This document shows positions 1 through 64,000 of a stretch of DNA of 64,000 nucleotides, in pieces. A program made the position numbers and the translations under genes. Under the pieces are notes generated by a model that was given only the letters and a program-made list of their open reading frames with translations, made no database searches and was not told the origin of the DNA. The DNA comes from Rubrivivax sp. (lineage in GTDB: Bacteria > Pseudomonadota > Gammaproteobacteria > Burkholderiales > Burkholderiaceae_C): contig JAIXYO010000007.1 in NCBI GenBank assembly GCA_027490215.1, positions 62,001-126,000 of the forward strand. Reading direction: 5' to 3'. The first letter of the stretch is position 1. Each line of letters starts with the position of its first letter.

Positions 1-1
1 G

Positions 2-1261
2 GCGGCCAGTGGCCAGATCGACCCGCAACGCCTGGGTCAGACCGAGTACGCCGGCGAGTTGTCGCTGGCCGGTGATTTGCGGCCAGTACGCGGCGCGATC
101 GCGATGGCATTGGCACTGCGGCGTGGCGGCTCGTTGCGCGCGCTGGTACTGCCACAGGCAAGCGCGCAGGAGGCATCGTTGGTTCCGGGCTTGTGCGTGC
201 ACAGCGCCGGGCACCTGCTCGATGTGGTGCGCTCGCTGCTGCCTCGGGAGGCCGAGGGCGCCGTCGCCCTACCGCTGGCTTGCGCACCGCACGTCACACC
301 AACGCAGTCGACACAGCGCACGATCGATCTGCGTGATGTGAAAGGACAGTCGGCCGCCAAACGTGCGCTCGAGGTGGCGGCTGCCGGTGGACACAGTGTG
401 CTGATGAGCGGGCCGCCAGGCACTGGCAAATCGATGCTGGCGCAGTGCTTCGCCGGCCTCCTGCCCAGCCTGTCCGAGACACAGGCGCTGGAATCGGCCG
501 CGGTGATCAGCTTGAACGGCCGCCCATTCGACGCCACGCAGTGGGCAAGGCGGCCCTACCGCAGCCCGCACCACACAGCGTCCTCGGTGGCACTGGTCGG
601 GGGCGGCTCTCCGCCCCGGCCGGGTGAGATTTCCCTGGCGCACGAGGGCGTGCTGTTCCTCGATGAGCTGCCCGAATTCCCTCGGATGGCGCTGGAAGCG
701 CTGCGCGAGCCGCTTGAAACAGGCCGCATCGTGATCTCCCGCGCAGCCCGCCAAGCCGAGTTCCCGGCGCGCTTCCAGTTGCTGGCCGCGATGAATCCGT
801 GTCCTTGCGGACATCACGGAAGCACCTTGAAGCCCTGTTGCTGCTCGCCCGACACAGTCGGGCGGTACCAGGCTCGCATCAGCGGCCCGCTGCTCGACCG
901 CATCGACTTGCAGGTAGAGGTGCCCGCCATGGCCGCAGAAGCCTTGATGCAGTCGCCCGACGGCGAACCCTCAGCGGTGGTTGCCGCGCGGGTGGCTACC
1001 GCACAACGCCTTCAGCAAGAGCGCCAAGGCTGTTTGAACGCAGCGCTGTGTGGCGATGCTCTGGAAGAGCACTGCGCGCTGGACGAGGCTGCCTCGCGGT
1101 TTCTGGCGACGGCGGCGTCACGTCTTGCGTGGTCGGCGCGCAGCCACCACCGGGTGCTGCGCATGGCCCGCACGATCGCCGATCTGGCGGCGAGTTCGTC
1201 CATCCGCAGCGAGCACCTGGCCGAAGCGATTCAATATCGGCGGGTGCTGGCCGCACGCTGA
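2..1261 (+). CDS. comM: ComM/YifB-family Mg-chelatase-like AAA+ ATPase, 5' end outside window
   Basis: The reading frame is open from base 2, so the gene begins upstream of the window and only the last ~419 codons are visible. The visible part runs from the end of the N-terminal Lon-protease-like ChlI domain (residues resembling ELSLAGDLRPVRG) into an AAA+ core with Walker A GPPGTGKS near 412-440 and Walker B-like LFLDELPEF near 655-680, followed by a Cys-rich CPCGHHG segment and the C-terminal Mg-chelatase domain. In known members this is a hexameric helicase that promotes branch migration during natural transformation. The gene converges on metH with about 40 bases between stops. The family call is firm; the role in transformation is from family knowledge. 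Confidence 0.9.
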   Translation, partial: AASGQIDPQRLGQTEYAGELSLAGDLRPVRGAIAMALALRRGGSLRALVLPQASAQEASLVPGLCVHSAGHLLDVVRSLLPREAEGAVALPLACAPHVTPTQSTQRTIDLRDVKGQSAAKRALEVAAAGGHSVLMSGPPGTGKSMLAQCFAGLLPSLSETQALESAAVISLNGRPFDATQWARRPYRSPHHTASSVALVGGGSPPRPGEISLAHEGVLFLDELPEFPRMALEALREPLETGRIVISRAARQAEFPARFQLLAAMNPCPCGHHGSTLKPCCCSPDTVGRYQARISGPLLDRIDLQVEVPAMAAEALMQSPDGEPSAVVAARVATAQRLQQERQGCLNAALCGDALEEHCALDEAASRFLATAASRLAWSARSHHRVLRMARTIADLAASSSIRSEHLAEAIQYRRVLAAR

Positions 1262-1301
1262 GCGGCCCGCTGCTTTCTCGCGGTGCGCAGGCTGCCGCTC
1301 G

Positions 1302-4082
1302 TCACATCAACGCCGCCAGCGATCGGCGAACCTGCGCTGCATCCTGGCCGGTACGCCGCGCCCAGTCCTCGATCTGGTCGTCACCGATCTTGCCGACGTT
1401 GAAGTAAGCCGCCTCAGGGTGCGCGATGTAGAAGCCACTGACGCTCGCAGCCGGGTTCATCGCCCAGCTTTCAGTCAAGGTGATGCCGATGTCGGCTCCC
1501 TGGAGCGACTCGAACATCGCGGCCTTCACGGTGTGATCCGGGCAGGCGGGGTAGCCGGGCGCGGGACGAATGCCACGGTACTTCTCGGCGATGAGGTCGG
1601 TGGCGCTGAGGCCTTCGTCGGCCGTGTACCCCCAGAACTCCGTGCGGACGCGCTGGTGCATCCTTTCGGCAAAGGCTTCGGCCAGCCGGTCGGCCAACGC
1701 CTTCAACATGATGGCGCTGTAGTCGTCGTGGTCATCGAGGAACTGCTTTTCCTTCTTCTCGGTGCCGATGCCGGAGGTGACCGCAAACAACCCGATGTGG
1801 TCGGCGATCCCGGAGCCTTTCGGTGCGATGTAGTCGGCCAGACAGCGATTCGGCCGCATCACGCCATCGACCACCGGCCGCACCGTCTGCATCCGCAAGC
1901 CACGCCAGGTGAAAAGAACTTCGCTGCGCGTGTCGTCGGTATAGATCTCGATGTCGTCGTCACCCACCGTGTTGGCGGGGTAGAGCCCGATCACGCCGTT
2001 GGCGGTGAGCCAGCGGCCGTCGATCAGGCGCTTGAGCAGGCGCTGGCCGTCACTCAACACCCGGCGCGCCGATTCGCCGACGATGTCGTCGGTCAGGATC
2101 GCCGGGTAGGCGCCGGCCAGATCCCAGGTCTGGAAGAACGGCGCCCAGTCGATGTAGTTGGCCAGTTCAGCGAGGTCGTAATTGCGGAACACGCGGCGGC
2201 CGGTGAATTTCGGCTTCGGCGCGGCGTAGTTGGTCCAATCGATCGGCGTCTTGTTGGCACGCGCCTCTGCCAGCGTCACCAGCGGCGTCGCCTTCTTGTT
2301 GGCGTGCTGCTCGCGCACCTTGTCGTAATCGGATTTCAGCTCGGCGATGTAGGCCGCAGCCTTGTCGTCGCTGAGCAGATCACTGCAGACGCTGACGCTG
2401 CGGCTGGCGTCAGGCACGTAGACCACCGGGCCCTCGTAGTGGGGCGAGATCTTCACGGCGGTGTGCACACGTGAACAGGTGGCGCCTCCGATCAGCAGCG
2501 GGATCTTCCTGATGCGGAAGTAGTCGTCGCGCTGCATCTCGCCGGCGACATACTGCATCTCTTCCAGGCTCGGCGTGATCAGCCCTGAGAGGCCGATGAT
2601 GTCAGCGCCTTCGATCTTGGCGCGCGCCAGGATCTCGTGGCACGGCACCATCACGCCCATGTTCACGACTTCGAAGTTGTTGCACTGCAGGACGACGGTG
2701 ACGATGTTCTTGCCGATGTCATGCACGTCGCCCTTGACGGTGGCGATGATGATCTTGCCCTTGGCTTTCGCCTCGCCGCCCGCCTCGACCATCGCCAGCT
2801 TCTCGGCCTCGATGTAGGGCAGCAGGTGCGCCACCGCCTGCTTCATCACGCGGGCGCTCTTGACCACCTGAGGCAGGAACATCTTGCCCTGGCCGAACAG
2901 GTCGCCGACCACGTTCATGCCCGCCATCAGCGGGCCTTCGATCACATGCAACGGCCGCCCGCCGTCGGCGAGGATGCGCTGGTAGACCTCCTCGGTGTCC
3001 TCGGCGATGAAGTCGTTGATGCCATGTACCAAAGCGTGACTCAGGCGCTCGTCGACCGGCTTGGCGCGCCAGGCGAACTTGGCGGAATCGTCCTTCGCCG
3101 CGCCCTTTGCCGACTCGGCCACTTCGATCAGTCGCTCGCCCGGGGTCAGCTGCGGTTCGCCGGGTTGATAAACCGGCGTCCGGTTCAGAACCACATCTTC
3201 GACCCGCTCACGCAACACCGGCTCCAGATCGTCGTAAACGCCGACCATGCCTGCATTGACGATGCCCATGTCCATGCCGGCCTGGATCGCGTGATACAGG
3301 AACACGGTGTGGATGGCTTCGCGCACCGGCTCGTTGCCGCGGAAACTGAAGCTGACGTTGCTGACACCTCCGCTGACCTTGGCACCCGGCAGATGCTGTT
3401 TGATCCAGCGCGTGGCGTTGATGAAGTCAACCGCGTAGTTGTCGTGTTCCTCGATGCCGGTCGCAATCGCGAAGATATTCGGGTCGAAGATGATGTCTTC
3501 GGGTGGGAAACCGACCTCGTCGACGAGGACTCGATACGCCCGCTCGCAAATCTGGATCTTGCGCTCGTAGGTGTCGGCCTGGCCCTTTTCGTCGAACGCC
3601 ATCACCACCGCCGCCGCACCGTAACGCCGCACCAGCATCGCCTGGTGCTTGAACTGCTCGATGCCCTCTTTCAGCGAGATCGAGTTGACGATGCCCTTGC
3701 CCTGGATGCACTTCAGGCCGGCTTCGATCACGCTCCACTTCGAGCTGTCGATCATGATCGGCACGCGGGAGATCTCGGGCTCACTCGCAATCAGATTCAG
3801 GAAGCGCACCATCGCCGCCTGACTGTCGAGCATGGCCTCGTCCATGTTGATGTCGATGATCTGCGCGCCGTTCTCGACCTGCTGCCGTGCGACAGCGAGC
3901 GCCTGTTCGAACTCGCCGTTCAGGATCATCCGGGCGAAGGCCTTCGAGCCGGTCACATTGGTGCGCTCGCCAATATTGACGAACAGTGAACCTTCGCCGA
4001 TCAGCACCGGTTCAAGACCGGAGAGCTTCATCGGGGAAACAGGCGCCGCACTGGCACCGCTGGATAAAGAGGAATTGGTCAT
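1302..4082 (-). CDS. metH: Methionine synthase, split form lacking the homocysteine-binding domain
   Basis: About 926 residues, against ~1,200 for the one-piece cobalamin-dependent enzyme. It begins directly with the pterin-binding (methyltetrahydrofolate) domain ([14 protein letters not shown]), followed by the cobalamin-binding cap and Rossmann module with [11 protein letters not shown] (the cobalt-ligating His in DxHxxG), and the C-terminal reactivation domain with the AdoMet-site motif [12 protein letters not shown]. The N-terminal homocysteine/zinc domain is absent and is not encoded next door. I chose the ATG at 4082 over a GTG at 4115 because homologues have only a short leader before KLSGLEP; no clear ribosome binding site decides it. 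An SAH riboswitch lies directly upstream. The split architecture is known from Burkholderiales. Confidence 0.93.
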
Positions 4083-4153
4083 GGAGGCATCACTTGCTGG
4101 CCGCTCAATCACCACGGCCCGTGGGTCGGGTGAGCGCGGTTGACAACTGCCCT

Positions 4154-4213
4154 GTCCAAGCCTGGAAGCCGATACGCCGGGTGGCGGCGAGGCTCTCGCA
4201 GCGCTCCTTGGAC
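4154..4213 (-). promoter_or_regulatory. SAH (S-adenosylhomocysteine) riboswitch upstream of metH
   Basis: Read on the minus strand, the segment starts GTCCAAGGAGCGCTGCGA and ends CCAGGCTTGGAC. The outer GTCCAAG/CTTGGAC arms form a perfect 7-bp P1 stem. The internal AGGAGCGCTGC and CCAGGCT stretches match the conserved core of the SAH riboswitch as I remember it. A GC-rich inner hairpin (CGCCGCCACCCGGCG region) lies between. The class turns on SAH-recycling genes such as ahcY, metH and metF when SAH is high. It sits ~70 bases before the metH start, with no gene between, so metH is the evident target. Confidence 0.85.
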
Positions 4214-4321
4214 GATGTTGATTCTAGGCGGCCAGGGCGCCGCTGGACAGACTCGGACCCTTGCCGAATCCACTACGGCGGCCAATGACGCATGCGCGAC
4301 GCCGGACGGTTGGCACCAAGG

Positions 4322-4353
4322 AAAAAGGCCGACGCGTTGGCGTCGGCCTTTTC
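4322..4353 (-). terminator. Rho-independent terminator after the SWIB gene
   Basis: A 13-bp perfect stem (4323-4335 paired with 4340-4352) with a GTTG loop is flanked by A/T runs on both sides. On the minus strand it ends in a run of T, directly 3' of the SWIB-domain gene, and separates it from the riboswitch-metH unit. The flanking T-run on the plus strand could make it bidirectional. Confidence 0.85.
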
Positions 4354-4397
4354 GTTTCAACAGTGCTCGCTCCGGCTTCACGCCATCGCTGGCCTGA

Positions 4398-4763
4398 TCA
4401 CTTCAGGTGCGCGCTGACCAACTTGGTCATCTCGAACATCGATACCTGAGGCTTCTTGAAGATTTCCTTCAACTTTGCATCGGCGTTGATGTTGGTCTTC
4501 TTGGTCGCGTCTTGCAGCTTGTGGGCCTTGATGTACTCCCACAGCTTCTTCGTCACCTCGGTGCGCGGCATCGGCGTGGAGCCGATGATGGCGGCCAGTT
4601 GCGGGCTTGGCGTCACCGCCTTCATGAACGCCGCGTTAGGTGACCGCTTCGCGGCCGGCGCGGCGGCCTTCTTGGCCACGGGCTTGGCCACCGCCTTCTT
4701 CACGGCTGCGGCTTTCTTTGCGGGTGCCGCTTTCTTGGCCGGAGCCTTCTTCGCAGTTGCCAT
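4398..4763 (-). CDS. SWIB/MDM2-domain protein with lysine/alanine-rich histone-like tail
   Basis: 121 residues. Residues 1-40 are a low-complexity basic tail of AKKA/APAKK repeats like eukaryotic histone H1 tails; residues ~42-121 form a SWIB domain (MPRTEVTKKLWEYIK, then KTNINADAKL and the C-terminal MTKLVSAHLK). The start at 4763 is set by a GGAGAG ribosome binding site 7 bases upstream; the ORF extends 24 codons further without support. Such proteins are common in betaproteobacteria and chlamydiae and are thought to bind DNA or act on chromosome structure, but their function is not established. It is followed by its own terminator and is probably monocistronic. Confidence 0.88.
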   Translation of the reverse strand: MATAKKAPAKKAAPAKKAAAVKKAVAKPVAKKAAAPAAKRSPNAAFMKAVTPSPQLAAIIGSTPMPRTEVTKKLWEYIKAHKLQDATKKTNINADAKLKEIFKKPQVSMFEMTKLVSAHLK

Positions 4764-4943
4764 TTCTGTTCTCTCCATCAAATAAGGGGTTGATGTGCCG
4801 GGCTGGCGGAGAGCCGCATGAGCTCTCGTCGTCACAGCTGTCGTGCGCTGCCGATCGTACTGCTTGCCCTGGGCATTGAGAAGCCAGTTTCATAGGAGAA
4901 ACACGCATTCTTGAGCCCAGGACAGCAGATTGTCGTGTCTGCG

Positions 4944-5930
4944 TCACGCAGCGGCGTCGCTTCCGCCGCTGTCGCCTATCCGCGGTGCAGTGCGCACGCT
5001 CCACACCATCGTGATCGCGAGCACGCCCACGACGACACCGAGCGACACCAGCACCGGGATCTTGTAGATGTCGATCAACAGCATCTTGGCGCCAATGAAG
5101 ACAAGGATCACAGCGAGGCCGTAGCTCAGCAGGTGGAACTTCGCGGCCACCGCGGCGAGCAAGAAGAACATCGCACGCAGGCCGAGGATCGCGAAGATGT
5201 TCGAGGTGAGCACGATGAACGGATCGTCGGTGATCGCGAAGATGGCCGGGATCGAATCGACCGCGAAGATCACGTCCGTGATGCCCACCAGCGCGACCAC
5301 CATCAGCAACGGCGTGGCGATGCGCTTGCCGTTCTCGATCGTCCAGAACTTCTCGCCGTCGAAGTTCTTCGACACCGGCATGATCTTGCGCAGCAGCTTG
5401 AGTGCGGGGTTGCTCTCGAGCTCGGGCTCCTTGCCCGCCGCCCACCACATCTTGATGCCGGTGAGCAGCAGGAAGGCACCGAACAAATACAGCACCCAGT
5501 GGAACTGCGCGATCAGCCAGCTGCCCACCAGGATCATCACCGTGCGCAGCACGATGGCGCCGATGATGCCGATCATCAGCACCCGCTTCTGGTAGGCCGG
5601 CGGCACCGCGAAGAAGGTGAAGATCATCAGGAAGACGAAGATGTTGTCCACCGCCAGCGACTTCTCGATGAGATAGCCGGTGAGGAACTCGACCGCGCGG
5701 GTGTCGGCTGTGGCGGCCACCGCGGGGTTGGCATCGGTCTTCAGCGCCCACCAGAACAGCGCATTGAAGGCCAGGCTGAGAACCACCCAGATGATCGACC
5801 AACGTATCGCCTCGGGCACGGTCACTTCGTGGGCGCCCTGCTTCCTCAGCACGACAAAATCGATGAAAAGTGCCACCAGGACCGACAGCACGAAGAATCC
5901 CCAAAGCCATGCGGGTGCGACAGAACTCAT
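4944..5930 (-). CDS. TerC-family integral membrane protein (Alx-like), probable Mn2+/metal exporter
   Basis: 328 residues with about nine hydrophobic segments. It carries the two TerC-type acidic signatures, SLAVDNIFVF in the first half and DVIFAVDSIPA in the second. The start at 5930 is preceded by GGGAG. The longer frame upstream runs through the riboswitch and is not coding. TerC/Alx members have been linked to Mn2+ export and metal loading of secreted enzymes; tellurite resistance is the historical name only. The yybP-ykoY element in its leader supports manganese-dependent expression. A second, different TerC protein lies at 27050-27760. Confidence 0.9.
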   Translation of the reverse strand: MSSVAPAWLWGFFVLSVLVALFIDFVVLRKQGAHEVTVPEAIRWSIIWVVLSLAFNALFWWALKTDANPAVAATADTRAVEFLTGYLIEKSLAVDNIFVFLMIFTFFAVPPAYQKRVLMIGIIGAIVLRTVMILVGSWLIAQFHWVLYLFGAFLLLTGIKMWWAAGKEPELESNPALKLLRKIMPVSKNFDGEKFWTIENGKRIATPLLMVVALVGITDVIFAVDSIPAIFAITDDPFIVLTSNIFAILGLRAMFFLLAAVAAKFHLLSYGLAVILVFIGAKMLLIDIYKIPVLVSLGVVVGVLAITMVWSVRTAPRIGDSGGSDAAA

Positions 5931-5984
5931 GAAAACTCCCGGACAAGTTGATTGGACTGACCCGGCCGGAGGTGGCGCACTGAT

Positions 5985-6175
5985 GGATGCAAGGGAGAGC
6001 ACCACAGCGTTCGCACGAACGACCGAGATGCCAAAGAGTCTTGCGGGTGAGGACCGGCCACGTGGTGGTGGATCTGACTGCGGGCCCGAGCCGACGGTGT
6101 TGCCACCATCGGCCGTATTGACGGACTGCCGCGACGGCTTTGAGCCGCTCGCTACTCCCCCTTCAGCAAACCCAT
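5985..6175 (-). promoter_or_regulatory. yybP-ykoY (Mn2+-sensing) riboswitch upstream of the TerC gene
   Basis: The 318-base gap between the TerC gene and the divergent small membrane gene holds a structured leader on the minus strand. The signature GGGGGAGTAGC lies at 6161-6151, then a hairpin (GCGGC..GCCGC type), then GTCCGTCAATACGGCCG, which resembles the conserved GTCAAnATnCGG segment of yybP-ykoY aptamers. A GGCATCTCGG..GCGAACG part closes the region. This class binds Mn2+ and typically sits before mntP, alx or terC-like genes. The motif match is by eye and the boundaries are approximate. Confidence 0.78.
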
Positions 6176-6248
6176 TATGGCGTGACTCGCGCTGCCTTTC
6201 GGGCGGCAGGCACCGTTTTCTGTCCCGCCAGCGCGTTATTCTTGCCGC

Positions 6249-6602
6249 ATGAAGATCATTGTCCGATGGCTGTTGCTGGCGGCTGCCTTGCTGCTGGTGG
6301 CTTACCTTTACCCTGGGGTGACCGTCAGCAGCTTCGGCTCTGCCATGGTCGCAGCGTTCGTGCTGGGCTTGTTCAACACCCTGCTCAGACCGATTCTGGT
6401 GCTGCTGACCCTGCCGGTCACGCTGATCACGCTGGGCCTGTTCCTGTTCGTGATCAACGCGCTGATGTTCTATTTCGCGGCCAACGTGCTGTCGGGGCTG
6501 AGCGTCACAGGCTTCACCGCCGCGCTGATCGGCTCGCTGATCTATAGCCTTTGCGGCATGGTGATCGACGTGGCAATGGAGCGGATCTTCCCGCCGAAGT
6601 GA
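6249..6602 (+). CDS. Small four-helix membrane protein, phage holin family 4 superfamily (DUF360)
   Basis: 117 residues, almost entirely hydrophobic, with four predicted transmembrane stretches (about residues 5-25, 30-50, 54-80 and 85-108). The conserved NTLLRPILVLLTLPVTLITLG-type segment is typical of PF04020. Despite the name, most members are chromosomal membrane proteins of unknown function rather than lysis proteins; there are no phage genes nearby. It is divergent from the TerC gene and convergent with the metalloprotease gene, so it is probably transcribed alone. Confidence 0.85.
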   Translation: MKIIVRWLLLAAALLLVAYLYPGVTVSSFGSAMVAAFVLGLFNTLLRPILVLLTLPVTLITLGLFLFVINALMFYFAANVLSGLSVTGFTAALIGSLIYSLCGMVIDVAMERIFPPK

Positions 6603-6636
6603 CGGGGGCGCTGGCGCGGTGTGCAACCACGCGGGC

Positions 6637-8346
6637 TCATTGGTAGCCGAGTTGCTCGGTCAGCAATTGCTTGCGCTGCGCTTCGATCACGCGCAAGCGC
6701 GAATCGATGACTGACGATTCAACAAAATCGGCCATGGTCTGGTTGCTGCGGGCCAGGTTCTGCCCGGCCCGCAGGCGGTCGATGGCGCCACGCAGGTCGC
6801 CCATCGCATAGTGCGACTCCGCCTCGGCGCGCAGCGACCGCAGACCCCAGCCGAACTGCGCCGAGACCCGGCCCAGCATGGCCCACGCCTCTGGATCGGA
6901 CGGGTAGCGCGCCACCCAGGTCTGCAGTTGTTCAGAGACCTGCCGCAATGCTTCATCATCCTTGCGGGTGTTCAGCGCGAGCGCGATCTTCGCTGCGAAC
7001 AGCATGACCGGGCGCGAGGTGGGCGTGGAGTCGGCAACCACCGGAGCCGTCGCAGGCTTGGTCAGGCGGGCCAGAGTGGCCTGGGCCCGCAGCGCATCAC
7101 CTCGCTCCAACTGCGATTGCGTCGCGAGCAGCAGCACCGCCCGGACGGCACGGCGATCTGGCGGCAGGGCCACATCGGCAGGCACTGCCGCCCCCGGCGC
7201 GGCAGCACCCAGGGCCAGGTTCAGGGCCTTCTTGATCGACGCATCAGCGCGCGACCAATCGCGCAGCAAGCTGGAGGCCAGCGCCGCCGAGTACGCATCG
7301 GCGAACTGTTCGGTGCGCGTGGCTTCGGCTGCCGGGTTCGCGGTATCGAGGCGTTGCCAGCGCTGCAGCGCATCGGCACGCGAATCCATCAATACGCGGG
7401 CACGAGCCAGCGCAGCAGTGTGTTCGAGTGGGGTCGCGACCGACCCGCTCACCAACACCATCGCGGGTTGTGTCGCGGCGCTGCCCGCTTCACCGGCTTC
7501 CAGTCGTGCTCGCGCCTCACCGATGCGCGCGGTGGTCAGCGGGTGGCTGCGCAGATACGGGAAGTTGCCGCTGTCATTCAGACGCGAGGACTTCTGGAGC
7601 CGCTCGAACATCGAGGCCATGCCGGCCGGATCGAAGCCAGCGCTGGCCATCACCGACGCCCCGATGCGATCGGCCTCGCGCTCCATCTCGCGCGAGAAGT
7701 TCAACTGGCCCTGAATGCCGACGGCCTGCCCGCTGGTGATCAGCGCGCCTGCGGCATCGCCGCCGCCGGATTGGGTGGCAGCGATCACGCCGAGGATGGT
7801 TGCCGCGACGCTGATCAGCGACTGCTGCCGGCTGTTGGCAAAACCGCGGGCGATGTGGCGCTGATTGATGTGCGTCATTTCATGCGCGAGCACCGACGCC
7901 AACTCGTCACGGGTCTGCGTGATCGCCATCAGGCCCAGGTGCACACCCATGTAGCCACCCGGCAGTGCAAAGGCATTGACGCTCGGGTCGCGCACCAGAA
8001 ACGGCTGGTACGGGAAGCGCTCGCTCAGGTCCTCGCCGAGATCGCCACGCACCTTGGCCGCGGCCAGCAGGGGTTGCCAGAGCGACTGCAGGTACTCCAG
8101 CAGGATCGGGTCGTCGAGATAGTCCGGGTCGCGCCGGATGTCGCGCATGATCGCGTCGCCCAGATGCCGCTCGGTGGCGAGGCTGAAATCCGCCGCAGCG
8201 CTATCGCCGAGCGAAGGCAGGTTGTTCTGTGCCCGTGCGATGGGCAACAACGCGGTAGCCGTCAATGACACGCCCACGACCCCGAGCCGGACAGCACGCA
8301 CGATGGCACGCGCAATGCAGGATGAACGGGACAAGGTGCAGATCAA
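6637..8346 (-). CDS. bepA: BepA-like periplasmic M48 metalloprotease with TPR domain
   Basis: About 569 residues. A signal peptide ends near ALLPIARA|QN, followed by an M48 protease domain with the zinc motif HEMTH (near residues 155-159) and a long C-terminal tetratricopeptide region. This matches BepA/YfgC, which monitors LptD and BAM assembly in the outer membrane and degrades stalled intermediates. The start is uncertain: the frame is open to 8451, a TTG at 8346 has a weak GAAAG site, and a GTG at 8301 would give a compact 25-residue signal peptide. It is divergent from moaC. Gene symbol by family resemblance. Confidence 0.85.
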   Translation of the reverse strand: MICTLSRSSCIARAIVRAVRLGVVGVSLTATALLPIARAQNNLPSLGDSAAADFSLATERHLGDAIMRDIRRDPDYLDDPILLEYLQSLWQPLLAAAKVRGDLGEDLSERFPYQPFLVRDPSVNAFALPGGYMGVHLGLMAITQTRDELASVLAHEMTHINQRHIARGFANSRQQSLISVAATILGVIAATQSGGGDAAGALITSGQAVGIQGQLNFSREMEREADRIGASVMASAGFDPAGMASMFERLQKSSRLNDSGNFPYLRSHPLTTARIGEARARLEAGEAGSAATQPAMVLVSGSVATPLEHTAALARARVLMDSRADALQRWQRLDTANPAAEATRTEQFADAYSAALASSLLRDWSRADASIKKALNLALGAAAPGAAVPADVALPPDRRAVRAVLLLATQSQLERGDALRAQATLARLTKPATAPVVADSTPTSRPVMLFAAKIALALNTRKDDEALRQVSEQLQTWVARYPSDPEAWAMLGRVSAQFGWGLRSLRAEAESHYAMGDLRGAIDRLRAGQNLARSNQTMADFVESSVIDSRLRVIEAQRKQLLTEQLGYQ

Positions 8347-8475
8347 GAAGACTTTCGCAGCGGTGGTGAGTTCAGAGTGTGTGCCGGCGCAACAGTTCAA
8401 ACCATCGGCCCGACAGCGTGTCGGCACGCCGGATGTCGCACTACGACACATCTTCTTGCCTCGCCTGAGTCGTCA

Positions 8476-8503
8476 TTGAGGCTCAGTTCCTCGTCACTAT
8501 GAT
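8476..8503 (+). promoter_or_regulatory. Probable sigma-70 promoter for moaC
   Basis: TTGAGG (8476-8481) and TATGAT (8498-8503) are separated by 16 bases and lie 33 bases before the moaC ATG, in the gap between divergent genes. Match is by eye. Confidence 0.5.
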
Positions 8504-8535
8504 GCCAGCACGACATTGCTGCATTGTTTCCCACC

Positions 8536-9099
8536 ATGACCCCACCCGCCGAGGCCACTGCTCCCGCTGCGCTGCCAAGCGATCCATCAACCGTGGTCGC
8601 GAATCCAGCGGTCTCGCCGCTGACGCACTTCGATGCCACGGGGCAGGCTCACATGGTGGATGTGTCGGCGAAGGCCGAAACCCACCGCATCGCTCGCGCG
8701 CGAGGCCAGATTCGCATGCTGCCGCCGACGCTGGCGCTGATCGAAGACGGACTGGCGAAGAAAGGCGACGTGCTGGGCGTGGCACGCATCGCAGCCATCC
8801 AGGCGGCCAAGCGCACTGCCGACCTGATCCCCCTGTGCCACCCGCTGCCGATCACACGCGTCGCCATCGACTTCGACATCGACCGCGCTGCCAGCACCAT
8901 TCGCTGCACAGCACAGGTCGAGACACGCGGCCGCACAGGCGTCGAGATGGAAGCGCTGACGGCAGTGCAGATCGGTCTGCTGACCATCTACGACATGTGC
9001 AAGGCCGCCGACCGCGGCATGGTGATGGGCGAGATCCGGGTGCTGGAAAAACATGGTGGCCAGTCGGGCGATTGGTTCAGCACCGAGGCTGACCACTGA
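8536..9099 (+). CDS. moaC: Cyclic pyranopterin monophosphate synthase MoaC
   Basis: 187 residues; the ATG at 8536 is preferred over an in-frame TTG at 8524. After a ~30-residue N-terminal extension the conserved core starts with [11 protein letters not shown]. It contains the active-site stretch [14 protein letters not shown], then [11 protein letters not shown] and [14 protein letters not shown]. MoaC converts the 3',8-cyclo-GTP product of MoaA into cPMP in molybdenum cofactor synthesis. No other moa genes lie in the window. Its stop is only three bases from that of the convergent glycan ligase gene. Confidence 0.97.
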
Positions 9100-9102
9100 C
9101 AT

Positions 9103-11028
9103 TCAGCGTGCGAGGCGTGGCCGTTCCCTGAAGTCCCGGTAATCGAGCGCACTCGAAGGCGCCACGCACTGAAACGGCAGCTCGACGCCAGGCTTTGGCT
9201 CGGTTTCACAGGGCGCAAAAAAGCCCTTCGAAGCCACGTTGCGAAACTCACGCAGGCGAGCGGCAATGTGCCGCGCACGTTCAATGTCACCCACGCCGGC
9301 CAGTGCGGTGGCCCAGGCCACCATCAGCCGGGTGTCGAGCAGGAAGTGTTTCGCGCCGTCCATCGCGCGCAGCACCTCGGCGGGCGACTGGCTGGTGGTG
9401 GCCTCAGCGTAGTCGGCATGGTGCGAAAACAGCCAGCTGTGTCGCCCGGCCGCAATGCGCTCGGCCAGAGGCGGGGCATCGTCGGGAGGCTCGAAGATCG
9501 CGACCACCGGCAGGTAGTCGAGCACCGACGCCAAGCCGCCGGTCATCAGCATCAGCGCGGCTGTCAGCAAGGCAGCAGCTCGGGCTGTAATGCCCTGCTG
9601 AACCGAGGCCGCTCGCCGCGCGGTCGCGGGCGCCGCCAAGCCACGCCATCTCTGCGCGGACGAACGCGAAGCCGCACGTCCACGGCCGGCGGCACCTAGA
9701 CACAGCCCGAATGCGAATGCAGCCGGCAGCAGGAAATAGGCGTACCACAGCGGGTACTCGAGCAGGCTGTGCCAAGCCACCAGCAGCACCATCATCCACG
9801 CCGCGCGCAGCAGCAGCGCGCGTTCACGGTCAGGCTCTGCGCTGCCGTGGCGGCTGGCGCACCAGGCGCGCCACATCGCCCAGCTCATCAGCGCAGCGAC
9901 CACCGTGGCCAGCGGAACGCCCAGTTCGACCACCCACTGCAGCAGCAGGTTATGCGTGTGGTCGAAAAACGCCCCAGGCCGATGAGGAAACGGCGTCAGC
10001 GACCAGGCCAGATTGAACTCGCCCCACCCCACGCCGAGCCACGGCTGCTGCGCGATCAAGCCCAGCGTGTCGGACCAGATGCCGAAGCGTGAGCTGGAAA
10101 TGTCGGTCTCGCTGCGCAGCCGGGCGGCGCCACCGAACACATGGCCGGAAAGGTTGGCCCAGGTGGTCAGACCGCCCCAGCACAGCGCATAGATCAGCGG
10201 CGACATGCACAGCATCAGCCGCGATCGCCGTGACAGCGTGCGGTCAAGCGCGCCCCATACGGCCAGCGCCAACACGCCCAGCATGCCGGTGCGCGATGCG
10301 CTGAGCACCAGACCGAAGATAAAGCCGACCATCAGCGCCATCAAACCCGCGCGCGCCAGCCGCCAGCGCATGCCGTCGAGCGACTCCGACAACCACAGCG
10401 CGGCCACGAGCGCCCACAGCAGCAGACTGCTCAGGTGGTTGGGCTGCCGCAGATTGCCCGACGCGCGGCCCTCCAACGCGGTGCTGGCGATCCACTGGCC
10501 ATCGGCCCATTCGGGTGCGAACACCTGCACCATGCCCACCGCCAAGCTGAGCGCGCCGGCCACGACGAGCGCAATGCAGAGCGAACGAAACGCCGCCGGC
10601 CCACCGCCTGAATCCATCGTCGCCGCACCCACCACCGCCACCAGCCCGGCAGTCGCCAACAGGCCGATGGCCGACAAAGCCATGGAAGCCGGCAGGCCGT
10701 TCTGCGCCCAGGACAAGGCGCAGGCAGAGATCAACAACGCAAGAGCGAACAGCAAGGCCCGCAGCCCGCCACTCGTTCGCCCCGGCAGTGCAGCAGGCAA
10801 GCGGATCATCCGCAGCGCCAGCACCACACAGAACGCGCCCCAGCCCGACACCGCAGCCGCCTGGTTCAGGAAGGTGGCCGACGGCGGGACGTTGATGGCG
10901 AGCAATGCCGCTGGCACCACCGCAAGCAGGGCAGCCGCAGCCCAAAGCGGATGGGGAGCGGCGTTGTCAGGCGCAGTCGGCAAGGGGTGGGCGGGCGGAT
11001 GATTCAAGCGGCTAAGGGTCCAGCGCAA
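9103..11028 (-). CDS. PglL/Wzy-family O-oligosaccharyltransferase (protein or O-antigen glycan ligase)
   Basis: 641 residues with about a dozen transmembrane segments. The diagnostic O-antigen-ligase motif region is GVGWGEFNLAWSL, followed by FFDHTHNLLLQWVVELG, which resembles the PglL-type ligase signature with its essential His; a C-terminal Wzy_C_2-like soluble part follows. Enzymes of this type move undecaprenyl-linked oligosaccharides onto pilins or other periplasmic proteins. The start is a TTG at 11028 without a clear ribosome binding site and could be slightly downstream. It follows the TfpX/TfpZ-type gene by 48 bases on the same strand, which favours a pilin-glycosylation role over O-antigen ligation. 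Confidence 0.85.
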   Translation of the reverse strand: MRWTLSRLNHPPAHPLPTAPDNAAPHPLWAAAALLAVVPAALLAINVPPSATFLNQAAAVSGWGAFCVVLALRMIRLPAALPGRTSGGLRALLFALALLISACALSWAQNGLPASMALSAIGLLATAGLVAVVGAATMDSGGGPAAFRSLCIALVVAGALSLAVGMVQVFAPEWADGQWIASTALEGRASGNLRQPNHLSSLLLWALVAALWLSESLDGMRWRLARAGLMALMVGFIFGLVLSASRTGMLGVLALAVWGALDRTLSRRSRLMLCMSPLIYALCWGGLTTWANLSGHVFGGAARLRSETDISSSRFGIWSDTLGLIAQQPWLGVGWGEFNLAWSLTPFPHRPGAFFDHTHNLLLQWVVELGVPLATVVAALMSWAMWRAWCASRHGSAEPDRERALLLRAAWMMVLLVAWHSLLEYPLWYAYFLLPAAFAFGLCLGAAGRGRAASRSSAQRWRGLAAPATARRAASVQQGITARAAALLTAALMLMTGGLASVLDYLPVVAIFEPPDDAPPLAERIAAGRHSWLFSHHADYAEATTSQSPAEVLRAMDGAKHFLLDTRLMVAWATALAGVGDIERARHIAARLREFRNVASKGFFAPCETEPKPGVELPFQCVAPSSALDYRDFRERPRLAR

Positions 11029-11076
11029 AAACCAGCAACCCTACACCCGGCGACTTCAGGCATCCGTGACGGCGCG

Positions 11077-11835
11077 TCAGAAAAACCCGTCCACCGGCAG
11101 GTATCCCACCACCTTCGCGCCTGGCTCGGCAACCACCGTCACCCAGCTTTCGTTGCGCGACATCAGCGGCAGAAAGCGCAACGCCTGCGCCGGCTGGCCG
11201 GCCTCCTGCGCAATGCGAGCCACTTCGCCGGCCATCTCCGGATACTTGGCAAGTAGCACTGGCACTGGCTTCGCGGCCTTCCATGCAGTGTCCGCCAACG
11301 GGCCGTACTCGCGCCAGTACTTCGGCTGCAACGACAGATCGAAACCTGCCAGACCCAGCTCCAGCGCTTTCATCCTCTCGGCAGGGTCGGACGGCTTGAC
11401 GGCTGCAATCAGCCTCGGTCCCGTCCAGGGCAACTCCCTAAATGCTTCTGGCGCCTCGGCCAGCGACGTCGGCTCGATATCGGCTGCGGTCACGACCCGG
11501 AAGCGATCGATCTCGAACGCCAGCGCCACCGGCCGCGCCATCGCCATCGTGTAGAGCCCATAGCCGAAGGCCGCCAGTTGCAGCACCACGATCACCGCCA
11601 GGTCGCGTGTCAGCTCGGCCCGCCCCTTGCCCGGGCTGGCCGCGACAGCCGTCAGCGCCGGCCCCATCACCACGTCGACGGACACGATCAGCAGAAACAG
11701 GCTCGTGCCCCCGGCCAGCGTCGAAAACGGCGACGGGTACCAGACCAGAAACACAAGCGCAGCAGCGAGCGCGGCGATGAGGGCGCTGGCGAGAAGATGA
11801 AGAGAGGCGGCGCGCAGGCGGAAGGGCAAGGTCAT
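11077..11835 (-). CDS. TfpX/TfpZ-family type IV pilin accessory protein
   Basis: 252 residues: an N-terminal membrane region with three to four helices (about residues 12-95, including SLFLLIVSVDVVMGPALT) and a ~150-residue periplasmic C-terminal domain. The organisation and the VDVVMGPALT motif match TfpX/TfpZ proteins, small pilin accessory factors found beside specific pilin alleles in Pseudomonas, Acinetobacter and betaproteobacteria, where they affect pilin stability or assembly. It precedes the PglL-type ligase. The matching pilin is about 11 kb away (22705-23187) on the same strand, with a glycan cluster between. Confidence 0.82.
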   Translation of the reverse strand: MTLPFRLRAASLHLLASALIAALAAALVFLVWYPSPFSTLAGGTSLFLLIVSVDVVMGPALTAVAASPGKGRAELTRDLAVIVVLQLAAFGYGLYTMAMARPVALAFEIDRFRVVTAADIEPTSLAEAPEAFRELPWTGPRLIAAVKPSDPAERMKALELGLAGFDLSLQPKYWREYGPLADTAWKAAKPVPVLLAKYPEMAGEVARIAQEAGQPAQALRFLPLMSRNESWVTVVAEPGAKVVGYLPVDGFF

Positions 11836-11997
11836 GGTGTGAGCAGCATCAGAAAGTCGTCTCGCGGAATGCTGACTCTAGCTATTCGCTGATCAGCGCC
11901 AGAAATCCCAGTTTCGTGTACTGGCCTCGCCACGATATGTTGAGCCGCGGCGATCAAGGAGATCGCATCTGCGCAGCATTGGCTGAGAATGCAGCCA

Positions 11998-13125
11998 ATG
12001 CGCCTGCTTCATGTCATCACCGCTCTGGGCGTTGGCGGTGCCGAGAACATGCTTCTGAAGTTGCTGACCGCCCGATCGTTGGCGCACATTGATCAGCGAG
12101 TGGTCGCCATGCTTCCAGGCGGCGCGATGGCAGCGCCCATGCGGGCGGTGGGCGCGGTGGTAGACGAACTGAACCTGCTAGGTGGCGTGCCGGTGGTGAC
12201 GGGCAGTTTCCAGCTCGCTCGGCTGGCCCGCCGCTTCCAGCCGCAGCTCGTCCATGGCTGGCTCTACCACGGCAACCTTGGTGCGGCGCTGGCGCGTGCG
12301 GCAGTGCCCGGGCGGGCTCCGCTGATCTGGGGCATCCGCCAGTCCCTGCCCACGCTTGCCGGCGAGAACGCGTTTGCCCGTGCGGCCATCCACCTCAACA
12401 AGACCTTGTCAGGCCTGCCCGACTGCCTGCTGTTCAACTCGCACACCAGCCTTGAGCAACATCGCGCCTTTGGCCTTGAGATGCGCCAAGCGAGACACCT
12501 GCCCAATGGCTTCGATACCGAGCGCTTTGCACCGCGCGCGACAGACCGCGCGTGCTTGCGCGCCCAGTGGGGGGCAGACCAAGCCGACCTGCTGTTCGGC
12601 TTGGTGGCGCGCCACCACCCGGTCAAGGATCATGCGTGCTTCCTGCAGGCCGCACGCCGGGTGCTGGACGCTCGACCACAGGCGCGCTTCGTGATGGCAG
12701 GCACCGGGGTGGACCCTGGCAATACCGCGCTGGCGCGGCAGGTGGCCGACAGCGGTCTGGGCGACCGCGTGCACCTGCTGGGCGAGCGGCGGGACGTTCC
12801 TGCGGTGCTGGCGGCGCTGGATGTATTCGTGTCTGCATCACGAGCCGAGGCCTTTTCCAATGCGGTAGGCGAGGCCATGGCTTGCGCGCTGCCCTGCGTG
12901 GTAACAGCTGTGGGCGATTCAGCTCACGTGGTGGCCGACACCGGTCTGGTGGTGCCACCGGCACAGCCCGATGCCCTTGCAGCTGCCATGCTGCGCCTGG
13001 CGGATCTTGGTACCAGCGGCCGAGCGGCCTGGGGTGCGCGGGCGCGGGCCCGCATCGAGTCGAACTTCAGCCTGGACGCCGTGGCTACGCAGCACGCCGA
13101 GCTGTACCGAGAACTGATGGCCTGA
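11998..13125 (+). CDS. Glycosyltransferase family 4
   Basis: 375 residues with the GT-B fold typical of GT4. The N-terminal RLLHVITALGVGGAE loop is the classic glycine-rich acceptor-side motif; the C-terminal donor domain has GLVARHHPVKDH and the SRAEAFSNAVGEAMACALP signature (E-x7-E). An alternative ATG lies nine bases upstream. The downstream asnB starts two bases after its stop, so the two are surely co-transcribed. The sugar transferred cannot be predicted from sequence. It is divergent from the pilin accessory gene. Confidence 0.88.
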   Translation: MRLLHVITALGVGGAENMLLKLLTARSLAHIDQRVVAMLPGGAMAAPMRAVGAVVDELNLLGGVPVVTGSFQLARLARRFQPQLVHGWLYHGNLGAALARAAVPGRAPLIWGIRQSLPTLAGENAFARAAIHLNKTLSGLPDCLLFNSHTSLEQHRAFGLEMRQARHLPNGFDTERFAPRATDRACLRAQWGADQADLLFGLVARHHPVKDHACFLQAARRVLDARPQARFVMAGTGVDPGNTALARQVADSGLGDRVHLLGERRDVPAVLAALDVFVSASRAEAFSNAVGEAMACALPCVVTAVGDSAHVVADTGLVVPPAQPDALAAAMLRLADLGTSGRAAWGARARARIESNFSLDAVATQHAELYRELMA

Positions 13126-13127
13126 AC

Positions 13128-15062
13128 ATGTGCGGCATCGCGGGCTTCTTCGCGACCAACACCCTGCCTCAACAGGCTGGGGAATGGGTGCGCGCCATGG
13201 GTGACAGCTTGGCTCACCGCGGCCCCGATGGACGCGACGAGTGGCTGGACGAAGGCGCCGGCATCGCCCTGGCACATCGCCGCCTGTCCATCGTCGATTT
13301 GTCGCCCGCAGGCCGGCAGCCGATGACCAGTGCCGACGGCCGCTGGGTCATCGTCTTCAACGGTGAGATCTACAACCACCCGGAGCTGCGCCGCCAGTTG
13401 GAAGCGGCCGGCCTGGCACCGGTCTGGCGTGGCCACTCCGACACCGAGACGCTGCTGGCAGCTATAGCGGCCTGGGGGCTGGTAACGGCGTTGCAGCGCG
13501 CCGTGGGCATGTTCGCCATGGCCGTGTGGGACCGCCAGTCGCGCGCCCTCACGTTGGCACGCGACCGCCTGGGCGAGAAGCCTCTCTATTACGGCGTGCA
13601 GAACGGCGTGCTGCTGTTCGGTTCGGAGTTGAAAGCACTGCGCGTGCACCCAGCGTTCAGCGGTGGCATCGACTCGGGCGCCTTGTCGCTTCTCTTGCGC
13701 CATGGCTACGTGCCGGCGCCCTGGTCCATCTACCGCGGCATCCGCAAGTTGCTGCCTGGCACATTGCTGACGCTGTCGCGGCCCAGCGATGCCGATACCG
13801 CGCCCACTGCGTACTGGTCGGTGCAGGAGCAAGCGATGGCCGGCGCACGCGATCCGCTCTCGCTGTCGGACGCCGACGCAGTGGAGACGCTGGACCGGCT
13901 GCTGCGCCAGTCCATCGAAGGCCAGCGCATGGCCGACGTGCCGCTGGGTGCGTTCCTGTCTGGCGGCATCGACTCGTCCACCACGGTCGCGGTGATGCAG
14001 GCCTTGTCGAGCCAGCCGGTGCGCACCTTCACCATTGCGCTGCCCGACGCCACCCTGGACGAATCGGCCCACGCACGCGCCGTGGCCCGTCATCTGGGCA
14101 CACAGCACACCGAGCTCATGGTCACCGCACAGGAAGCGCAGCAGGTGATCCCGAAGCTGCCAGGTTTGTACTGCGAGCCCTTTGCCGATGCCTCGCAGAT
14201 CCCCACTTTCCTGGTCAGCCAGCTGGCTCGGCGAGACGTGACTGTGGCGCTGTCGGGCGATGCAGGTGACGAGCTGTTTTGCGGTTATGACCGCTATCAC
14301 TGGGCGCAGCGCGTGGCGGCCGTGCCACTGGCGCTGCGCCGAAGCTGCGGTGCGGTGCTGCGGGCACTGCCTGCCGAGTTCTGGAGCGCGCTATTGGCGC
14401 CAGTGTCGCCCTGGTTGCCCCGCGAGTTACGCGAAGGCGACCGTGCCGACCGCCTGCGCAAGCTGGCCAGCGTGCTGGGTGCGCGGCGCAACGATGACGT
14501 TTACCGCCAGATGGTGAAATTCTGGCCCGATGGTCACAGCCCCGTGCTGGGTGCGACCGAACCGCTCACGGCCTTCACAGAACCCGTGCCGTCAATCCCC
14601 GAATTCGCGTCGCGGATGATGCTCCTGGACCTGCGCAGCTATCTGCCGGACGACATCCTGGTGAAGGTCGACCGCGCCGCGATGGCGGCCTCACTGGAAA
14701 CACGCGTGCCTTTGCTCGACCATCGCATCGTCGAGTTCGCGCTGCGCCTGCCGCTGCAGCAGAAGATGCGCGCCGGCCAGGGCAAGTGGGTACTGCGCCA
14801 GGTGCTGGACCGCTACGTACCGCGCGCCCTGGTCGAGCGGCCCAAGCTGGGCTTCGGTATCCCCATCCACGCCTGGTTGCGCGGCCCGCTGCGCGGCTGG
14901 GCTGAAGACCTGCTGAACGAAAGCAGCCTGCGCCAAGCAGGCCAATTGGACCCGGCGCCCGTTCGCCAACTGTGGCGGGAACACCTGGCCGGGCGCAACG
15001 ATTGGGGCTACCGGCTGTGGCCAGTGTTGATGTTTGAGGCTTGGCGTCGCGCCAACAGTTAG
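13128..15062 (+). CDS. asnB: Asparagine synthase (glutamine-hydrolysing), glycan-cluster type
   Basis: 644 residues. Cys2 is the glutaminase nucleophile (MCGIAGFF start), the class II amidotransferase domain continues with LAHRGPDG and VFNGEIYNH, and the synthetase domain has the ATP-binding SGGIDSS PP-loop. The start is fixed because Cys2 must be N-terminal; the frame's longer upstream extension overlaps the glycosyltransferase and is rejected. AsnB paralogues in polysaccharide clusters often amidate uronic acids or other glycan carboxylates rather than making asparagine. Odd detail: a second SGGIDS string occurs around residue 183 (HPAFSGGIDSGAL), where relatives usually have a different sequence. 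Confidence 0.93.
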   Translation: MCGIAGFFATNTLPQQAGEWVRAMGDSLAHRGPDGRDEWLDEGAGIALAHRRLSIVDLSPAGRQPMTSADGRWVIVFNGEIYNHPELRRQLEAAGLAPVWRGHSDTETLLAAIAAWGLVTALQRAVGMFAMAVWDRQSRALTLARDRLGEKPLYYGVQNGVLLFGSELKALRVHPAFSGGIDSGALSLLLRHGYVPAPWSIYRGIRKLLPGTLLTLSRPSDADTAPTAYWSVQEQAMAGARDPLSLSDADAVETLDRLLRQSIEGQRMADVPLGAFLSGGIDSSTTVAVMQALSSQPVRTFTIALPDATLDESAHARAVARHLGTQHTELMVTAQEAQQVIPKLPGLYCEPFADASQIPTFLVSQLARRDVTVALSGDAGDELFCGYDRYHWAQRVAAVPLALRRSCGAVLRALPAEFWSALLAPVSPWLPRELREGDRADRLRKLASVLGARRNDDVYRQMVKFWPDGHSPVLGATEPLTAFTEPVPSIPEFASRMMLLDLRSYLPDDILVKVDRAAMAASLETRVPLLDHRIVEFALRLPLQQKMRAGQGKWVLRQVLDRYVPRALVERPKLGFGIPIHAWLRGPLRGWAEDLLNESSLRQAGQLDPAPVRQLWREHLAGRNDWGYRLWPVLMFEAWRRANS

Positions 15063-15175
15063 CAAGGAGCAGCCAGCGCATGAGTGGCACATGGCCAGCC
15101 GCTTCGGCAGCGAGTACAGGTCTGGCCGACCCGCTTGAAGCCTGGACAGAAGTTGTTTTAGGGCCGGGCTATGGG

Positions 15176-16048
15176 TCAAGCGCTGGCAACAAAAAGTCGC
15201 TTCAGCGCCGCCAGACTTCCTCGCAGCAGGATCCCTCCGTAGACCAGTCCATAAAAAACAATGAGCCGGCATTGCCAGAGTCGGCAACGGCCCCAGGGCT
15301 GATGGCGCTCGCGGGCGAGCGTGGCCAGACTGTTCAAGAGCAGATAGTTCTTCAGGTGAACTTTTAAGGAAACGCTCTTGCTGCTGTTGGCCGCATGCTG
15401 GTACCAAACGCCAGACTTCTTCGTGCTGAGTACGACCTCCAAACTGAGGTTGTTGAGGCACAGCTTCAGCACAGAATAGATATCCGAAGACAGGACATCG
15501 AATTCATAGAAGCCTGACTTCAAGGCCGCTTCGCGCCTGTAAAGCGTCGTCATGTGCGAGAAATTGTTGCGATCGAAGAAACCCAAAAAGTACTCGCGTG
15601 CAGTGATGACGGATTCCGGTTCGTGCCCAATCGAGTTTGGTGACTTCAAAGCCTTTACGCGATCGCCACGCACCTCATGAGCGCCCTGGTAGAACAGGAC
15701 ATGGCTTTCGCCTCGCTCTTGAATGGCCTTGATAGCCTCTGCAACAAATTCGTGGTTGGTTAGGAAGTCGTCCCCGTCCAGGTTCATGACCCAGTCGGCG
15801 GTTGTGTAGTCGTGCAGGGCACACCGATAGTTGCGCACCCGACCGCCGTTAGTGGGGGCGCAGTGATAGGCGATCTTGCCTCCCTGGATATGGGCCTGCA
15901 GCACGCCGCGCGTGTCGTCTGTCGACCCATCATCGGCAACAACGACCTGCAGATTGGGATAGCTTTGCGCCAGCACGGAACCCACGGCCCGGTTGATGAA
16001 GGCGGCCTGGTTGTAGGTCGGAATGATGACGCAGACGCTTGGCAGCAT
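15176..16048 (-). CDS. Glycosyltransferase family 2
   Basis: 290 residues with a GT-A fold. CVIIPTYNQAAFINRAVGSV opens the nucleotide-binding region, VVADDGSTDDT follows, and VMNLDGDDF is the DXD-like metal site. The C-terminus has a hydrophobic patch (LIVFYGLVYGGILL) that may anchor it to the membrane. The ATG at 16048 is chosen; a TTG at 16063 would almost touch the preceding stop. Codon use and base composition are visibly less GC-rich than in flanking genes, as in the adjacent methyltransferase gene. Last gene of the minus-strand glycan operon, convergent with asnB. Confidence 0.85.
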   Translation of the reverse strand: MLPSVCVIIPTYNQAAFINRAVGSVLAQSYPNLQVVVADDGSTDDTRGVLQAHIQGGKIAYHCAPTNGGRVRNYRCALHDYTTADWVMNLDGDDFLTNHEFVAEAIKAIQERGESHVLFYQGAHEVRGDRVKALKSPNSIGHEPESVITAREYFLGFFDRNNFSHMTTLYRREAALKSGFYEFDVLSSDIYSVLKLCLNNLSLEVVLSTKKSGVWYQHAANSSKSVSLKVHLKNYLLLNSLATLARERHQPWGRCRLWQCRLIVFYGLVYGGILLRGSLAALKRLFVASA

Positions 16049-16063
16049 TCGATGTCCGTTCAA

Positions 16064-16663
16064 CTACCGACGCGCCACCACGAAGTGGACTTCGTAGCAG
16101 GGAATCAATCCACTCCAGCTGTCCTCGTACCACTCCTTCATGAACGTGCAGCAGTTGAACAACTGCTTCCAGATCCACCGGATGGGCATGTTGATGATGA
16201 GAGGTGACTTGAAATTCAGTCGCACCGCAACCAGGCGCAGGCTGTTCTGTCTGACGTAACTGGGCACCTTTCTCGACAAGAGGTCATCGTCAACCAAATA
16301 GGACAGCGAATACAGCCCGAAGGGCGTTCGATGCGTGTAGTCCGAATAGAAATAGGCGTTGGAAAAGTGCGGGACGATGATGTCGATCTGCCCTGCCGGC
16401 TTCAGGACGCGTTCAATCAGTTGAAGCAGCAGCGGCACGTCCGGCACATGTTCGAAGAAGTGCGACGCATGCACCCTGTCGACAGAAGACTCGGGGAACG
16501 CCCGCAGGATGTCGTACACGTCACCGACGATGTCTACCCCTGGAGCATCCAGCGCGTCAACGCCGATCCAGCTGCCGGCCCGCTTGTAGTTCCCACAGCC
16601 CAAATCCAGATTGACCGTACTCAGATTTCCGAGATTGGCGAGTGTGTTCTGCTTGTCTTTCAT
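16064..16663 (-). CDS. Class I SAM-dependent methyltransferase
   Basis: 199 residues. Motif I NLDLGCGNYKRAGSWIGVDA binds AdoMet and motif II-like DIVGDVYDIL follows; SSVDRVHASHFFEHV and VLKPAGQIDIIVPHF are typical of small methyltransferases (Methyltransf_11 type) found in glycan clusters. The start at 16663 has TAGGTG about eight bases upstream; the 17 extra codons upstream are not supported. The stop is 15 bases before the next glycosyltransferase start. It probably methylates a sugar of the glycan; the substrate is unknown. Base composition is less GC-rich than in neighbours. Confidence 0.82.
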   Translation of the reverse strand: MKDKQNTLANLGNLSTVNLDLGCGNYKRAGSWIGVDALDAPGVDIVGDVYDILRAFPESSVDRVHASHFFEHVPDVPLLLQLIERVLKPAGQIDIIVPHFSNAYFYSDYTHRTPFGLYSLSYLVDDDLLSRKVPSYVRQNSLRLVAVRLNFKSPLIINMPIRWIWKQLFNCCTFMKEWYEDSWSGLIPCYEVHFVVARR

Positions 16664-16752
16664 GCGCACACCTAGATGACTTGCCCCATCAAATGTATGA
16701 CGCCCGTTGCACAAAGCTTGCTGCAGCGAGCCAGGTTTATCCGCCCTTCGCG

Positions 16753-18084
16753 CTACGGCATCAGCCTGGCAAAGCGCAATCTCAACGCGAATCCAGCCAT
16801 CAACGCCGTTACCAGATACATCAAGGCGGTCGCCACTAGAAGTCCCTGCACACCAAGCCAGGGCACCAGAAGTGCGCTGAACACGACTTTCGTCAGCAAA
16901 CCCGAGGCTGTCACGATGGCCAGGAATCCAACTGCACGCTCCGAGGCCAGTGCGGTCACCATGACCAAGCCCACCAGAAACAACGGTACCTGCAGCATGC
17001 CCAAGCGCAGCAGCGTGGCCACCTGCTCTCGACTCTGCTGTGTGAATTGGCCTCGCTCGAAGATGCCTCCCACGATGGGGTCGGCCAAGGCGGCAATCAA
17101 GATCCCGATCAAGCTGCCTGCACCTGCTGCAGCCAGGGACCAGCGCAACACCGTCTTGCGTGCCTCGGCGGGGTTGCTAGCCATCAACTGAGACAAGAGC
17201 GGTAGGCCGGCACGCTGCAGTCCCAGCCCAGTCAGGCTGAGCAGGCCCAACACCAGCCGGTTGGCGTAGCTCAGCGTGGCGACTTGGCCCTCCCCCAATC
17301 GCGCTGCGAAGAAGGGATCGACCAGGGGCGTCAGTGCGAAGAGCATCTGCCCCGCCAGCAAAGTGAACGCAGCCTGCCTGAAGCCCACCCACTCGACGGA
17401 GGAAGTGCCCAATCGTGGCGTGGGCAGCGACTGCGTTCCCCGCAGCGCGCAGGCCAAGGCCACCAGCTGGATGCCGGCGGCCAGCGTCGTGCCCCAAAAC
17501 AACACCATGCCTGACGACACCAGGACCAGCACCACCATGGCAACAGGCGGCAGGGCCTCGAGAAGGGTCAGCACACGTCCGCGAGATGCGATAAGCCAAG
17601 CGGACATCACGGCGCTCACCAGGGTCAGCGGTAAAGCCAGAATGATCTGCGATGCCCCGGCCTCTGCAAAGGTCGCTGCGCTGGCCTGAAGCCCTGTGAG
17701 GTTGCTGGTGACCAGTGCATGCAAGGCCAGCCACGCGAATGGAAGCGCGAACACCGCGACAAGAAGCGTCCAACCAAACATTTCGCTACGCCACAAGCTC
17801 AAACCGCCGTCGCCCTGGCGACGCAACGAAGCTTCTGCAGGCGGAACCAAAAGTGTGAGCATGGCCAGCACAAAGGCGGCCGGCCAGTTCACCAGCGTCA
17901 GCAAGAACTGATAGGCATCCACGACGGGTCCAGTACCGTAGCGCCATGCAATGGCAGCGTCCTGCGCCACTCTTGAAACGCTGGCGACAGCAGCGAAAAG
18001 CGAGATAACCACCGTAGCCCGCACCATCGCTCGGTCAATCGTGCGATCGCCGTCAACCTCACCGGCTGTGGCTTGGCGCTTCAT
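16753..18084 (-). CDS. MurJ/MVF-family lipid flippase
   Basis: 443 residues, about 12-14 hydrophobic helices. The N-terminus (ATVVISLFAAVASVSRVAQD) and the central ALTPLVDPFFAARLGEG and LSYANRLV segments resemble MurJ-type MOP-superfamily flippases (typical ...DPxxAxxLGxGxVSxLxYAxRL). Its setting in a glycan operon suggests it flips the undecaprenyl-linked oligosaccharide (Wzx role), not lipid II. The ATG at 18084 overlaps the preceding glycosyltransferase stop by four bases (ATGA), so it is translationally coupled. The 52 extra upstream codons in frame are rejected for that reason. Confidence 0.84.
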   Translation of the reverse strand: MKRQATAGEVDGDRTIDRAMVRATVVISLFAAVASVSRVAQDAAIAWRYGTGPVVDAYQFLLTLVNWPAAFVLAMLTLLVPPAEASLRRQGDGGLSLWRSEMFGWTLLVAVFALPFAWLALHALVTSNLTGLQASAATFAEAGASQIILALPLTLVSAVMSAWLIASRGRVLTLLEALPPVAMVVLVLVSSGMVLFWGTTLAAGIQLVALACALRGTQSLPTPRLGTSSVEWVGFRQAAFTLLAGQMLFALTPLVDPFFAARLGEGQVATLSYANRLVLGLLSLTGLGLQRAGLPLLSQLMASNPAEARKTVLRWSLAAAGAGSLIGILIAALADPIVGGIFERGQFTQQSREQVATLLRLGMLQVPLFLVGLVMVTALASERAVGFLAIVTASGLLTKVVFSALLVPWLGVQGLLVATALMYLVTALMAGFALRLRFARLMP

Positions 18085-19211
18085 GCAGCACGTCCGAACA
18101 GCAAGCTGGTGTGCAACCGGGCACAGGCATCCCAGTCCCAGGTGTGCTGGGCAAAACGGGCGCAAGCCTGCCGCTGTGCCAATCGCTGAGCCGAAGGCTG
18201 CGCCAGCCAGGCTGCCAACGCCTGCACGCCCAAACGACACGTTTCACCAGGCTGCTCTGGCAGCTCCAGCCAGATATCGCTGGGCATCCTGGAGCCCGCC
18301 GACACGTTCGCGGTGATACACGCGGGCAACCCACACGCCATGGCCTCTTGCACCACCAGCGGGAAGCCTTCGGATTCGCTGGGCAGGACCAGCAGGTCGG
18401 CCGCTCGGTAGTAGCTCACCAACCCGGCTTGTGGCACGGGTCCCAGAACACGCACGTTTGGGAGCCCCCAGCCGGCTGGATCCTCCGGGCCGTGGCCGAT
18501 CAGGCACCACTGCCAATCCGGTCGCGAAGCGGCCATCGCACGCACGATGGGCAGGCGCTTGACACTGACGAAGCGGCCCACAAACAGGATCAAGGGTCGC
18601 AGCGGGTCGAACCCCAGTGCAGCACGTTGCGAGGCCGGTTCGGCTGGCGAAGGGCAAAACAGGGTCGTGTCAACGCCATTGGGGACATGGTGGAACGTCG
18701 GCGCCGGGCCGAGCAGGGACTCGAAGTAGGTTTTGACGACCGGGCTGATGAAGGCGACTCCCGCAGCATGCCTGAGCACCGACCACGCGCCCAGCCGGTT
18801 GGCTGCCCCCAGCACGGGTCGCAGCCAGGGTGCAAGCGGTCTCTGGCCGATGTGCTGTGTCACCACAAGTGGCTTGCCGTGCCTTCGCGCCAGCCAAGCA
18901 GCCACGAGGCTACCCAAGTAGATGCAGTCATGCACGTGCACGGCATCAAATGCCTTGACGAGCCGGCTCAGCCGCGCCAACGATCCCGCGCTCCACAAGG
19001 GGTAAGGCATCCCGCTCAGGCGCTCGATACCGTTGAACGTCCGCATCGGCACGCATTGCACGCCGTTCAGGTCCGGGAGTTCGTCAGTGTCGCTGGCGCA
19101 CCAGACCACCCTGCAACCGGCAGCAGCCATACGCGCCGCAAGCTGACCCGCAACGATCTCCACCCCACCGCCATGTGATGGATAAAAGTGGGTGACCAGA
19201 ACAATCTGCAT
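18081..19211 (-). CDS. Glycosyltransferase family 4
   Basis: 376 residues, GT-B fold. The N-terminal VLVTHFYPSHGGGVEIVAG is the typical acceptor-domain start; VPNGVDTTLF, LFVGRFVSVKRLP and SESEGFPLVVQEAMACGLP are the canonical GT4 donor-domain signatures. It begins 16 bases after the stop of the split membrane gene and overlaps the flippase by four bases. It likely adds one sugar to the lipid-linked precursor on the cytoplasmic face. Donor and acceptor are not predictable. Confidence 0.88.
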   Translation of the reverse strand: MQIVLVTHFYPSHGGGVEIVAGQLAARMAAAGCRVVWCASDTDELPDLNGVQCVPMRTFNGIERLSGMPYPLWSAGSLARLSRLVKAFDAVHVHDCIYLGSLVAAWLARRHGKPLVVTQHIGQRPLAPWLRPVLGAANRLGAWSVLRHAAGVAFISPVVKTYFESLLGPAPTFHHVPNGVDTTLFCPSPAEPASQRAALGFDPLRPLILFVGRFVSVKRLPIVRAMAASRPDWQWCLIGHGPEDPAGWGLPNVRVLGPVPQAGLVSYYRAADLLVLPSESEGFPLVVQEAMACGLPACITANVSAGSRMPSDIWLELPEQPGETCRLGVQALAAWLAQPSAQRLAQRQACARFAQHTWDWDACARLHTSLLFGRAA

Positions 19212-19227
19212 GCGATCTGCGTTCGCT

Positions 19228-20442
19228 TCAGCGCTGTGGCGCCGCGAACGATTCTTCCTCGCTCCATGGCATGCGATAGCGACCCGCCGGCTTGTCGCAC
19301 TGGACCACGAAATTCCCTGCGCGAATCTCGGCCACGCTGCCGATGGAACGATGGTTGAGCGCGCGAAAGTATTTGTACGTGACGTCGTCAGGGCCCCTGA
19401 CGCTGATCAGCGTGTCCATGCCGGGATACCAACGACTGGCCATTCCTTCGAACTCGCGAGTCACCCCGCTGCCCGGCGGAAAGAACCTCGGGCACCGATG
19501 TTCGATGGCTTCAAACACGTCTGACCATTGCGATGCTTGAGGCGGCTTTGCAATGGCAGCGATGCGGTCAGCATCCGAGTAACTCAACGGGCAGAACCAA
19601 AACCCTCGCTCCGGCTCCTTCGGCACCATGCCTGGCTGCGAAGTTACGGCCACACCGCCACTCACCCCAGGCAGAGTTGACCGCAGCACGGTGCAGGGCT
19701 CTCCGCGCAGGGCCAGCCCGTATGCGGAGAGCGACTGGCCCAGAAGCTTGCGCAGTTCGATATCGGGCTGGTTGTGCTTGTCCGACCAGCCACCCGGAAT
19801 CGGGATGACCAGCAGCTTGGGAAGCGCACTCGAGAGCAGCTTCACGACCGAACCATACTCATGCATCGCCGGGGAAATTTCGCGCTGTCCGATCAACTGC
19901 GCCCATCGCGAGTCGGGATGAAACCGTGGCACCAGAACGGAGTAGGCGTTGACGCTCGCCATGACGAAGACCGCAGGGCGGTGGCGCAGGGCGCTCTCCT
20001 CGATGTCAATTCCTGGCCCATTGACCCATTCAGCCCTGCCCCACACATCCGGCTTGTAGCTGCTGGCCAGTGCTGCCGCCTGAAGCCCGCCGATCAGCAC
20101 CAGCGTTGCCCAGCGAAATGGCTTTGTCCCGGGCAGGCCTCGCCAAGCCAGTATGATCAGAGGCCCAAGCAGCAGCAAGGCCGAGAGGAAATAGCGGCCG
20201 TTCCCGATGACGAAGGTCCACAGATAGAAGCTGAGCCAAAAGGCCATCAGCAGACGCCAGGTTTCGGCGGTCAGCCGCTCCTTCAGCGAGCCGAAGACAG
20301 CACCGACGAACAGCATGGCGATCAGGTATGCCGGACGCAGGTCTGGCGCCATGAATTCCACGTACAGGAAGGCCGAAGGGTCGGCCATCAGGAAGGGCCT
20401 GAGCAACCACTCTAGAAACACGTCTGGCGTGAAACGGTCCAT
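19228..20442 (-). CDS. C-terminal part of a GT-C-like membrane protein, cut off by an in-frame TGA
   Basis: 404 residues from the first ATG after the stop. The first ~120 residues hold four or five transmembrane helices, the rest is a large soluble (presumably periplasmic) domain. The frame is the same as that of the upstream ORF 20461-21204: only the TGA at 20463-20461 and six codons (S V S P D H) separate them. The junction reads GHPLYPLMGH-stop-SVSPDHMDRFTPD, resembling the continuous NPLYP...SP...RF.P region of GT-C polytopic transferases. So this is more likely the second half of one ~658-residue protein than an independent gene. No ribosome binding site precedes 20442. Confidence 0.7.
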   Translation of the reverse strand: MDRFTPDVFLEWLLRPFLMADPSAFLYVEFMAPDLRPAYLIAMLFVGAVFGSLKERLTAETWRLLMAFWLSFYLWTFVIGNGRYFLSALLLLGPLIILAWRGLPGTKPFRWATLVLIGGLQAAALASSYKPDVWGRAEWVNGPGIDIEESALRHRPAVFVMASVNAYSVLVPRFHPDSRWAQLIGQREISPAMHEYGSVVKLLSSALPKLLVIPIPGGWSDKHNQPDIELRKLLGQSLSAYGLALRGEPCTVLRSTLPGVSGGVAVTSQPGMVPKEPERGFWFCPLSYSDADRIAAIAKPPQASQWSDVFEAIEHRCPRFFPPGSGVTREFEGMASRWYPGMDTLISVRGPDDVTYKYFRALNHRSIGSVAEIRAGNFVVQCDKPAGRYRMPWSEEESFAAPQR

Positions 20443-20463
20443 GTGATCGGGGCTGACGGATCA
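20443..20463 (-). other. In-frame TGA splitting a membrane glycosyltransferase-like gene
   Basis: Codons CAC TGA TCC GTC AGC CCC GAT CAC ATG continue one frame between the two membrane ORFs. There is no frameshift: the two starts differ by a multiple of three. A single-base change (TGG or CGA to TGA), a sequencing error or read-through would each explain it. Confidence 0.8.
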
Positions 20464-21204
20464 GTGGCCCATCAACGGGTACAGCGGGTGGCCCATGTTC
20501 ACCCACAGCTGCAGCCCCCACGGTGCGTATGCCGTCAGAAAGCCGATGGCAGCACCGCCCCACAGGCACAAGCCTCGGCGCAGTGACAGGTAGGGTGAAC
20601 GTGCCTCGAACCACCACAGCAGCAGCAGCGGCGCGAAGATCGCGTTGGACAACTTGAAGGCCACGGCCACGCCGAACAGCGCCCCCATCGCCAGCAGTCG
20701 CCGGTCGCTGGCATTGGGCTTCAGTGCGATGGCCACCGCCCAAAGCAGCGGCGTTGCAGCCAGCAGGTCGTTCGCCGTCGTTTGCAGGGAGGCCCACAAC
20801 ACGATGCTCATCGCGGCAAGCACACAGGCAGCCACGCGCTCGGCCGCCGCCTCCGTCGCACCACGTTCCTGGGGCAACAGCCGGTATGCCGCCAACCACA
20901 CGGGTGGCATCACACAAGCCGCCTGTAACGCAGCCCACGCTGCAGCAACCCAGGCGCCTTGGGCGTCGAGCAAGGCCATGCGGTAGACGGGCCAGTAGAG
21001 GTACGGGTATTGGTAGGTTTGCCCGCTGGCGGCCAGCACGTCCAGATGCCAGCGTGGGTGCTCAGCCGTCATGCCCAGATAGACCTGATGGTTGATGGCG
21101 TCCCAGCTCCACCCCAGGTGGCCGTTCATCAACGGAAGGCTGGCTGCCGCCATCGCCGCCAGCAGGGTGACTGCAAGCAGTTCAAGCCAGTGGCGGCGAG
21201 TCAT
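20461..21204 (-). CDS. N-terminal part of a GT-C-like membrane protein, ends at an in-frame TGA
   Basis: 247 residues with about seven transmembrane helices. After the first helix the loop has SWDAINHQVYLG, an acidic periplasmic first loop as found in GT-C transferases that use polyprenyl-phosphate sugars. It ends abruptly in WVNMGHPLYPLMGH, where relatives continue. The ATG overlaps the stop of the upstream GT2 gene by four bases (ATGA), which shows the original gene was translationally coupled into the operon. With the downstream part it would give a ~658-residue transferase. As it stands the product probably lacks activity, unless the stop is read through. Confidence 0.72.
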   Translation of the reverse strand: MTRRHWLELLAVTLLAAMAAASLPLMNGHLGWSWDAINHQVYLGMTAEHPRWHLDVLAASGQTYQYPYLYWPVYRMALLDAQGAWVAAAWAALQAACVMPPVWLAAYRLLPQERGATEAAAERVAACVLAAMSIVLWASLQTTANDLLAATPLLWAVAIALKPNASDRRLLAMGALFGVAVAFKLSNAIFAPLLLLWWFEARSPYLSLRRGLCLWGGAAIGFLTAYAPWGLQLWVNMGHPLYPLMGH

Positions 21205-22418
21205 GTGTCGCTGCTCGGCCAGCCCGCGCGCACTCTGCCCGATGCCGGCAGGGGCCTGCTCGAATCAAAAGCGCTTCGCATTGCTGCAAAGAACACCGAC
21301 GCCAGCAGCGACTGCGTGCCCATCAGCAGCAGTGCAACGCCGGGAATGATCTGCCGCATGGCCGACTCGGGGTTCAGGGCGCCGAAGCCGGACTGCCCCC
21401 ATTGCAGCGTCAGGCCCACGCACAGCACCAGGCCGACGGTTGTGGCAAGGCCGCCGGCCACCGGCAGCACTGGACCGCTGGCAATGCGACGAATCACCTG
21501 CTCACGCGGGTCGGGCGCTGCCAGTTGCGCGTGATACCTGGCCAAGACTGCACCCATGGCAAACAGCACCGCCTGGTAGCCCATCATCATGGCTGCGGCT
21601 GCGAACAGCTGGGTGTGAATGCCGATCGGCCACCAGGGGGTCAGGGCAAAGTGGAGATTCGCAATGGCCAGTTGCACCAGGCCAGCCACTGCCAGCGCCG
21701 CCCCCGGGTACAGGAAAAGCCAACGGGGGGAGTACAGCATCAGGAAGCGCAGATGCCGCCAGCCATCGCGCCAGCTGCGAAGGTGCGGAGGACGATCTCT
21801 GCCGTCGGGCGACAACACCGTCGGCACTTCGGCGATGGCCAAACCGCTGAGCGTGGCCTTCACCACCATCTCGCTGGCGAACTCCATGCCTTCGCAACGC
21901 AGGTCCAGAGAGCGGATGGCGTCGCGCGAGAACCCGCGCAATCCGCAGTGAAAGTCCTTCACCGGCGCCTTGAACAGCACCTGTCCGATGAAGCTCAGCA
22001 CCGGATTGCCCAGGTAGCGGTGCAAGGCCGGCATCGCGCCCGGCATGATGCCGCCCGCGAAGCGGTTGCCGATGACCAGTTGCGCGCCGCGTCGCAGTTC
22101 TGCAAGAAAGTGGTCGAGCCGGCTGAAGTCGTAGCTGTCGTCGGAGTCGCCCATCACGATGAAGCGACCCGATGCCGAGTCGATGCCCGCGATCAGCGCG
22201 GCGCCGTAGCCGCGTACCGGAACCGAGACCACCCGTGCGCCGAGCGACAGGGCCAGCTCCTGCGATCCGTCTGTAGAGCCGTTGTCAGCGATGAGCACTT
22301 CTCCGGCAACACCGGTGCGCGTCAGGAAGGCCCTCGCCTTCTCGATGCACTTGCCCAAGGTCAAGGCCTCGTTCAGGCAGGGCATCAGGATGGTGAGTTC
22401 GACCGTGCTGTGACTCAT
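21201..22418 (-). CDS. GT2-family glycosyltransferase, polyprenyl-phosphate (DPM1-like) type with membrane tail
   Basis: 405 residues. The catalytic half has ILMPCLNEALTLGKCI, VLIADNGSTDGSQ, VMGDSDDSYDF (DXD site) and KDFHCGLRGFSRDAI, the hallmarks of dolichol/undecaprenyl-phosphate sugar synthases. The C-terminal half has four to five helices. Such enzymes make the polyprenyl-phosphate sugar donors that GT-C transferases use, and the GT-C-like gene lies immediately downstream with a four-base overlap, so donor synthase and transferase are plausibly paired. Start at 22418 (MSHSTVELT); the 25 codons further upstream are not conserved-looking. First gene of the minus-strand glycan operon. Confidence 0.88.
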   Translation of the reverse strand: MSHSTVELTILMPCLNEALTLGKCIEKARAFLTRTGVAGEVLIADNGSTDGSQELALSLGARVVSVPVRGYGAALIAGIDSASGRFIVMGDSDDSYDFSRLDHFLAELRRGAQLVIGNRFAGGIMPGAMPALHRYLGNPVLSFIGQVLFKAPVKDFHCGLRGFSRDAIRSLDLRCEGMEFASEMVVKATLSGLAIAEVPTVLSPDGRDRPPHLRSWRDGWRHLRFLMLYSPRWLFLYPGAALAVAGLVQLAIANLHFALTPWWPIGIHTQLFAAAAMMMGYQAVLFAMGAVLARYHAQLAAPDPREQVIRRIASGPVLPVAGGLATTVGLVLCVGLTLQWGQSGFGALNPESAMRQIIPGVALLLMGTQSLLASVFFAAMRSAFDSSRPLPASGRVRAGWPSSDT

Positions 22419-22613
22419 GAAGCTGGTGTGGGTGTGGGCCGGGCGAACTGGATGCCTAAGGTGCCTGTGCCGGGCATTCTTACCTGCCAGCACTGCACGC
22501 AGCCCCGCTGGGACCGAAGCGACTGTGCACTCCCCATTCTGTTCGCGCTCACGGCATGAACCGCCGGTTTGTCACGCATTTCGGCTCAATCGCGCTGGGC
22601 CGTCAAATGGGCT

Positions 22614-22634
22614 GAGATCGGCAATGCCGATCTC
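22614..22634. repeat. Perfect 21-bp palindrome between pilin and glycan operon
   Basis: Two 10-base arms (GAGATCGGCA and TGCCGATCTC) flank a single central A. It lies ~200 bases upstream of the first glycan gene and just after the pilin terminator (both on the minus strand). It may be an operator, or a 9-bp hairpin with a three-base loop. There is no T-run after it, so it is not a typical terminator. Confidence 0.6.
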
Positions 22635-22660
22635 TTCGGAATGGAAGTCACAAGGCAAAC

Positions 22661-22687
22661 AAAAAAGGCGGCTCGAAGGCCGCCTTT
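22661..22687 (-). terminator. Rho-independent terminator after the pilin gene
   Basis: Nine-base arms AAAGGCGGC (22664-22672) and GCCGCCTTT (22679-22687) with a six-base loop. On the minus strand the hairpin is followed by six T. It begins 18 bases after the pilin stop and separates the strongly expressed pilin gene from the glycan operon. Confidence 0.9.
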
Positions 22688-22704
22688 CCTGTCGCAAACC
22701 AAGT

Positions 22705-23352
<648 letters not shown>

Positions 23353-23357
23353 TCAGA

Positions 23358-24137
23358 TCAGACCATCCGCAGGTCGTCACCAGCGCTGAGGGCGCTGACC
23401 TTGTGCGACAGGCGCAGACGGCCGATCTCGGCCATCACCGCGTCCATCTCGCCAGGCTTGATGTGGGTGATGTGCACATCGACGCTGCCGGCCAGTTGCG
23501 CCAGCTCCTGACCGAGCGCGGTCGGGCACAGGTGGCGGCTGATGTCGGCGAGCTGGCGCTCGTCGTCGCTGAACGCGGTTTCGATGACGAGGTGCGACAC
23601 CGTCATCGCGCGCAGCCGCTGCCACAGCGCCGGGTTGGGGCCGGTGTCGCCGGTGTAGACCCAGCGCCCATCGTCGACCGCAAAGCCGACCGCTGGCACG
23701 GTGTGGGCCGCGCTCAGCACCTCGATGCGGCGGCGCTTTCTGCCGATGCTGGTCAATACGTCGCCGACCGCGAAGGGCATCAGGCGCATCACCGGGTTGT
23801 TGGCACTCGGTAGCCGGGTGAAGTCGGGCCAGATGACGCCGTTGAAGATGTGCGTGCGCAGCGCAGCCAGGGTTTCGGGCAGCGCATGCACCTGGATCGG
23901 CCCACGGCCCTGGGCCAGCCGGGCACGCATCACGCTGTCGGCCAGCAGGGCGAGCGACAGGATGTGGTCGAGGTGGGAGTGGCTGATGCAGACATGGTCG
24001 ATGCGCGTCAGCGAGTCGAGCGACAGGTCGCCGACGCCGCTGCCGGCGTCGATCAGCACATCGTCATCGAGCAGGAAAGCGGTGGTCTTGCAACCCGCTG
24101 CGATCGAGCCGGAACAGCCGAGCACGCGCAGCGTCAT
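23358..24137 (-). CDS. Metallo-beta-lactamase-fold hydrolase, class II cyclic-nucleotide phosphodiesterase/RNase Z-like
   Basis: 259 residues from the ATG at 24137 (MTLRVLGCSGS). The zinc motif HSHLDH follows VCIS, with further ligands in the AAHTVP, VYTGDTGPN and THIKPGE segments; this order fits the PF02112/RNase Z-like branch. Relatives in Burkholderiales are annotated as 3',5'-cyclic-nucleotide phosphodiesterases, but substrate is unproven. It is the last gene of the kinase-phosphatase-FHA run, 295 bases after the FHA gene. That gap shows only a weak inverted repeat (ACACGCT/AGCGTGT) and no gene. The frame's 84 upstream codons are rejected. Confidence 0.78.
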   Translation of the reverse strand: MTLRVLGCSGSIAAGCKTTAFLLDDDVLIDAGSGVGDLSLDSLTRIDHVCISHSHLDHILSLALLADSVMRARLAQGRGPIQVHALPETLAALRTHIFNGVIWPDFTRLPSANNPVMRLMPFAVGDVLTSIGRKRRRIEVLSAAHTVPAVGFAVDDGRWVYTGDTGPNPALWQRLRAMTVSHLVIETAFSDDERQLADISRHLCPTALGQELAQLAGSVDVHITHIKPGEMDAVMAEIGRLRLSHKVSALSAGDDLRMV

Positions 24138-24432
24138 GGTGTGGGGGGAGAGGCAAGGGCGAGCACGGCGCAGGACACATCGAGGACTGCGCCAAATACT
24201 GAGGCCGCGCCGCCGTGCCGGCAAGGGGCGAAAGTCGCGTTTGATAAGGGCGCATTCGGCGCACGGGTGACGAAACACGCTCGCCGTGAAGCGTGTCACG
24301 GACAACACGGTCAGAGGCCGAGAAGATTTCGTCGCGAGCGGGCTGAGGTGGCGTCGAGGAACGCAGCCGTACCCAGGTACGGCGAGCACCGCAGGCTCCA
24401 GATCGGCCCGCGCAGCAGAAAGCTTCCGGCCT

Positions 24433-25095
24433 CTAGCGGTTGATGAACTGCATCTGCGTCCCGGCCAGCTCGATCACATCGCCGTCGCGCAGTTGGGTGG
24501 TTTCGGTGATCAGCGGGTTTCCGTTGACGGTGGGGCGTGCGGCGCCCTCCACGTGCGCAAACACATAGCCGGTGGGCCGCTTGGTGATTGACGCGACCTG
24601 CACACCCGGCTTGCCGATGGTGGTGACCACCTTGGTCAGACTGACTTCGCGGCCGGCGGCTGCGCCGTTGAGGACCTTGATCGACGCCACGCTGCCCAGC
24701 GCACCAAAGTCCGAGGCGCCGCCGAACCCGGAGGCTCGCTGCAATCCGGGCGGCTGCTGTGTCTGGGTGCCCGGCCGCAGGATCTGGGTGGCTTCGTAAT
24801 CGCCACCATCGGCCACCAGGAACTTGATCTTGTACTTGCCGATCTCGACGGTGTCGTTGTGCGTCAGTAGCTGCTTCTTGACGGCCTTGCCGTTGATGTA
24901 GGTGCCGTTGGTGCTGTTCAGGTCTTCAATGAAGACGTCGGCGCCCAGCATCTGGAGCACGGCGTGTTCGCCACTCACGGCCAGGTTGTCGATGACGATG
25001 TCGTTGTAGGGCCGGCGCCCGAGCGTGGTCTTGTCCTTGGTGATCTGCACTTCCTTGATCACCACGCCGTCGAGCGATACCACCAGTTTGCCCAT
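24433..25095 (-). CDS. Double FHA-domain protein
   Basis: 220 residues. The first FHA domain (about 1-95) has the phosphothreonine-binding set LGRRPYNDIVID, SGEHAVLQ and NSTNGTYING. The second (about 138-220) is more divergent, with TTIGKPGVQVASI and PTVNG. A flexible Gln/Gly-rich linker (QTQQPPGLQRASGFGG) joins them. FHA domains read phosphothreonine marks, so with the Ser/Thr kinase and PP2C phosphatase next door this is the probable effector or adaptor. Start at 25095 is followed immediately by the conserved core. It lies 67 bases after the phosphatase gene. Confidence 0.9.
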   Translation of the reverse strand: MGKLVVSLDGVVIKEVQITKDKTTLGRRPYNDIVIDNLAVSGEHAVLQMLGADVFIEDLNSTNGTYINGKAVKKQLLTHNDTVEIGKYKIKFLVADGGDYEATQILRPGTQTQQPPGLQRASGFGGASDFGALGSVASIKVLNGAAAGREVSLTKVVTTIGKPGVQVASITKRPTGYVFAHVEGAARPTVNGNPLITETTQLRDGDVIELAGTQMQFINR

Positions 25096-25162
25096 GCTTG
25101 ACCTCGTCTATTGTTGTGTCTTCGTGGCGGAAGTAGGCCGCGCGGGCGGTCAGATGTGCGAC

Positions 25163-25945
25163 TCAGCGCTTGAACGGCCACCAGGACCGCGGGCCCCCCG
25201 CTGCACCCTGGACTCGCGCCAAGATGACAGCAATGTTATCTTTTCCGCCCGCTTCGTTGGCGGCAGAAATCAGGGCATGGGCGATGGCCTGGATGTCTTC
25301 GCTCGACTGCAGCACATGGCCGATGTGTTCGTCGTCGAGCATGTCGGACAGGCCGTCGGAGCACAAGAGCACCAGATCGCCGGCAAGCAACTCGTGCAGG
25401 TGGGATTCCAGCATCACGCTTTCCTCGACACCAACAGCGCGCGTCACGAGGTTCTTGTTCGAAGAGAACGCGGCCTGCTCCTCGGTGATCAGGCCGGCGT
25501 CGATCTGCTCCTGCAGCAGGGAATGGTCGTGGGTGATGCGCATGAACTTGCCATCGCGCAGCCGGTAGCCGCGTGAGTCGCCGACATGGCCCAGCAGCAG
25601 ACGGCCTTCGCGGAACACACCCACCACCAGCGTGGTGCCCATGCCGGCGTACTGCGGGTTGGTGCTGGCGGCGTTGAAGATGGCGCGGTTGGCGTTGTCC
25701 ACGCAGATGTCCATCGCTCGGCGCACGTCGGCGTCTGTCGCGTTGGAGGCGGCTTCGGTCAGCCAGCGGCCAAGTTCGGCGCTGATGAAGGAGGTGGCCA
25801 TTTGGCTCGCAACTTCACCGGCGTTGTAGCCACCCATGCCATCGGCGAGCACGACCAGCGCCGAAGCCGGATCAACGGCGACCGAGTCTTCGTTGTTGTT
25901 GCGCGCGCGACCGACATCGGTGGCACTGAAGAACTCGAAAGGCAT
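25163..25945 (-). CDS. PP2C-type serine/threonine protein phosphatase
   Basis: 260 residues. The family motifs are all present: RARNNNEDS near residues 13-21, VVLADGMGGYNAGEVAS with the metal-binding Asp, LLGHVGDSRGYRLR, LLCSDGLSD and the final GGKDNIAVI. It would remove phosphate from targets of the neighbouring kinase using Mn2+/Mg2+. The start at 25945 (MPFEFFSATD) fits the family; the 40 extra upstream codons do not. No transmembrane segment is seen, so it is cytoplasmic. Confidence 0.93.
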   Translation of the reverse strand: MPFEFFSATDVGRARNNNEDSVAVDPASALVVLADGMGGYNAGEVASQMATSFISAELGRWLTEAASNATDADVRRAMDICVDNANRAIFNAASTNPQYAGMGTTLVVGVFREGRLLLGHVGDSRGYRLRDGKFMRITHDHSLLQEQIDAGLITEEQAAFSSNKNLVTRAVGVEESVMLESHLHELLAGDLVLLCSDGLSDMLDDEHIGHVLQSSEDIQAIAHALISAANEAGGKDNIAVILARVQGAAGGPRSWWPFKR

Positions 25946-26075
25946 GGAAAGCGGCGTGGGCACAGACAAGGGTAGACGGCGCGTCAGCACCGACGCGAGC
26001 CGCCATGACGTATTCGCTGCTGCGTTGGCGATTGCAACGAAAGGCGACGTCGACAAGCGATACACGCAGGGGCGA

Positions 26076-27044
26076 TCACAGGCCTGAATTGTGCCCCGGT
26101 TCGGGGCGTGACAATTTCACAGTCGAGGCAAAAGCATCCACTCCGGGGGTGGCGACGGCCGGCGCCGCCTCGTCTGGCAAGGTCAGCGGATGGTCGGGCC
26201 ACAGTGCGGCGACGGCTTCCAAGGCCTGGGCCAACTGCAGACCATCGACATGGCGGGCTCCTGGCGGCTTCGCCAGCGCTCGTGCCAGCGCCTGTGCCAG
26301 CGCGGGCGGTACTTCGGGGCGCAGCGTGCGCACATCGGGCACCACCTCGTTGACGATGGCATACATCAGCGTGGCCATCGATTCGGCACGATGCGGCAGC
26401 GCCCCGGTGAGCAACTGGAACAACATGACGCCCAGCGAATACAGATCGGCTCGCCCGTCGACAAGCTGCCCCGACAGTTGCTCGGGCGACATGTAGGACG
26501 GCGTGCCCAGCACCATCCCGGTCCGGGTGCGGCAGGCATCGGTGATTCGGGCAATGCCGAAGTCGGTGACTTTCACGACGCCAGCCGCCAGATCGATCAT
26601 CACGTTGGCAGGCTTGATGTCACGGTGCACCACCCCTTGGCTGTGCGCATGGGCCAGCGCATGCGCCACCCGCCGGCCGATGTGCACGATCGCGGGCAGG
26701 GGCAGCCACTGGCTGACCTGGGTGTGGCGTTGCAGGTCATGACCGGCGATGTACTCCATCGCGATGTAAGCCAGGCCATCGTCTTCGCCGGCGTCGTAGA
26801 CCGCCACGATGTCCGGGTGCTGCAACCGACGGGCGGCATCGGCCTCGCGGAAGAAACGCTGCCGGGCCTCGTTCAGGTCATCCCCCGAAAACTCGTTGGA
26901 CAGCGACAGCGTCTTGATGGCCACCTTGGCGCCGGTGTCAGTGTCATGACCCAGCACCACCGCACCCATCGCACCACGGCCGAGCAGGCGCTCGATCTGG
27001 TAGCGCCCGAGCCGGTCGCGTTCGAACCCCGGGACCACCGCCAC
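26076..27044 (-). CDS. Hanks-type serine/threonine protein kinase, soluble
   Basis: 322 residues. Glycine loop GRGAMG (22-27), catalytic Lys44 in VAIK, HRDIKPAN (Asp142), DFG (161-163) and SPEQL are intact, so it should be active. The ~45-residue C-terminal tail is Pro/Ala-rich; there is no transmembrane helix and no PASTA or other sensor domain, unlike PknB/PrkC. The GTG at 27044 starts six bases after the TerC stop; another GTG at 27038 has better spacing to AAAGG. With the PP2C and FHA genes it forms a phosphothreonine signalling set. Confidence 0.9.
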   Translation of the reverse strand: MAVVPGFERDRLGRYQIERLLGRGAMGAVVLGHDTDTGAKVAIKTLSLSNEFSGDDLNEARQRFFREADAARRLQHPDIVAVYDAGEDDGLAYIAMEYIAGHDLQRHTQVSQWLPLPAIVHIGRRVAHALAHAHSQGVVHRDIKPANVMIDLAAGVVKVTDFGIARITDACRTRTGMVLGTPSYMSPEQLSGQLVDGRADLYSLGVMLFQLLTGALPHRAESMATLMYAIVNEVVPDVRTLRPEVPPALAQALARALAKPPGARHVDGLQLAQALEAVAALWPDHPLTLPDEAAPAVATPGVDAFASTVKLSRPEPGHNSGL

Positions 27045-27049
27045 CTTTT

Positions 27050-27760
27050 TCAGGCTACGGCGGTGCGCCGCGCCCGCAGACCACTGCCGATGGCATAAAC
27101 CAGCAATGCGCCGCTCACACCGGCGGCGTACTTGATCCAGCCCTCCGGTGGCAGCTTGGGCAGCAGTGGCATGACCTCGGGGTTGACCAGCGCCGGATCG
27201 CTCACGGCCATGGTGCCAGCGATCCAGCCGAGCAGCATCGCGCCCGCGGTGATGATCAGCGGGTAGCGGTCCATCAGCTTGATGACCATCTGGCTTCCCC
27301 AGACGATGATGGGGATGCTGACCAGGAGGCCGAAGATGACCAGCGGCATCGTGTGGTCGCCGCCGGCCGTTTCAGCCGCACCGGCAATGGCGATGACGTT
27401 GTCGACGCTCATCACCAGATCGGCCACGATGACCGTCTTCACGGCGCCCCACAGCTTGTCGCTGCCTTCGATGTTGGCATGCCCGTCATCGTCTTCGGGC
27501 AGCAGCAGTTTCACGCCAATCCACACCAGCAGGATCGCGCCGACGAGCTTCAGGAAGGGTATCGCCAGCAGCTGCAGCGCGAAAAAGATCAGGATCACGC
27601 GCAGCACGATGGCGCCCGCGGTGCCCCACAGGATGCCCTTGGTGCGCTGGGCCGGTGGCAGCTTGCGACAGGCCAGCGCAATCACCACCGCGTTGTCGCC
27701 GCCGAGCAGGATGTCGATCATGATGATCTGGCCGACGGCGATCCAGAACTCGGGGGTCAT
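27050..27760 (-). CDS. TerC-family membrane protein, YjbE type
   Basis: 236 residues with about seven helices. The two acidic signatures are DILLGGDNAVVIALAC and VADLVMSVDNVIAIAG, the YjbE branch of TerC, distinct from the Alx-like copy at 4944-5930. YjbE/TerC proteins are implicated in Mn2+ export. The ATG at 27760 overlaps the P450 stop (TGATG), giving translational coupling; an ATG at 27772 is possible. It sits between a P450 and a protein kinase in one tightly packed run. No riboswitch is visible here because the gene lies inside an operon. Confidence 0.87.
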   Translation of the reverse strand: MTPEFWIAVGQIIMIDILLGGDNAVVIALACRKLPPAQRTKGILWGTAGAIVLRVILIFFALQLLAIPFLKLVGAILLVWIGVKLLLPEDDDGHANIEGSDKLWGAVKTVIVADLVMSVDNVIAIAGAAETAGGDHTMPLVIFGLLVSIPIIVWGSQMVIKLMDRYPLIITAGAMLLGWIAGTMAVSDPALVNPEVMPLLPKLPPEGWIKYAAGVSGALLVYAIGSGLRARRTAVA

Positions 27761-29184
27761 CAATGCTTGCATTCGGCGTCCGGTGAAATGGCTGAGAGTG
27801 GCACCGGCAGTGTAGGTGTCGCGGTCTGCGTGTCCGCAGGCAGGCCTGAGCACTGCACCGACAGTTCGTTCAGGCCTCTGTACAAGGCGTTGCCGGTCCA
27901 GTGGGGTACAGCGGTCGGGCTCAGCGCCAGGTCGGGCCAGCGTTCAAGCACCTGCGCGAAAACCGACTGCGCTTCCATCAAGGTCAGCGCGGCGCCTATG
28001 CACACATGCGGGCCCTGCCCGAAGGCCAGCGGCGGCGCAGTGCGGCGGGTGATGTCCAGTGCGTCGGGCCGCTCGTGGCGCGTCGGGTCGCGGTTGGCGG
28101 CGCCGATGAGCGCAACGACCAGTTCGCCACGGCGCAATGCCTGGCCGTGCAGCACCAGGTCCGTCGCCACTCGGCGCCCGGTGTATTGCACCGGGCTGTC
28201 GTAGCGCAGCAGTTCGCGCACTGCGCCGGGCAGCAGCGTCCGGTCGTGCTGCAACTGGCGCCACTGGTCTGGATGCGACAGCAATGTGCGCAGGCCGTTG
28301 GCCAGCAGATGACGCGTGGTTTCATGGCCGGCAAACAGCAGCATCACGCACTGCGCCAGCAACTCGGCGCTGCCGCGGATCTGACCAGTGCGCTCGGCCT
28401 GCAGCAGGCGGCCGATCACATCGTCGCGTGGCTCAGCCCCACCGGCCAGCGCTGCGCGGCGCCGCGCCAGCAGCCCGTCGAAATGTCGGGCCATCGCGAG
28501 AAGCGCGGTCTGAGCGCTCAGGGCCTGCTGGCGGTTCGGCGCCGGAGCACCCACGAACTGAGCAAGCTCGTCGGACCAGGCCACGACATCGGCCGGGGCA
28601 TCGCCCTCGCCTTCGTCCAGGCCCATCAACATGCCGATCACCTGGGCCGGCAGCGGGCGCGCCAACGCGCTGACGAAATCGAACGGCGAGTCGCTGTCGA
28701 TGGCCGCCAGCCGCTCGGCCACTGCCCTCTCGATGCGCGGCGCCAGACGCTGAAGATCGGACGGGCGGAATGCGGCCGACATCACCTGGCGCACGCGGGT
28801 GTGGTCCGGCGCGTCGAGGAAGATCATCGCCCGGGCAAACAGCCGTTGGAAGCCGCTCAGCTCGGAACGGGCTTTGCGGCGATTCGTGTGCGCCTCGTCT
28901 GCCGGATGCATGACCCAACCGCCGGTGCGCTGCGCCGAGAAGCGCGCATCGCGCAGCACCAGTTCGACATCGGCATGGCGCGAGACCAGCCAGGCGCCGC
29001 CGAAGAACTCATCGCTCCAGGCCAGCGGCGCGGCGTCGCGAAGAGCACGATAGGTCGGGTAAGGATCGCGCAGGAACTCTGGGTCGAGCATCTCGCGCCC
29101 GAGCACCTCCCGGGCGTCAAGCGATCTGGGGATCGAGGCGCCGGGCGGCGCAGGAACCGCCGACGCCCGGCGCCTGTCGGGCAT
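27760..29184 (-). CDS. Cytochrome P450
   Basis: 474 residues. Oxygen-activation helix AGHETT (285-290), ExxR as ELLR (324-327) and the heme loop FGQGPHVCIG with the thiolate ligand Cys395 are intact. It is a soluble class I-type bacterial enzyme, so it needs a ferredoxin and reductase; none is encoded nearby. The substrate is unknown. The ATG at 29184 overlaps the sucD stop as TGATG, an unexpected physical link between a TCA-cycle operon and a P450. The C-terminal ~35 residues after the core (LPADTQTATPTLPVP) are low-complexity. Confidence 0.95.
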   Translation of the reverse strand: MPDRRRASAVPAPPGASIPRSLDAREVLGREMLDPEFLRDPYPTYRALRDAAPLAWSDEFFGGAWLVSRHADVELVLRDARFSAQRTGGWVMHPADEAHTNRRKARSELSGFQRLFARAMIFLDAPDHTRVRQVMSAAFRPSDLQRLAPRIERAVAERLAAIDSDSPFDFVSALARPLPAQVIGMLMGLDEGEGDAPADVVAWSDELAQFVGAPAPNRQQALSAQTALLAMARHFDGLLARRRAALAGGAEPRDDVIGRLLQAERTGQIRGSAELLAQCVMLLFAGHETTRHLLANGLRTLLSHPDQWRQLQHDRTLLPGAVRELLRYDSPVQYTGRRVATDLVLHGQALRRGELVVALIGAANRDPTRHERPDALDITRRTAPPLAFGQGPHVCIGAALTLMEAQSVFAQVLERWPDLALSPTAVPHWTGNALYRGLNELSVQCSGLPADTQTATPTLPVPLSAISPDAECKH

Positions 29185-30077
29185 CAGAGCAGCTTCTTCA
29201 GCAGCTTGCCCATCTCGGACGGGTTGCGCGTCACGGTGAAGCCGCTGGCTTCCATCACCGCGAGCTTCGCATCGGCCGTGTCAGCCCCGCCCGAGATCAG
29301 CGCACCGGCATGGCCCATGCGCTTGCCTGCAGGGGCCGTCACGCCCGCGATGAATCCGACGATCGGCTTCTTCATGTTGGCCTTGCACCAGACGGCGGCT
29401 TCGGCCTCGTCGGGGCCGCCGATCTCGCCGATCATGATCACCGCATCGGTGTCCGGGTCGTCATTGAACAGCCGCATGATGTCGATGTGCTTGAGCCCGT
29501 TGATCGGGTCACCGCCGATGCCCACCGCGCTGGACTGGCCGAGACCGATCTCGGTGAGCTGCGCGACGGCTTCGTAGGTCAGCGTGCCGGAGCGGCTGAC
29601 CACGCCGATGCGGCCCTTGCGGTGGATGTGACCCGGCATGATGCCGATCTTGATTTCTTCCGGCGTGATCAGGCCGGGGCAGTTGGGGCCCAGCAGCAGC
29701 GTCTTCTTGCCGCCCTTGGCCTCCTTCTGGATCATCTTGTTGCGCACTTCCAGCATGTCGCGCACGGGGATGCCTTCGGTGATGCAGATGGCCAGATCGA
29801 GATCGGCCTCGACCGCTTCCCAGATGGCGGCTGCAGCGCCCGCGGGCGGCACGTAGATCACGCTGACGGTGGCGCCGGTGTTCTTGGCGGCGTCCTTGAC
29901 GCTGGCGTAGATCGGGATGCCCTCGAAGTCTTCGCCGGCCTTTTTCGGGTTGACGCCGGCGACGAAGCAGTTCTGGCCGTTGGCGTAGTCGCGGCACATG
30001 CGGGTGTGGAACTGGCCCGTCTTGCCGGTGATTCCCTGCGTGATGACCTTGGTGTCTTTGTTGATCAGGATGCTCAT
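29184..30077 (-). CDS. sucD: Succinyl-CoA synthetase, alpha subunit
   Basis: 297 residues. [20 protein letters not shown] starts the CoA-binding Rossmann domain; [10 protein letters not shown] and the phosphohistidine loop [10 protein letters not shown] are typical. With SucC it makes succinyl-CoA from succinate, CoA and ATP, or the reverse with substrate-level phosphorylation. It follows sucC by 25 bases and overlaps the P450 start by one base. Confidence 0.97.
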
Positions 30078-30102
30078 GTGTGTGTCCTTGGTCTCGGGGC
30101 GC

Positions 30103-31263
30103 TTACTTCAACGCGGCCATCACGGCCTGGGCGGCATCGGCCATCGAATCGGCGCTGATGATGGGCAGGCCCGAGTCCTTCAGCATCTTCTTGCCGATGT
30201 CTTCGTTGGTGCCCTTCATCCGCACGACCAGCGGCACGGTGAGGTTGACCGCCTTGCAGGCCGCGATGACGCCTTCGGCGATGGTGTCGCAGCGCATGAT
30301 GCCGCCGAAGATGTTGACCAGGATGGCCTTGACCTTCGGATTGCCCAGCATGATCTTGAAGGCTTCGGTCACCTTCTCGGCGGTCGCGCCGCCTCCTACG
30401 TCGAGGAAGTTGGCTGGCTCGGCGCCGAACAGCTTGATGGTGTCCATCGTCGCCATGGCGAGACCGGCGCCATTGACCAGGCAGCCGATGTTGCCGTCGA
30501 GCTGGATGTAGGCAAGGTCGAACTTGCTGGCCTCGATCTCGGCCGGGTCTTCTTCATCGAGGTCGCGGTAGGCGACGATCTCGGGGTGCCGGAACAGCGC
30601 GTTGCTGTCGAAGTTGAACTTCGCGTCCAGCGCGATCAGGTTGCCCTTGCTGTCGCAGTTCAGTGGATTGATCTCGACCAGCGAGGCGTCCGTTTCCATG
30701 TAGCAGCGGTACAGGTTCTGGAACAGCGTCACGGCCTGGGCGTGCGAGCCCTCGGCCAGGCCGACGGCGATGGCCACTTTCTTGGCTTGCGCGTCGGTCA
30801 TGCCGACCAGAGGATCGATCAGTTCAGTGACGATCTTCTCGGGGGTGTCGTGCGCGACCTGCTCGATGTCCATGCCGCCCTCGCTCGACGCGATCATCGC
30901 GACCTTCTGCGACGCGCGGTCGGTCACGAGCGACACGTAGAGCTCTTTCTTGATGTCCGCGCCATCCTCGATGTACAGGCGGCGCACCTTCTGGCCTTCG
31001 GGGCCGGTCTGGTGTGTCTTCAGTTGCATGCCGAGGATTTCGCCCGACAGCTTCTTCACATCGTCGAGCGAGCGGGCCAACTTCACGCCACCGCCCTTGC
31101 CTCGGCCACCCGCATGAATCTGCGCTTTCACCACCCAGACCGGGCCGCCCAGCTTTTGTGCGGCTTCGAGCGCCTCGTGGACGCTGAACGCCGGATAGCC
31201 CTTCGGCACCGGGATGCCATAACGGCTCAGCAATTCTTTGCCTTGATATTCATGGATTTTCAT
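30103..31263 (-). CDS. sucC: Succinyl-CoA synthetase, beta subunit
   Basis: 386 residues, the family's standard length. [17 protein letters not shown] is the typical start, the ATP-grasp domain has [17 protein letters not shown], and the C-terminal flavodoxin-like domain has [13 protein letters not shown]. It forms the alpha/beta enzyme with SucD. The 280-base gap to recX upstream holds palindromic sequences near 31292-31333 and a long inverted repeat at 31424-31468; the promoter must lie there. Confidence 0.97.
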
Positions 31264-31291
31264 TCGGGGTCTTTCTGACAGAGAAGAGATC

Positions 31292-31333
31292 AGCCGAAAT
31301 TATCGGCGCAAGCGAGGGATATCCCGATATCGG
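31292..31333. repeat. Clustered short palindromes upstream of sucC
   Basis: Within 70 bases of the sucC start lie GCCGA-AATTA-TCGGC (31292-31306) and two overlapping 10-base palindromes, GGGATATCCC (31316-31325) and CCGATATCGG (31324-31333). They may be binding sites of a regulator of the suc operon. No regulator is assigned. Confidence 0.4.
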
Positions 31334-31423
31334 CCTGAACTGGCTCTCCAAACGGGCGATTCGAGGATTTTCGGGGACTTACCTGACAACGACCTGTACG
31401 GGAAGCTTGCACGGAGTGCTTGC

Positions 31424-31468
31424 GAGGGCGTGGGGTGACCAGCTCCGCTTGTGTCCCCCCACGCCCTC
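31424..31468. repeat. 12-bp inverted repeat between recX and sucC
   Basis: Perfect arms GAGGGCGTGGGG (31424-31435) and CCCCACGCCCTC (31457-31468) around a 21-base spacer. There is no T-run on either strand, so it is a stable hairpin of unknown role, possibly a transcription barrier or mRNA end-stabiliser after recX. Confidence 0.6.
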
Positions 31469-31543
31469 GACAGCCGGCACCGTTGTCGCATGCAAAGGTG
31501 TTCTAAACCCCGGAACGCTTCGGTGGTTGTTGGAGCGCTGGCG

Positions 31544-32041
31544 TCAATCGTCGTCGTGATCGGCAGTTCCACGCAAAACCTGCCAGACCACCTCGGCCGA
31601 AAACCCCCGCCCGGCCAGAAATCGGGCCTGTCTCGCGCGGTCGGCTGGCGTGGCGGGCGGTGAGCCGAACTTGCGCTGCTGAACTTCGCGAGCACGCGCT
31701 TTTTCGCTGTCGCGCAACTCGCTGACGATCGCCGGCGTGAGTTCGACGCCGTGCTGTGACAGCTCCTGATGGATCCGCAGGTTGCCGAAGCGCGATGCAC
31801 GCGCATGAACTCGGCTTTCGACGAAACGTTCGTCGCTCAGGTAGCGGTGGGCTTGCAGCCAATCGAGCACGGACTCGACCTCGGCGTGGCCGTCAGCCGG
31901 CAGGCCTTGTGCGCCCGTGTCGTCGCGGCGGGCGTCTTCACGCAAGCGCCGCAGCAGCTTGCGGCGCAACTCCAGGCGGCTGTGCTCGCGTTGCGCAAGC
32001 CATTGAAGCGCACGGCCCTTCAGTGACAGCCGTGGCTTCAT
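31544..32041 (-). CDS. recX: RecX regulatory protein
   Basis: 165 residues, a normal RecX length. The three-helix repeats are visible (ALQWLAQREHSRLELRRKL at the start, YLSDERFVESRVHARASRFGN in the middle). RecX binds RecA filaments and limits their extension. It lies 49 bases after recA on the same strand, the conserved recA-recX arrangement, and is presumably expressed by read-through during the SOS response. Confidence 0.93.
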   Translation of the reverse strand: MKPRLSLKGRALQWLAQREHSRLELRRKLLRRLREDARRDDTGAQGLPADGHAEVESVLDWLQAHRYLSDERFVESRVHARASRFGNLRIHQELSQHGVELTPAIVSELRDSEKARAREVQQRKFGSPPATPADRARQARFLAGRGFSAEVVWQVLRGTADHDDD

Positions 32042-32090
32042 CGTGGCAGGTGCGCGGTCGCCACGCGCCGAGGAGTTGCGTCAACGCGGA

Positions 32091-33167
<1,077 letters not shown>

Positions 33168-33204
33168 GGGGTTCTCCGGAGTGACGGATGGATTATTGCA
33201 AAAG

Positions 33205-33220
33205 CTGGATGTCTGTACAG
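33205..33220. promoter_or_regulatory. LexA-type SOS box upstream of recA
   Basis: CTGGATGTCTGTACAG has the CTG-N10-CAG form of proteobacterial LexA operators. It lies 38 bases before the recA start, where a repressor would block the promoter. The inner ten bases are only partly palindromic. Confidence 0.8.
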
Positions 33221-33389
33221 TAGTTTAGCGGCGATTTTTTGAATGAATGCCGCTCTTAGGGGGTGGCTGACCGGCGGCGAGCTACGGGTATACAGCCATG
33301 CCGGGTCGCTTCTTGGCACGGAGGTCGAACCCTAAACTGGCTTGTCACGCCGGCCGCTGCGTTGCCGGGTCAGCCGAAAGGACACAGGG

Positions 33390-34061
33390 ATGCGGGTTTT
33401 GATCGCCGAAGACGACCAGGTGCTGGCCGACGGCCTGCTTCGCTCGCTGCGCAGTGCGGGCTACGCGGTCGATCAGGTCAACAACGGCAGTGAAGCGGAT
33501 GCGGCACTGACTTCGCACGAGTTCGACATGGTGATCCTCGACCTCGGGCTTCCCAAGGTGCATGGCCTGGAGGTGCTGCGCAAGCTGCGCGCACGCGGCT
33601 CGAATGTGCCGGTGCTGATCCTGACGGCGGCAGACAGCATCGAGCAGCGCGTCAAGGGCCTGGACCTCGGCGCCGACGACTACATGGCCAAGCCCTTCTC
33701 CCTGCAGGAGCTGGAGGCCCGTGTACGCGCGCTGACGCGCCGTGGCCTGGGAACCGCCTCGAGCATGATCAAGCACGGGCCGCTGACCTTCGACGCCACC
33801 GGACGCGTGGCCTACATCAACGACCAGGTGCTCGAATTGTCGGCACGCGAGATCAGCCTGCTGGAAGTGCTGCTGCAGCGCGCCGGGCGGCTGGTCAGCA
33901 AGGACCAGCTGGTCGAACATCTGTGCGAATGGGGCGAAGAGGTCAGCAACAACGCGATCGAGGTGTACATCCACCGCCTGCGCAAGAAGATCGAGCAGGG
34001 CCCGGTGCGCATCGCCACCGTGCGGGGGCTGGGCTACTGCCTGGAGAAAATCTCGACCTGA
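33390..34061 (+). CDS. OmpR/PhoB-family response regulator (TctD/QseB-like)
   Basis: 223 residues. The receiver domain has the acidic pocket E7-D8-D9, phosphoacceptor Asp51 (VILDLGLPKVHG) and the conserved Lys in YMAKPFS. The C-terminal winged helix (about 128-220) ends in VYIHRLRKKI and VRGLGYCL. The start at 33390 has AAAGGA upstream; the 16 additional upstream codons are rejected. It lies 16 bases before the sensor kinase gene. Its targets are not known; by family it may control uptake of a substrate related to the adjacent peptidase. Confidence 0.92.
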   Translation: MRVLIAEDDQVLADGLLRSLRSAGYAVDQVNNGSEADAALTSHEFDMVILDLGLPKVHGLEVLRKLRARGSNVPVLILTAADSIEQRVKGLDLGADDYMAKPFSLQELEARVRALTRRGLGTASSMIKHGPLTFDATGRVAYINDQVLELSAREISLLEVLLQRAGRLVSKDQLVEHLCEWGEEVSNNAIEVYIHRLRKKIEQGPVRIATVRGLGYCLEKIST

Positions 34062-34077
34062 GAAGCTGCGCCCTTCC

Positions 34078-35646
34078 ATGGCCAAAACCCCACGCGAGCA
34101 ACGTTCCCTCTTCGGCGAGATCCTCGACTGGATGCTCGCGCCCTTGCTGGTGCTGTGGCCGATGAGCGTGGTACTGACCTGGCTGGTGGCTCAAGGCATC
34201 GCCAACCAGCCTTACGACCGCGAGCTGGCCGACATGGTGCGGGTGCTGTCCAAGCAGGTCGCGATCACGGCGACACCGGGCGCCGCCACCGCCGTCTTCA
34301 CGCTGCCCGCCGGCGCTTCGGAGATCCTGCGTGCCGACGAGGCCGACGATGTGTTCTATCAGGTGCTCGGGCTGCGTGGTGAATACCTCAGCGGCGACCG
34401 GGCTCTGGCGGTGCCGCAGGAAGAAGACCGTGCACCGCCCGGCGAGTTGCGCTACCGCGATGACACGATCCACGACGAAAGCGTGCGTGTGGCTTATCTG
34501 TGGGTCGATGTGCCGGGGCGCCCGGGCGATGCGGCGCCGCTGGTGCAGGTGGCCGAGACGCTGGGCAAACGATCCCGGCTGGCCACCGAGATCATCAAGG
34601 GCGTGATCCTGCCGCAGTTCGTCATCCTGCCGCTGGCGGTGCTGCTGGTGTGGCTGGCCCTGGTGCGCGGCATCGCGCCGCTCAACGAACTGCAGCAACG
34701 CATCCGCAAGCGCGAGAGCAGCGATCTGAGCCCGATCGACGAACGCGATGCACCGGAAGAGGTGTCGCCGCTTGTTCGCGCCATCAATGACCTGCTGGCG
34801 CGGCTCGACCGCTCGATGGGCTCGCAAAAGCGCTTCCTGTCGGACGCGGCACACCAGTTGAAGACGCCGCTGGCCGGACTGCGCATGCAAGCCGAGCTGG
34901 CGCAGCGCGACATCGACGCTGGCCGGAGCGAGCCAGCGGACATCAAGCGTTCGCTGCGACAGATCGCGCTCTCCAGCGAGCGCGCTGCGCACATGGTCAA
35001 CCAGCTGCTGTCGATGGCACGGTCTGAAGACCGGGACCACACGATCGCGCTGGTGCCGGTCGATCTGGCGGAGCTGGCCGTCGAGACGGTGCAGGACTTC
35101 GTGCCACGGGCCCTCGAGAAGCGCATCGACCTGGGTTACGAAGGCCCGGAGGCTGCCACGCCGGAGGGTGGTGTGGCGAGCGCATCCGTCGGCCTGAAGG
35201 TCTGGGGCCACCGGATGCTGCTGGGCGAGCTGATCCGCAACCTGGTCGACAACGCGCTGCACTACACGCCGACCGGCGGCGTGGTCACGGTGCGGGTGAT
35301 CGACGACCCGTTCGGTCAGACGGTGACGATCCAGGTCGAGGACTCCGGGCCGGGCATCCCGCTGGCCGAGCGCGAGCAGGTGTTCCGCCCGTTCTACCGG
35401 CTGCTTGGGACGCAGGTCGACGGATCCGGGCTTGGGCTGGCGATCGTGCGCCAGATTGCCACCCAGCACAGTGCCGAGCTGCTGATCGCCGACGCCGACC
35501 TGCCACCTCGCGAACCCCCGGGCGACCCGGCCGATGCCGCCTTCGGTCCAGGCGTGCGATTCACCCTGCGCTTTGCTGCGGTACGTGAGGTACCTGCAGA
35601 CGATGGCGCTCCTACACTGGCCGGGAATGTCCCTGGAGAGCGCTGA
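34078..35646 (+). CDS. Sensor histidine kinase, TctE-like
   Basis: 522 residues. A first transmembrane helix (about 20-40), an extracytoplasmic 2CSK_N-type sensor region to ~170, and a second helix (LPQFVILPLAVLLVWLALV) precede the HAMP-like linker. The H-box is FLSDAAHQLKTPLAG with His259; the ATPase domain has the N-box ELIRNLVDNALHYT and G-boxes EDSGPGIP and GSGLGLAI. It phosphorylates the adjacent regulator. The stop overlaps the next gene's ATG (TGATG), coupling the system to the M20 peptidase. TctE relatives sense tricarboxylates; the ligand here is unknown. Confidence 0.92.
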   Translation: MAKTPREQRSLFGEILDWMLAPLLVLWPMSVVLTWLVAQGIANQPYDRELADMVRVLSKQVAITATPGAATAVFTLPAGASEILRADEADDVFYQVLGLRGEYLSGDRALAVPQEEDRAPPGELRYRDDTIHDESVRVAYLWVDVPGRPGDAAPLVQVAETLGKRSRLATEIIKGVILPQFVILPLAVLLVWLALVRGIAPLNELQQRIRKRESSDLSPIDERDAPEEVSPLVRAINDLLARLDRSMGSQKRFLSDAAHQLKTPLAGLRMQAELAQRDIDAGRSEPADIKRSLRQIALSSERAAHMVNQLLSMARSEDRDHTIALVPVDLAELAVETVQDFVPRALEKRIDLGYEGPEAATPEGGVASASVGLKVWGHRMLLGELIRNLVDNALHYTPTGGVVTVRVIDDPFGQTVTIQVEDSGPGIPLAEREQVFRPFYRLLGTQVDGSGLGLAIVRQIATQHSAELLIADADLPPREPPGDPADAAFGPGVRFTLRFAAVREVPADDGAPTLAGNVPGER

Positions 35647-37178
35647 TGAATGCCCGCGACCCCTTGTTGCCCCCGCCCCCACCCGAGGCGCCTCACCACG
35701 CCGCAGCCATCGCCGCGTTCTGCGACCGTACCTGGGACGAGGCCATCGTGCCGGCACTGATCGACTACATCGCGATCCCGGCGAAGAGCCCTCTGTTTGA
35801 TGCCGACTGGCAGTCCCATGGCCACATCGAACGCGTGATTCGCGATGCGGCGCAATGGGTCGAGCGGCAGCCGGTGGCCGGACTCAAGCTCGAAGTGGTA
35901 CGCCTGCCGGGCCGCACGCCAGTGATCTTTTTCGACGTGCCGGCGACCTGCCCAGGCGGCAATGCGAGCGACGCGCCCACGGTGCTGATGTACGGCCACC
36001 TCGACAAGCAGCCCGAGTTCAGCGGCTGGCGCAACGACCTCGGCCCGTGGACTCCAAAGCTGGAGAGCGGCCTGCTTTACGGCCGCGGCGGCGCCGATGA
36101 TGGCTATGCCGTCTACGCCTCGTTGACCGCGATCATGGCGCTCGATGCACAGGGCATCCCGCGCCCGCGCTGCGTCGGTCTGATCGAGAGCTGCGAGGAA
36201 AGCGGCTCGTTCGACCTGCCGGCCTACATCGATGCATTGAAGCCGCAACTCGGCCGCGTCGGCCTGGTGGTGTGCCTGGACAGTGGCGCCGGCAACTACG
36301 ACCAGCTGTGGCTGACCACCAGCCTGCGCGGCATGGTCAGCGGTGTGCTGAAGGTCGAGGTGCTGACCGAGGGCGTGCACTCGGGCGATTCGAGCGGCCT
36401 GGTGCCGTCGAGCTTTCGCATCCTGCGTCAGGTGCTCGACCGGCTGGAAGACTCGAAGACCGGCGAGTTGCTGCCGGCGAGCTTCCACTGCGAGATCCCG
36501 GCCGACCGCGTCGACCAGGCCCGGGCCACCGCGCTGGCCCTTGGCGACGAGGTGTGGAAGCGCTTTCCATGGGCCTGTGGTGCGGATGGCGGACCCAGCT
36601 TGCCCACCACCAGTGACCCGTTCGAGGCGCTGATCCGCCGCACCTGGAAACCGACGCTCAGCGTCACCGGTGCCGACGGCTTTCCCGAGATGCACAGCGC
36701 TGGCAATGTGCTGCGGCCCTACACCGCATTCAAGCTCAGCCTGCGCCTGCCGCCGCTCGTGGATGGCAACGAGGCCGCCGCCAAGCTGAAGGCGCTGCTC
36801 GAAGACAACGCGCCTTACAACGCGAAGGTGACTTTCAGTGCCGATGGTCGATCGGGCGGTGGCGGTGGGGGTCGCCCCTCCGGGGCGACAGGCTGGAACG
36901 CGCCGACGCTGGCGCCCTGGCTCGAGGAGGCACTGAACAGCGCCTCGCAAAACCACTTCGGCGAGCCGTGCGGTTACATCGGCCAGGGCGGCACGATCCC
37001 GCTGATGAGCCTGTTGCAGCGCGGCTTCCCTGCTGCGCAGATGATGGTGTGCGGCGTGCTCGGCCCGAAGAGCAATGCTCACGGGCCGAACGAATTTCTG
37101 CATGTGCCTTACGGCAAGAAGCTGACGGCGGCCGTCGCGCAGGTGATTGCAGCCGCGGCGCCGCCCCAGCCAGCCTGA
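35646..37178 (+). CDS. M20-family metallopeptidase (dipeptidase/carboxypeptidase type)
   Basis: 510 residues. The zinc-site motifs are MYGHLDKQP, GRGGADDGYA and ESCEESGS, in the order expected for M20 enzymes, with a dimerisation domain between (VHSGDSSGLVPSSF). It probably hydrolyses dipeptides or N-acyl amino acids in the cytoplasm. Near residue 403-420 there is an unusual Gly-rich insert (SGGGGGGRPSGATG) coded by a short inverted repeat at 36871-36889. One base separates its stop from the convergent amidase stop. It is coupled to the upstream sensor kinase by an overlapping stop and start. Confidence 0.9.
   Translation: MNARDPLLPPPPPEAPHHAAAIAAFCDRTWDEAIVPALIDYIAIPAKSPLFDADWQSHGHIERVIRDAAQWVERQPVAGLKLEVVRLPGRTPVIFFDVPATCPGGNASDAPTVLMYGHLDKQPEFSGWRNDLGPWTPKLESGLLYGRGGADDGYAVYASLTAIMALDAQGIPRPRCVGLIESCEESGSFDLPAYIDALKPQLGRVGLVVCLDSGAGNYDQLWLTTSLRGMVSGVLKVEVLTEGVHSGDSSGLVPSSFRILRQVLDRLEDSKTGELLPASFHCEIPADRVDQARATALALGDEVWKRFPWACGADGGPSLPTTSDPFEALIRRTWKPTLSVTGADGFPEMHSAGNVLRPYTAFKLSLRLPPLVDGNEAAAKLKALLEDNAPYNAKVTFSADGRSGGGGGGRPSGATGWNAPTLAPWLEEALNSASQNHFGEPCGYIGQGGTIPLMSLLQRGFPAAQMMVCGVLGPKSNAHGPNEFLHVPYGKKLTAAVAQVIAAAAPPQPA
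36871..36889. repeat. Short inverted repeat inside the M20 peptidase gene
   Basis: Perfect 8-base arms GTCGCCCC and GGGGCGAC with a TCC loop, in frame within a Gly-rich stretch. It resembles a small REP-like insertion tolerated in a surface loop. Confidence 0.5.
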
Positions 37179-37179
37179 A

Positions 37180-38022
37180 TCAGAACCGCCCGTCGGGGCG
37201 CCGGTGCGCGAGCGCAGGCAGCTGCGACCGCACGGCGGCCAGCCGATCCAGGTCGAGGTCGGCCAGCACCACGCCCTCGCCTTCGGGCTGCACGGCGAGC
37301 ACCTCGCCCCACGGGTCGATGACCATGCTGTGGCCCCAGGTGCGCCGACCGTTCTCGTGCAGCCCACCTTGCGCCGACGCGATGACATAACACTGGTTCT
37401 CGACCGCGCGGGCGCGCAGCAGCAGTTCCCAGTGCGCCCGGCCCGTGGTGTGGGTGAACGCTGCGGGCACCGCGATCAGGTCGCAGGGCGGTTGACCGGG
37501 TGTCGCCATCAACGTGCGGTACAGCTCCGGAAAGCGCAGGTCGTAGCAGATGCTCAGGCCGACCCTGATCGGCGCCGGCGACCCCGCGACCGCTGCGCCG
37601 AAGGCCACGGGCTCACTGCCACCGCGCAGCACGCGGCCTTCGTCATAGCGTTCACGGCCGTTGTCGAAGCAGAACAGGTGGATCTTGTCGTACCGCGCGG
37701 CCTGCGTGCCATCGGGCGCATAGACGCAGCATGCGTTGTAGACGCGGTCTGCATCGTCGCTGCGGATCGGCAGCGTGCCGCCGATCACCCACAGGCCATG
37801 CCGGCGGGCTGCAGCAGACAGGCTGTCCTGGATCGGCCCGGAGCCCGCGTCCTCGGCGATCGCGAGCTTGTCGCGATCGTTGTGGCCCATCAGGCAGAAA
37901 TACTCTGGCAGCGCCACCAGTGTGGCGCCCGCATCGGCCGCCTGTGCCATCAGCCGGTGGGCTGCCGCGAGGTTGCGCTCGACGTCGGGTGTGGCAACCA
38001 TTTGCAGTGCGGCAATCTTCAT
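37180..38022 (-). CDS. Nitrilase-superfamily amidase, Nit1-like (deaminated glutathione amidase type)
   Basis: 280 residues. The Glu-Lys-Cys triad is visible: Glu40 in LPEYF, Lys113 in YDKIHLF and Cys159 in ICYDLRFPELYR. These local sequences match the Nit1/Nit2 branch, whose members hydrolyse deaminated glutathione or omega-amides as metabolite repair. The ATG overlaps the yhdP-like stop by four bases (ATGA), so it is translationally coupled, a pairing seen in betaproteobacteria. The exact substrate is inferred. Confidence 0.9.
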   Translation of the reverse strand: MKIAALQMVATPDVERNLAAAHRLMAQAADAGATLVALPEYFCLMGHNDRDKLAIAEDAGSGPIQDSLSAAARRHGLWVIGGTLPIRSDDADRVYNACCVYAPDGTQAARYDKIHLFCFDNGRERYDEGRVLRGGSEPVAFGAAVAGSPAPIRVGLSICYDLRFPELYRTLMATPGQPPCDLIAVPAAFTHTTGRAHWELLLRARAVENQCYVIASAQGGLHENGRRTWGHSMVIDPWGEVLAVQPEGEGVVLADLDLDRLAAVRSQLPALAHRRPDGRF

Positions 38023-41000
38023 GGCTTTCCTTCAGAGTCACTGGCCGACGAGGTCGAGGGAAGGGGAGGCGGCGGCGCGACGCTCGGCGCCGGGATCTTG
38101 GGTACGGCGTCGGTGAAGCTACGCTCCACTTTGTCGACCTTCGGTTCAGCCCAGGAACCTGTGATGCGGAATTCCCGCGTGCTGGCAGCGATCAGCGGTT
38201 TGCTGAACAGGGTCTGCGCGAGAAAAGCGCCCAGTCCGATCGCCGGGTTGATCGCTGCGTAAGCCAGCGACGCCGTGCCCGCATCGATCTCGGGCACGAC
38301 GATCACCCGCAGGTCCTGAGTTTCCTGCTCGATGTCGGTCTTGCCTTCCATCAGCACCGCCGCTTGCACCCCGCGCATGCGCAGATTGTTGGTCTGTGCC
38401 ACGCCCTTGGCAATCTGCAGGTCGCCGCTGATGTCGTCGAAGGCAAAGCCCTGCTGAAACACGTCGCGGAAGTCGAGCACGAAGCGCCGCGGCAGCGCCT
38501 GCAGACTGAGCACACCGAGCAACCGCCCGACGCCCGGATCAGCCTTGAGGAACTGCCCCGCAGCCACCGACAGGTTGATCTGGCCGGTCAGGCTCGGGTA
38601 GTCCATCGCCAGCGGCGAGCCGTCCCAGGAAATCTGCCCCGACAGACCGCCTTTGCCTCCCTTGACCAGCTTGCCGAAGCCCAGCCGCTCAAGCAGCGCG
38701 CCGCCGTTGATCAGTTCAAGCTTGAAGTTCAGCGCGACACGACGCACGGAGGCTGGCGTCGCAGCGGCACCCGCCGGGGCATTGGCGACCCCCGGAACCG
38801 CGGCCCAATTGCCACTGGCGGTCAGCCTGGCATCAGGCGTGGTCAGCGCCAGGCGCGTGAGCAGCCACTCGCGGGCACCAGCACGATTGACCGCGTCCAG
38901 TTCCAGCCGCCCGAGCCGCTTGTCACCGAGCACCAGGTCATCCACAACGATGTCGAGTGCGGGAACAGACTGAGTCGGTTGATCGAGCAGCATCTCGACG
39001 TCCGAAGCGTCTTCCTTCGGCAGCGACAGCCTCGCCAGACGGGCGTAGACGCGACCGGCGGAGCCCGCGACACCCACTTCGCCGGTGCCGGGCGAAGGGT
39101 TGGCGACTGTGCGCGGCGGTCGGTATTCAATGTTGCCGCTGGCCTGCTCTGATTCGAGGTTGACCCGCCACAGCTGGCCATCGAGCACCGCCTTGGCGAC
39201 CACCCGATTCAGCCGGCGACTGCCGATCTGCACCTCGCGCGCACGCAGGCCGATGGTCGAGGGGAGGTAGCTGGCGGACGCCGATGCCGCGGCACTGGCC
39301 TCGCTGCCAGCGGCGGCGCTCGGCGCCATGCCCAGGCCGTCGAAAAGTCTCTGCCATTCGCTGAGGTTCACGCTGGCCAGGTTGAGCGTGGCCGCCACAC
39401 CGGCCATGGGCATCTGCGCTGGCTCCATCACGCCAATGCCGCCGCGCAACACTCTGGGGATGGCACCAGAGACATCGCGTGCGTATTGCGCCTGCAGCAG
39501 ATTGCCAAGGTCGAGGCGGATGAGGTCGCGGGCGGCATGGGTCCCGGTCGTCGTCGTATCGGCAAGCGCTCCGACCTGGAAACGCAGTGGGAGCGGCGCC
39601 TCGGCAGCCTTGGACAAAGGCAGCGGCAATTCGCTGGCCAGGCCCACCAGGTTGCTGGTCACGAGCAGGTCGCGCTTGCCGTTCAACAGATTCAGGGTCG
39701 CCCGGTAGGCCGTCTGCCCGCTGAGTGAGGCAGCAAGACGCGCCAGCGCAGGTCCGCCCGCATCGCTGCTGCGTCGCAGCCCGTCGGCGGTCACCGTGCC
39801 CTGCGCAGCGAAACGCATCGAACCGTCGGGCTGCACGCCGCCGTCAATGCTCGATTCACCGCCCAACAGCTTGCCGACGCCGCCAGAGATAGAGAAACCC
39901 TTCTGAGAGAAATCGATGCGGCCGCGCGCGCCGCTGAGCATCGGTGTACCCGGGCGCAGCCGGAAATCACTGGCCGCCAGTGAGACGCTGCCCCGCACGG
40001 CCGTAGCGGGCGGATCGGCCAGCGGTACCGTCAGCGCCAGCTTCAGATCCGCATTGCCAGTGGCGGTACTCTGCGCCAGCGCGTTATCGATCCAGCCGCC
40101 CACTGGGGACGCATTGACGAAGCGCAGCAGGTCGGCCAAGCCACCGCGCCCCGCGCCGTCCAGGACCAGCACCGGTCGCTCATCCAGCCGCTTGATGCCG
40201 CCTTGGACGCCGGTCAGTTTCACGCCCTGCGTGGTCGCCTGTGCATGGCGGATCTCCATCGACAGCCGGTCGAAGATCAGCTCGCCGCTCAGCGCTTCGA
40301 GTGCCGGCCATGGGGAGGCGTAAGCCGGCTCGGCAGCCGTCGCCGGCAGACTGGGCACATAAGCGAAGCGGAGATCCTCGACCTGGCCCTCGATGCGGAA
40401 CTCGCCCTCGCCGGCCGTGCGCGTGTCGGCAAACGGAAACTCGTTCAGATCGCCCTTCACGCGGAAGCTGACGCGCGACAAGCGTCCCGCCTGGACAGCA
40501 TGTTCAACGTAGTGGCGCGCCTCGGCGTCGATGCCCAGCGGCAGGTAACGCGCTACACGCGTCGCGTCGGCCTGGGTCAGCAGGCCGTCCAGGTCGAGCC
40601 GGCCGGGAAAACGCACATCGGCGCCGTTGGCGCTCGCCGCCGTCGCGGTGCCGGTCGACCAGCTGCCCTTGAACTCGCCCTGCAGATCGGCATTGGCAAA
40701 GCTGGCTTGCGGCACCTTCACCACCACGTGCTTCGGTGTGCCGGGCGTGCTCGGCGACTCGATGCGCCAGTTGAACGAAGCGTCAAGGCGATCCAGAGGC
40801 AACACCGGCTCGGCAAGTACCCCGGGGAGATCCAACTCACCCTGCTTCATCGCGAGCCGGGCCTCGCCGCCTCGCTCGTTGGCACTGAGCACCAGATCGG
40901 CATTGCGCAAGCCCGGCCGACCGGCTTCGAGTGGGTCGGCAGCCGCCGCGGAGGCCAGGACCAAGCCGCTCACCGTGGCGTGCAGGTCGTACCGCAGCGG

Positions 41001-42383
41001 CAGGCCCCAGCTCACCGCTGAGGCCGCGGCACCCGCAGGCTGAGCCGTTGCTGCGGCTTCGGCGCCGATGGCACCCTCCCAACTCAGCTTGACGCCCTCG
41101 ACTCGGCCACGCGGGTTCAAATCGGCCATCCAACGGTCGGAGGCCTCACCGAGCTGCAGCCGATGCACCACCTGAGCGATCAAGGCGAGGTCCAGGTGTT
41201 CAGCGCTCAGCTGACCGCCGGTCATCTCACCCGTCGGCGACTGCTGCCAACGCACCGCCACGGTACTGGCCGGCCAGCGCAGACCATCGGTGGTGGCAAA
41301 GCCGAACTCGCGAGCCTCCAACGCCACACCTTGCGCATCGCGTCGGCCCATCAGCCGCCCTGACATGTCGGCGAACGCCAGCACATCGCGATCGGGGCGC
41401 GGCTTCAAGTGCACATCCCGCAGCGCCACATCCAGCGTGGCTGCATTGGCCAGACCGTCGGTCACGTCGATCCACGCCCGCAGCGCGCCATTCGCCTGCG
41501 TCAAGCCCGCAGGCAGCCTGATGTGGGGCTGAAGCGCAGCGACATCCAGCTTCGGAACGCTGGCGTACAAGGTGCCGCGCCAGCGCATCCAGTCGGAAGG
41601 TTCGGCCAGCAGCGGCTGTGTGAACCGGCCGATGAGCGTGACACGATCACCCCAGCGCTCTGGCGGCGTCACATCAATGCGCAGATCATGCCGGCGCAAG
41701 CTGTTGCGAGTCACCACCTGCACATCGGTGAATCGCTGTGGCTCGGCCGGATGCAATGCATCACGCCAGCGCACCGCGCCGTTGCGCAAAACCACCTCGT
41801 GCTGCCTGAAGAGCCAGTTGTACAAGGGCCGATGGTCCGTGCTGGTTGAGCCCACGTCGAACCCGGCCACGAAGATCCTGCCGTCGGCATCTCGATGGAC
41901 TTCAAGGTCGGCGCCGTCGATCAGCAACTGAGAGAAGCGCGGCTGCAAGGCGAAGAGCGATTTCACCGACAACGCACCGACCACCCGAGGCAACTGCAAC
42001 ACCGGTCTGGCTTGGGTGTCGAGCAAGGTCACGTCACGCAACTCGAGTGTTGGCAGCCATCCATTCGTGTCGACGATGACCGTGCCGATGCGCACCGGCT
42101 GCCCGAGAAACTGGCTGGCGTACTGTTCGATCGGAACTCGCCAACGGTCGATGTGCGGCAGAATGACCGCGTGCAATGCGATCCACGCTGCGATCAACAG
42201 GCCCCATGCTGCGACCAGCAGCAGGCCCAGTGCTTTGATGGTGCGAATCTGCCACCGCACCGAGGCGAGGCGTTGTTGGGGCAGCTCGGAGGTCGTGGCG
42301 TCTTCTTGAACAGGCATCGGTGGTGCGGGGCGCCGGGGTGGGTGGTGCGTCGGCGAGGGGAGGCCGAAGCCCAGTGGCAGCAT
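38019..42383 (-). CDS. yhdP: YhdP-like giant AsmA/TamB-superfamily membrane protein
   Basis: 1,454 residues. One N-terminal transmembrane helix (ALGLLLVAAWGLLIAAWIAL) anchors a very long periplasmic chain of beta-rich repeats, with a conserved C-terminus (KIPAPS tail after RQEFRITGSW-like ending). The length and start-to-end plan match YhdP (TIGR02099). Such bridge-like proteins carry phospholipids between inner and outer membranes and affect the permeability barrier. A start at 42317 (MPVQED) is an alternative. It overlaps the Nit1-like gene and is divergent from glnE. Confidence 0.9.
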   Translation of the reverse strand: MLPLGFGLPSPTHHPPRRPAPPMPVQEDATTSELPQQRLASVRWQIRTIKALGLLLVAAWGLLIAAWIALHAVILPHIDRWRVPIEQYASQFLGQPVRIGTVIVDTNGWLPTLELRDVTLLDTQARPVLQLPRVVGALSVKSLFALQPRFSQLLIDGADLEVHRDADGRIFVAGFDVGSTSTDHRPLYNWLFRQHEVVLRNGAVRWRDALHPAEPQRFTDVQVVTRNSLRRHDLRIDVTPPERWGDRVTLIGRFTQPLLAEPSDWMRWRGTLYASVPKLDVAALQPHIRLPAGLTQANGALRAWIDVTDGLANAATLDVALRDVHLKPRPDRDVLAFADMSGRLMGRRDAQGVALEAREFGFATTDGLRWPASTVAVRWQQSPTGEMTGGQLSAEHLDLALIAQVVHRLQLGEASDRWMADLNPRGRVEGVKLSWEGAIGAEAAATAQPAGAAASAVSWGLPLRYDLHATVSGLVLASAAAADPLEAGRPGLRNADLVLSANERGGEARLAMKQGELDLPGVLAEPVLPLDRLDASFNWRIESPSTPGTPKHVVVKVPQASFANADLQGEFKGSWSTGTATAASANGADVRFPGRLDLDGLLTQADATRVARYLPLGIDAEARHYVEHAVQAGRLSRVSFRVKGDLNEFPFADTRTAGEGEFRIEGQVEDLRFAYVPSLPATAAEPAYASPWPALEALSGELIFDRLSMEIRHAQATTQGVKLTGVQGGIKRLDERPVLVLDGAGRGGLADLLRFVNASPVGGWIDNALAQSTATGNADLKLALTVPLADPPATAVRGSVSLAASDFRLRPGTPMLSGARGRIDFSQKGFSISGGVGKLLGGESSIDGGVQPDGSMRFAAQGTVTADGLRRSSDAGGPALARLAASLSGQTAYRATLNLLNGKRDLLVTSNLVGLASELPLPLSKAAEAPLPLRFQVGALADTTTTGTHAARDLIRLDLGNLLQAQYARDVSGAIPRVLRGGIGVMEPAQMPMAGVAATLNLASVNLSEWQRLFDGLGMAPSAAAGSEASAAASASASYLPSTIGLRAREVQIGSRRLNRVVAKAVLDGQLWRVNLESEQASGNIEYRPPRTVANPSPGTGEVGVAGSAGRVYARLARLSLPKEDASDVEMLLDQPTQSVPALDIVVDDLVLGDKRLGRLELDAVNRAGAREWLLTRLALTTPDARLTASGNWAAVPGVANAPAGAAATPASVRRVALNFKLELINGGALLERLGFGKLVKGGKGGLSGQISWDGSPLAMDYPSLTGQINLSVAAGQFLKADPGVGRLLGVLSLQALPRRFVLDFRDVFQQGFAFDDISGDLQIAKGVAQTNNLRMRGVQAAVLMEGKTDIEQETQDLRVIVVPEIDAGTASLAYAAINPAIGLGAFLAQTLFSKPLIAASTREFRITGSWAEPKVDKVERSFTDAVPKIPAPSVAPPPPLPSTSSASDSEGKP

Positions 42384-42482
42384 CAGCGCCTGAATCTCAT
42401 GCCGGACGGGCGATCATCCCGAAGACACCGCGCGGTTCACATTCGCCTCAACACAATCTAGCACAGACCCTCAGACCAGCCC

Positions 42483-45263
42483 ATGGGTTCCCTCAGCTCC
42501 GACGCGGTTCCAAGATCGAGCTCAGTGGCGTCTCCGATCAACGCCCAAACCGCAGCATTCGCCGACCACAGCCGTTTCGTGCAGCGCATCCGCCGGCGCT
42601 ATGCCGACGAGCTCGGCATGCTGCCACCAGGCCTGCCGCGGTCGGCTGTGATTGCCGAGTTGATTCAACGCTTCATCGCCGGTGGACGCACCCTAGCCAG
42701 TGCACTGAGGGTGACCCGCCAGCTCGTGCTCGAACGGCTGGCGGTGCTCGATATTGAGGAGGGCGCAGCGATGCAGGACATCACCGCCGCGATGACCGAC
42801 CTCGCCGAGACCACCTTGGACGTGGCGCTGCAGCACGCGATGGCCGAGCAGGACTCGCGCAACGGCCCGCCGCTCAATGCACAGGGCCGGCGCATCGAGT
42901 TCTGGATCATTGGCATGGGCAAGCTGGGCGCCCGCGAGCTGAACGTGTCGTCGGACATCGATCTGATCTATGTCTATGAGGACAGCGGCGATACCGCCGG
43001 TCCGCAGCCGGTCAGCGCGCACGAGTACTTCTCGCAGGTGGTGCGCAGCCTGTACGCACTGATTGGTGAAACCACGGAAGACGGCTTCGTGTTCCGTGTC
43101 GATCTGGCGCTGCGGCCGAACGGCAATTCAGGGCCCCCTGTTGTCAGCCTGCCGATGCTGGAAGAGTACCTGCAGGCGCATGGCCGCGAGTGGGAGCGCT
43201 TCGCCTGGCTGAAGAGCCGCGTCGTCGCGCCGCGCGCATGCATCGCCACGCCGCAGATCCAGGCGCTGCGCAGCACCGTCAATGCCTTTGTCTACCGCCG
43301 CTACCTCGACTACGGGGTCTTCGAAGGCCTGCGACAACTGCACCGCAAGGTCCGCGACGAGGCACAGCGGCGCGCTGCAGGTCGCCCCGAACGCGCCAAT
43401 GATGTGAAGCTGTCGCGGGGTGGCATCCGCGAAATCGAATTCATCGTTCAATTGCTGCTGGTGGTGCGCGGCGGCCAATTCCCGGAGATCCGCACGCGCT
43501 CGACGCTGAAGGCGCTCGACAAGCTCGCCGCGGGCGGCCTGATGAAGCCCGCCAGTGCAGCGCGGCTGGCCGACGCCTATGTCTTTTTGCGGCGCCTCGA
43601 GCACCGCATCCAGTTTCTCGACGACCAGCAGACACACCTGCTGCCCAGCGCCGATGCCGATCTGCGGTGGATCGCAGGCAGTCTGGACTTGAATTGCACG
43701 GCCGACACCTGTGAACTGCTCGATCGGCTATGCGAAATCCGCGAGTTCGTTGCCACCGAGTTCGATGCCCTGCTGCACGAGGGTCAGGCGGCACCCACGA
43801 ATGCCCACGGCATCAGCTGCCGCGGTTGCGTGCCCAGCCCACAGCCACTGGACAGTGGTGAATTCCTCGCCAAGTTGCCGGAGGCGCTGGCGGAGCGGGT
43901 CAAACCCTGGTGCGAGCACCCGAAGATCAAGGTGCTGCGCGACGAGAGCAAGGCACGGCTGGCGAAATTGGTGCTGCGCGCCGCTGACGCGGTGAAGAAC
44001 GGTCGCTGCACGATCGACGCCGCCGCACGGTTCATCGACTGGCTGGAACCGCTGCTGCGCCGCGAAAGCTACATCGCCTTGCTGGCCGAACGGCCCGAGG
44101 TCCAGAACCGGCTGTTGCGCCTCCTCGGGCTGGCGCGCTGGCCGATCCGCTACCTGATGCTGCATCCCGGTGTCGTCGATGAACTGGCCGATGAGCGGCT
44201 GCTGCACAGCCGTTTTGATGCCCGCGAGTTCACCGCCGATCTGGAAGCGCGCTACGCGGCCTGGGGCCGCTCGGGCCATGTCGATGAAGAGGCGCTGCTT
44301 GACACGCTGCGTCGTGCACACCATGCAGAGGTATTTCGCACATTGGTGCGCGATGTCGAGGGCCACATCACCGTCGAGCAGGTGGCCGACGACCTCTCGG
44401 CGCTTGTCGATGCCACCCTGGCGTGCGCGATCCGCTGGGCATGGAAGCATCTGAAGCAGCGCCACCGCGAGATTCCGCAGGTCGCTGTCATTGCCTACGG
44501 CAAGCTCGGTGGCAAGGAGTTGGGCTACGGCAGCGACCTCGATGTGGTGTTTCTCTACGACGATGCCGGCGAGCCCGACGCCGACAAGGCCAGCGAGGTC
44601 TATGCGGCCTTCGTGCGCAAGCTGATCGGCTGGCTGACCTTGCGCACCGCCGCTGGCGAGCTGTTCGACATCGACACCGCCCTGCGACCAAACGGTGGCT
44701 CAGGCATGCTGGTGACCTCCGTCGCAAGCTTCCAGAAGTACCAGACCGGCCGTGGCAGCAACACCGCCTGGACCTGGGAGCACCAGGCGTTGACGCGGGC
44801 CCGCTTCTGCGCCGGTGACCCGGCCCTGGCGGCGCCTTTCGACGCGGTACGCCGCGAGGTGCTGGCAGCGCCGCGTGACCCGGTGGCCCTTCGCTCCGAG
44901 GTGCGATCGATGCGCGACAAGGTGTCGGCTGCTCACCCTGTACAAGGGGAGATGTTCGACATCAAGCACAGTGCTGGCGGCATGATGGACGTCGAGTTCG
45001 CGGTGCAGGTGCTGGTCCTCGAACACAGCAAGACGGAACCCAGTCTGATCCCGAACGTCGGCAACATCGCCTTGCTGCAACGGGCAGAAGCGGCAGGTCT
45101 GTTGCCGCCTTCGGTCGGCATCGCCGCCGCAGACGCGTATCGCGATCTGCGCCGCGCACAGCACGCCGCGCGCCTGGACGAGCACCCGACGCAGGTGCCG
45201 CAGCAGGCAATGGCTGCGCAACGAAACGCCGTGCTGGCACTGTGGCGCGCGGTGTTCGGCTGA
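42483..45263 (+). CDS. glnE: Bifunctional glutamine synthetase adenylyltransferase/deadenylase
   Basis: 926 residues. It has the two nucleotidyltransferase domains of GlnE: the N-terminal adenylyl-removing domain with GMGKLGARELNVSSDIDLIY, and the C-terminal adenylylating domain with AYGKLGGKELGYGSDLDVV. It sets glutamine synthetase activity by reversible AMP attachment in response to PII. Full length and intact. It is convergent with rfaE2, 22 bases apart. Confidence 0.97.
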   Translation: MGSLSSDAVPRSSSVASPINAQTAAFADHSRFVQRIRRRYADELGMLPPGLPRSAVIAELIQRFIAGGRTLASALRVTRQLVLERLAVLDIEEGAAMQDITAAMTDLAETTLDVALQHAMAEQDSRNGPPLNAQGRRIEFWIIGMGKLGARELNVSSDIDLIYVYEDSGDTAGPQPVSAHEYFSQVVRSLYALIGETTEDGFVFRVDLALRPNGNSGPPVVSLPMLEEYLQAHGREWERFAWLKSRVVAPRACIATPQIQALRSTVNAFVYRRYLDYGVFEGLRQLHRKVRDEAQRRAAGRPERANDVKLSRGGIREIEFIVQLLLVVRGGQFPEIRTRSTLKALDKLAAGGLMKPASAARLADAYVFLRRLEHRIQFLDDQQTHLLPSADADLRWIAGSLDLNCTADTCELLDRLCEIREFVATEFDALLHEGQAAPTNAHGISCRGCVPSPQPLDSGEFLAKLPEALAERVKPWCEHPKIKVLRDESKARLAKLVLRAADAVKNGRCTIDAAARFIDWLEPLLRRESYIALLAERPEVQNRLLRLLGLARWPIRYLMLHPGVVDELADERLLHSRFDAREFTADLEARYAAWGRSGHVDEEALLDTLRRAHHAEVFRTLVRDVEGHITVEQVADDLSALVDATLACAIRWAWKHLKQRHREIPQVAVIAYGKLGGKELGYGSDLDVVFLYDDAGEPDADKASEVYAAFVRKLIGWLTLRTAAGELFDIDTALRPNGGSGMLVTSVASFQKYQTGRGSNTAWTWEHQALTRARFCAGDPALAAPFDAVRREVLAAPRDPVALRSEVRSMRDKVSAAHPVQGEMFDIKHSAGGMMDVEFAVQVLVLEHSKTEPSLIPNVGNIALLQRAEAAGLLPPSVGIAAADAYRDLRRAQHAARLDEHPTQVPQQAMAAQRNAVLALWRAVFG

Positions 45264-45285
45264 CGCCGTTGCCGCTGCGGACCGA

Positions 45286-45777
45286 TCAGCCGCGAATGCG
45301 CTGAACCAGGGTGGTGGTGGACTGCCCGTCGACGAACGGCAGCGCACGCGCATCGCCGCCCCAGCTGCGCACCAACGCGGTTTCGGCGAGTGCTTCGATG
45401 TCGTAATCGCCGCCTTTCACGTACCACTGCGGGCGCACGCGCTTGAGCAGTTCGACGGGCGTCGCCTCGTCGAACGTGATGACGAGACTGACGCTTTCGA
45501 GCGCGGCCAGCACGCAGGCGCGGTCGAGTTGCGTGTTGAGCGGTCGCTCGGGCCCCTTGCCCAGACCACGCGCCGACGCGTCGCTGTTGAGCCCAACGAC
45601 CAGACTGGCGCCCAAGGCACGCGCCTGAGCCAGACAGGTCACATGACCCCGGTGCAGCAGATCGAACACACCGTTGGTGAACACCACTGGCTGCGGCAGC
45701 GCGGCGATGCGCTGCTCGATCTCATCGGGCGGACACAGCTTGTGGGTGAAATCACTCATCGGCTGGGCGTCTTTCAA
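45286..45777 (-). CDS. rfaE2: D-glycero-beta-D-manno-heptose 1-phosphate adenylyltransferase
   Basis: 163 residues; an ATG at 45759 gives 157. The cytidylyltransferase-type motif FTNGVFDLLHRGHV binds nucleotide, GLNSDAS follows and YVKGGDY is near the end. This is the stand-alone second domain of HldE (RfaE2), making ADP-heptose for the LPS inner core. The heptokinase domain is not in the window. It is transcribed after the ferritin-like gene, 32 bases downstream. Confidence 0.93.
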   Translation of the reverse strand: MKDAQPMSDFTHKLCPPDEIEQRIAALPQPVVFTNGVFDLLHRGHVTCLAQARALGASLVVGLNSDASARGLGKGPERPLNTQLDRACVLAALESVSLVITFDEATPVELLKRVRPQWYVKGGDYDIEALAETALVRSWGGDARALPFVDGQSTTTLVQRIRG

Positions 45778-45809
45778 ACCCGTCCGCCGAAACGCACGCG
45801 TGGCGTGAT

Positions 45810-46688
45810 TCAGGCCGGGGCAATGCCCACATTCGGCGGTGCCGCCGCTGCGAGCCGGGTGGTGACTTCCTTACGGAAGCGATTCAGCTCCTGCACCGTC
45901 GCAAAACTGCGCTCCATCAGCAGGCTCATGTTGTGCAGGATGCGATCGACGACCTTGCCTTCCCATTCGGCATCGAACTGGATCTGTCGGTCCAGCCAGG
46001 CTTCGAGCCACACCGGGTCGGGCAGCCGGCTTTGAACCGTGTCGCGCGGAAACAGGCTTTCGTTCACATGCAGGTTGGTAGGGTGCAAGGCCTGCGCGGT
46101 GCGGCGGGCACTCGCCATCAGCACACCCACCTTGGAGAAGGCTGCACGGGCCTCGTCGCCCACCTTGTTCAGCGCACGCTTCATGTAGCGCAGGTACGCG
46201 CCGCCGTGGCGCGCTTCGTCACGTGCCAGGGTTTCGTAGATGGCCTTGATCACCGGCTCGTCATGCCATTCGGCCGCTCGGCGATACCAGTGATTCAGGC
46301 GGATCTCGCCGCAGAAATGCATCATCAGTGTCTCCAGCGCAGGCGCCGGATCGAACTCGAAACGCACTTCATGCAACTCGGCTTCCGTAGGCACCAGATC
46401 GGGCCGGAAGCGGCGCAGGTACTCCATCAACACCAGCGAATGCTTCTGTTCCTCGAAGAACCAGACGCTCATGAAGGCCGAGAAGTCGCTGTCGTCGCGG
46501 TTGTCGCGAAGGAACATCTCGGTAGCCGGCAGCGCAGCCCACTCGGTGATCGCGTTCATCTTGATCGTCTGCGCCTGCTCGTCGCTGAGCAGACTGGCGT
46601 CAAAGCGATCCCAGGGAATGTCGGTGTCCATGCTCCAGCGCACGGCTTCGAGCTGCTTGAAAAGTTCAGGGTAAAGCATGCTGGACAT
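45810..46688 (-). CDS. Ferritin-like diiron protein (acyl-ACP desaturase/ferritin superfamily)
   Basis: 292 residues, all-helical by composition. Two putative diiron motifs are visible: FFEEQKHSLVLMEYLRR (E-E-x-x-H) and ARDEARHGGAYLRYM (D-E-x-R-H), spaced as in acyl-ACP desaturase-like four-helix proteins. Function is not established for this group; oxidation of a fatty acyl or other substrate is possible. ATG at 46688 chosen, with another at 46679. It lies 85 bases after the photolyase gene on the same strand and may belong to the light-response group. Confidence 0.75.
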   Translation of the reverse strand: MSSMLYPELFKQLEAVRWSMDTDIPWDRFDASLLSDEQAQTIKMNAITEWAALPATEMFLRDNRDDSDFSAFMSVWFFEEQKHSLVLMEYLRRFRPDLVPTEAELHEVRFEFDPAPALETLMMHFCGEIRLNHWYRRAAEWHDEPVIKAIYETLARDEARHGGAYLRYMKRALNKVGDEARAAFSKVGVLMASARRTAQALHPTNLHVNESLFPRDTVQSRLPDPVWLEAWLDRQIQFDAEWEGKVVDRILHNMSLLMERSFATVQELNRFRKEVTTRLAAAAPPNVGIAPA

Positions 46689-46773
46689 GATAGGCGGGGC
46701 GTTTTGGAACTGCACAAGTTTAGTCGCGTTGCCCCGGCGCGGCGTGCAGCAGAGACGCTGTGGCCAACCTGAG

Positions 46774-48348
46774 TCAAAGGTCATCGAGATGATCGAGTAC
46801 GCGCTGCGCATCGGCACCGATGCGCTCGCGCTCCGCCGGCGACAGCCGGGCTACGTGGCGGGCCATCAGGGCGGTGCGCGGGTTGGCGCTCAGCTTGGCT
46901 TCGTGGCGATCCAGAAAGTACCAGTACAAAGCGGTGTAGGGGCACAGCTGCTTGCCTGTCGCCTGGCTCGCCTTGGCGTCCGGTGCGTAAGCGCAATGGC
47001 CGCAGTGGTTGCTCATCCGCTGGATGTACGCACCCGAGGCGACATAAGGCTTGCTGGTGAACCGGCCGCCGTCGGCATACAGGGCCATGCCGGCAACGTT
47101 CGGCAGTTCAACCCATTCGACCGCGTCGACATACACCGCGAGATACCAGGCGGCTACCTGCTTCGGATCGATCTCGGCCAGCAGGCCGAACAGCCCGGTC
47201 ACCATCAGCCGCTGGATGTGGTGCGCATAGCCGTATTGCAAAGTCTGCTCAATCGCGTCGCGAGCACAGGCCATCCGTGTGTCGCCAGTCCAGAACCAGC
47301 GCGGCAGCGGACGGCGGTGGTTGTAGTGATTCGCCTCGGCCATCTGCGGCATATCGCGCCAGTAGACGCCGCGGATGAACTCTCGCCAGCCGAGGATCTG
47401 CCGGATGAAGCCCTCGACGCTGGCCAGCGGCGCGCGTCGGTCGCGGTAAGCCTGCTCAGCCGCGGCAATGACCTCGCGAGGATCGAGCAGGTGCAGGTTC
47501 AGGCTGCTGGCCAGCAGCGAATGCCAGCCGAACGGCGTGCCCGTCCACATCGCGTCCTGGTAGTCACCGAAGGTGACAAGGCGATGCCCGATGAACGCCT
47601 GCAATGCCATGCGCGCCTGCGCTCGCGTGACTGGCCAGGCGAAGTGCGCGAGCGATCCGGGGTGATCGGGAAACAGCCGCTCGACGTCGGCCAACACCTC
47701 GCGCGTCAGGGCATTCGGCTCAAACGCTTCCGGCGGCGGGATCAGGCCTGGCCCGCGCTTCGGATAGCCCTTGCGATTCTCGGCGTCATGGTTCCACTGA
47801 CCCCCCTCGGGTTGATCGGGCGCGGCCGCTTCGCGGTCGATCAGGACGCGGTACCGACGACGCATTTCGCGATAGAAATACTCCATCCGTAAACTGCCCT
47901 TGTACTTGTCCGCCCAGCGCGCAAAGTCGGCGCGCGAGCAGAGGAAGTGCGGGTCGTCGAGCCATTGCAGCGTCACACCCGCGTGTTGAGCCGTCGTGGC
48001 GATGTCTTGTTGCAAGCGCCATGCGCCAGGTTCCAGCAGGCGCAAAACTTCGGGCCGCACGCGCTGCAACTGCCGGGCCAATCGGCCCACCAGCGTGGGC
48101 TCGAGGCAGTCGTCCAACGCGATGTAGTCGACCGTGAAACCGGCTTCCCGCAAGGCATCGCGAAAGTGCCGCATGCCCGAGAGGAACAGCGCAATGCGCG
48201 CCTTGTGGCTCCAGACCCCCGTCGCTTCGCCGGGTGCTTCGATCATCAGCACGCGGTCCCGCTGCGCCTCCAGACCCACCAGCGCCGGGCTGTCCAGCGT
48301 GAGTTGGTCACCGAGCACCAGCACCAGGCGGCGAACCGCGTCGGTCAT
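46774..48348 (-). CDS. phrB: Photolyase of the iron-sulfur bacterial (PhrB/FeS-BCP) type
   Basis: 524 residues from the ATG at 48348. LVLVLGDQLTL is the typical start of the group. Four cysteines fit the [4Fe-4S] ligands of PhrB: one in RMACARD, two in NHCGHC and one in KQLCPYT. PhrB-type enzymes repair (6-4) photoproducts using FAD and a lumazine antenna. The start overlaps the DUF2256 stop by four bases (ATGA). The 76 extra upstream codons in frame overlap that gene and are rejected. It is part of the CarH-like regulator operon. Confidence 0.92.
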   Translation of the reverse strand: MTDAVRRLVLVLGDQLTLDSPALVGLEAQRDRVLMIEAPGEATGVWSHKARIALFLSGMRHFRDALREAGFTVDYIALDDCLEPTLVGRLARQLQRVRPEVLRLLEPGAWRLQQDIATTAQHAGVTLQWLDDPHFLCSRADFARWADKYKGSLRMEYFYREMRRRYRVLIDREAAAPDQPEGGQWNHDAENRKGYPKRGPGLIPPPEAFEPNALTREVLADVERLFPDHPGSLAHFAWPVTRAQARMALQAFIGHRLVTFGDYQDAMWTGTPFGWHSLLASSLNLHLLDPREVIAAAEQAYRDRRAPLASVEGFIRQILGWREFIRGVYWRDMPQMAEANHYNHRRPLPRWFWTGDTRMACARDAIEQTLQYGYAHHIQRLMVTGLFGLLAEIDPKQVAAWYLAVYVDAVEWVELPNVAGMALYADGGRFTSKPYVASGAYIQRMSNHCGHCAYAPDAKASQATGKQLCPYTALYWYFLDRHEAKLSANPRTALMARHVARLSPAERERIGADAQRVLDHLDDL

Positions 48349-48518
48349 CGCGAAGGCACGGGATGACGCGCGGTTGCACGACAGCGATCGGAGCAGTACT
48401 TCACCTCGTTCCAATTCTTGGCCCAGGCGCGACGCCAGGTCATCGGACGCAGGCAGCCGAGACAGGTTTTCTCCGGCAAGGCCGACTTGTTGCCGCGGAA
48501 TGCGAGCGCCGAACCCAT
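48345..48518 (-). CDS. DUF2256 small zinc-ribbon-like protein
   Basis: 57 residues: KTCLGCLRPMTWRRAWAKNW followed by NEVKYCSDRCR, the four-cysteine DUF2256 pattern (CxxC...CxxxC). DUF2256 proteins often sit beside photolyase/cryptochrome genes; their role is unknown. The ATG overlaps the regulator stop (TGATG) and the stop overlaps the photolyase start (ATGA), so all three genes are coupled. The frame is open further upstream, but that part lies inside the regulator gene. Confidence 0.87.
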   Translation of the reverse strand: MGSALAFRGNKSALPEKTCLGCLRPMTWRRAWAKNWNEVKYCSDRCRATARHPVPSR

Positions 48519-49456
48519 CAGGCGCCGCCGTGCCGCCAGCGCTCGATCTGCGGGTGGATGTCCTGCAGCGATGCAAATGCCATCACGCCCTCGACCGGAC
48601 GGCGGTGCAGCACCGGCGCCGATCCGCCGACCCATAACTCGACGGCCGGCGGCAGCTTGCTGCGCAATTCGGTCAGACCATCAACCACCTGATTCGGGTT
48701 CATGCAGCCGGTGAAGCCAAGCGCCACGATGTCACAGCGATATGCTGAGGCGGCCAGCGTGATGTCCCACACGGGCGTCTGAACGCCCAGAGACAGCACG
48801 CGCGCGCCATCGAGCGAAAACAAGGTTTCGGCGAGCAGAAGGCCCAGGCCATGTGGCTCGCCAGGCAAGGTCGTCAGCAGCACCCGCGGCCGATCGAGTG
48901 GTGCGGCTTCGGGAATGCCGGCCAGCGCCTGCCGCAGCACGCCTTGCAAACATTCGATGTAGGCGTGCTCTTCGAAGATCTCTAGCTGACCGCGCATCCA
49001 CGTATCGCCCACCAGCATGTTCAGCGGCAGGACGACATCGAGGACGAAGCGTGACAAACCAAGACGCATCTGCGTTTGCAGCAACAAGCGACGCAGCGCA
49101 TCCACATCGTGCGAACGCATCAGTGCCAGGTAAGACTTCAGGTCAGGCGCCGTCAGATCGCTCCCGGGGCGCCGAGGGGCGTCAACTGTGTTCTCGCTGA
49201 GTTCGACCAAGGCCTCAATGGGCATTGGCACCAAGCGCCCAGGTCGATGTCCGCCGTCGATCAGGCGCTTGACAATGCGCAGTTTCTCAACCTGTTCCAG
49301 CGGATAGGCGCGCTCGCCATTCACGTCGCGCTCAGGCTGCGGAAAACCGTAGCGGCGCTCCCAGACCCGCAGCGTGTCTTTGGTCAGGCCGGTGTCGCGC
49401 TCAACGGCTGCGATGGCCAGCGTCAAAGACTTCAGACCTCGTGTGGAATCACTCAT
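48518..49456 (-). CDS. MerR-family regulator with B12-binding domain, CarH/LitR-like photoreceptor
   Basis: 312 residues. The N-terminal MerR helix-turn-helix (about 12-75) has VERDTGLTKDTLRVWERRYG. The light-sensing half has the four-helix-bundle motif Wx9EH (Trp153, Glu163-His164) and the cobalamin motif ExHxxG (E200-x-H202-x-x-G205), both characteristic of CarH. In CarH/LitR, adenosylcobalamin holds a DNA-bound tetramer in the dark; light breaks the Co-C bond and releases repression. It starts the operon with DUF2256 and photolyase and is divergent from a glutathione peroxidase gene 63 bases away. AdoCbl use is inferred from motifs. Confidence 0.9.
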   Translation of the reverse strand: MSDSTRGLKSLTLAIAAVERDTGLTKDTLRVWERRYGFPQPERDVNGERAYPLEQVEKLRIVKRLIDGGHRPGRLVPMPIEALVELSENTVDAPRRPGSDLTAPDLKSYLALMRSHDVDALRRLLLQTQMRLGLSRFVLDVVLPLNMLVGDTWMRGQLEIFEEHAYIECLQGVLRQALAGIPEAAPLDRPRVLLTTLPGEPHGLGLLLAETLFSLDGARVLSLGVQTPVWDITLAASAYRCDIVALGFTGCMNPNQVVDGLTELRSKLPPAVELWVGGSAPVLHRRPVEGVMAFASLQDIHPQIERWRHGGA

Positions 49457-49481
49457 GGCACATCGGAATACTGGACCCCAC

Positions 49482-49510
49482 AATATACTTTGATGACAAG
49501 AATTTGACTA
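49482..49510 (-). promoter_or_regulatory. Probable promoter of the CarH-like operon in the divergent 63-base gap
   Basis: On the minus strand TAGTCA (49510-49505) and TATATT (49487-49482) are 17 bases apart, a sigma-70-type arrangement. On the plus strand TATACT at 49484-49489 could serve the peroxidase gene, so both promoters would overlap and one bound regulator could control both. Confidence 0.45.
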
Positions 49511-49519
49511 GGACAGGAT

Positions 49520-50110
49520 ATGGACGAATCAATCTTCCGCGCGCTGATGACCCGACTGAAATCGATGGTTACGGCAGCGATGCTGCTGGTCTGCGCGACG
49601 GCTGCGCAGGCTACGAGTTGCCCTGCCTTGCTGGACCGAAGCATGCCGAGGCTGCAGGATGAAAAACCGCAGAACCTGTGTCAGTACAGCGGTAAGGTCG
49701 TCGTTGTCGTGAACACCGCCAGCTACTGTGGATTCACATCGCAGTACAAGGGACTGGAGGCACTGTACGCCCGGTACCAAGATCGCGGTCTGGTGGTCCT
49801 GGGCTTTCCTTCCAATGATTTCGGCAGTCAGGAGCCTGGCAGCAACCAGGAAATCGCTTCGTTCTGCTCGAGCACCTTCGGCGTCAAGTTTCCGATGTTC
49901 ACAAAGACTCGCGTCTCCAAGAGCGCAGGATCCGATGTCAACCCGCTCTATGCGGATCTGCGCAAGGTGACTGGATCGGCGCCGCGATGGAATTTCCACA
50001 AATACGTGATTGCCAGAGACGGCACGACGGTGGAAAGCTACAGCGCGCTGACCGCGCCGGACGACAAGTCATTCATCCGGAGCCTGGAGAAACTGCTGGC
50101 CGCGCCCTGA
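49520..50110 (+). CDS. Glutathione peroxidase family protein, exported
   Basis: 196 residues. An N-terminal signal peptide (MVTAAMLLVCATAAQA|TS) is followed by the peroxidase core: NTASYCGFTSQY with a catalytic Cys in place of selenocysteine, FPSNDFGSQEPG with the active-site Gln, and RWNFHKY with the Trp. It reduces peroxides, probably lipid hydroperoxides, in the periplasm, using thioredoxin-like donors. AGGACAGG precedes the ATG. It is divergent from the CarH-like operon and sits next to lipid-modifying genes, consistent with a photo-oxidative stress role. Confidence 0.9.
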   Translation: MDESIFRALMTRLKSMVTAAMLLVCATAAQATSCPALLDRSMPRLQDEKPQNLCQYSGKVVVVVNTASYCGFTSQYKGLEALYARYQDRGLVVLGFPSNDFGSQEPGSNQEIASFCSSTFGVKFPMFTKTRVSKSAGSDVNPLYADLRKVTGSAPRWNFHKYVIARDGTTVESYSALTAPDDKSFIRSLEKLLAAP

Positions 50111-50483
50111 GACACCCCGCAAAATCAAGGGAATACCGCTCAGTTATATTTTGAACAGTATGGTTCATCATGTCGAAATGCCCCTGACGGCGCGCGAACA
50201 AGATCGCCTCGCGCCGCAAAGCCGGAAGACTTTCAAGGCGCCGCCAAAATCAGGGGAACTCCCTTGTCGTTTTATTGACTACACTTGGGCTTGTTGCTTG
50301 ACAACTTCGACGTTCATCAGCTCTTGTTCTGGAACGAGGCCTGAGAAACCCAAGCTGGCAAGTGCATTTGCAAACTGTTTCGCGTTGCACAGCCAGTCGG
50401 CACAACCGATCGAAATCCGGCGGCGGTTTTCATTCCTCCTCCCTCCGTTATTCGCCCCCGGGCGCTGTGCAGCTTCTTTATTC
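50111..50483. other. Gene-poor leader between peroxidase and FAD oxidase genes
   Basis: No recognised gene. Base composition is less GC-rich than elsewhere. A TGAAC-N6-GTTCA inverted repeat lies at 50152-50167. On the minus strand an unstarted frame near 50280-50450 reads plausibly as protein (ISIGCADWLCNAKQFANAL) and may be a gene remnant. I did not find tRNA or riboswitch signatures I could name. Confidence 0.5.
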
Positions 50484-50529
50484 AAGGCGGTGGTGATGTC
50501 TCTTCGGGGCGTCACCGCCGCCTTTGATT
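50484..50529 (+). terminator. Strong hairpin with T-run, 25 bases before the FAD oxidase gene
   Basis: Arms 50484-50496 and 50512-50524 pair over 13 bases with one G-U wobble, around a 15-base loop, followed by TGATTTTG. It lies 370 bases after the peroxidase stop but only ~30 bases before the next gene, so it could be a distant terminator or an attenuator in the leader of the lipid operon. Confidence 0.72.
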
Positions 50530-50553
50530 TTGTGCGCGTTGCGGAGCCTTCGG

Positions 50554-51867
50554 GTGTCTGACGACGTGCGGCGCGTGGCGGTCATCGGCTCTGGCATCTC
50601 GGGCCTGTCGGTGGCGCACGCATTGGCCAGCGATGCGCAGGTCACGCTGTTCGAGGCGGGCGCCTATTTCGGTGGGCACACCCACACCGTCGATGTCACG
50701 CTGGAAGGTCAGATCCATGGCGTCGACACTGGCTTTCTGGTCTTCAACGAACGCACTTATCCGAAGCTGATCGCACTGTTCGGCGAGTTGCAAGTGCCCA
50801 CGGCGCTGTCGGACATGTCGTTTTCGGTGCAGGTGCCTGACATCGGCCTGGAATGGAGTGGCAGCGACCTGAACAGCGTGTTCGCGCAGCGCCGAAATCT
50901 GGCTCGGCCAGCGTTCTGGCGGATGTTGCGCGACCTGACGCGCTTCAATCGCCTGGCCACAACGCTGGCCGAGCGCGGCAGGGCCACCGAACAGCAACAG
51001 GCGATTGGGGACTTCCTGGCCGAACACCGCTTCAGCGCTGAATTCCGCGACTGGTATTTCCTGCCGATGATCGGCTGCATCTGGTCCTGTCCGACCGACC
51101 AGATGCTGCGCTTCCCGATCGCCACGATGATCCGCTTTTGCCATAACCACGGTCTCATCCAGGTGACGAATCGGCCTCGCTGGTACACGGTGAGGGGCGG
51201 CGCACGCCAGTACGTAGAGAAGCTGTTGCGCCGAGTTCCCGACGCGCGGCTGAACACACCGGTGCGCAGCGTGCGGCGCTCGCAGACTGGCGGCCCCGTC
51301 AGCGTATCCACCGATCACGGCACCGAGCTGTTCGACGAAGTCGTGCTCGCGTGCCACAGCGACCAGTCGCTGGCGCTGCTCGCCGATGCCACGCCGGCCG
51401 AACGCGCGGTGCTGGGTGCGATCCGCTACCACCGCAACCGTGCGGTGCTGCACACCGACACTGCCGTGCTGCCACGACGCAAGGTCGCCTGGGCCGCCTG
51501 GAACTACGAGCGCGCGCGCGCCGGCTCGCGCGAGTCAGCCGCGGTCTGCCTGCACTACCTGATCAACCGGCTGCAACCGCTGCCTTTCAGGGCGCCTGTC
51601 GTGGTGTCGCTCAATCCCATCACCGAACCGCGCGCCGACACTGTCCACGGCGAGTACGACTACGCCCACCCGGTGTTCGACGCGGCAGCGATCGCCGCGC
51701 AGCAGCGGGTGCCATCGCTGCAGGGCGAAGCGCACACCTGGTTCTGCGGCGCCTGGACGCGCTACGGTTTTCATGAAGATGGCCTGATGTCCGGCCTCGC
51801 CGTGGTCGATGGATTGCGCCGGCGCTGGGCTCAAACCGAACCGCGCCCCATGCCGGTGGCCGCATGA
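50554..51867 (+). CDS. FAD-dependent amine-oxidase-like oxidoreductase (COG2907 type)
   Basis: 437 residues. The FAD-binding motif VAVIGSGISGLSVAHALA is at the N-terminus; the body matches the amine oxidase/desaturase-like flavoproteins that co-occur with DUF1365 and CFA-synthase genes. The GTG at 50554 is chosen because CGGAG lies about eight bases upstream; a TTG at 50524 is within the terminator stem. Relatives in singlet-oxygen regulons act on fatty acids (proposed desaturation in furan-fatty-acid synthesis in Rhodobacter); that role here is inference. Overlaps the DUF1365 gene by four bases. Confidence 0.87.
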   Translation: MSDDVRRVAVIGSGISGLSVAHALASDAQVTLFEAGAYFGGHTHTVDVTLEGQIHGVDTGFLVFNERTYPKLIALFGELQVPTALSDMSFSVQVPDIGLEWSGSDLNSVFAQRRNLARPAFWRMLRDLTRFNRLATTLAERGRATEQQQAIGDFLAEHRFSAEFRDWYFLPMIGCIWSCPTDQMLRFPIATMIRFCHNHGLIQVTNRPRWYTVRGGARQYVEKLLRRVPDARLNTPVRSVRRSQTGGPVSVSTDHGTELFDEVVLACHSDQSLALLADATPAERAVLGAIRYHRNRAVLHTDTAVLPRRKVAWAAWNYERARAGSRESAAVCLHYLINRLQPLPFRAPVVVSLNPITEPRADTVHGEYDYAHPVFDAAAIAAQQRVPSLQGEAHTWFCGAWTRYGFHEDGLMSGLAVVDGLRRRWAQTEPRPMPVAA

Positions 51868-52676
51868 CAGCGTGTCTTGCGAACGTGGAGCAGGCCGAAC
51901 CCTTGATCGGCTTCGGGCAGGTGCGCCACACTCGATTGCGGCCGGCGCTAAACCGCTTCGCCTACCCGACCTACTTTCTGATGTTGCCGATGCGCCGTCT
52001 GCGGGCGGCGCCACATGCCGCGCTGGCGCGGAACCGCTTCGGGCTGATCAGCTTTCACGACCGCGACCACGGCGACGGACGCGCCGACAGCCTGGCCTGG
52101 CTGGATGAACTGCTGGAGCACGACGGCATCGCCGATGCCAATGGCGAGGTCTGGCTGCACTGCTACCCGCGGGTGCTGGGCCACACTTTCAAGCCGGTGA
52201 GCTTCTGGTACTGCCACCGCGCAGACGATTCGCTGGCCGCAGTGGTCGTCGAGGTCAACAACACCTTCGGCGAGCGGCACTGCTACCTGCTGCACGGTCC
52301 GCAGCTAGGCTACGGCAAAGAGCAGGTGGCGACCAAGGTATTTCATGTGTCGCCGTTCTGCGCGGTGAACGGGCACTATCGATTCCGCTTCATGCACGGC
52401 ACGGCGCATCCGACGGGCGACGCCGGGCGTGTGGTGATGAGCAGAACGGTGGCCCGCATCGACCACGACGACGAGCTTGGTGCGTTGATCCAGACCAGTG
52501 TGTCAGGCGCACTCGAAGTCCTGTCGGACCGCAGCTTGCGTCGGGCTTTTTTCGGCATGCCGCTGATGACGCTGGGCGTGATCGGCCGGATCCACTGGCA
52601 GGCACTGCGCTTGTGGATCAAACGCGTACCGTTCTGGCGCAAGCCCACGCCGCCCGCTGTTTTCGTGACGCGCTAA
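51864..52676 (+). CDS. DUF1365 protein
   Basis: 270 residues. The family landmarks are RHTRLRPALNRFAYPTYFL near the N-terminus, the LHCYPRVLGHTFKPVSFWYC segment, and KVFHVSPF in the middle. Function is unknown; the gene nearly always lies between the COG2907 flavoprotein and a CFA-synthase paralogue. The ATG overlaps the preceding stop (ATGA). The C-terminal part has a hydrophobic stretch (PLMTLGVIGRIHWQALRLWI) suggesting membrane association. Confidence 0.9.
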   Translation: MTACLANVEQAEPLIGFGQVRHTRLRPALNRFAYPTYFLMLPMRRLRAAPHAALARNRFGLISFHDRDHGDGRADSLAWLDELLEHDGIADANGEVWLHCYPRVLGHTFKPVSFWYCHRADDSLAAVVVEVNNTFGERHCYLLHGPQLGYGKEQVATKVFHVSPFCAVNGHYRFRFMHGTAHPTGDAGRVVMSRTVARIDHDDELGALIQTSVSGALEVLSDRSLRRAFFGMPLMTLGVIGRIHWQALRLWIKRVPFWRKPTPPAVFVTR

Positions 52677-52712
52677 AAGCGCGCTCTGCTTTTATCCTGT
52701 CAGCCCCGCTGC

Positions 52713-53957
52713 ATGCCCCGATTCGACGTGATGAGCACCACCTCTCTTTCCCCTGCAACCCTCCCCGACACTGCACCCGCCGCCGCCCGCGCGGTGTTCC
52801 GGCTGCTGAAGAACCTGAAGCACGGCACGCTGGACATCCAGCTGCCTGACGGCACCGGCCTGCATTTCGGCCGAGCCGTCGATGGCGGGCTGCGCGCGAG
52901 CATGCGCCTGGTCAACTGGAACGTCTGCGGGGCCGCGATGCGCTCGGGTGACATCGGCTTCGCCGAAAGCTTCATCGCGGGCGATTGGACTTCACCCGAC
53001 CCGGCCGCGCTGCTCAAGCTGCTGATCGCGAACCGCAGCGAGGTGGAATCTCTCGTCTACGGCACCTGGTGGGGCGCACTGTTGTACCGAGCGAAACACT
53101 GGCTGAATCGCAACTCGCGGTCGGGCAGCAAGAAAAACATCCACGCGCACTACGACCTCGGCAACGAGTTCTACCGTCTGTGGCTTGACCCGACGATGAA
53201 CTATTCCAGTGCCTGGTTCGAGGGCGACCGAACGCGGCCGATGGAAGACGCGCAGTGGGCCAAGGTGCGGCGCGCGCTCACCGAATGCGGTGTCAAGCCG
53301 GGCGACCGCGTGCTGGAGATCGGCTGCGGGTGGGGCGCGCTGGCCGAATGCGCCGCGCGCGAGTTTGGCGCCACCGTCACCGGCGTCACCTTGTCGAGCG
53401 AGCAACTCGAGTGGGCGCAAAAGCGACTCGCCGATGCAAGCCTGCCCGGCGACTTGCGCTTCCAGGATTACCGCGACCTGAAGGCGGGAAGCGAAGGGCC
53501 GTTCGACGCCATCGCCTCGATCGAGATGTTCGAGGCGGTGGGCCGAGAGTACTGGCCCAGCTTCTTCGAGACGCTGAGTTCGCAATTGAAGCCGGGCGGC
53601 AAGGCCTGCGTGCAGAGCATCGTGATCCGGGACGACCTGTTCGAGCGCTACGTCCACTCCACCGACTTCATCCAGCAGTACATCTTCCCCGGTGGCCTGC
53701 TGCCCAGCCCGACCGAGTTCCGCGAGGCCGCCACCCGCGCAGGCCTGCGCGTGGTCGGGGAACTGGAATTCGGCCTCGACTACGCGGAGACGTTACTGCG
53801 CTGGCGGCAGCGCTTCCTGAGCCACGAAGGGCCGGTGCGGCAGTTGGGCTTCGACACCCGGTTCATGCGCATCTGGGAGTTTTACCTCGCTTACTGCGAG
53901 GCCGCGTTCACGATGGGCAACACCAACGTCATGCAGTTCACGCTGCAGCGAGACTGA
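52713..53957 (+). CDS. Cyclopropane-fatty-acyl-phospholipid synthase family methyltransferase
   Basis: 414 residues; an ATG at 52731 is an alternative start. The AdoMet-binding motif is VLEIGCGWGALAE, with HYDLGNEFYRLWLD and MNYSSAWF upstream and IEMFEAVG, YIFPGG downstream, all typical of CfaA-type enzymes. It methylates unsaturated phospholipid acyl chains; paralogues in photo-oxidative regulons may instead make methylated or furan precursors. Without a reference alignment I cannot say which. It is 36 bases after DUF1365 and one base before the next gene. Confidence 0.92.
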   Translation: MPRFDVMSTTSLSPATLPDTAPAAARAVFRLLKNLKHGTLDIQLPDGTGLHFGRAVDGGLRASMRLVNWNVCGAAMRSGDIGFAESFIAGDWTSPDPAALLKLLIANRSEVESLVYGTWWGALLYRAKHWLNRNSRSGSKKNIHAHYDLGNEFYRLWLDPTMNYSSAWFEGDRTRPMEDAQWAKVRRALTECGVKPGDRVLEIGCGWGALAECAAREFGATVTGVTLSSEQLEWAQKRLADASLPGDLRFQDYRDLKAGSEGPFDAIASIEMFEAVGREYWPSFFETLSSQLKPGGKACVQSIVIRDDLFERYVHSTDFIQQYIFPGGLLPSPTEFREAATRAGLRVVGELEFGLDYAETLLRWRQRFLSHEGPVRQLGFDTRFMRIWEFYLAYCEAAFTMGNTNVMQFTLQRD

Positions 53958-53958
53958 G

Positions 53959-54549
53959 ATGTACGAGCATCAACCCATCGATCGCCAACGCCGATCGCTG
54001 CTGGCGCTGCCGCTGACCTGCGGCGCGCTGACGATCAGCGCTGTGGCGCTGGCGCGCTCTGCACCGCCGACGCCGCCCGAGGTGAGCAGCGAGTTGCCAG
54101 GCGCGCGGCTGCTTGGCAGTGGCCGTTTGACCTATTTCCTGTTCCACGTCTACGACGCAAGGCTGTGGGCCGGGTCCGAGTTCGGGGTGACGCGCTTTGA
54201 TCAGGTGCCACTGGCACTCGAACTTGAATACGCACGCAGCTTCGACAACGCCGACATCGCTGAGCGCTCGATCGAGGAAATGCGGCGCAGCGGACCGATC
54301 GCACCCGAGAAGGTGACGCGCTGGATGGCGGCGATGAAGCAGGCCTTCCCGGACGTCGCTTCAGGTGACCGCGTGACCGGCGTGCAAGTGCCCGGCGTGG
54401 CAGCACGCTTCTTCGTCAATGGCAGGCTCACCGGCGAAATCCGGGATGGCGAGTTCACCCGGCTGTTCTTCGGCATCTGGCTGTCGCCGCGGACCTCCGA
54501 GCCCGAGCTGCGCCAGGCGCTGCTGGCAGGCGCGCCGAGCGGCTCCTGA
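53959..54549 (+). CDS. Chalcone isomerase-like exported protein
   Basis: 196 residues. A signal-like N-terminus (RRSLLALPLTCGALTISAVALA) is followed by a chalcone_isomerase-like fold with GARLLGSGRLTYFLFHVYDARLW and a C-terminal FFGIWL..RTSEPELRQALL. Plant enzymes with this fold bind fatty acids or isomerise chalcones; bacterial members are of unknown function and may bind lipids in the periplasm. Starts one base after the CFA-synthase stop, so it is surely in the same operon. Confidence 0.85.
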   Translation: MYEHQPIDRQRRSLLALPLTCGALTISAVALARSAPPTPPEVSSELPGARLLGSGRLTYFLFHVYDARLWAGSEFGVTRFDQVPLALELEYARSFDNADIAERSIEEMRRSGPIAPEKVTRWMAAMKQAFPDVASGDRVTGVQVPGVAARFFVNGRLTGEIRDGEFTRLFFGIWLSPRTSEPELRQALLAGAPSGS

Positions 54550-54563
54550 TCGAGACGGGCACC

Positions 54564-55895
54564 GTGGCCACGAATGCCGTCGTCCGACCCCATGAGGCGG
54601 CCCCGATCGACCCCGATGCGTTCCCCGCCCGCGCGGGTCCTGTCGAGATGGTGCGCTGGCGGCAGGGCGTTCGCTACGGTGCGCTCGGCCTGCCGCTGGC
54701 CTTCGTGGCACTGCCGCTCTACGTGGTGCTGCCCAACCATTACGCCACTGAGTTCGGCATTCCGCTGGCCACGCTCGGCGCGGTGCTGCTGGGGGCACGC
54801 GCGCTCGATGCCGTTGCCGACCCGCTGATCGGCAGGGCTGCCGACGGATGGCTTGCCCGCGGAGGTCGCCGCGCCTGGTGGATGATCCTGATGGCCGCGG
54901 TGGTGTTGGCAGCCGGGTTCGCCGCACTGTTCTTTCCGCAAGTCCAAGGCGATTCGGCCTTGCTGGTGTGGTGTGCTCTCACGCTGGTAGTGACCTACCT
55001 CGCTTACAGCGTGGTCACGGTGGTGCATCAATCATGGGGCGCGCGGCTCGGCGGCGATGCGCCTCAGCGAGCGCGCATCGTCGCCTGGCGTGAAGGTCTC
55101 GCGCTGGTCGGCGTGCTGGTGGCCAGCGTGCTGCCCTCACTGGCCGGGCTGGCGGTGACCACGGCGGTCTTCGCGGTGGCGCTGGCGATTGGCGTGCTGT
55201 TCCTGCGTGCAGCGCCAGCACCGGCGCCGTCCGATCCGTCGGTACGGCCCGCGTCGATGCGCTTGCCGTTTGCGACACCGGCTTTCCGCCGGCTGTTGGC
55301 GGTGTACCTGGTCAACGGCATCGCCAGTGCGGTGCCGGCGACGCTGGTGCTGTTCTTCATCCGCGACCGACTGCAGGCATCGTCGTTCGAGCCGCTGTTC
55401 CTGGCCAGCTATTTCGCGGCCGGCGCGTTGTCGATCCCGCTGTGGGTGCGCGCCGTACGCTGGTGGGGACTGGAGCGCGCCTGGCTGATCAGCATGGCGC
55501 TGGCCATCGTCGTGTTCAGCGGTGCGACGACGCTGGGCGCGGGCGACGTGGTCGCCTTCACCATCGTTTGCACTCTCAGTGGCATCGCACTGGGTGCCGA
55601 CCTGACATTGCCGAGCGCGATCCTCGCGGGCGTGATTCAGCGCGCCGGGCATGGCGAACAGTCCGAGGGCGCCTACTTCGGCTGGTGGAACTTTGCGACC
55701 AAGCTGAACCTGGCACTGGCTGCTGGTGTCGCTTTGCCGGCCCTGTCGTGGTTCGGCTACGCACCGGGCAGCACCAGCCCTCAGGCGCTGTCCGCGCTCA
55801 CCACCGCTTATTGCCTGCTGCCCTGCCTGCTGAAAGCCGGCGCGGCCGGGCTGCTCTATACCCTTCTGATACGCAACGCCAGGACATCACCATGA
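54564..55895 (+). CDS. MFS transporter, sugar/cation (GPH/MFS_2)-like
   Basis: 443 residues with about 12 helices, starting at a GTG. The loop LDAVADPLIGRAADGW after helix 2 is the GPH-family signature (DPxxGxxxD). The GPH family includes melibiose carriers and lysophospholipid transporters (MFSD2A/LplT relatives). Among lipid-modifying genes, a role in moving a lipid-related substrate is plausible but unproven. Its stop overlaps the DUF3833 start by four bases. Confidence 0.85.
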   Translation: MATNAVVRPHEAAPIDPDAFPARAGPVEMVRWRQGVRYGALGLPLAFVALPLYVVLPNHYATEFGIPLATLGAVLLGARALDAVADPLIGRAADGWLARGGRRAWWMILMAAVVLAAGFAALFFPQVQGDSALLVWCALTLVVTYLAYSVVTVVHQSWGARLGGDAPQRARIVAWREGLALVGVLVASVLPSLAGLAVTTAVFAVALAIGVLFLRAAPAPAPSDPSVRPASMRLPFATPAFRRLLAVYLVNGIASAVPATLVLFFIRDRLQASSFEPLFLASYFAAGALSIPLWVRAVRWWGLERAWLISMALAIVVFSGATTLGAGDVVAFTIVCTLSGIALGADLTLPSAILAGVIQRAGHGEQSEGAYFGWWNFATKLNLALAAGVALPALSWFGYAPGSTSPQALSALTTAYCLLPCLLKAGAAGLLYTLLIRNARTSP

Positions 55896-56425
55896 ATAGA
55901 CGTTTGTTGTGCGCGGCGGCCGTGGCCGCCGCCACCTTGCTGACTTCCTGCGCCGGTCCGACGCCCGCCGATTACGCGGCCGAGAAGCCCGTGCTCGACC
56001 TGAAAACCTATTTCGACGGCGACATCACCGCACACGGGCTGTTCACCGATCGATCCGGCAAGGTGGTGCGCCGCTTCACCGTGCTGATGAAGTGCAGCTG
56101 GCAGGGCGACGACGGCGTGCTCGACGAACGATTCACCTACAACGATGGCGAGAAGCAGCAACGCATCTGGTATCTGAAGAAGCTGCCGAACGGCAGGTAT
56201 ACCGGCACCGCCGCCGATGTGGTCGGAACGGCGCAGGGCCAAAGCGCCGGCAATGCGTTCCAGTGGAGCTACACGCTGAACCTGCCGGTCGATGGCAAGA
56301 CCTATGAAGTGCAGTTCGATGACTGGATGTATCTGATGGACGAGCACGTGATGCTGAACAAGGCTGTGATGAGCAAGTTCGGCGTGCGGCTGGGCGATGT
56401 GACGCTGTCGTTCTACAAGCCGTGA
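55892..56425 (+). CDS. DUF3833 lipoprotein
   Basis: 177 residues. A lipoprotein signal ends at LLTSC|AGP (lipobox with Cys20). The rest matches DUF3833: LDLKTYFDGDITAHGLFTDR, RFTVLMKCSW and DDWMYLMDEHVMLNKAVMSK. The function is unknown; it is a standard member of the light/singlet-oxygen gene set in gammaproteobacteria and Rhodobacter relatives. Start at 55892 overlaps the MFS stop (ATGA). Confidence 0.9.
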   Translation: MNRRLLCAAAVAAATLLTSCAGPTPADYAAEKPVLDLKTYFDGDITAHGLFTDRSGKVVRRFTVLMKCSWQGDDGVLDERFTYNDGEKQQRIWYLKKLPNGRYTGTAADVVGTAQGQSAGNAFQWSYTLNLPVDGKTYEVQFDDWMYLMDEHVMLNKAVMSKFGVRLGDVTLSFYKP

Positions 56426-56438
56426 CGGAAGCCGTCGC

Positions 56439-57212
56439 ATGTCCTTGAACCCACGCATCACCGACTGGTCTGGCCAGGTCGTCTGGCTCGTTGGCGCGTC
56501 CAGCGGCATTGGCCTCGCCACGGCCAAGCTTCTGCATGCGCGCGGGGCGAAGGTGATCGTGTCAGCGCGCAACGCGGCAGCCATCGCAGCATTTGAAGCC
56601 GCTCACGCGGACAGCCTCGGCATCGCTCTCGATGCCACTGACCGCGGTGCCATGGCAAGCGCGGTGGAACGCATCGTCACGCGCTTTGGCCGGCTGGACA
56701 TGGCGCTGTACTGCGCCGGCCATTACGCAGCCTTGCGCGCGACGGCCTTCGACCTCGATCAGATGCTGCAGCACGACAAGGTCAACTACGTCGGCGCGCT
56801 TTACATGCTGGACGCCGTGCTGCCGGTGCTGCTGCGGCAGAAGTCCGGGCACGTCAGCCTGGTGGCGAGCGTCGCCGGCTACCGCGGCTTGCCGAACGCG
56901 TTGGCCTATGGGCCGACCAAGGCAGCACTGATCAATCTCGCTCAGACGCTGTATCTCGATTTGCAGCCGCAGGGCATCGGCGTGTCGGTGATCTGCCCCG
57001 GCTTCGTCGAGACACCGTTGACGGCCCAGAACGAATTCAAGATGCCGGCGTTGATCCAGCCCGAAGAGGCAGCGCGTGAGATGCTGGCCGGCTGGGCGGA
57101 TGGAGAGTTCGAAATCCATTTCCCGAAGCGGTTCACGCGCTTCCTGAAGGCATTGAGTCACCTCGGAGACGGCCTTTACTTCAAGGCCATTCGGCGCGTC
57201 ACGGGTTTGTAG
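56439..57212 (+). CDS. Short-chain dehydrogenase/reductase
   Basis: 257 residues. NAD(P)-binding motif VWLVGASSGIGLATAKLL, CAGH in place of the usual NAG, Ser in VSLVASVAGY, and the catalytic Tyr-Lys pair in YGPTKAALI are intact. It reduces or oxidises an unknown alcohol or ketone, possibly a modified lipid. It begins 13 bases after the DUF3833 stop and ends 10 bases before the SnoaL-like gene. Confidence 0.92.
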   Translation: MSLNPRITDWSGQVVWLVGASSGIGLATAKLLHARGAKVIVSARNAAAIAAFEAAHADSLGIALDATDRGAMASAVERIVTRFGRLDMALYCAGHYAALRATAFDLDQMLQHDKVNYVGALYMLDAVLPVLLRQKSGHVSLVASVAGYRGLPNALAYGPTKAALINLAQTLYLDLQPQGIGVSVICPGFVETPLTAQNEFKMPALIQPEEAAREMLAGWADGEFEIHFPKRFTRFLKALSHLGDGLYFKAIRRVTGL

Positions 57213-57222
57213 GGCGCAGCCA

Positions 57223-57675
57223 ATGACAAGCACTTCTGCCGCACGCAGCAACGATCCACGCGTGGTCCGCATCATCGAGGCCTTCGAAGGCTTGACGCCT
57301 GCCGACCTGGCCCGATTCGGCGACTTCTATGCGCCCGACGCCGCCTTCAAGGACCCGTTCAACGAGGTGCGAGGCGTGCCTGCCATCCGGCAGGTTTTCG
57401 AGCACATGTACGTGGTGCTCGAAGCGCCGCGCTTCGTCATCCATGACGTGGTGGCTCAAGGCGACCAGTGCGTGCTGACCTGGGATTTCATCTTCCGTTT
57501 CCGGCGCTTCAGCCGTGAGTGGCAGACGGTTCGTGGCGCCTCCCACCTGAAGCTCGACGCCAACGGACTGATCACACTGCACCGCGACTACTGGGACGTG
57601 GCCGAAGAGCTGTACGAGAAGCTGCCGGGCGTCGGCTCGCTGATGCGCTGGCTGAAGCGGCGGGCCAATTCATGA
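57223..57675 (+). CDS. SnoaL-like/NTF2-like small protein
   Basis: 150 residues of the NTF2-like cone fold. DLARFGDFYAPDAAFKDPFNEVRG is characteristic, and WDFIFRFRRFSREW and LHRDYWDVAEELYEKLPGVG end the domain. These proteins bind small hydrophobic molecules or act as isomerases; function here is unknown. It is found with the SDR, DUF3833, and CFA genes in related light-response clusters. Ends 25 bases before the FAD oxidoreductase start. Confidence 0.87.
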   Translation: MTSTSAARSNDPRVVRIIEAFEGLTPADLARFGDFYAPDAAFKDPFNEVRGVPAIRQVFEHMYVVLEAPRFVIHDVVAQGDQCVLTWDFIFRFRRFSREWQTVRGASHLKLDANGLITLHRDYWDVAEELYEKLPGVGSLMRWLKRRANS

Positions 57676-57700
57676 GGCGCTGCGCCCGCCGGGGCGCCTG

Positions 57701-58750
57701 ATGGTCGCCGTCGCAGTGATCGGCGCGGGCATCGCCGGTCTGACCGTCACTGCCGAGCTGGCAGCGCTCGGCCACGACATCTTCCTGTTCGACAAGAGCC
57801 GCAGCGCTGGCGGTCGCTGTGCGACGCGGCGCAGCGCGGTCGGGGCGTTCGACCATGGCGCGCCTGGCTTCAGCCCAACCACAGCCGCTTTCCGCGCACA
57901 GGTTGCGGCATGGCAGCACGCGGGCTGGGTCTGCGCCGGCAGCGAAGGCGATGCCGTGGCGACAGACGAGGCGCCGCAACACTCGACACCCTCGTCAATC
58001 TACGGTGTGCCGTCGATGAATGCGCTGGCCCGGCAGCTCGAAGCCCAGTTGCCTGCCCGAGTCACCCTGCACACCGGCAGTCCGGTGACTGCGATCGACC
58101 CCGTATCTGAAGGCGAGGGCTGGCAGCTCCGCTTGAGCGACGACGGCATCGCATGCGCCGCGCGATTCGACGCGGTGGTGGTCGCGGTTCCCGCCGAGCA
58201 GGCTGCGTTGCTGCTGGCGCCTGATGCCGCGCAGGCCGAAGCGATGCGTCATGCACGCAGTGACCCCTGCTGGACCGTGATGGCAGCGTGGGCCAGGCCG
58301 CTACCTGGGGTGCTGGAGACCAGCCTGCGCAGCGATGCACACCGCGTGCTGCTGATGGCACGGCGTGATGACGTACGCCAGGGTCGCACCCATGAAGCGG
58401 GTGTCGCCAATCGCTGGGTATTGCACGCCACGCCGCAGTGGACAGTCGAGCATCTGGACGCACCCGCAGAGACAGTGGCTGTTGAATTGCTGCGCGCCTT
58501 TGCGCGTCAGCTCGGCACCGAACTTGAAGCCCCCCTGCATGCGATCGCGCACCGCTGGCGTTATGCGCAGGTTCGCGCGCCGCGCAGCGAGCCTTTTGGC
58601 TGGAATCCGGCGCTGCGACTGGGGAGCTGCGGCGATGCCTGGCACGCCCATGGTGACTCCGGATCAACTTCGCCCGATGGCATTGAGCGCGCCTGGCTCA
58701 GCGGCCGCGCACTCGCGCAGCAGATGCACCAAACCTTGTCGCCTCGCTGA
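57701..58750 (+). CDS. FAD/NAD(P)-dependent oxidoreductase, renalase-like
   Basis: 349 residues. VAVIGAGIAGLTVTAELA binds FAD; RSAGGRCATRR and FDHGAPGF are typical of renalase-like bacterial flavoproteins. Renalase oxidises misreduced alpha-NAD(P)H or related compounds; the substrate here is not known. GTG start at 57701. The start lies 25 bases after the SnoaL-like gene, so it may be the last member of the plus-strand lipid/light operon. It is convergent with the MFS gene. Confidence 0.86.
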   Translation: MVAVAVIGAGIAGLTVTAELAALGHDIFLFDKSRSAGGRCATRRSAVGAFDHGAPGFSPTTAAFRAQVAAWQHAGWVCAGSEGDAVATDEAPQHSTPSSIYGVPSMNALARQLEAQLPARVTLHTGSPVTAIDPVSEGEGWQLRLSDDGIACAARFDAVVVAVPAEQAALLLAPDAAQAEAMRHARSDPCWTVMAAWARPLPGVLETSLRSDAHRVLLMARRDDVRQGRTHEAGVANRWVLHATPQWTVEHLDAPAETVAVELLRAFARQLGTELEAPLHAIAHRWRYAQVRAPRSEPFGWNPALRLGSCGDAWHAHGDSGSTSPDGIERAWLSGRALAQQMHQTLSPR

Positions 58751-58762
58751 ACGGTGCACGCT

Positions 58763-59962
58763 TCAGGCGTGCCCAGCCGCTCCCGAGAAACGACGCGAGA
58801 GCACCAGCACCACGATGGACAGCACGCTGAGCCACGCGGCCTGTCCATGCGCTCCGAACTGATCGATCATCAGGCCACTGAACGACGGCCCGATCGCCCC
58901 GCCGACGGTGTAGCCGGTGATCATCGCGGCGGTGCCAGCAATGGCCGACGACGACGCGAACTGATGTGCCACGCGGATCATCGTCAGCGTGTACAGCGCA
59001 CCACCGACCGCGCCCCAGACAAAGGCGCAGATCCACAGCACCGGCGGCCAGACGGCTGCGGTCGCGAAGGCCGCCGATGCACTGAGAAGCAGGACTCCAG
59101 CCAGCCCGAACACGGTGCGCGGCGACACATGGTCGGACAGCCAGCCACAGGGGTACTGCAAGGCAAAGCTGCCCAGGCCGAGCGCCCCGGCCAAAGACGT
59201 TGCTGCGGCCAGCGACAAGCCCGATTGCGAGCCATAGGCCGTGGTGATCGAACCCAGGCCCGCCTCGAACACGCCGCCGGCAAAAGCGATCGTCACCAGG
59301 CCCGGCACGCTGCAGATCGTGGCCCACAGGCCCGCCGGCAGGGCGTCCTCGTTGCTGGCCTGCAGGGCGCCGACCCCCCGGCCGAAGGTGATCAACAGCC
59401 CCGCCAGCATCAGCGCCGCAGCAAACACGGTCAGCGCTTGTGGCGACAGCGGCAACAAGCCCGGCAAAAACGGCCCGATGGCCAGCGCAGCACCGAGCGC
59501 GCTTTGGTAGAGCCCGGTGAAACGGCCACGCCGCTCAGGCGGTGCGTTGTGCGCGATCAGTGCCTCGGTGCCATTCCAGACGGCCGCTGCACCGATACCG
59601 CCGAGCACCGCCAGCGCACACCACAGCGCGTAGTGCGAGGTGAAGGCGTAGCCCAGCGTCGCCAGCGCCTCCAGGCTCATGCCGATGCGGTAGGCCGTGG
59701 CCACGCTCATGTGTGCGAACACCCGCGGCATCAGCGGCACCATCAGCGCCACCGTCAGGAAGGGCAGCATCGCCAGCACGCCGATCGCCGAGGCGCTGAC
59801 GCCCGCCGTCTGCAGGCGCACCGCGAGCACCGGCTGCAGCATCGAGAACGACATCACCATCAGCGTGGTGGCGCAGGCCACCCGCAGCAGCGCGATCAGG
59901 GCGATGCGCTGGGGATCGGGCCCCGTCAGCGGGCTGGCGAGGTCATCGTGGGGCTCACTCAC
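58763..59962 (-). CDS. MFS transporter
   Basis: 399 residues, about 12 helices, DHVSPRTVFG-type loop between halves (GWLSDHVSPRTV). The GTG at 59962 overlaps the stop of the 56-residue ORF by four bases (GTGA), and is favoured over the GTG/ATG further upstream at 60007, which would run through that gene. Substrate is unknown; the general plan fits the YcaD/YfkF-like family. Third gene of the corA run. Confidence 0.83.
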   Translation of the reverse strand: MSEPHDDLASPLTGPDPQRIALIALLRVACATTLMVMSFSMLQPVLAVRLQTAGVSASAIGVLAMLPFLTVALMVPLMPRVFAHMSVATAYRIGMSLEALATLGYAFTSHYALWCALAVLGGIGAAAVWNGTEALIAHNAPPERRGRFTGLYQSALGAALAIGPFLPGLLPLSPQALTVFAAALMLAGLLITFGRGVGALQASNEDALPAGLWATICSVPGLVTIAFAGGVFEAGLGSITTAYGSQSGLSLAAATSLAGALGLGSFALQYPCGWLSDHVSPRTVFGLAGVLLLSASAAFATAAVWPPVLWICAFVWGAVGGALYTLTMIRVAHQFASSSAIAGTAAMITGYTVGGAIGPSFSGLMIDQFGAHGQAAWLSVLSIVVLVLSRRFSGAAGHA

Positions 59963-60129
59963 CGGCGAGGCATCCCGCTGAGCACGGATTTCTCGTCGAA
60001 ATAGCACTCGCCATCAGACCAGCGGCCGCCCAGGTCACCGCAGATGCCCTGCGCGTGCCAGACCTTCAGGCCGAACACGGCGATTACCACCACCAGGCCG
60101 CCCAGCATCGACAACCACTTGTCCTTCAT
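59959..60129 (-). CDS. 56-residue membrane protein between corA and MFS
   Basis: This short gene falls below ordinary ORF cut-offs. The sequence is MKDKWLSMLGGLVVVIAVFG, then a segment LKVWHAQGICGDLGGRWSDG ending in ECYFDEKSVLSG and a basic tail. One transmembrane helix (about 5-22) is followed by a periplasmic tail with two cysteines (30 and 42) that could form a disulfide. It starts four bases after the corA stop and overlaps the MFS start (GTGA), so it is expressed with both. I do not recognise a family. The coding case rests on position, codon use and overlap. Confidence 0.68.
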   Translation of the reverse strand: MKDKWLSMLGGLVVVIAVFGLKVWHAQGICGDLGGRWSDGECYFDEKSVLSGMPRR

Positions 60130-60133
60130 CGGA

Positions 60134-61093
60134 TCACAGCCAGCCCTTGCGGCGGAAGTAGATGAAGGGCACCGCGACCGACGCCACCATCAAGGCAACG
60201 GCGAACGGGTAGCCGTATTGCCACTGCAGTTCGGGCATGGCCTGGAAGTTCATGCCGTAGACGCTGGCAATCAGCGTCGGCGGCAGCAACCCGACACTGG
60301 CCACCGAGAACAGCTTGATGATCTTGTTCTGATTGATGTTGATGAAACCGACGGTGGCATTCATCAGGAAGTTGATCTTGTCGAACAGGAACGTGGTGTG
60401 ACTGTCCAGAGAGTCGATGTCGCGCATGATCTGCCGCGCCTCCTCGAACTGCTCGGCACTCAGCAGCCGACTGCGCATCATGAAGCTGACCGCGCGCCGG
60501 GTGTCCATCACGTTGCGCCGGATGCGGCCGTTCAGGTCTTCCTCTTTCGCGATGGCCGACAGTGCCTCGGCGGCCATGGCGTCATTGACATCCTCCTTCA
60601 GCACCCGCTGGCTGACCTTTTCGAGCGCGTCATAGATGCCTTCCAGGGCATCGGCGCTGTATTCGGCGTCGGCGTCGTACAGCTTCAGCAGCACGTCCTT
60701 CGCGTCCTCGATCAGCGCTGGAATGCGCCGCGCGCGCAGCCGCAGCAGCCGGAACACCGGCAACTCCTCGCCATGCACCGAGAACAGCACGTTCTTGAAC
60801 AGGATGAAGGCGACCCGGACATTGCGCGGCGTTTCGTCGTCATCAATCAGGAAGTCGCTGCGTATGTGCAGCTCGCCGTTGTCTTCTTCGTAGAAGCGGG
60901 CCGATTCTTCGAGGTCGTCGTCGACCGCATCATCGGGAATCGTCACGCCGAAATGCTGCGCGATCCAGCTTTTCTCCTCCGCCGTCGGCGCGTCGAGGTC
61001 GACCCACACCGGCTGGACATTGGCCAGCGCGTCACGGCTTTCGATCTCTTCCTGGAACAGCCGACCATGGGCCAGCGAAAAGACATTGAGCAT
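60134..61093 (-). CDS. corA: CorA-family magnesium/cobalt transporter
   Basis: 319 residues from the ATG at 61093 ([10 protein letters not shown]). A large acidic cytoplasmic domain precedes two C-terminal transmembrane helices; the pore signature [11 protein letters not shown] after helix 1 and the basic tail FRRKGWL are diagnostic. It mediates Mg2+ (or Co2+/Ni2+) uptake. The longer frame upstream overlaps the promoter region and is rejected. It is divergent from hpf and followed by a small membrane protein gene and an MFS gene in overlap. Confidence 0.95.
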
Positions 61094-61295
61094 GAAAGCT
61101 CCAGCGAAGCGACAGCAAAAATTATCGCATCGGGTCGCAGCGGACAAAGTGCACGCAAATCGATACCCATTGAATCGTTTTTCGCCTTGCCCGATTCGCC
61201 GATCAGGCGCAAGATGGAATCAGGTCGGGTCACGCCAGCCGGTGATGGTGACAAAGCCCAGCCTTCTGTCTTTCATCCGTGCGAAAGGGGTTTTC

Positions 61296-61637
61296 ATGAA
61301 CTTGACGATCAGCGGCCATCACCTCGAAATCACAGCCTCTCTACGAGAGTATGTGCTCACCAAACTGGAGCGAGTGACGCGTCACTTCGACCAGGTGGTC
61401 GACATCACCGTGTTGTTGTCGGTCGAAAAGCTGAGGGAAAAGGAGCGTCGGCAAAAGGCCGAAGTCACGCTGCATGTCAAAGGCAAGGACATCTTCATCG
61501 AGCAGTCGTGCGAGGACATGTACGCGGCCGTCGACCAGTTGATGGACAAACTTGACCGTCAGGTGTGCCGCCACAAAGCCCGGCTGCAGGACCACCACCA
61601 CGTGGCGGCAAAACGACTTGACGCTCAAGCAGCTTGA
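61296..61637 (+). CDS. hpf: Ribosome hibernation-promoting factor
   Basis: 113 residues, the short form: [20 protein letters not shown] at the start and [23 protein letters not shown] in the middle, typical of HPF/YhbH. It binds 30S subunits in stationary phase and promotes 100S dimers. GAAAGGGG lies eight bases before the ATG. In many relatives it follows rpoN; here corA is divergent upstream and no rpoN is visible. A terminator lies 29 bases downstream, before ptsN. Confidence 0.95.
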
Positions 61638-61665
61638 CGCTTCTCTCGACCACCATGATCATTGA

Positions 61666-61693
61666 AACAGCGGCCCACGGGCCGCTGTTTTGC
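61666..61693 (+). terminator. Rho-independent terminator between hpf and ptsN
   Basis: Arms AAACAGCGGCC (61666-61676) and GGCCGCTGTTT (61681-61691) with a four-base loop, then T. It should end hpf transcription, so ptsN needs its own promoter in the remaining ~175 bases. Confidence 0.85.
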
Positions 61694-61869
61694 CTCTGGC
61701 CTCAACCCCCCGACACCGGGGAGCAAACGACATTGCTGCAACGCAACATCATGGGCACAATGCATTTCCATTGCCGGTCGTTGCGCCTCGGTCAGAGCCA
61801 CGCGCCTTTTGTCACCCCAACGGCAGCGTGCGACGAGGCACACGCCGAAGTTGCCACTTGGACCACTTG

Positions 61870-62340
61870 ATGAACCGTCTCGCTGCCATCTTGCCCGCCA
61901 GCAATGTGCTGGTCGATGTAGACGCCACCAGCAAGAAGCGCGTGTTCGAACACGTCGGCTTGCTGTTCGAAAATCAGCACGCCGTGGCGCGTGCGACCGT
62001 CACAGACAACCTGTTCGCCAGGGAACGCCTCGGTTCGACCGGCTTGGGTCACGGTGTCGCCATCCCGCACGGACGCATCAAGGGGTTGAAAAATCCGCTG
62101 GCGGCTGTGATCCGGGTGCAGCAAGCCATTCCGTTCGATGCCCCGGACGACGAGCCGGTCACGCTGATGATTTTCCTGCTGGTGCCTGAAGCTGCGACCC
62201 AACGTCATCTGGAAATCCTGTCGGAGATCGCCGAGATGCTGAGCGACCGCGAATTGCGCGAGCGCCTGAAGAGCGAAAGCCAGGCGGCCAAAGTGCATGA
62301 ACTGATCGCGAATTGGGAACCGCTGAAATCCGTGGCCTGA
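61870..62340 (+). CDS. ptsN: PTS IIA-Ntr-type regulatory protein
   Basis: 156 residues. The active-site loop GHGVAIPHGRIKGL contains the phosphorylated His, and TLMIFLLVPEAATQRHL follows. PtsN is the output of the nitrogen PTS and regulates potassium transport and metabolism. Start at 61870 (MNRLAAILP); the longer frame upstream crosses the terminator region and is rejected. It is 74 bases before hprK. Confidence 0.95.
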   Translation: MNRLAAILPASNVLVDVDATSKKRVFEHVGLLFENQHAVARATVTDNLFARERLGSTGLGHGVAIPHGRIKGLKNPLAAVIRVQQAIPFDAPDDEPVTLMIFLLVPEAATQRHLEILSEIAEMLSDRELRERLKSESQAAKVHELIANWEPLKSVA

Positions 62341-62414
62341 CGCGCCGACCCACCGGCTCTCAGCTTGGCTCCGCTGCGGTCGGCGAGGGGGCTCGGGTTC
62401 CATTGCCCTGAGAT

Positions 62415-63368
62415 ATGAAACCCATTGTCATCAGCGCTGAAGCGCTGTTCGAACACCACCGCGTCGCGCTGCGCTGGGAGTGGATCGCGGGCCACGCGCA
62501 CCCGGAGCGCCGTTTTGACGAGGCAGCCGTGCGGAATGCGCAATCGGCAGCCGACTTGGTCGGCTACCTCAACTACATCCACCCGTACCGGGTTCAGCTG
62601 GTCGGCCGCCGCGAGGTGGCTTACCTGCTCGATTCGTCCCCCGAAGATCAGGAGCGGCGCATTCAGCGCATCGTGACGCTGGAGCCGCCGGTGGTCATCG
62701 TCGCCGACGGTCAGACGCCACCCGACAGGCTGGTCGCCATGTGCGAACGTGCGGCAATCCCGCTGTTCGTTACGACCGAGTCTGCAGGCCAGGTCATCGA
62801 CATGGTGCGCGGCTACCTGAGCCAGCTGTTCGCAGAGCGCACCACGCGACATGGCGTGTTCATGGACATCCTGGGTTTGGGAGTTCTGCTGACCGGCGAA
62901 TCGGGGCTCGGCAAGAGCGAACTGGGTCTGGAGCTGATCTCACGCGGTCATGGCCTGGTGGCCGACGATGCGGTCGACATCTATCGCATGTCGCAGAGCG
63001 CGCTCGAAGGGCGCTGCCCGGAACTGCTGATGAACCTGCTCGAGGTTCGTGGCATCGGGCTGCTGGACATCAAGGCCATTTTTGGCGAGACTGCGGTGCG
63101 CCGGAAGATGCGCGTCAAACTGATCGTGCATCTGGTGCGCAAGGAAACGATGGAACGCGAGTTCGAGCGGCTGCCCTATGAGCCGCTGTACGAGAACATC
63201 CTGGACGTGCCCGTGCGCAAGGCCGTGATCGCAGTTGATGCGGGCCGCAACCTCGCGGTGCTGGTTGAAGCGGCGGTGCGCAACACCATCTTGCAGCTGC
63301 GCGGGATCGACACTTACAAGGAATTCATCGAGCGCCACCAGCGCGCGCTCGAACGCGGCCCCGAATGA
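62415..63368 (+). CDS. hprK: HPr kinase/phosphorylase
   Basis: 317 residues. The Walker A motif [15 protein letters not shown] and the signature [20 protein letters not shown] are intact. It phosphorylates Ser46 of HPr using ATP and reverses this with phosphate. In betaproteobacteria it lies beside ptsN, as here, and is thought to control the PTS rather than catabolite repression. ptsH/ptsI are not in the window. Confidence 0.95.
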
Positions 63369-63401
63369 AATACGGTGGGACGCGGGACGCTGAGCTCAAA
63401 C

Positions 63402-63830
63402 TCAGTGCGACTTGTGGGGGCAGTTCTTCTTGGCGCACACCGCATACAGCGACAGGGCGTGTTCCTGCAGATCGAAGCCACGAGACTGAGCAACCGCACG
63501 TTGCCGTTTTTCGATTTCAGCGTCAAAGAATTCCTCGACACGGCCACAGTCAAGACACACCAGATGGTCGTGGTGCTTGCCTTCGTTGAGCTCAAACACC
63601 GACTTGCCCGACTCGAAATGATTGCGAGACAGGATGCCGGCCTGCTCGAACTGCATCAACACCCGATAAACAGTGGCCAGCCCGACGTCCGAGCCATCAG
63701 TAAGCAGGACCTTGTAAACATCCTCGGCCGTCAGATGCCGCTGGACGGCTTGCTGGAAAACCTCCAGGATCTTGATGCGTGGCAAGGTGGCTTTCAGGCC
63801 GCTGCTCTTGAGTTCGTCAGCGTTCGACAT
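63402..63830 (-). CDS. fur: Ferric uptake regulator Fur
   Basis: 142 residues. The winged-helix half carries [12 protein letters not shown] and [17 protein letters not shown]; the metal half has [16 protein letters not shown] and the second zinc cysteines in CAKKNCPH. It represses iron-uptake genes with Fe2+. The gene is divergent from the bamE-like gene, a conserved betaproteobacterial pair, and a palindrome in the gap may be its own operator. Confidence 0.97.
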
Positions 63831-63874
63831 GGTGGCTCCCGTGGGGCGATCGGGTCACAGCCCCTACCGCTAGA

Positions 63875-63887
63875 ATGATTCGATCAT
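63875..63887. promoter_or_regulatory. ATGAT-TCG-ATCAT palindrome in the fur-bamE gap, possible Fur box
   Basis: Perfect 5-base arms in the 97-base divergent gap, beside a TATGAT-like -10 on the minus strand. It resembles the core of the GATAATGATAATCATTATC Fur consensus but is incomplete at the edges, so autoregulation is only a possibility. Confidence 0.4.
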
Positions 63888-63927
63888 ATCGAGTCGGGTT
63901 TGCGCTGAGTGAATCCTTGAATCTGCC

Positions 63928-64000
63928 ATGCGACTGATTTCAACGGTTCGCTCCAGCCTGCTGATGCTTGCTGCCGTCGGCGTGACTGCCGGGCTGACCG
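63928..64000 (+). CDS. bamE: Start of a BamE/OmlA-like outer-membrane lipoprotein gene, cut by the window
   Basis: Only 24 codons are visible: MRLISTVRSSLLMLAAVGVT and then AGLT. This reads as a lipoprotein signal approaching an LTxC lipobox. Divergence from fur is the conserved position of bamE (omlA/smpA) in betaproteobacteria, and that context carries the call. The product would be a small subunit of the BAM complex. Confidence 0.7.
   Translation, partial: MRLISTVRSSLLMLAAVGVTAGLT

Follow-up and report, generated by a model that had tools for sequence, protein, structure and literature searches.

Rubrivivax sp. carries, in the window considered here (the whole stretch of 64,000 nucleotides that was analysed), a gene cluster that is probably, with a likelihood that we put at about three in four, a furan fatty acid (Ufa) operon that is induced by light through a class-I CarH regulator. 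This reading draws on the gene families and their order, on a divergence from carH that is conserved among relatives, on the B12-binding residues kept by the regulator and on a conserved operator; the light response, the furan product and the enzyme activities are predicted from these features.

Gene content and the furan fatty acid core

The features of the locus are as follows (strand in brackets; a dot marks features given without strand).

45810..46688 (-): DIO, diiron protein similar to acyl-ACP desaturases, last gene of the carH arm; longest ORF extends to 46817, start taken from alignment
46774..48576 (-): PHR, deoxyribodipyrimidine photolyase-related protein (DPRP); PF04244, 5.7e-70; start uncertain, the Pfam match running from near 48324
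48518..49456 (-): CarH, MerR regulator of the class-I LitR/CarH type that carries the B12-binding signature residues; start corrected to the ATG at 49456
49503..49517 (.): candidate CarH operator TTTGACTAGGACAGG; with promoters assigned by eye, it lies in the -35/-10 spacer of the one on the gpx side and covers the -35 of the one for carH
49520..50110 (+): GPX, glutathione peroxidase; PF00255, 2.9e-33; start at 49520 or, likelier as read from the sequence, at 49547 with a signal-peptide-like N-terminus
50135..50164 (.): conserved palindrome ACCnnnCwGTT..AACwGnnnGGT, TetR-operator-like
50253..50283 (+): sigmaE-type promoter of R1, GGAACT-N16-GAC in the window, with GTC in place of GAC in several relatives of the same genus
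50375..50487 (+): R1, conserved structured RNA with CCUCCUCCCUCC loop
50484..50531 (+): terminator-like hairpin and T-rich tail, which stops 22 bp short of ufaD
50554..51867 (+): ufaD-like FAD oxidoreductase, COG2907 type; PF01593, 8.8e-16
51864..52676 (+): ufaO-like DUF1365 protein; PF07103, 2.3e-77
52713..53957 (+): ufaM-like SAM-dependent fatty-acyl methyltransferase, CFA family; PF02353, 7.7e-80
53959..54549 (+): chalcone-isomerase-like protein; PF16036, 1.1e-10
54564..55895 (+): MFS_2 (GPH-type) transporter; PF13347, 7.3e-53
55892..56425 (+): DUF3833 protein, start corrected; PF12915, 1.8e-70
56439..57212 (+): short-chain dehydrogenase; PF00106, 3e-40
57223..57675 (+): SnoaL-like protein; PF12680, 1.2e-18
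57701..58750 (+): renalase-like flavin amine oxidase, added mostly within the genus; PF01593, 2.4e-13

The preliminary description reported a near-continuous run of named families. All of these were matched by Pfam at their places (the MerR plus B12-binding_2 regulator, GSHPx, Amino_oxidase/NAD_binding_8, DUF1365, CMAS, Chalcone_3, MFS_2, DUF3833, adh_short, SnoaL_2 and Amino_oxidase), but the continuity does not hold: 443 bp without any Pfam family separate gpx from ufaD, and this gap contains a conserved RNA. The carH gene is divergent from the ufa run, and its other arm, missing from that description, encodes the photolyase-related protein and the diiron protein, which is AurF/FA_desaturase_2-like (Pfam FA_desaturase_2, 5.9e-8), shows ExxH motifs in alignment and has acyl-ACP desaturases as all of its first 12 Foldseek matches (best E 6.8e-4). 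The renalase-like gene was found in 7 of the 12 mapped same-genus loci (3 of the remaining 5 being incomplete) and in a single locus of another genus (L054). Since gene order is conserved across genera and families, a chance arrangement of the run is excluded.

Homologs of UfaM, UfaD and UfaO lie together at the locus, at the level of families (PF02353, PF01593 and PF07103), which upholds the suspected link to furan fatty acids. According to the accessible text of PMC7380195, UfaO is a DUF1365 protein, the biochemistry of UfaM, UfaD and UfaO is established, and ufaD, ufaO and ufaM of Rhodopseudomonas palustris are numbered consecutively (RPA2571, RPA2570 and RPA2569), the order seen at the CarH locus. 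By family and order, the COG2907-DUF1365-CFA-like core appears to correspond to UfaD-UfaO-UfaM of this known pathway, and the idea of an undescribed lipid pathway has to be given up, the core matching enzymes already defined genetically and biochemically. The same source describes RSP1087-1089, the remaining genes of the Rhodobacter sphaeroides operon, as dispensable for furan acid, and the later genes of the operon may therefore serve another purpose.

The CarH regulator and its candidate operator

A cobalamin-type CarH does head the run, as had been proposed: the protein matches the Pfam MerR HTH (42.3 bits, cut-off 21.6) and B12-binding_2 (24 bits, cut-off 23) models and carries all four AdoCbl/light signatures taken from the accessible text of PMC11796333 (GxxW, EH, GxxH and GxxxP), in the form GDTW, EEH, GEPH and GVQTP. 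The second, Rossmann-type B12-binding domain scores 19.8 bits, under the Pfam cut-off of 32.1, and its region aligns to TtCarH structures; the score against the NCBIfam CarH equivalog is 110.9, far under the cut-off of 400. The genome also encodes an adenosyltransferase (PF01923). The retained B12 residues and the absence of a TGTACA-N12-TGTACA operator from the window speak against a class II LitR. One relative (L008) has a CarH without the B12 residues and nonetheless keeps the locus.

Sixty relatives were searched, and in 29 of the 31 with a CarH match a CarH-family gene lies within 7 kb of DUF1365, although in three of those 29 (G040, G051 and G057) it is just 29-31% identical. Of the 80 named CarH loci from Burkholderiales, 73 have ufaD in divergent orientation to carH, 6 are too short to tell and one has no ufaD; around the CarH homolog L020, 16 kb of sequence contain no ufa gene. 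The locus is shared by Rubrivivax gelatinosus (L075), where carH, ufaD, ufaM and R1, the RNA described below, were all found. At the same spot, one relative has rpoE-chrR and two have TetR. In four loci of other families ufaD is headed by FolE2, and folE belongs to the light regulon of Pseudomonas in the accessible text of PMC9758184; the two together would fit a light programme.

The candidate operator has the consensus TTTGTCYAnGACAAA and overlaps the divergent promoters. It was found with at least 12 of 15 positions in 65 of 83 upstream regions against 0.4 in shuffles (the consensus having been chosen from the loci that were scored), and a variant derived from unnamed loci was found in 54 of 68 named upstream regions against 1 of 68 carH coding sequences (the named set sharing some records). 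The window copy is weak (11/15), the operator was not seen in 11 ufa loci lacking carH, and a search of the genome for further CarH targets with TTTGWCYANGACA gave 2 matches against 2 with the reversed control pattern, that is, no enrichment. The placement of the run under the photoreceptor is thus supported at the sequence level, by a conserved divergence and a conserved operator.

We propose that, in the dark, adenosylcobalamin-bound CarH would occupy TTTGTCYAnGACAAA, the site lying between the two divergent promoters, and keep both arms blocked, and that light would break the Co-C bond, release CarH and allow both arms to be expressed. The carH arm would then provide DNA repair by the photolyase-related protein together with a diiron oxidase of desaturase-like type, and the other arm an exported peroxidase and UfaD/UfaO/UfaM. 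UfaM would methylate a phospholipid-bound monounsaturated acyl chain, UfaD would desaturate the methylated chain, and UfaO would insert O2-derived oxygen and close the furan ring, which could scavenge oxidants.

The embedded RNA and the competing explanations

R1, the RNA between gpx and ufaD, has two-sided changes at 21 of 24 pairs among 61 copies (stem patterns set by hand) and is present in 180 of 250 genomes of the bacterial family. It is not in Rfam: at E<=1 the window region gave just a mir-2 match below the gathering score, and at the gathering score eight R1 loci gave none; identity with ncS27/S17 was rejected, RF02278 matching neither the window region nor the eight loci. GGAACT occurs in 49 of 63 R1 upstream regions against 3.2 in mononucleotide shuffles, with TC at the fixed offset of 23 in 36 of these 49; this set leaves out named-locus matches under 50 bits (L100, L118, L125, L134, L138 and L142), L073 and the near-duplicates L037 and L063-L066. 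As R1 is also found in genomes without DUF1365, its promoter serves R1 itself, and a role as a leader of ufa only was rejected. Comparison of the anti-SD loop with 14 gene starts of the window gave no convincing cis target (ufaD -12.5 and the PHR ORF start -12.9 kcal/mol). The ORFs of about 204 aa flanking R1, first suspected to be coq7, we take to be glutathione S-transferase, and those of 459 aa presumably are PurB.

The sigmaE-type promoter of this RNA gene makes a second, light-independent input to the locus possible. Carried further, sigmaE (envelope stress) could be the main driver of the operon, through the R1 promoter and read-through of the terminator into ufaD, CarH governing just gpx and its own arm. 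The conserved GGAACT-N16-(G/T)TC promoter, a canonical RpoE above cut-off in the same genome and a gap of 22 bp from the terminator to ufaD, where inspection saw no room for a separate promoter, speak for this account. We consider it unlikely, since the window promoter deviates at the -10 (GAC for GTC) and a strict sigmaE pattern has no plus-strand match in the window, ufa stays with carH where R1 is absent between gpx and ufaD (L038-L041) or was not found (40 of 80 named CarH loci, some incomplete), and the promoter serves R1 in genomes without DUF1365.

The UfaM-like protein is itself a CFA-family enzyme, and a cyclopropane or methylated product without furan is possible; no UfaM model is among its NCBIfam matches, and the models used do not separate UfaM from Cfa. 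An ordinary cyclopropane or methyl fatty acid stress operon, with CarH control unchanged, is nevertheless improbable, as UfaD- and UfaO-like genes directly precede the ufaM-like gene, as in R. palustris, and the protein matches NCBIfam Cfa models without reaching their cut-offs (237 against 400 and 250 against 600). The overlap with ChrR-sigmaE targets was correctly recognised, gene content being shared with the Shewanella and Stenotrophomonas ChrR regulons (accessible text of PMC4336711 and PMC11832516), and could suggest an RpoE-ChrR (singlet oxygen) regulon with its regulator elsewhere. The absence of ChrR now extends from the window to the whole genome (TIGR02451 in 0 of 1, 99.6% complete), where the sole Cupin_7 match (at C63) sits in a stand-alone ORF of 142 aa, and the window holds no TGATC-N14-19-CGTA promoter; this largely refutes ChrR control, which we reject as highly improbable.

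Beyond the CarH-controlled operon that we favour, we suggest tentatively that a B12-light-switched furan fatty acid operon may enclose R1 as an sRNA gene of the anti-Shine-Dalgarno kind, dependent on sigmaE, present across the family and so far unrecognised; transcription would have to pass through R1 to reach ufaDOM. Light, acting by CarH, and envelope stress, acting by sigmaE, might in that case both feed into a single antioxidant membrane-lipid pathway while the sRNA lowers the synthesis of other proteins, the desaturase-like diiron protein being an additional pathway enzyme.

Comparison with known systems

CarH, mostly known for carotenoids, would gain in Burkholderiales a conserved role beside protective membrane-lipid genes, with an operator that can be tested. 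The same lipid genes stand beside different regulators according to lineage (CarH, ChrR and TetR here, class II LitR in Pseudomonas), and this variety may help explain the purpose of these lipids. R1 is a well supported structured RNA family, common in one large bacterial family, and its promoter type points to envelope stress.

In Pseudomonas, light induces an overlapping cluster (ufaM, FAD oxidoreductase, SDR and phrB) with LitR-type repressors (PMC9758184, accessible text), so the new part here is limited to the B12-type switch and its operator. In the open-access literature, the scope of our search, we found no publication that links a class I CarH with ufa genes and none that describes R1.

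The systems below are compared as far as the accessible text of each source describes them. The Ufa pathway of R. sphaeroides and R. palustris shares the UfaD, UfaO (DUF1365) and UfaM families with the CarH locus, and in R. palustris the three genes likewise follow one another; its level rises in R. sphaeroides upon loss of ChrR, whereas the present locus is tied to CarH and adds gpx, photolyase-related and diiron genes and the embedded RNA (PMC7380195). The RpoE2-ChrR regulon of Shewanella shares periplasmic GPx, photolyase and Cfa, and rpoEc-chrR-chrA of Stenotrophomonas shares a divergent cluster with CfaS and an FAD oxidoreductase, but both are regulated, unlike the CarH locus, by an ECF sigma/anti-sigma pair (PMC4336711, PMC11832516). 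Like the C/U-rich anti-SD sRNAs of Burkholderiales (S17/CT_433, CT_521 and ncS27), R1 has an unpaired segment, rich in C and U, that is complementary to ribosome binding sites; S17/CT_433 adjoins coq7 and CT_521 adjoins rpoH, whereas R1 lies in the ufa operon with a sigmaE-type promoter, and ncS27 is RF02278 (S17 being similar), which R1 does not match (PMC11722255, PMC12235514, PMC5688073). The class I CarH/LitR proteins of Thermus, Myxococcus and Bacillus have the same MerR HTH and B12 domains with the W, EH, H signature but control carotenoids (PMC9758184), in contrast to the lipid and peroxidase genes found here. Finally, the PplR/PmlR class II LitR regulon of Pseudomonas places a repressor of the same LitR/CarH family over light-induced SDR, FAD oxidoreductase, UfaM and photolyase genes; these class II proteins bind no B12, have a short LOV protein as partner and use the operator TGTACA-N12-TGTACA, whereas the CarH described here keeps the B12 residues and has TTTGTCYAnGACAAA as its candidate operator (PMC9758184).

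Gene content and pathway

A Pfam search of the window (C2:62001-126000 of a 3.51 Mb genome) recovered all the families named in the preliminary description. The CarH-headed lipid set proposed there stands as regards these families and was incomplete, as it had omitted the other arm of the regulator, which encodes a diiron protein besides a photolyase-related one (beyond them lie coaD and glnE, convergent). The features considered are:

45810-46688 (-), diiron protein
48518-49456 (-), CarH, MerR-type regulator
49503-49517, candidate CarH operator
50375-50487 (+), structured RNA R1
50554-53957, consecutive genes of the UfaD, UfaO and UfaM families

In R. sphaeroides, UfaM methylates cis-vaccenate within phospholipids, UfaD yields a methylated diene, and the DUF1365 protein UfaO adds O2-derived oxygen to give the furan; ufaD, ufaO and ufaM of R. 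palustris are consecutively numbered (PMC7380195). The lipid pathway, previously put forward as possibly undescribed, is already known through these families (PMC7380195); from agreement at family level, we infer that the window operon would form furan fatty acids. Judged from sequence, the locus would combine this known pathway with a predicted B12-type light regulator, and we found no report in the open-access literature of a Ufa-type pathway under such a regulator in this lineage.

The diiron protein is 69-93% identical to 19 other aligned copies and occurs in 36 of 60 relative genomes, two of which (G034, G042) lack DUF1365, the ufaO marker; eight DUF1365 genomes, some of them incomplete, lack the diiron protein. 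The nearest structures to its model (pLDDT 75.8, pTM 0.74) are acyl-ACP desaturases, with a single match at an E value better than 0.001 and large rmsds. Weak agreement comes from a profile search, in which DesA2 (E 0.011) ranked after a designed helix bundle (0.0007). From gene linkage, our guess is a role in the furan fatty acid pathway.

The CarH regulator and its candidate operator

CarH contains MerR and B12-binding_2 domains (Pfam), aligns with Thermus CarH structures and carries GxxW, EH, GxxH and GxxxP, the CarH signature according to PMC11796333. Because of these features and of a cobalamin adenosyltransferase (PF01923) encoded in the source genome, it looks like a B12-dependent class I rather than a class II protein, with a score (110.9) under the NCBIfam CarH equivalog cut-off (400). 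Its nearest named relatives come from MAGs of Burkholderiales and from records that bear the name Rhizobacter or Rubrivivax. A CarH homolog without the B12 residues W, EH and H (L008, 5257-6309, minus strand) still adjoins a ufa operon.

The motif TTTGTCYAnGACAAA is common to CarH upstreams: TTTGTCCAGGACAAA was matched at 12/15 or better in 65 of 83, versus 0.4 in dinucleotide shuffles, and a variant taken from unnamed loci scored at least 12 in 54/68 upstreams of named loci (80 Burkholderiales CarH loci in all) versus 1/68 carH coding controls. The best score was 8-10 in 11 ufa loci without carH. The candidate operator of the window matches at 11/15. By eye, it sits between the -35 (ATGACA, 49493-49498) and -10 (GATATG, 49517-49522) of the gpx-side promoter and also covers the -35 used by carH, whose -10 on the minus strand reads TATATT; a single repressor could therefore close both arms.

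At another locus (L144, near 1513, minus strand), the long palindrome TTTGACATGTATTTGTCCATGACAAATACATGTCAAA, with a CarH-operator-like core, lies upstream of an ORF that, by eye, we take to be IscR-like. TetR-operator-like palindromes occur upstream of ufaD in the window (50135-50164), in L025 and L026 and also in loci without carH; at this place L029 and L030 have a divergent TetR.

An RNA gene between gpx and ufaD

R1 lies between gpx and ufaD (regional fold z-score -3.7) and shows two-sided changes at 13/24 pairs among 16 copies and at 21/24 among the 61 copies of alignment A4, where covariation scores 0.525 versus 0.266 shuffled and at most 0.124 slid, A4 being model-aligned and so favouring its structure. 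CTCCTCCC was found in 62 of 63 copies. The R1 model matches in 180 of 250 genomes of the source's family, with a single copy per genome among the matches listed; in an order-wide sample of 80, the two genomes of that family match, plus one marginally (0.007). Rfam gave only a sub-threshold mir-2, on the terminator hairpin, in the window R1 region and no match at eight R1 loci; R1 is an RNA gene outside Rfam.

R1 was found in 40 of the 80 named loci, always on the ufaD strand, and is not present between gpx and ufaD in L038-L041. Six R1-positive genomes lack DUF1365 (G018, G027, G029, G030, G032, G034), and in G017 R1 is 266 kb away from ufa. In several relatives (within L043-L051), R1 adjoins GPx genes and genes that we take, by eye, to be GST-like and PurB-like, not ufaD. 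R1 (at 50375-50531 in the window) is a family-wide gene with a CU-rich loop and a sigmaE-type promoter; C/U-rich anti-SD sRNAs are described in other gene contexts in Bordetella and Burkholderia (PMC11722255, PMC12235514, PMC5688073).

Upstream of R1, the promoter element GGAACT was found in 49/63 sequences versus 3.2 in shuffles, with TC at a single fixed offset in 36 of these 49, and GGAAC 60-190 nt upstream in 42/63 versus 7.4 in shuffles (reversed-complement control, 7). This form recurs in the RpoE-dependent promoter of rpoH in Shewanella (PMC4336711), and the source genome encodes a canonical RpoE. The window copy keeps GGAACT, has GAC instead of GTC and fails a strict promoter pattern scan.

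Conservation of the carH-ufa linkage

A CarH match was found in 31 of the 60 relatives and a DUF1365 gene in 42. Counted from rows, a CarH-family gene lies within 7 kb of DUF1365 in 29 of the 31, including G040, G051 and G057, whose linked homolog reaches only 29-31% identity; no ufa gene was found in 16 kb around L020, the best CarH match of G051. The two exceptions are G004, with CarH and DUF1365 on separate contigs, and G025, with a weak match only. carH and ufaD are divergent in 73 of the 80 named loci, six end too early, and in one (L094) ufaD was not found within 3.6 kb of carH; ufaD and ufaM are both present in 51 of the 52 with more than 6 kb on the ufa side.

Among the 42 DUF1365 genomes, ChrR adjoins ufaD in one (G017), two have a divergent TetR (L029, L030) and in 10 we assigned no regulator, G001 (fragmented) and G004 (split) among them. 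The G017 locus (L032) has an rpoE-chrR pair directly divergent from ufaD, which is a natural regulator swap inside the same family.

A FolE2 (GCHY-1) gene between carH and ufaD heads the ufa operon in L007, L009, L013 and L019 and recalls folE of the Pseudomonas light regulon (PMC9758184). In Pseudomonas, a cluster overlapping the present one is light-induced, the partner of PmlR2 is a short LOV protein and the regulator is class II (PMC9758184), whereas the window CarH looks like class I.
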